From Chloroflexota bacterium (lineage in GTDB: Bacteria; Chloroflexota; Dehalococcoidia; JACQUE01): a stretch of 16,961 bases of DNA. The translations under genes and the position numbers were made by a program. The notes beneath the pieces were generated by a model that had not been told where the DNA came from, ran no database searches, and was given only the letters and a program-made list of their open reading frames with translations. This document shows, one piece after another, positions 1-16,961 of the stretch. How positions within the stretch are numbered: the stretch's first letter is position 1; each line of letters begins with the position of its first letter. The stretch covers positions 1-16,961 of the forward strand of contig JACQUE010000064.1 in assembly GCA_016210425.1 (NCBI GenBank), read 5' to 3'.

Positions 1-437
1 ATCTCGGTGAGCAGGTAATCCCGGTAGGGACCGGTTTGGCCGAAGTTGGAGACGGAGGTCATGATGAGGTCGGGCTTGACGTCCTTGAGAGCCGCGTAGT
101 CGAGGCCCAGCGAGGGCATGACCCGTGGGCTGAAGCTTTCGACTACCACATGTGCCTGCCGCACGAGCTGCTTGAAGAGGAGCACCCCGGTTCCCGTCTT
201 GAGGTCGAGGGTGATGCTCTTCTTGTTGGTGTTGAGATAGAGGAAGAGCCCGCTGGTCTCAGGGTTGGGGATATCGCGAAGGAAAGGACCTTCCTGCCTG
301 GCCGGGTCGCCGGTGCCCGGCGGCTCCACCTTTATGACCTCGGCCCCGAAGTCAGCCAGCAGCTTCGTGCAGTACGGGCCGGCGATGCAGTGCGTCAGGT
401 CTATCACCTTGAGTCCGGCTAACGCTTGCTCAGTCAT
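1..437 (-). CDS. CaiB/BaiF family CoA-transferase (class III), N-terminal part, cut by window edge
   Basis: The minus-strand reading begins at ATG 437 behind a GAGGAG ribosome site and runs off the window after 145 codons. It starts MTEQALAGLKVIDLTHCIAG, followed by a segment reading PYCTKLLADFGAEVIKVEPP and then GDPAR. This is the standard N-terminus of class III CoA-transferases (formyl-CoA/carnitine CoA-transferase family, usually about 400 residues). These enzymes move CoA between carboxylic acids in the cytoplasm. The segments NKKSITLDLK and the later ESFSPRVMPSLGLDY also match the family. The catalytic Asp lies beyond the visible part, so activity and substrate cannot be judged. It lies downstream of the MaoC-like and thiolase genes on the same strand, which suggests activation or transfer of an acid in the same catabolic route. 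The family assignment is firm; the substrate is unknown. Confidence 0.93.
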   Translation of the reverse strand, partial: MTEQALAGLKVIDLTHCIAGPYCTKLLADFGAEVIKVEPPGTGDPARQEGPFLRDIPNPETSGLFLYLNTNKKSITLDLKTGTGVLLFKQLVRQAHVVVESFSPRVMPSLGLDYAALKDVKPDLIMTSVSNFGQTGPYRDYLLTE

Positions 438-473
438 AGTCACTCCTCACAGTCGGACTTGCCTCGCACCAAA

Positions 474-504
474 AAGGCGCCTTGCCTCTAGCCCAAGACG
501 CCTT
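474..504 (-). terminator. Possible weak hairpin terminator in the gap before the CoA-transferase
   Basis: On the minus strand, AAGGCG pairs with CGCCTT across a 19-base loop and is followed by a short T run (five Ts including the end of the stem). It lies after the MaoC-like stop and about 35 bases before the CoA-transferase start. It could be an attenuator or terminator separating the two genes. The stem is short and the loop long, so this is tentative. Confidence 0.25.
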
Positions 505-620
505 CCTAACTTTCTATGTGGCAGAGGCGCTCTCGCCAACTCCGCGACGTAGTTACCTCCTGGGGAAGTCCCCGGAAGCCTTGTGTCTCACGACTCCCAA
601 TCGGCCCTGGCCTATGCCTC

Positions 621-650
621 ACTGGGGACGCCCCTGCGAGCGTCCCCAGT
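621..650 (-). terminator. Perfect 10-bp inverted repeat just downstream of the MaoC-like gene
   Basis: ACTGGGGACG and CGTCCCCAGT form a perfect 10-bp stem around a 10-base loop, starting about 30 bases after the minus-strand MaoC-like stop codon. The position fits a transcript-end or mRNA-stabilising hairpin. No T tract follows on either strand, so it is not a classical intrinsic terminator. Confidence 0.4.
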
Positions 651-681
651 CCTGGTATGACTACTGTCTGCGTTGCTAGGT

Positions 682-1920
682 CTACAGGTTCTTCCAGACG
701 ACGTCGTCCGGGTTGGCCTTGGAGGGAACGATGATCTCCGCCGAGCCCTCCGTCACCTTGAACCCGAGCTGGTTCTGGTTCCAGACTTCGATCTCCAGGA
801 CGTTGAGCTTGCCCTCCTGGCGCTTGCCGTTCACCTTGCCGTAGAGCCAGGTGGTATCGCCCATAACGTTGAAGACGGGGAAGCGGATGGACAGCTTGTG
901 CAGGAAGCTGTAGTCGCCGCCCCAGTTGGTGAGCATGTTGATGCTCCAGTTGATCCTCTGATAGCCTGCGTCGTAGGCGCCTGGCAGTCCCAGGTAGCGC
1001 TGGCAGCGCTCGTTGCTGTTGTGGATGACTACGGGTACCTCGGGGATGCCCCATTCATTCACGAAGGGGAGCCCCGGGTGGCGCTCAAACAGCACCGTCA
1101 GCACCTGCTTGTGGCTCCAGCTCCACTCGCCCGGCTCGCCCCTGGCGAAGCCTCCGCCGCCACCCTCACCGACGGAACGCTGCGCAGGGCTCGTGGGGCC
1201 CTTGATGAGGGGCCATATCTCGTCGCCCACGCTGACATCCTCAAAGAACAGCTTCTGAGAGCCGCGCAGCTTCGTATTGGCGTAGTCGTCCTGGATCTTC
1301 TTGATGTCCTCCGGGCTGTAGGAGGCAAGGCCACGCATCTTCTGGTTGACCGCCTTCTCCTTGGCCGTCTCGCGCTCGGCCCGGTGCCAGGAGGTGTACA
1401 CGGAAGCGATGTGCTCGCCAGTGCGGTTGAAGCCCTTGTTCTCGTACTCCTGGATGACCGCCTGGTCCGTCGTCCGGCTGGGAACGACGCGAACGTCGGT
1501 AAGGTACGTCTTGCCGATGAGGACATCGCCTATCAGAAGCGGTTTCTTCCACTCGATGGTCGTGCCGCGGAACCAGGCGTGCAGGCCCGGCATGCCGTCG
1601 CGAGCGGCGTTGGTCTGCTCGATGCCCATGATGGTGGCGGGCGGCACTACGATCGTGCCATAGGGCGACTTCCGGGCATACTCCATATCGAGGTAGAGGG
1701 GATTGTAGTCCCCCGCCGACATGGCGAAGCGCCGCGCACGAGTGGCGGTGAACTTCCGGTCCTCGATCTCCCAGTCCAGGAGGTTCGAGCTCCGCTCTAC
1801 GCCGATGCGCGCCTTGAGGGCATTTACGGCCGCCTCGGTGATCTTGCCATACTCAATGTTTCCGCCCTTGTCTTTGTAGCCATAACCCCTTGTCTGCTCC
1901 CCCTGCTTCGTCTCGGCCAT
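682..1920 (-). CDS. MaoC-like double-hotdog acyl-CoA dehydratase-family protein
   Basis: The 412-residue protein starts at ATG 1920 behind a GGAGGGAG ribosome site. Residues about 45-180 form a MaoC_dehydrat_N / FAS1-like hotdog domain. The diagnostic stretch is SAGDYNPLYLD (D71, N73, P74, Y76), then YARKSPYGTIVVPPATIM. A Gly-rich linker (SVGEGGGGGF) leads to a second hotdog half at about 270-405. Proteins of this build hydrate or dehydrate acyl-CoA thioesters. The His of the classical R-hydratase motif (GDxNPxH) is Tyr76 here, as is common in N-terminal halves of this type, and I see no clear GDxxPxH in the C-terminal half. The exact reaction therefore stays open. It lies 62 bases behind the thiolase on the same strand, consistent with one catabolic transcript handling CoA esters. 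Confidence 0.85.
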   Translation of the reverse strand: MAETKQGEQTRGYGYKDKGGNIEYGKITEAAVNALKARIGVERSSNLLDWEIEDRKFTATRARRFAMSAGDYNPLYLDMEYARKSPYGTIVVPPATIMGIEQTNAARDGMPGLHAWFRGTTIEWKKPLLIGDVLIGKTYLTDVRVVPSRTTDQAVIQEYENKGFNRTGEHIASVYTSWHRAERETAKEKAVNQKMRGLASYSPEDIKKIQDDYANTKLRGSQKLFFEDVSVGDEIWPLIKGPTSPAQRSVGEGGGGGFARGEPGEWSWSHKQVLTVLFERHPGLPFVNEWGIPEVPVVIHNSNERCQRYLGLPGAYDAGYQRINWSINMLTNWGGDYSFLHKLSIRFPVFNVMGDTTWLYGKVNGKRQEGKLNVLEIEVWNQNQLGFKVTEGSAEIIVPSKANPDDVVWKNL

Positions 1921-1982
1921 AGGGTTCTCCCTCCTTCTAATTACGCGACTTGGAAACCGGAAGATGCATCAGTCTTAGCTGC

Positions 1983-3161
1983 TTACACCCTCTCGAAAAC
2001 GGTGGCTATGCCCTGGCCGCCGCCAATGCAGAGGGTGACTATCCCGTATCTACCCCGCCTGCGCTCCAACTCATACATTAGCTTGATGGTGAGGATAGCG
2101 CCGGTCGCTCCGACCGGGTGGCCCAGCGCGATGGCCCCACCGTTCACGTTCACCTTCTCCGGGTCCAGGCCTAGCTCTCGGATGCAAGCGACTGCCGGGG
2201 AGGCGAAGGCCTCGTTAAGTTCTACGATATCTATGTCCTTCAGGCTTAGGCCGGTCTTCTGAAGCACTTTCCGCACGGCGGGTACCGGGCCCATCCCCAT
2301 GTAGGCGGGGTCGAGGCCAACGTTCGCCGTGCCGACGATACGAAGGATGGGCTTCTTGCCCAACTCCTGCGCCTTGGCTTCGGACATCAGCACGAGAGCG
2401 GCCGCCCCGTCATTGATGCCCGAGGCGTTGCCGGCCGTCACCTTACCGTCGGGCTTAAAGGCAGGGCGCAGCTTGGAGAGGACCTCGAGGCTTGTGTCGC
2501 GGCGTGCGTGCTCGTCGACGTCGAAGGGCTTCGGCCCACCGCGCTGCGGCACCATCACCGGCACGATCTGGTCCTTGAAGCGGCCTGCGTCAATAGCGGC
2601 GATGGCGCGCTGGTGGCTCTGGAGGGCGAATTCGTCCTGGGCCTCGCGCGAGACCTCGTATTTCTCCGCCACGTTCTCGGCCGTTATACCCATGTGATAG
2701 TTGTTGAAGGGGCATTGCAATGAGCCGCCGGCCAGCGTGTCCACCAACTCTCCGCTGCCAAGGCGGTAGCCAAAGCGGGCCTGGCGCAGGATAAAGGGGG
2801 CCTGGTCCATGCTCTCGGTGCCGCCCGCCACGACGATATCGCCATCGCCGCTGCTGATAAAGCGTGCGCCGGTGTTGATGGCCTCCAAACCCGAGCCGCA
2901 CATCCGGTTCAACGCCAGGGCCGGCACCTCTACCGGCACACCTGCCTTGACCGCGGACTTTCTGGCGACATGGCCATCGCCGCCCACGAGGGTAGTGCAA
3001 CCCATGACAACGTGCTCGACCTGTGAGGTCTCAATCCCAGCGCGCTCCACGGCAGACTTGATGGCCGTGGCACCAAGCTCGTCAGCGGGTATATCGCGAA
3101 TGGTCCCATTGAAGGTCCCAATCGCTGTCCTGGCCCCGCTAACCACCACAACTCCCGACAT
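1983..3161 (-). CDS. Thiolase (acetyl-CoA C-acyltransferase family)
   Basis: The 392-residue protein starts at ATG 3161 behind AGGAGG and has the normal length for the family. The three catalytic positions are in place: Cys88 in [11 protein letters not shown], His348 in [15 protein letters not shown], and Cys378 in CIGGGQG. NEAFA is also present. Thiolases cleave 3-ketoacyl-CoA with CoA to acetyl-CoA and a shortened acyl-CoA, or run the reverse condensation. The sequence alone does not separate a degradative FadA-type role from an AtoB/PhaA-type biosynthetic role. Linkage to a MaoC-like hydratase and a CoA-transferase favours beta-oxidation-like degradation of an organic acid. It is probably the first gene of the minus-strand unit, driven from the divergent region at 3162-3429. 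Confidence 0.95.
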
Positions 3162-3303
3162 GCATACCTCCTCGTTTATCGGCTATGCCTGGCCCGGGGC
3201 GCTCGCAGGAGTGCTCCAAGTCAGGCAAGGTCATCACTTTATGCGATAAGGCCTGAACCTATCTTTGGCATAGACGAAAAAGGGCCAGGCCGTCGTTCCC
3301 TAC

Positions 3304-3330
3304 TTTATACCCCAACCCCCAGCTTGTCAA
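3304..3330 (-). promoter_or_regulatory. Candidate sigma70-type promoter for the thiolase operon
   Basis: Reading the minus strand, a perfect TTGACA (complement of 3325-3330) is followed after 15 bases by TATAAA (complement of 3304-3309). Shifting the -10 by two bases (TAAAGT) gives a 17-base spacer. It points towards the thiolase and would give a leader of about 130 bases. The spacer is short for the best-looking -10, so confidence is moderate. Confidence 0.45.
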
Positions 3331-3382
3331 CCCCTGCCGCTCGACGATACCTACCAAAGGCTCCAGCCATCCGATTGCCCTG

Positions 3383-3391
3383 TGCTATACT
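3383..3391 (+). promoter_or_regulatory. Extended -10 promoter for the HD-domain gene and rsmG
   Basis: TGCTATACT is an extended -10 element (TG-N-TATACT) about 40 bases upstream of the HD-domain gene's ATG. No good -35 hexamer is found at 16-18 bases, which is usual for extended -10 promoters. Together with the opposing thiolase promoter it makes this a divergent control region. Confidence 0.45.
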
Positions 3392-3429
3392 GAAGCGACT
3401 GTAAACGACGCCTCTACCGGAGGAGACGG

Positions 3430-3981
3430 ATGGACCGAGACGCGGCTCTCCACATCGTTGACGATCTGGTAAAGACAGACAACATAAGGAAGCACCTGAT
3501 CGCCAACGAGGCCATCATGCGAGCGCTAGGCAGGATGTTTGAACCGGCGAAGGCGGAGGAATACGCCCTGGCAGGCTTACTGCACGACGCGGACTACGAG
3601 GCGACAGAGAAAGACCTAGCCATGCATACGGACCTTGTGGCCAAGCGGATGCGAGAGGCCGGCGCCGGCGAGGAGCTGGTGACCGCCGTCCTGGGCCACT
3701 GCGATAAGGCCGCGCGCGACACGATGATGGCAAAATGCCTCTATGCCGGCGACAATATGGCGGGACTGATCACGGCGGCGGCGCTGGTGAGGCCGGATAG
3801 GAAGCTGGATGGTTTGACGCCGAAGTCGGTGTTGAAGCGGTTCAAAGAGCCGGCCTTCGCGCGCGGCGCTAATCGTGAAGAGATACTCACCTGTGAGCGC
3901 GAGATGGGGATGCCGCTGTCCGAGTTCACCGAGGTATGCCTGGAGGCGATGAAGAGCGTCGCGGATGATCTGGGGCTCTGA
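3430..3981 (+). CDS. HD-domain protein, putative metal-dependent phosphohydrolase
   Basis: The 183-residue protein starts at ATG 3430 with GGAGGAG just upstream. It carries the ordered metal ligands of the HD superfamily: His22 (IRKHLIANEA), His52-Asp53 (GLLHDADYE), His66 (AMHT), His90 (VLGHCD) and Asp108 (AGDNMAGLI). Small stand-alone HD proteins of this type are cytoplasmic metal-dependent phosphohydrolases or phosphodiesterases of mostly unknown substrate. No second domain, signal peptide or membrane segment is visible. rsmG starts six bases after its stop, so the two are very probably cotranscribed. That does not by itself tell its function. The fold is clear; the substrate is unknown. 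Confidence 0.88.
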   Translation: MDRDAALHIVDDLVKTDNIRKHLIANEAIMRALGRMFEPAKAEEYALAGLLHDADYEATEKDLAMHTDLVAKRMREAGAGEELVTAVLGHCDKAARDTMMAKCLYAGDNMAGLITAAALVRPDRKLDGLTPKSVLKRFKEPAFARGANREEILTCEREMGMPLSEFTEVCLEAMKSVADDLGL

Positions 3982-3987
3982 GGGATT

Positions 3988-4692
3988 ATGGATCGGCTGC
4001 AACGGGGGCTGAGGGAGTGGGGTTGGGAGCTGACGCCGGCGCAACGCGAGCAGTTCGAGTGGTACTACCGCGAGCTTGTCGAGTGGAATAAGCGGTTCAA
4101 CCTCACGAAGATCACAGACTACGAGGAAGTTCAGGTCCGCCACTTCCTCGACTCCCTATCGGCCCTTCAAGTCATGGGTGCACCAGAGGAAGCCCGCATA
4201 ATCGACGTCGGCAGCGGGCCCGGTTTCCCCGGGCTGCCCATCAAGATAGTCCTGCCCCAGGTGCACCTCGTCCTTCTGGACTCCGTCGGCAAAAAGACCC
4301 ACTTCCTGGAGCATATCTGCGGAGTTCTAGGACTGCCGGACGTCGAGGTCATCAAAGAGCGGGCCGAAGTCCTGGCCCACAACCCCGCCTATCGCGAGAC
4401 CTTCGACTGGGCCCTGGCGCGGGCCGTCGATAAGCTGCCCTCGCTGGTGGAGGTCCTCCTTCCCTTCTGCCGTCCCGGTGGTGCGGCCATTGCCTACAAA
4501 GGCCCAGAGGTGGCCGAGGAGCTTGGCGAGGCAGAGAACGCTATCGCTACGATGGGCGGAAGCATCCGAGAGGTACGTGAGTTCTACCTGGATGGCTCCG
4601 AGCGTTCTCTGGTGGTGATAGACAAATCAACTCCAACGCCCGCCCGCTATCCTCGTCGCCCTGGCCTCCCCCGCAAACGCCCCACGCGCTAG
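3988..4692 (+). CDS. rsmG: 16S rRNA (guanine(527)-N7)-methyltransferase RsmG (GidB)
   Basis: The 234-residue SAM-dependent methyltransferase methylates N7 of G527 in the 16S rRNA 530 loop. In many bacteria loss of this enzyme gives low-level streptomycin resistance. Visible family marks are the N-terminal segment WNKRFNLTKITDYEEVQVRH, then HFLDSL, the SAM-binding motif I IIDVGSGPGFPGLPIKIV at residues 71-88, LLDSVGKKTHFLEH, and RAVDKL. The tail PARYPRRPGLPRKRP is typical of the family. Length is normal. The ATG at 3988 is six bases after the HD-domain gene, with GAGGG just upstream. It is followed by the tRNA-Arg gene. Confidence 0.96.
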   Translation: MDRLQRGLREWGWELTPAQREQFEWYYRELVEWNKRFNLTKITDYEEVQVRHFLDSLSALQVMGAPEEARIIDVGSGPGFPGLPIKIVLPQVHLVLLDSVGKKTHFLEHICGVLGLPDVEVIKERAEVLAHNPAYRETFDWALARAVDKLPSLVEVLLPFCRPGGAAIAYKGPEVAEELGEAENAIATMGGSIREVREFYLDGSERSLVVIDKSTPTPARYPRRPGLPRKRPTR

Positions 4693-4726
4693 CTCCATCC
4701 TTCCCTTACAATGCGACGCCTTGCTG

Positions 4727-4756
4727 TTGAACTAAGGGCCGGCTTTGCAAGATAAT
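4727..4756 (+). promoter_or_regulatory. Candidate promoter of the tRNA-Arg gene
   Basis: TTGAAC (4727-4732) and GATAAT (4751-4756) are separated by 18 bases and lie 25 bases before the mature tRNA 5' end. This is the expected position for a tRNA promoter. The -35 matches four of six consensus bases and the -10 five of six. Confidence 0.5.
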
Positions 4757-4781
4757 GTAGGCGATGCTCCAACACTCGCGC

Positions 4782-4857
<76 letters not shown>

Positions 4858-4888
4858 GGCGATCGGGAATGCTGCCCTTGTGGGGACT

Positions 4889-5053
4889 ATGAATAAAGAA
4901 CAGGAACGCCAAGACATATGGGTGGGGTATGACCCGCAACGGGTCAAGGAGGCGCTACGCAAGAGTGCCGGTGCCCTGGCGGGCGACCGGAAGGCCCTCT
5001 TACAGGATATCCACCGAGCCCGAAAGCAAGGTAGCCGAGGTCGTCCGGCATAA
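4889..5053 (+). CDS. VapB-type antitoxin of a VapBC pair (54 residues)
   Basis: I chose ATG 4889 (MNKEQERQDIWVGYDPQRVK) because any in-frame start further upstream would lie inside the tRNA gene. The protein is short, charged and helical. The core GYDPQRVKEALRKSAGAL and the C-terminal DIHRARKQGSRGRP resemble short antitoxins that precede PIN-domain toxins. Those tails wrap the toxin and block its active site. No AbrB or ribbon-helix-helix DNA-binding half is recognisable, so autoregulation by this protein is uncertain. The toxin starts two bases after its stop, the usual coupled arrangement. Assignment rests on gene pairing plus resemblance recalled from such antitoxins. Confidence 0.75.
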   Translation: MNKEQERQDIWVGYDPQRVKEALRKSAGALAGDRKALLQDIHRARKQGSRGRPA

Positions 5054-5055
5054 CT

Positions 5056-5457
5056 ATGCCCTACCTCATCGATACCGACTGGGTCATCGATTATCTGGCC
5101 GATGCTGCCGATGCGCTTCAACTGCTTGAACGCCTTGCAGAGGACGGAATCGCCATCAGCATCATCACCTATATGGAGATATACCAAGGTGTTGACCGAA
5201 GTCCCAACCCGGCAGAGGCCGAAGCTATACTTCAATCTTTCTTGGAGGCTGTCCCTATCTTGCCCTTTTCTCTCTCCGTGGCGCGGCGATGCGCCCATCT
5301 CAGGGAGGAGCTGAGAAGCCGCAGGCGGCGGGTCAATCAGCGAGCCTTGGACCTCATCATCGCCGCCACCGCCCTGGAGCATAGCCTAACCCTCGTCACG
5401 CGCAACGTCGAGGACTACGAGGACATCCCGGGGGTAGAGCTCTACAGCGCTAGTTAG
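5056..5457 (+). CDS. vapC: VapC-type PIN-domain ribonuclease toxin
   Basis: The 133-residue protein spans one complete PIN domain. The acidic metal-binding residues appear in order: Asp6 in YLIDTDWVID, Glu41 in ITYMEIYQG, Asp99 in QRALDLIIAATAL, and an Asp near 120 in TRNVEDYEDIPG. VapC toxins are Mg-dependent endoribonucleases that cut tRNA or rRNA and stop translation unless bound by VapB. All catalytic positions look intact, so the toxin should be active. It lies two bases behind the antitoxin and has no own strong ribosome site, suggesting coupled translation. The cellular target cannot be read from the sequence. Confidence 0.92.
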   Translation: MPYLIDTDWVIDYLADAADALQLLERLAEDGIAISIITYMEIYQGVDRSPNPAEAEAILQSFLEAVPILPFSLSVARRCAHLREELRSRRRRVNQRALDLIIAATALEHSLTLVTRNVEDYEDIPGVELYSAS

Positions 5458-5663
5458 AGCGGCAGGCAAGATGCTTTGGGATGTTCTCGTATCGATCCGG
5501 CGGCGATGACCGGCACCCACCACCCAGCTATCCCTGAATCATTGTAGGGCGGTCAATGGCACCGACCATCACGCACACGACTATTGACTGGGCCAAGCTT
5601 TCTCGCTAGGCTGCCACCATGAAGGACTGAACCTCCAGGGATCTTTGGTGTCGGTGCGTTAAC

Positions 5664-6512
5664 ATGGAAATAACGGACATCCCGAGCCAGATTGCCCGCG
5701 CCTTCAAATACTCCTTACGTTCAAAGACCAGCTTCCTACTCTCGTTGCTAGCGGCGGGCTTGGTCTTGGGCGTCTCTTTTGACCTCCTGTATGGCTTTGG
5801 CTACAGGAGGGTATTCAACACAAAGGATGCCCACTACGGTCCGACGTTTTGGTCTAGTCTACTGTTCGTTGCTCTTGTTCTCCCAGTCGCCTCTGGACTC
5901 TACAGCATTCTCCGCGCTCGCGCGCAGACTCGGCCGTTCCAGCCTGGCCGCTATGGGATTGCCATAGCCCCGTTCGAGGTCTTTTCCCTCGATCCAGATA
6001 CCCTCGGCACGTCAAGCAAGCTACAGGCTCTAGACACGGTTATGAATCAGTTTTTCACTGCCGCAAACGGAATCATCAATCAAGAGAACTGGGCACAAAG
6101 CTTTGAGTTTCGCTTCCTGCCTCCCAACATCCGGATTCACAATACGCAAGAAGCAGTCGCCCAACGGACATCGTTGGGTGCTACACTGATTATCTGGGGG
6201 GAGGTAATCCAACAAAGCTACTCACCGCTCAGGATAGTTTTCCATCTCCTTGGGACAGAACTCGACCTAACAATGCAAGGTCCCCTAGACCCTTTTACCC
6301 CGATTCCGTTCTTGAAGTTCTGCGCCCTTTCTGCCGCCGCTTTCTCCCATCGAGCCAACGGCGAGCATCAGCGGGCAAGGGAACTGTTTTTGCTTGCTAG
6401 AAGCCCCGCGAGCGAACTCGATAAGCAAGCCAATACCAACACGAATGTCGCCATTATCGACGGGTGCGTCAGTAAGTTGGACGATGCGATGAAGAAGGAC
6501 GTGGCCACCTGA
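5664..6512 (+). CDS. Hypothetical membrane-anchored protein with two N-terminal helices
   Basis: I do not recognise this 282-residue protein as a named family. Two hydrophobic segments, at residues about 23-45 and 62-84, make a membrane hairpin separated by a short polar loop. The remaining about 190 residues are soluble and lie on the same side as the N-terminus. Inside them GYGIAIAPFEVFSLD-like beta strands near 96-110 and the stretch SLGATLIIWGEVIQ at 170-183 recall the alpha/beta fold of TolB-N/CsgG/FlgO-like domains, where a GA..vvWG segment is common. This is a weak resemblance only. A helical tail (221-270, AAAFSHRANGEHQRARELFLLA) could be a single TPR-like hairpin. The ribosome site before ATG 5664 is poor. 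The gene looks less GC-rich than its neighbours and lies inside the possible island. Confidence 0.7.
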   Translation: MEITDIPSQIARAFKYSLRSKTSFLLSLLAAGLVLGVSFDLLYGFGYRRVFNTKDAHYGPTFWSSLLFVALVLPVASGLYSILRARAQTRPFQPGRYGIAIAPFEVFSLDPDTLGTSSKLQALDTVMNQFFTAANGIINQENWAQSFEFRFLPPNIRIHNTQEAVAQRTSLGATLIIWGEVIQQSYSPLRIVFHLLGTELDLTMQGPLDPFTPIPFLKFCALSAAAFSHRANGEHQRARELFLLARSPASELDKQANTNTNVAIIDGCVSKLDDAMKKDVAT

Positions 6513-6581
6513 TAATGAAGAGGTCCATCACTGGAAAGGTTCAGCGAGGGACCGCCGCGAGGGGTACACTGAGCGCAGCAG

Positions 6582-6674
6582 CTACGCTCGCATGGCCTCA
6601 AACCCATACTGGACGAAGTGCCGGTCGAAGGTGAACGCTATGTCTACGCCTAAGCGCTTCATTCTCGACCTCAT
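6582..6674 (-). pseudogene. C-terminal remnant of a PIN-domain (VapC-like) toxin
   Basis: On the minus strand the frame ending at TAG 6582-6584 reads MKRLGVDIAFTFDRHFVQYG then FEAMRA. This is the typical C-terminal end of PIN toxins (RLGV..AFTFDRHF..YGF). Upstream in this frame a TAG at 6675-6677 closes it, and the N-terminal part with the first Asp and the Glu is missing. Only about 180 bases separate it from the next gene, too little for a whole PIN domain, so it is a decayed fragment. The rest of the gap (6513-6581 and 6675-6853) shows no further gene; the bases just before 6854 hold that gene's ribosome site. Confidence 0.6.
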
Positions 6675-6853
6675 CTAACGGCTGGTTCTTGCCGACTCTG
6701 CTATTGTACCAAGCAGCAGTTCGAGGTTCGAGCCCGCTATAGCATGCGGTGCTGCGCGCCGTGCAGAGCTGTCGCAGCCGCCCGGCGTCCCGTCCGTCGC
6801 CTTGCACGGCATGCTAATATTGCGACAGCAACTCGTTACTGCGAGGTGGAGCA

Positions 6854-7102
6854 ATGGCAGGAGTAGTCATGCCAAAGTGGATGCTTACAGAAGAGGAGAT
6901 AGACGGGAGCTACACCCCGGTCAACCACATATACGCAACGCATAGGCTCAGCATCGACCAGATTCAGGAGATCATCTTGGCGGGCAACCGGAGGCTTGTC
7001 GAGTGGATAAGTAAGAATCTACTCCGTGAGTCTGACGGCGGGACGCACCTTAGTATAAGTAAAGACGAGTGGCAGCAACTGCGCAGGGACGTACGGTGTT
7101 AA
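6854..7102 (+). CDS. Small hypothetical protein (82 residues)
   Basis: I do not recognise this protein. It begins MAGVVMPKWMLTEEEIDGSY at ATG 6854 behind GAGGTGGAG. A second in-frame ATG at 6869 has AGGAG five bases before it and is an equally good start. The middle (RLSIDQIQEIILAGNRRLVEWISKNLL) is predicted to be helical and could be a short helix-turn-helix. The C-terminus LSISKDEWQQLRRDV looks like another amphipathic helix. No signal peptide or membrane segment is seen. The strong ribosome sites and a reading frame of normal codon use argue that it is real. Its neighbours, a toxin remnant and a lipoprotein, give no functional hint. Confidence 0.6.
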   Translation: MAGVVMPKWMLTEEEIDGSYTPVNHIYATHRLSIDQIQEIILAGNRRLVEWISKNLLRESDGGTHLSISKDEWQQLRRDVRC

Positions 7103-7161
7103 GATGTATGGGGAATACGAGTTTCACTCTGCGAACCAGATGCAACAGGTTTGAGAGATGC

Positions 7162-7169
7162 AAGGAGAG
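7162..7169 (+). promoter_or_regulatory. Ribosome binding site fixing the GTG start of the DUF1573-like lipoprotein
   Basis: AAGGAGAG lies six bases before GTG 7176. The in-frame ATG at 7158 has only a poor site (TTGAGAG directly adjacent) and would add six residues before the Arg-rich start of the signal peptide. GTG 7176 is therefore preferred. Confidence 0.6.
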
Positions 7170-7175
7170 TGGATA

Positions 7176-7619
7176 GTGCGAAGACGCATAGTGGTATTGG
7201 CTTCGCTCTTAGTGCTGACGGCGGTCCTCGCGGCATGCTCCGGCAGTAAGAGGTCTGCGGAGACCATACCTGTCGCCCCGAAGGGGAAAGGCCCGGAGAT
7301 CACGGTGGACAAGGAGAGCCTGGACTTCGGAAAGGTACGCTTCCTACAGATGGTCGAGCCGGCTTTTCGAATCAGTAACGTGGGAGATGCCGATCTGCAC
7401 GTGACCCGAGTCTCGGTAACGGTCTTAGCAGGCTGCTGACCGCCCGAAGCAGTCGTGAGTTCCACGACGATCAAGCCCGGCCGGTCGGCCACCCTGACCG
7501 CGCCATTTACAATGCATGAAGGCATGGGCGGCCCCCACACCTTCGAGATTCACGTTTTCTCCGACGACACGCGCCAACCGGAAAAAAAGCTCTACGTCAA
7601 AGCCGAGTTCGTCCCGTAA
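7176..7619 (+). CDS. DUF1573-like lipoprotein with in-frame TGA (candidate selenoprotein, Cys-Sec motif)
   Basis: From GTG 7176 the protein reads MRRRIVVLASLLVLTAVLAA then Cys21, a lipoprotein signal peptide with lipobox LAAC, so it should be anchored outside the membrane. A DUF1573-like beta-sandwich follows: LDFGKVRFLQMVEPAFRISN, VGDADLHVTRVSVTV. The frame then meets TGA at 7437-7439 (codon 88), directly after Cys87. Translation continues in the same frame with PPEAVVSSTTIKPGRSATL, later GGPHTFEIHVFSDDTRQP and a final YVKAEFVP before TAA 7617-7619. The post-TGA half contains the expected PG.S.TLT and SDD..QP family positions, so both halves belong to one protein of 147 residues. DUF1573-like proteins often have clustered cysteines at this place. 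Read-through as selenocysteine would give Cys-Sec-Pro-Pro. The alternative is a single-base Cys-to-stop mutation (TGC or TGT to TGA), or a sequencing error, leaving an 87-residue fragment. Confidence 0.6.
7435..7489 (+). promoter_or_regulatory. SECIS-like RNA hairpin downstream of the in-frame TGA
   Basis: GTCGTG (7452-7457) and CACGAC (7463-7468) pair perfectly around the five-base loop AGTTC. The loop starts 18 bases after the TGA and has G in its second position. Published descriptions of bacterial SECIS elements ask for a loop about 16-37 bases after UGA with a G in its first two positions. A lower stem can also form: GCTGACCG (7435-7442, containing the TGA) with CGGTCGGC (7482-7489), eight pairs including one G-U. 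Short hairpins are frequent in GC-rich DNA, so this is supporting evidence only. Confidence 0.35.
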
Positions 7620-7762
7620 AGATCCGGGCCATCGTTTTCGTAGCGGCCAACAAATACTTAGCTTCGTGACCAACTGCTTTCTCCGCGTGAAGACCAGGCC
7701 AACTTGATCTCGTGGCTTTCGTCGGACCACCTAGACTTGATATACCTCTCTATAGGGACTGG

Positions 7763-9967
7763 ATGAACGAGAAAGTCCCCAAAGGCTTGTGGGCCGTCCT
7801 CATCGCCTTTGTGCTCTTAGGCGCGGTTTACGCGTTCAGATTCCCGCTCTTCGAAAAGCCTGACGAGCCCGAGCATTACGAATACGCTCACTACCTCAAG
7901 ACCCGGCTTGCACTGCCAAAGGTCTCCCTGTCAGAGACCCAGGCGGAACGGCCCCTTGTGGAGATGGAAGCCCACCAACCACCTCTATATTATGCTTTGG
8001 TCGCCGCCGCAGCCTCGCCGATAAAGGGAGACGAATTCGACCAATCCTTCTCGCGGAACCCCCACTTCCTCTCGACACGCATAGGAAACATAAACCGCTT
8101 CGTCCCAGTTTACGAACGAGGCTCCTCCACTCCAGTGTCTCGAACCCTCCTGGTCGGGCGACTGGTATCGCTTGCCTTCGGCGCCCTGGCGGTCTTTGCG
8201 ACCTACCTGTTGGCCCGAGAATTCACCGATGCTAATACGGCTGTCTTCGGGGCCGGACTGATGGCCTTCAATACCCAGTTTCTGTTCATCGCCACCTCTT
8301 TCAGCAACGACACAGCAATGATAGCGCTCGTCAACATCGCCCTGTGGAGGATCGTGCGGTGGGCGAGGCAGCCTCCCACCCCCAGGTCCTCTCTTATCAC
8401 CGGCGCTATCTTGGGCGCAGCGGTGCTGGCAAAGCTCACTGCCATCGGTCTTTTGGGTATCCTCCTGGCGACTGCCGCCCTACGCACCGTTAGAAAGCGT
8501 GAGTTCACCCGAGGGCTTCTCTGCCTCATCCTAACGATCCTTGCCTTTACGGCCGTCACCGGCTGGTGGTTTGCGCGCAACTACAGCCTCTACCACGATC
8601 CACTGGCGTTCACAGCCCTCGACTCCCTGATGGGCAGGCGTACAGCGCAAATCTCACTTCAGGAGGTCTTGTCCTTTCTTAACCCTACCTGGAAGTCCTA
8701 TTGGTTCGATTTAAGCGTCGGGTTCCTGGGCTTCGCGGCATCTCCCGCCTACTGGGCCATCTTCGGTGTAACCATTGTGGCATTGTTAGGGGCAGCGAAG
8801 GCCTTCTTCCAGGAGCGAGCGCTCCGTCCGTACATGGGGATACTGAGCATCTGGCTTCTGATCCTTGTCGTTTCCTTCCTAAGGCTCAACTTTGGGGCCG
8901 CCCGCTATCTGGGCGGAGGCCGTCTACTGTTCGCAGGGTCAGCCGCCTTCGCCCTTATCCTCGCTATCGGCATAAAGGGTATGTTCCGTGCCCGCCTTTC
9001 CTCTATCCCTCAGTTCACGGCCATCGCCGGGCTGGTGGCCTTGGCCATAGTAGGGCAAACACACTATGTGCCGTCGCTCTATGCCATGCCCCCCATCCGT
9101 GCCGACTTGCCGCCAGAGGCCCAGGGCTCTTCAAGGACGCGATTTGGAGACGCCACCGAGGTCGTTGGCTATGTTGTGAGTGGAGGAAAGAGGCCGCTCC
9201 GGCCCGGAGATCGCCTAGACGTCACCCTATACTGGCGCCCATTGGAAAGGATCGAATACAACTACAGCGTGTCTCTTCAGTTGTTAGCGCCGCCGGATGG
9301 GAAGCTCGTCTCTCAGATCGATTCCTACCCTGGGCGTGGAACCCTCCCTACGTCCCAATGGCGGACTGGGGAGATCGTCGAGGACAAGTATGAACTATCA
9401 GTCCCTCACCTGGTGGGACAACAGGCTCTTCGCCTAGCGGTTCGCATGTATTACCTGCCGACTGGAGAGAGGCTGCCTGCCTTCGCTGCCGATGGAAAAC
9501 CCGTGGATGATGTCATCCTGGCGCGGCTGCCGGTAGACCCCGACGGCGGACTGGAATTGCCGGAAAACGCATTCCGTAGCGGCGGCGAGTTTGATGGGTT
9601 GGGGCGGCTGCTAGGAGTCCAAGTCGAGCAGAACTCCAAGGGGCAGTTGGCTGCCTCGCTTTACTGGCAGACCGATTCTTCTCCGGACAGGGATTACACC
9701 GTTTCCGTGCAACTCAGTGACTCTCGAGGCACTATCGTCGCCGAGAACGGCACCCAGCCCAACGAGGGCGCTCTACCCACCAGCACGTGGTGGGCCGGCG
9801 GCATCATCATCGATAAGCATACCCTTCAGTTGCCTGCCGAGCACGGCGCCTTCAACCTTGATATCGCGGTCTACGACAGCGCTTCAGGCCAACGCCTGCC
9901 GGTGCTCCTGACGAACGGACGACGGGCTCCCGACGACATCCTCTTCATATCTTCGCTGGATCGCTAG
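7763..9967 (+). CDS. DUF2142/ArnT-like GT-C membrane glycosyltransferase with two C-terminal beta-sandwich repeats
   Basis: I placed the start at ATG 7763, with AGGG a few bases before; an in-frame GTG at 7712 would add 17 residues but has no ribosome site. The first about 435 of 734 residues are a multi-helix membrane protein. Its first extracytoplasmic loop carries FEKPDEPEHYEYAHYL (residues about 30-45) and EAHQPPLYYAL (about 69-79). This is the acidic DEP..H plus QPPLYY pattern of GT-C enzymes that use polyprenyl-phosphate sugars. FIATSFSNDT and GGGRLLFAGSAA are also family-like. Two related beta domains follow at about 460-590 and 610-725. Both contain a LYW strand, a Y.VS.QL strand, a G.LPTS.W turn and a G.RLP ending. 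They probably sit outside the membrane. The donor and acceptor sugars are unknown. Confidence 0.85.
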   Translation: MNEKVPKGLWAVLIAFVLLGAVYAFRFPLFEKPDEPEHYEYAHYLKTRLALPKVSLSETQAERPLVEMEAHQPPLYYALVAAAASPIKGDEFDQSFSRNPHFLSTRIGNINRFVPVYERGSSTPVSRTLLVGRLVSLAFGALAVFATYLLAREFTDANTAVFGAGLMAFNTQFLFIATSFSNDTAMIALVNIALWRIVRWARQPPTPRSSLITGAILGAAVLAKLTAIGLLGILLATAALRTVRKREFTRGLLCLILTILAFTAVTGWWFARNYSLYHDPLAFTALDSLMGRRTAQISLQEVLSFLNPTWKSYWFDLSVGFLGFAASPAYWAIFGVTIVALLGAAKAFFQERALRPYMGILSIWLLILVVSFLRLNFGAARYLGGGRLLFAGSAAFALILAIGIKGMFRARLSSIPQFTAIAGLVALAIVGQTHYVPSLYAMPPIRADLPPEAQGSSRTRFGDATEVVGYVVSGGKRPLRPGDRLDVTLYWRPLERIEYNYSVSLQLLAPPDGKLVSQIDSYPGRGTLPTSQWRTGEIVEDKYELSVPHLVGQQALRLAVRMYYLPTGERLPAFAADGKPVDDVILARLPVDPDGGLELPENAFRSGGEFDGLGRLLGVQVEQNSKGQLAASLYWQTDSSPDRDYTVSVQLSDSRGTIVAENGTQPNEGALPTSTWWAGGIIIDKHTLQLPAEHGAFNLDIAVYDSASGQRLPVLLTNGRRAPDDILFISSLDR

Positions 9968-10002
9968 CCCGGGCACAAAAGAAACATTACGGCACGCTCT
10001 TG

Positions 10003-10033
10003 AGCACGGCGCAACAGGTTCGAAGCCTGCCGG
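10003..10033 (+). repeat. Degenerate copy of the 3' half of tRNA-Arg (possible att-like end)
   Basis: Bases 10003-10033 align without gaps to tRNA positions 4819-4849 with 24 of 31 identities. CAGGTTCGAAGCCTGCCGG at 10015-10033 differs from the tRNA at one base. It is not a working tRNA: the outermost T-stem pair is an A-C mismatch and no acceptor or D arm can be drawn. T-arms are conserved among tRNAs, so it could derive from another tRNA gene. The span between the two copies is the accessory-looking stretch 4858-10002. Confidence 0.4.
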
Positions 10034-10051
10034 ATATGCCGCGTCTTGCCC

Positions 10052-10627
10052 CTAACCCTTCGCCGTGACCACCGTCTGTGCCTGCTTCCCCCTGGGCCGC
10101 CGCGCGTAGTGCTCGCTGTCCAGGACGCTGTACCACAGACTGTCGTGCCACTCGCCCAGCACGTAGAAGTCGTCGCGGAAGACCCCCTCCTTGACGAAGC
10201 CGCACTTCTCGATGGCCCGCTGCGCCCGGTGGTTGTAGGCCAGCGTCCTCAAGAACACCTTGTGCAGGTTCCTCTCGCCAAAGAGATAGTCCATGAAGGT
10301 GAGCATGGCATCGGTGCCGTAGCCTTTGGACCAGTACTCCTTCTCGCCGATGAGCGCCCCTAGCTCCGCCCGGCGGTTGCGCAGGTCCATGTCCATGTAA
10401 AGTATAAAGCCGATGGGCAATCCGTCCTTGGTCTCCATTATGTAACGGACCATGCGCGGGGGCGATGAGAGGTCGTGTTCAAAGCCGGCGTCGGTGGCTG
10501 CCTGGGACACCATATTGCCGGGGATCGTCCACCAATATGTCACCTCTTCATCGTTCATCCACCGATGGATGAGCGGAAGATCGCTCCTCTCGATGGCCCG
10601 GATGTTTACCAGTTTACCACGCAGCAT
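10052..10627 (-). CDS. GNAT family N-acetyltransferase (RimJ/RimL-like)
   Basis: The 191-residue protein starts at ATG 10627 with AGAGGTGAG upstream. It opens with the typical GKLVNIRAIERSDLPLIHRW of the Acetyltransf_3 group. The acetyl-CoA binding motif A is at residues 94-106 (GEKEYWSKGYGTD), and the following YNHRAQRAIEKCGFVKEG (131-148) is the conserved motif B helix. RimJ and RimL acetylate ribosomal protein N-termini, while many relatives modify small amines or antibiotics, so the substrate cannot be assigned. The tail after about residue 170 (RRPRGKQAQTVV) is basic and probably disordered. The gene converges with the glycosyltransferase-like gene and stands alone on its strand. Confidence 0.92.
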   Translation of the reverse strand: MLRGKLVNIRAIERSDLPLIHRWMNDEEVTYWWTIPGNMVSQAATDAGFEHDLSSPPRMVRYIMETKDGLPIGFILYMDMDLRNRRAELGALIGEKEYWSKGYGTDAMLTFMDYLFGERNLHKVFLRTLAYNHRAQRAIEKCGFVKEGVFRDDFYVLGEWHDSLWYSVLDSEHYARRPRGKQAQTVVTAKG

Positions 10628-10779
10628 CAGCTCACCTCTTTCAAAAGAATAATCGATATCGCCAAGCGCCTATCAACCCGTCCTCCAGCGCACCGGCCAC
10701 CATTTTACCACAGGCGTGCAACCCAAAACCGTGTAAGCAGACCTACATTGAATAGTGTATCACTTTCGTTAATAAGACA

Positions 10780-10808
10780 TTGACAGGCATCCAGGGCCGT
10801 GATAGACT
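10780..10808 (+). promoter_or_regulatory. Sigma70-type promoter of the nuo operon
   Basis: A perfect TTGACA (10780-10785) is followed after 17 bases by TAGACT (10803-10808, four of six consensus bases). Transcription would start near 10815 and give a leader of about 130 bases before nuoA. It is the best promoter match in the window. The gene-free stretch 10628-10942 otherwise holds only the leader palindrome described separately. Confidence 0.6.
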
Positions 10809-10874
10809 GGCAAACGGTGGCGGAAATAGGTAGGTAAAAGGTCGTCAAAGCTGCCGCTTGTGGCTGCGCATCCG

Positions 10875-10899
10875 GCCCCTGATCGTGATCACAAGGGGC
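10875..10899 (+). promoter_or_regulatory. Leader palindrome with FNR/CRP-like core ahead of nuoA
   Basis: GCCCCT (10875-10880) and AGGGGC (10894-10899) form a 6-bp stem. Inside it TGATCGTGATCA (10880-10891) is a dyad of TGAT-N4-ATCA, close to the FNR consensus TTGAT-N4-ATCAA. It lies about 65 bases downstream of the inferred transcription start, where a bound regulator would repress rather than activate. It may equally be just an RNA hairpin. Confidence 0.3.
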
Positions 10900-10942
10900 G
10901 AAAATCGTCCGTGAAAGGTTGCTGAGCGGGTTGCACGGCGAG

Positions 10943-11299
10943 GTGGCGGTAAACTATACAGCAGTACTTATCACGGCTATTGCAGGCTTCGGCTTAATAG
11001 CCGTTCTCTTTGTAGCCTCCTCGATCCTTTCTCCTAGAAGGTATAGCGAGAAGAAGGTCACGACCTACGAGTGCGGCATGCTGCCCCTTGGCCGCTTTTG
11101 GACCCAGGTTCACATCCGCTACTACATCTTTGGAATTCTCTTCGTCCTCTTCGACGTCGAAGCTGTCTTCCTTTTCCCATGGGCCATCGTCTTCCTGCGG
11201 CTGGGGCCCGTGGCTTTTTACGAAATGGTCATCTTCCTGGCCATTCTTCTCTTTGGCCTCTTATACGCCTGGAAAAAGGGAGTGCTACAGTGGAAGTAG
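10943..11299 (+). CDS. nuoA: NADH-quinone oxidoreductase subunit A
   Basis: This is the small three-helix membrane subunit of complex I at the junction of the peripheral and membrane arms. The marks are a first helix (about 8-32), then the loop [17 protein letters not shown] with the conserved Glu-Cys-Gly, [20 protein letters not shown] with its acidic pair, and [11 protein letters not shown] at the end. I chose GTG 10943 ([10 protein letters not shown]), giving 118 residues and a short tail before the first helix, as usual for the family. In-frame TTGs at 10919 and 10931 are alternatives with no better ribosome site. It is the first gene of the nuo operon and overlaps nuoB by ten bases. Confidence 0.93.
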
Positions 11300-11820
11300 T
11301 GTGGCGAGAATCTCCGTCGCTTGCCTTAGCTAACGGCCACGGCCTCTACCATCACCTCCCCGGAGTCATCACCGCCAAGACCGACTACCTCTTCGCAATG
11401 GCCCGCAAGTCATCCCTCTGGCCCCTCACCTTCGGCCTAGCCTGCTGCGCCATCGAGATGATCGGGGCCTACATGGCGGAGCATGACCTTGACCGCTTCG
11501 GCGTGGTGACATGGCCGTCGCCGCGCCAATCGGACGTCATGATCATCGCCGGGACCGCCGTCAAGAAGATGGCCGAGCCCATCAAACTGCTGTGGGAGCA
11601 GATGCCCTTGCCCAAGTGGGCCATCGCCATGGGCGCCTGCGCTACCGACGGGGGTCCCTTCCAGCGCTCCTACTCGACCGTCCAGGGCGCCGACCAGATC
11701 ATACCCATCGATGTTTATGTTCCGGGCTGCCCGCCGCGGCCCCAGGCTCTTCTCTACGGCATCATCAAACTCCAAGAGAAGATAATGGCGGAAGCCTCGA
11801 ACCGCAAAGCGGCAGTATGA
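11290..11820 (+). CDS. nuoB: NADH-quinone oxidoreductase subunit B
   Basis: This 176-residue subunit holds cluster N2, the last iron-sulfur centre before quinone. The four ligands are present: Cys52 and Cys53 in GLACCAIEM, Cys117 in MGACATDGG, and Cys147 in [26 protein letters not shown] is the family segment near the quinone site. I chose GTG 11290 because AAAGGGAG lies seven bases before it. GTG 11299, sharing one base with the nuoA stop, is an alternative. The start overlaps the end of nuoA and the TGA overlaps the ATG of nuoC, so translation is probably coupled through all three genes. Confidence 0.95.
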
Positions 11821-12362
11821 CGGAAGAACACTCGGCTCATTCGGTTCATACAGCTCCCAAGAAGGAGCCCGGCCCCAGTCTTTTCCCGGAGATGGAAAGG
11901 CTCGTCGCGGAGGTCCTATCTGGGATAGAGGTCACTTCAGAGCAGGTCGTCGACGAGCACGCCATAATCATCGACCGCAAGGACCTCCTTGCGGTCTGCC
12001 GCCGCCTCAAGGATAACCAGCGCCTCAGCTTCGACCTGCTGCGCTGCGTCTCGGTCGTCGACTACCCCAACGAGTCCGTCTTCCAGGCCGTCTACCACCT
12101 CTACTCCATCGGGCTCAAGCACCGCATGGCCGTCAAGACCGGCATCCCCTACGATGACGCGATCGTCGACTCAGTGACCTCCGTTTGGGCGGGCGCCGAC
12201 TGGCACGAGCGCGAGGCTGCTGAGCTGCTGGGGGTAGAGTTCAGGGGCCATCCCAACCTGAGGCCGCTTTTGCTGCCAGACGACTTCGAGGGTCATCCGC
12301 TGCGCAAGAGCTTCAAGGTACCCGAGCTGGACCAAGCGAGGTTCCGACGTGGCCGAGAGTAG
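11817..12362 (+). CDS. nuoC: NADH-quinone oxidoreductase subunit C
   Basis: This is the 30-kDa-type subunit of the peripheral arm that packs against NuoD. The diagnostic stretch [20 protein letters not shown] followed by [19 protein letters not shown] occupies residues 128-166. The first about 20 residues ([19 protein letters not shown]) are an extra polar tail not needed for the fold. The ATG at 11817 shares bases with the nuoB stop (ATGA). NuoC and NuoD are separate genes here, not fused as in E. coli. The 181-residue length is normal. Confidence 0.95.
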
Positions 12363-13458
12363 GCTCGAGACTGTCGACATGTTCATCAATATGGGGCCTC
12401 AGCACCCCAGCACCCACGGCGTGTTCCGGATGGTACTGACGATAGACGGCGAGCAGATCGTCGACATGAAGCCTCATATCGGCTACCTCCACCGCGGCGT
12501 AGAGAAGCTGGCCGAAGGTCTGCGCTACCGCGAGGTGACGGTTCTCCTCGACCGCACCGACTACCTGGCCGCGCTCAATAACGAGCTGCCCTACGTTATG
12601 GCACTAGAGAAGCTCCTGGATGTTAAGGTGCCGGAGCGCGCCGAGTACATCCGCGTCCTCGTCTGCGAGCTGAACCGTATCGCCAGCCATCTGATGTTCT
12701 ACGGAGCCTTCGGCGCCGACGCAGGCGCCACAACACCCTTCATGTACGCCTTCCGCGACCGAGAGGAGATCCAGCACTTCTTCGAGGCTGTGACCGGCGG
12801 CCGCCTGATGCACAACTACTTCCGCGTCGGCGGCGTCCGCTACGACCTACCGGAGGACTGGCGCGAGCGGCTGACCAAGCTCATCCCGCACCTGCGCAAG
12901 GGGATCGTGGACTGCGAGCGCCTCCTCTCCGACAACGAGATCTTCCTTAATCGGACCATCGGCGTAGGCCAGATAAGCGCCGCCGATGCCATCGATTACG
13001 GACTGACCGGCCCCAACCTTCGTGCCTGCGGCGTCCGGCTTGACCTGCGCCGCGACCAGCCCTACTCGGTGTACCCGAAGCTGGAGTTCGACGTGCCGAC
13101 CCGCAGCCGGGGCGACTGCTACGACCGCTACCTGCTGCGCGTCGAGGAGATGCGGCAGTCGCTGCGCATCGTGGAGCAGTGCCTCGAACAGATGCCCGAC
13201 GGCCCCTCGCTGGGCGAGGTGCCGCGCGTCATCCGCCCCAAGGAGGGCGAGGTTTACGTGGGCACCGAGAACCCGCGCGGCGAATATGGGATCTACCTCG
13301 TCAGCCGGGGCGGCGACTACCCTTATCGTGTCAAGGTACGCGCACCTTCCTTCTGCAATCTGATGGCTCTCAACGAGATGATGCGCGGCTGCTACATCGC
13401 GGACTGCGTCCTCATCCTGGGCTCCATCGACATAGTCCTAGGGGAGGTGGATCGCTAG
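12349..13458 (+). CDS. nuoD: NADH-quinone oxidoreductase subunit D (49-kDa type)
   Basis: This 369-residue subunit, with NuoB, forms the quinone-reducing site. Near the start is NMGPQHPSTHGVFRMVL, whose His-Pro-Ser-Thr-His loop lines that site. IGYLHRGVEKLAE, ELNRIASHLMFYGAFGADAG and RAPSFCNLMALNEMMRG are family segments shared with [NiFe]-hydrogenase large subunits. The nickel-binding cysteine pairs of hydrogenases are absent, as expected for a NuoD. It starts at GTG 12349 with GAGG seven bases upstream and overlaps nuoC by 14 bases. nuoH follows after one base; there are no nuoE, nuoF or nuoG genes between. Confidence 0.95.
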   Translation: MAESRLETVDMFINMGPQHPSTHGVFRMVLTIDGEQIVDMKPHIGYLHRGVEKLAEGLRYREVTVLLDRTDYLAALNNELPYVMALEKLLDVKVPERAEYIRVLVCELNRIASHLMFYGAFGADAGATTPFMYAFRDREEIQHFFEAVTGGRLMHNYFRVGGVRYDLPEDWRERLTKLIPHLRKGIVDCERLLSDNEIFLNRTIGVGQISAADAIDYGLTGPNLRACGVRLDLRRDQPYSVYPKLEFDVPTRSRGDCYDRYLLRVEEMRQSLRIVEQCLEQMPDGPSLGEVPRVIRPKEGEVYVGTENPRGEYGIYLVSRGGDYPYRVKVRAPSFCNLMALNEMMRGCYIADCVLILGSIDIVLGEVDR

Positions 13459-13459
13459 A

Positions 13460-14491
13460 TTGCCTGAGTGGGTTGAATCGATAATCCGCGTTGCGATAGC
13501 CATCGGCTTCGTCTTAACGACGGTACTGGTACTCATCTGGCTAGAGCGTAAGGTAATCGGGCACATCCAGCAGCGCCTCGGCCCCATGCGCACCGGCTTC
13601 CACGGCTTCCTGCAGAGCCCCGCCGACGCCGTTAAGCTACTGGTCAAAGAGGACATCATACCTGCAGCCGCAGACCGCTGGGCCTTCCAGCTCGCCCCAG
13701 CGCTGGTATTCGTGCCCATCTTCTTGACCGTCGTCTCGATACCCTTTACCAGAACCCTCGTGGTCCGCAACCTGGACCTGGGGCTCTTCTACGTCTTCGC
13801 CATCTCTTCCATATCCATAGTTGGTATAGTCATGGCCGGCTGGGCCTCTGGCAACAAGTATGCGCTGCTGGGCTCAGTACGCGCCGGCGCCCAGATGGTC
13901 AGCTACGAGATACCATTGGTCTTCTCGATCCTGGGCGTAGCTATGGTGGCCGGCTCCCTGAACCTGGAAACCATCGTCGACGCCCAGCGCGGCCTGTGGT
14001 ACATAGTACTCCAGCCCGTGGGCATGTTCATTTTCCTTGTCGCATCACTGGCAGAGCTCAACCGGACGCCGTTCGACATCCCCGTAGCCGAATCAGAGGT
14101 CGTGGGTGGACCGTACGTCGAGTACAGCGGCATACGCTGGGGCGTCTTCTTCCTCTCGGAGTACGCCAACACGTTCATCATCTCGGCGCTGGCCGCCGTA
14201 GTCTTCCTGGCCGGCTGGCGTGGGCCGCTTCTGCCAGGCTGGCTCTGGTTCCTCATCAAGACATACGCCATCATCCTCATCATCTTCTGGTTTCGCGCGA
14301 CCCTTCCTCGCCTCCGCATCGATCAGCTCATGACATTTGCATGGAAGCTGTTGTTACCGCTGGCGTTCGTGAACCTCCTAATCACGGGACTCTACCTTGT
14401 TTATGACTGGCCGCGCTGGATACTGTTCGTCGCCTCGGTGGCGGTGCTTGCCGTGGCCAGCCGCCTGGTGTACGTCGTGGGGAGGGCCTAG
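13460..14491 (+). CDS. nuoH: NADH-quinone oxidoreductase subunit H
   Basis: This 343-residue membrane subunit links the quinone site to the proton-pumping arm. Family segments are LIWLERKVIGHIQQRLGPMR in the first cytoplasmic loop, DAVKLLVKEDI, GSVRAGAQMVSYEIPL, ELNRTPFDIPVAESEVVGG followed by VEYSG, and FRATLPRLRIDQLM. About eight hydrophobic helices are visible. The only suitable start is TTG 13460, one base after the nuoD stop, with GGGAGG 12 bases upstream, a long spacing that hints at coupling to nuoD translation. Confidence 0.95.
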   Translation: MPEWVESIIRVAIAIGFVLTTVLVLIWLERKVIGHIQQRLGPMRTGFHGFLQSPADAVKLLVKEDIIPAAADRWAFQLAPALVFVPIFLTVVSIPFTRTLVVRNLDLGLFYVFAISSISIVGIVMAGWASGNKYALLGSVRAGAQMVSYEIPLVFSILGVAMVAGSLNLETIVDAQRGLWYIVLQPVGMFIFLVASLAELNRTPFDIPVAESEVVGGPYVEYSGIRWGVFFLSEYANTFIISALAAVVFLAGWRGPLLPGWLWFLIKTYAIILIIFWFRATLPRLRIDQLMTFAWKLLLPLAFVNLLITGLYLVYDWPRWILFVASVAVLAVASRLVYVVGRA

Positions 14492-14493
14492 AG

Positions 14494-14928
14494 ATGCTGG
14501 GGATGCTGAAGGGCCTCATGACAACCATGCAAAGCCACTTCCGCAAGCCGGTCACGATCCAGTACCCAGACGAGCGACCGGACTTGCCGCCGCGCTACGC
14601 CGGCTTCCCCGGCCTCATATGGGATGCCAATGTCGGCGAGCCCTTCTGCACCGGCTGCCAGGTCTGCGCCCGCTTCTGCCCGACACAGTGTATCTACGTC
14701 ACCATGAAGGACAACCCCAAGGTCGGAGATGGTACCAGCAAGCGCCGCAAGATCGTCGACGAGTTTGAGCTCAACGTAAGCTGTTGCACCCAATGCGCCG
14801 TCTGCGTCGAGGTCTGCAACTTCGACGCCATCGAGATGACCCACACCTTCGAGATGGCCTCCTACTCCCGGGAGCAGGTTATGAACCTTCAGGACATGCT
14901 CAGTATGAAGGAAAAGGGAGGACCATAG
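14494..14928 (+). CDS. nuoI: NADH-quinone oxidoreductase subunit I (2x[4Fe-4S])
   Basis: This 144-residue ferredoxin-like subunit carries clusters N6a and N6b. Two cysteine motifs are visible: Cys52, 55, 58 and 62 in FCTGCQVCARFCP, and Cys98, 101, 104 and 108 in CTQCAVCVEVCNFDAI. The residue after the last cysteine is Asn109 rather than the usual Pro. The protein is on the short side for the family, without a long N-terminal extension. ATG 14494 lies two bases behind the nuoH stop with a GGGGAGGG site upstream. In an enzyme without NuoEFG this subunit would be the likely electron entry point. Confidence 0.95.
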   Translation: MLGMLKGLMTTMQSHFRKPVTIQYPDERPDLPPRYAGFPGLIWDANVGEPFCTGCQVCARFCPTQCIYVTMKDNPKVGDGTSKRRKIVDEFELNVSCCTQCAVCVEVCNFDAIEMTHTFEMASYSREQVMNLQDMLSMKEKGGP

Positions 14929-14929
14929 C

Positions 14930-15427
14930 TTGAACGTCCCCCTGGTCCTCTTCTGGGTCTTCGGCGCGGCCAGCCTCACCGCCGGGCTGCTGGTGGTCAC
15001 ATCGAAGAACATCGCCCATGCCGCGTTCTACCTGCTCTTCGCGCTGGTGGGCGTGGCCGTGCTCTTCCTGCTGATGGCCGCCGACTTCCTGGCCCTGGTG
15101 CAGTTCCTTATCTATGGAGGGGCCATCGTCGTTCTGCTTCTCTTCGCGCTGATGCTGACGCGCATCCGCGAGGGGCCCGTCATCGTGGGCAACTCCCAAA
15201 AGCCGCTGGCCATCGTCGCGGGCCTGGCCCTCTTGGCGCTGCTACTGTCGGTCGTCTTCGTGACCCCATGGCCTAAGCCGGCCACGGAAGCGATCCAGCG
15301 CATAGAGGTGCCGGTGATAGGAGAGAGCCTCTTCACCGACTGGCTCTTCCCCTTCGAAATAGTGTCGCTGGTACTGCTGGTCGCGCTCATCGGCGCCATA
15401 GTGATCGCACGTTCAGGTGATGACTAA
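14930..15427 (+). CDS. nuoJ: NADH-quinone oxidoreductase subunit J
   Basis: This 165-residue membrane subunit has five hydrophobic helices. Family marks are VVTSKNIAHAAFYLLFALVG, FLALVQFLIYGGAIVVLLLF and ALMLTRIR. A conserved helix of this subunit undergoes a structural switch during pumping. It starts at TTG 14930 with GGGAGGA seven bases upstream, one base after the nuoI stop. Its TAA shares a base with the ATG of nuoK. Confidence 0.94.
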   Translation: MNVPLVLFWVFGAASLTAGLLVVTSKNIAHAAFYLLFALVGVAVLFLLMAADFLALVQFLIYGGAIVVLLLFALMLTRIREGPVIVGNSQKPLAIVAGLALLALLLSVVFVTPWPKPATEAIQRIEVPVIGESLFTDWLFPFEIVSLVLLVALIGAIVIARSGDD

Positions 15428-15735
15428 TGATACCGCTGCAGCACATCCTCGCCCTTAGCGCAGGCCTCTTCGCCATCGGTGTCTACGGCGTCCTCTCACG
15501 GCGCAACGCAATTCTGATCCTGATGTCCATCGAACTGATGCTGAACGCCGTCAACATCAACCTCATTGCCTTCGCGATGTACCTGGCCCCCGACCGGTTC
15601 GTCGGCCAGATCTTCGCCATCTTCATCATATCTATCGCGGCGGCGGAGGTCGGCCTGGCGCTGGCCATCATCCTGCGCGTCTACCGCACACGCGCGACCA
15701 TCGATGTCGACAACATCGACCTGATGAAATGGTAG
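15427..15735 (+). CDS. nuoK: NADH-quinone oxidoreductase subunit K
   Basis: This 102-residue subunit has three helices and is related to MrpC antiporter subunits. The two functionally important intramembrane glutamates are at 36 (MSIELMLNAVNINL) and 74 (AAAEVGLALAI), essentially the positions known from E. coli NuoK (36 and 72). The length is normal. Its ATG overlaps the nuoJ stop by one base. Confidence 0.95.
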   Translation: MIPLQHILALSAGLFAIGVYGVLSRRNAILILMSIELMLNAVNINLIAFAMYLAPDRFVGQIFAIFIISIAAAEVGLALAIILRVYRTRATIDVDNIDLMKW

Positions 15736-15753
15736 GGAGGCAAGGCGGACGCT

Positions 15754-16961
15754 GTGACGACTAGCTACTCGCTCTTCCCCCTGGGCATAAACGACGCCTG
15801 GCTCCTGCCCGTCCTGTGCCTGGGCGCCTTTTTCGTCATCGCCATGTGGGGCAAGTACCTGCCGGGCAAAGGCAGCCTCGTCTCAGCCGCCGCCATCGGC
15901 CTGGGCTTCGTCATCTTCTGGTTCGTGCTCAAGGAGTATATCCGCTCCGGACCCGGCATCTACGGCTTCACCTGGTTCAGCACCGACGGTTTCCGGCTCA
16001 ACATCGCCATGAACGTCGATGCACTCACTCTCATGATGCTTGGCCTCGTGACCTCCGTCGCAACCCTGATCCAGATCTACTCCATCGGCTACATGCGCGG
16101 CGACCCGCGCTTCCCGTGGTACTTCGCCGCCCACTCGCTCTTCGCGGCAGCCATGCTGGGCCTGGTGTTGGCCGAGAACTTCCTCATCCTCTACGTTAGC
16201 TGGGAGCTGGTCGGCCTCTGCTCCTATCTGCTCATCGGCTACTACTACGAGCGGCGTTCTGCGGCTGAGGCCGCCAAGAAGGCCTTCATCACGACGCGCA
16301 TCGGCGACGTCGGCCTGCTCATCGGCGTACTGGTGCTCTGGAAGGCGACGGGCACCTTCAGTATCCCCGACATTATGCACAAGGCCGCTGCCGGCGAGAT
16401 CGCCCGCAGTACGATGACCTGGAGCGCGATCCTCGTCTTCTTGGGGGCGATGGGCAAGTCGGCACAGTTCCCCTTCCACGTATGGCTGCCCGACGCTATG
16501 GAGGGCCCGACGCCCGTCAGCGCCCTCATCCACGCTGCCACGATGGTGACCGCCGGCGTCTATCTGGTCGCCCGCGCCTTCCCGCTCTTCGAGGCCGCGC
16601 CCGGCGCTCTAGAGTTGGTGATGGCCGTCGGCATCTTCACGGCTATCTTGGCCGCCACTATGGGCCTAGTAATGACCGATATCAAGAAGGTGCTGGCCTA
16701 CTCCACCATCAGCCAGCTTGGCTTTATGATGATGAGCCTCGGGGCCTTCGGCTACACAGCGGGCATATTCCATCTCATCGCCCACGGTTTCTTCAAGGCG
16801 CTCCTCTTCCTTGGCGCAGGTAGCGTCATCCACAGCACCGAGAATCAGGAGATGGACAAGCTGGGCGGGCTGTGGAGAAAGATGCCCATTACGGCCATTA
16901 CCTTCGGCATCGCCACGCTGGCCATGGCCGGCATCCCGCCGCTAAGCGGCTTCTTCAGCAA
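15754..16961 (+). CDS. nuoL: NADH-quinone oxidoreductase subunit L, N-terminal two thirds, cut by window edge
   Basis: An open frame from GTG 15754 runs off the window after 402 codons; complete NuoL proteins are about 610-690 residues. It begins MTTSYSLFPLGINDAWLLPV. This is the distal Mrp-antiporter-like proton-pumping subunit. Key segments include NVDALTLMMLGLV, IQIYSIGYMRGDPRFPWYFA, LYVSWELVGLCSYLLIG with the pumping Glu, then MGKSAQFPFHVWLPDAMEGP with its Lys, SALIHAATMV with its His, and YSTISQLGFM. AAGGCGG lies five bases before the GTG, 18 bases after the nuoK stop. The last visible residues are AGIPPLSGFFS. nuoM and nuoN probably follow outside the window. Confidence 0.94.
   Translation, partial: MTTSYSLFPLGINDAWLLPVLCLGAFFVIAMWGKYLPGKGSLVSAAAIGLGFVIFWFVLKEYIRSGPGIYGFTWFSTDGFRLNIAMNVDALTLMMLGLVTSVATLIQIYSIGYMRGDPRFPWYFAAHSLFAAAMLGLVLAENFLILYVSWELVGLCSYLLIGYYYERRSAAEAAKKAFITTRIGDVGLLIGVLVLWKATGTFSIPDIMHKAAAGEIARSTMTWSAILVFLGAMGKSAQFPFHVWLPDAMEGPTPVSALIHAATMVTAGVYLVARAFPLFEAAPGALELVMAVGIFTAILAATMGLVMTDIKKVLAYSTISQLGFMMMSLGAFGYTAGIFHLIAHGFFKALLFLGAGSVIHSTENQEMDKLGGLWRKMPITAITFGIATLAMAGIPPLSGFFS

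Follow-up and report, generated by a model that had tools for sequence, protein, structure and literature searches.

DUF1573 proteins that contain selenocysteine (Sec) are already published: in the accessible text of PMC9312934 and PMC2398784 they appear as OS_HP2, a predicted bacterial selenoprotein with the motif UGC or UxC in its cysteine region, equated with pfam07610 in PMC2398784, and OS_HP2 / DUF1573 is also entered in Table 1 of a 2026 review that splits 119 selenoprotein families or subfamilies by the position of Sec (PMC13188914). The same table contains the CU-motif selenoproteins SaoL, SaoC, HgcA, MbdU, KCU-star and the Csac_0668 family, which have in common a vicinal Cys-Sec and several of which are named for metal or organometal chemistry; a CU-type DUF1573 protein is not among its 119 families (PMC13188914). 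In the stretch of Chloroflexota DNA analysed here (hereafter the window, 16,961 nucleotides), the gene at 7176..7619 of the forward strand very probably encodes such a protein, a full-length exported lipoprotein of the DUF1573 fold in which the in-frame UGA at 7437-7439 would be read as Sec.

The gene starts at a GTG located 8 nt downstream of a Shine-Dalgarno-like AAGGAG (7162..7167, read from the sequence), stops at TAA 7617-7619 and is interrupted by TGA 7437-7439 only; read through, it gives 147 residues with a predicted lipobox LAAC, whose Cys21 (7236..7238) was recognized by eye in the translation, and with Cys87 (7434..7436) directly 5′ of the putative Sec codon. The initial annotation was confirmed as to the frame, its DUF1573 domain, lipobox Cys, TGA and TAA; only its count of 60 codons past the TGA differs, as there are 59 sense codons. 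Its proposal that these codons encode the second half of the same domain was borne out by the PF07610 match of the read-through protein (43.9 bits against a cut-off of 26.1), which covers residues 42-144 and spans the TGA. The open frame is weak evidence when taken alone, since 59 codons would stay open by chance with a probability of about 0.23 at the composition of the window; judged from the sequence, it is the homology across the TGA that exceeds chance. The corresponding protein database entry (P0002) stops at Cys87. The gene is flanked by open reading frames without clear family and by a PMT-type glycosyltransferase; elsewhere the window harbors a tRNA-Arg gene (4782-4857) and, at 10919-16961, frames resembling NADH dehydrogenase (nuo) subunits, named from their translations only.

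Residue 88 was followed across homologues at the protein and at the nucleotide level. In the first protein search, all 11 homologues besides the window's own entry showed Gly-Cys-Cys-Pro-Pro, vs. Gly-Cys-TGA-Pro-Pro in the window, and after a profile search that matched 190 proteins, the best 120 of which were listed, 119 of the 121 listed homologues with conventional decoding read Cys-Cys-Pro in a motif search, one Cys-Trp-Pro and another Cys-Asn-Pro. Because gene callers stop at TGA, the protein database cannot reveal the TGA forms. Six-frame searches matched 17 genomes among 100 relatives, and 31 among 393 genomes of the window's class; 26 of these 31 (the window's genome counted) bear a TGA at the residue-88 column, two (G010 and G036) have Cys only, one (G003) has a different double-TGA paralogue, and two (G206 and G277) have other DUF1573 proteins, counted neither as TGA nor as Cys. 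Named loci were collected by searching for M[HY][EPQ]GMxG[PA]H, a pattern independent of the column in question, and among the best 80 of 120 confirmed loci Gly-Cys-TGA-Pro occurred in 75 and Cys only in five. According to the titles of the MAG records, whose phylum labels are taken as labelled, these best 80 of 120 loci come from Chloroflexota (72), Rokubacteria (4), Methylomirabilota/NC10 (2), Gemmatimonadetes (1) and Pseudomonadota (1), and they include one from a named strain, Thermanaerothrix daxensis GNS-1; no copy of the gene was confirmed in viral contigs. A TGA within the frame, at a column where homologues conserve Cys, is a criterion for selenoproteins and was hence found at position 88, as the initial annotation had expected. 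A TGA that returns at a single column in numerous separate assemblies is unlikely to stem from a sequencing error or from a nonsense mutation private to one genome. The Cys-Trp-Pro form belongs to a metagenomic homologue with Gly-Cys-Trp-Pro-Pro, and one may guess that its Trp is perhaps a TGA translated under another code.

The UGA is followed by a putative SECIS hairpin (7452..7468) with a 6-bp stem (7452-7457/7463-7468) and the loop AGUUC (7458-7462), 18 nt past the UGA. The bacterial SECIS model, in the accessible text of PMC13188914, has a loop of 3-9 nt with a G within the first two positions and a stem of at least 4 bp, at 16-37 nt past the UGA; the window hairpin lies within these limits, which alone are not discriminating, and a loose scan based on them was dropped as a discriminator because it passed 8 of 9 Cys forms as well as 96 of 96 TGA forms. 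Folding of the 70 nt that begin at 7431 was only moderately more stable than that of shuffled sequences (z −2.0; 8 of 200 shuffles did as well), and an Rfam search up to E 10 matched nothing at the hairpin. For the comparison across the family, unrelated hits (L084 minus, L095 minus and L141:13821) were removed from 108 distinct regular-expression hits, leaving 96 TGA and 9 Cys forms. Among the 92 distinct 45-mers of the TGA forms, 89 make at least five of the six pairs in the same register, 84 of them all six, and the remaining three make all six after a 3-nt shift, while 7 of 9 Cys forms make three pairs or fewer. The two other Cys forms (L089, near 8262, and L091, near 2988) still form six pairs, of which three are G-U, around the loop AGCUC, and might be SECIS relics after a Sec-to-Cys change.

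The stem also covaries. In the corrected mutual information of the 89 in-register sequences, the top five of 990 column pairs were stem pairs; in 40 of 69 thinned sequences 98.8% of cells were paired against 77.3% in shuffles, slid registers reached 18.8-67.9%, and two-sided changes occupied 46 stem cells against 9.1 (sd 2.3) in shuffles, which overstate the significance because the sequences are related. Two of the five covariation measures did not rise clearly above the shuffles, namely the pairs with two-sided change (reached by 33 of 500) and the pair types (reached by 300 of 500). A covariance model trained on 27 sequences, the window excluded, recovered 7437-7475 at 47.1 bits, the next match scoring 11.1, and a strict in-register test, defined after the family had been inspected, passed 96 of 96 TGA forms and none of the 9 Cys forms. 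The stem pair 19-29 alternates between G-C (54) and A-T (35) with no exception in 89 sequences. Residues 94 and 97 of the protein covary (Val94-Thr97 vs. Ile94-Met97) because the RNA pairing couples their codons.

Part of the Sec insertion machinery was retrieved from the window's own MAG (1.4 Mb, 54% complete), which holds a tRNA-Sec (69.8 bits; TCA anticodon by ARAGORN) and a selB above its cut-off; selA and selD, also named in the initial annotation, could not be detected in this 54%-complete MAG. Among 25 TGA-bearing relatives, tRNA-Sec exceeded 60 bits in 23 (not in G026 and G086), selA was above cut-off in 22 (not at all in G017 and only weakly in G040 and G288) and selB, with E up to 1e-60, occurred in 20 (not in G040, G288, G322, G347 and G381), so that at least two of the three were present in 23, G040 and G288 having tRNA-Sec alone. 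As to the Cys genomes, G010 has none of the three and G036 has tRNA-Sec and selB. Since tRNA-Sec is common in the class (matches in 81 of 100 genomes) and many matches are weak, near 50 bits, we claim no enrichment.

These data bear on two alternatives to Sec. A TGA acquired by a normally Cys gene, through a nonsense mutation (the main alternative in the initial annotation) or through misassembly, would agree with the Cys of conventionally decoded homologues and with the missing selA and selD, but it is contradicted by the same TGA in the 75 named loci (best 80 of 120), always accompanied by the in-register covarying hairpin, and appears highly improbable. A genome-wide reassignment of TGA, e.g., to Trp, or simple leakiness of the codon would in turn accommodate the Trp of the metagenomic homologue; TGA nevertheless terminates other frames of the window (3430-3981, 5664-6512 and 11071-11820), tRNA-Sec and selB are present, and the hairpin is specific to the TGA forms under the strict test, leaving this explanation with next to no probability. 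The reading of the TGA as Sec is thus supported by the conservation of the column, by the covarying in-register hairpin and by tRNA-Sec together with selB. SelB would deliver Sec-tRNA-Sec to the UGA at 7437-7439, the hairpin at 7452-7468 would direct the insertion, and the predicted product would carry vicinal Cys87 and Sec88 followed by Pro-Pro.

Whether this selenoprotein is new depends on its relation to OS_HP2. The two share the Pfam domain (OS_HP2 corresponding to pfam07610, as given in the accessible text of PMC2398784) and a Sec in the cysteine region, and the OS_HP2 model NF041425 was the top NCBIfam match of the window protein. The score was nonetheless 32.4 bits where the curated cut-off is 100; of five further members, four reached 15.2 to 33.5 bits and one had no match. 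The published motif is moreover UGC or UxC, vs. the vicinal C-U-P-P found here. OS_HP2 membership, which would make the family not new, was consequently rejected as improbable, the distinction being drawn from score and motif. No NCBIfam model was above cut-off for nine members tested, and the Cys-Sec form of DUF1573 was not found in the accessible text of further literature, including PMC12013277 and PMC5029168, although other papers could contain it. The claim of a new selenoprotein made in the initial annotation therefore holds for the Cys-Sec form, absent from the catalogue of 119 families, and not for DUF1573 selenoproteins as such, given OS_HP2.

Other relatives are more readily told apart. 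Conventional DUF1573 proteins (PF07610) share the domain, for which the window protein is above the curated cut-off, but a conventional CxC member, L037, has Ser-Cys-Asp-Cys-Thr and no TGA, whereas the subfamily described here has Gly-Cys-(Cys/Sec)-Pro and a conserved MHEGMGGPH; the alignment of L037 extended only up to the strand preceding the cysteines. The CU-motif selenoproteins have other folds, judged by their names, and none was matched by the window protein in NCBIfam up to E 10. The PCYCGC / OS_HP4 CYCXC protein (PF13798, NF041379), a neighbor in 43 of 104 loci and once fused to DUF1573 (P0122), is a different domain; its NCBIfam family includes selenoprotein members by name. A motif search for TGA-bearing PCYCGC neighbors gave two matches, neither of them convincing, and the neighbors observed are Cys forms.

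On a FastTree phylogeny of 146 rows (96 Sec loci, 9 Cys loci and 41 Cys proteins, i.e., every third of P0003-P0123), the Sec/Cys label changed at least 18 times, with 7 changes forced by starred branches, in an alignment of 114 columns in which many forks are weak. Genome G322 holds both states in one locus (L063), with a Cys copy and a Sec copy separated by some 600 nt, near 1181 and 1779. Two DUF1573 paralogues, L035:1471-1896 (−) and L039:1486-1989 (−), carry two in-frame TGA codons in the putative motif Gly-Gly-U-x-U-Gly, the second of which aligns with residue 88 in the profile alignment; the hairpin past the second TGA scored 24.5 bits in L035 and only 11.7 in L039, whose protein database entry (P0124) is cut at the first TGA. 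Variation in architecture was observed as well: L032:245-1048 (−) has an N-terminal rhodanese-like region, judged from its sequence, L027 has a longer two-domain frame, as do L059 and L060 by second matches in the class search, and P0054 joins WD40-type repeats to DUF1573 (Pfam labels, as for the PCYCGC fusion).

The conserved residues give some indication of what the protein may do. Gly86, Cys87, residue 88, Pro89, Met117, Gly119, His121 and Phe123 were invariant in 62 of 62 aligned rows, Met113 was found in 60 and His114 in 56, so that the segment MHEGMGGPH (7512..7538) supplies four candidate soft-metal ligands (Met113, His114, Met117 and His121), and together with Cys87 and residue 88 the Met and His residues compose what looks like a soft-metal site. 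Thiol-disulfide or metal chemistry, as initially suggested for a Cys-Sec protein, is plausible.

The gene neighborhood may point to copper in part of the family. A regular-expression motif scan of 104 loci (76 named, the window and 27 of its class, many of them near relatives) found, within 4.5 kb, CuA motifs in 42 loci, PCYCGC in 43, P-type ATPases in 23 and multicopper oxidases in 6; any of these or a polyferredoxin, whose motif was too strict in the scan (3 of 104 loci), occurred in 71. Hits within 4.5 kb compared with those at 4.5-8 kb, an outer zone that is partly cut off, were 66:1 for CuA, 43:2 for PCYCGC, 28:6 for the ATPase and 6:3 for the oxidase. Neighbor counts were taken from the motif scan; single-linkage clusters chain unrelated proteins (cluster B). 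In one locus (L102) the order is PCYCGC, a small CuA cupredoxin, a membrane 4Fe-4S protein weakly like NapH, CuA with cytochrome c, and the gene considered here. Across the 27 loci of the window's class, CuA was near one, PCYCGC near seven and any listed motif near 14, and in the window itself the 4.5-kb scan detected no listed copper motif near the gene.

Sco and PCuAC are exported copper chaperones that bind the metal through Cys, Met and His ligands and serve CuA sites; their folds are other than DUF1573 and they contain no Sec. The window protein may work like them, by analogy. We tentatively favor, at somewhat less than an even chance, an exported copper-binding or CuA-maturation factor as the most likely function, with redox chemistry next. 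The Cys-Sec pair, with the conserved Met and His, would take up or reduce copper outside the cytoplasm, either for CuA-type sites or for copper export, and PCYCGC-type proteins, CuA cupredoxins and P-type ATPases would be the partners. More specifically, Sec itself could ligate copper along with the vicinal Cys, Met and His, in a selenium-dependent copper site feeding or maturing CuA-type proteins of Chloroflexota as well as other phyla; this would make Sec a copper ligand and not an ordinary redox catalyst. This narrower proposal is rather doubtful, and both it and the copper role in general were graded lower because CuA is near only one of the 27 loci of the window's class.

The scarcity of CuA genes near those loci would suit the same selenoprotein acting as a copper-free thiol-selenol redox enzyme that reduces, e.g., a disulfide in an exported partner. 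A vicinal Cys-Cys or Cys-Sec is able to form a redox pair, one member has the rhodanese-like region mentioned above, and a redox role is assumed for most selenoproteins, as stated in the accessible text of PMC13188914. On the other hand, Met and His are invariant beside the Cys-Sec, copper proteins are abundant in the neighborhood in other classes, and the fold is not thioredoxin-like by Pfam; a redox enzyme without copper is accordingly a serious possibility, if short of a probable one.

Overall, the locus would add a widespread selenoprotein subfamily whose members are truncated at the UGA in standard annotation, an overlooked family that adjoins copper-handling genes in many bacteria. The subfamily is experimentally testable, because one of its loci lies in the named strain Thermanaerothrix daxensis GNS-1. 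In addition, a single hairpin imposes paired changes on the amino acids, and the resulting covariation of residues 94 and 97 is a trap for contact prediction. If the copper link is true, selenium would be tied to extracytoplasmic copper handling.
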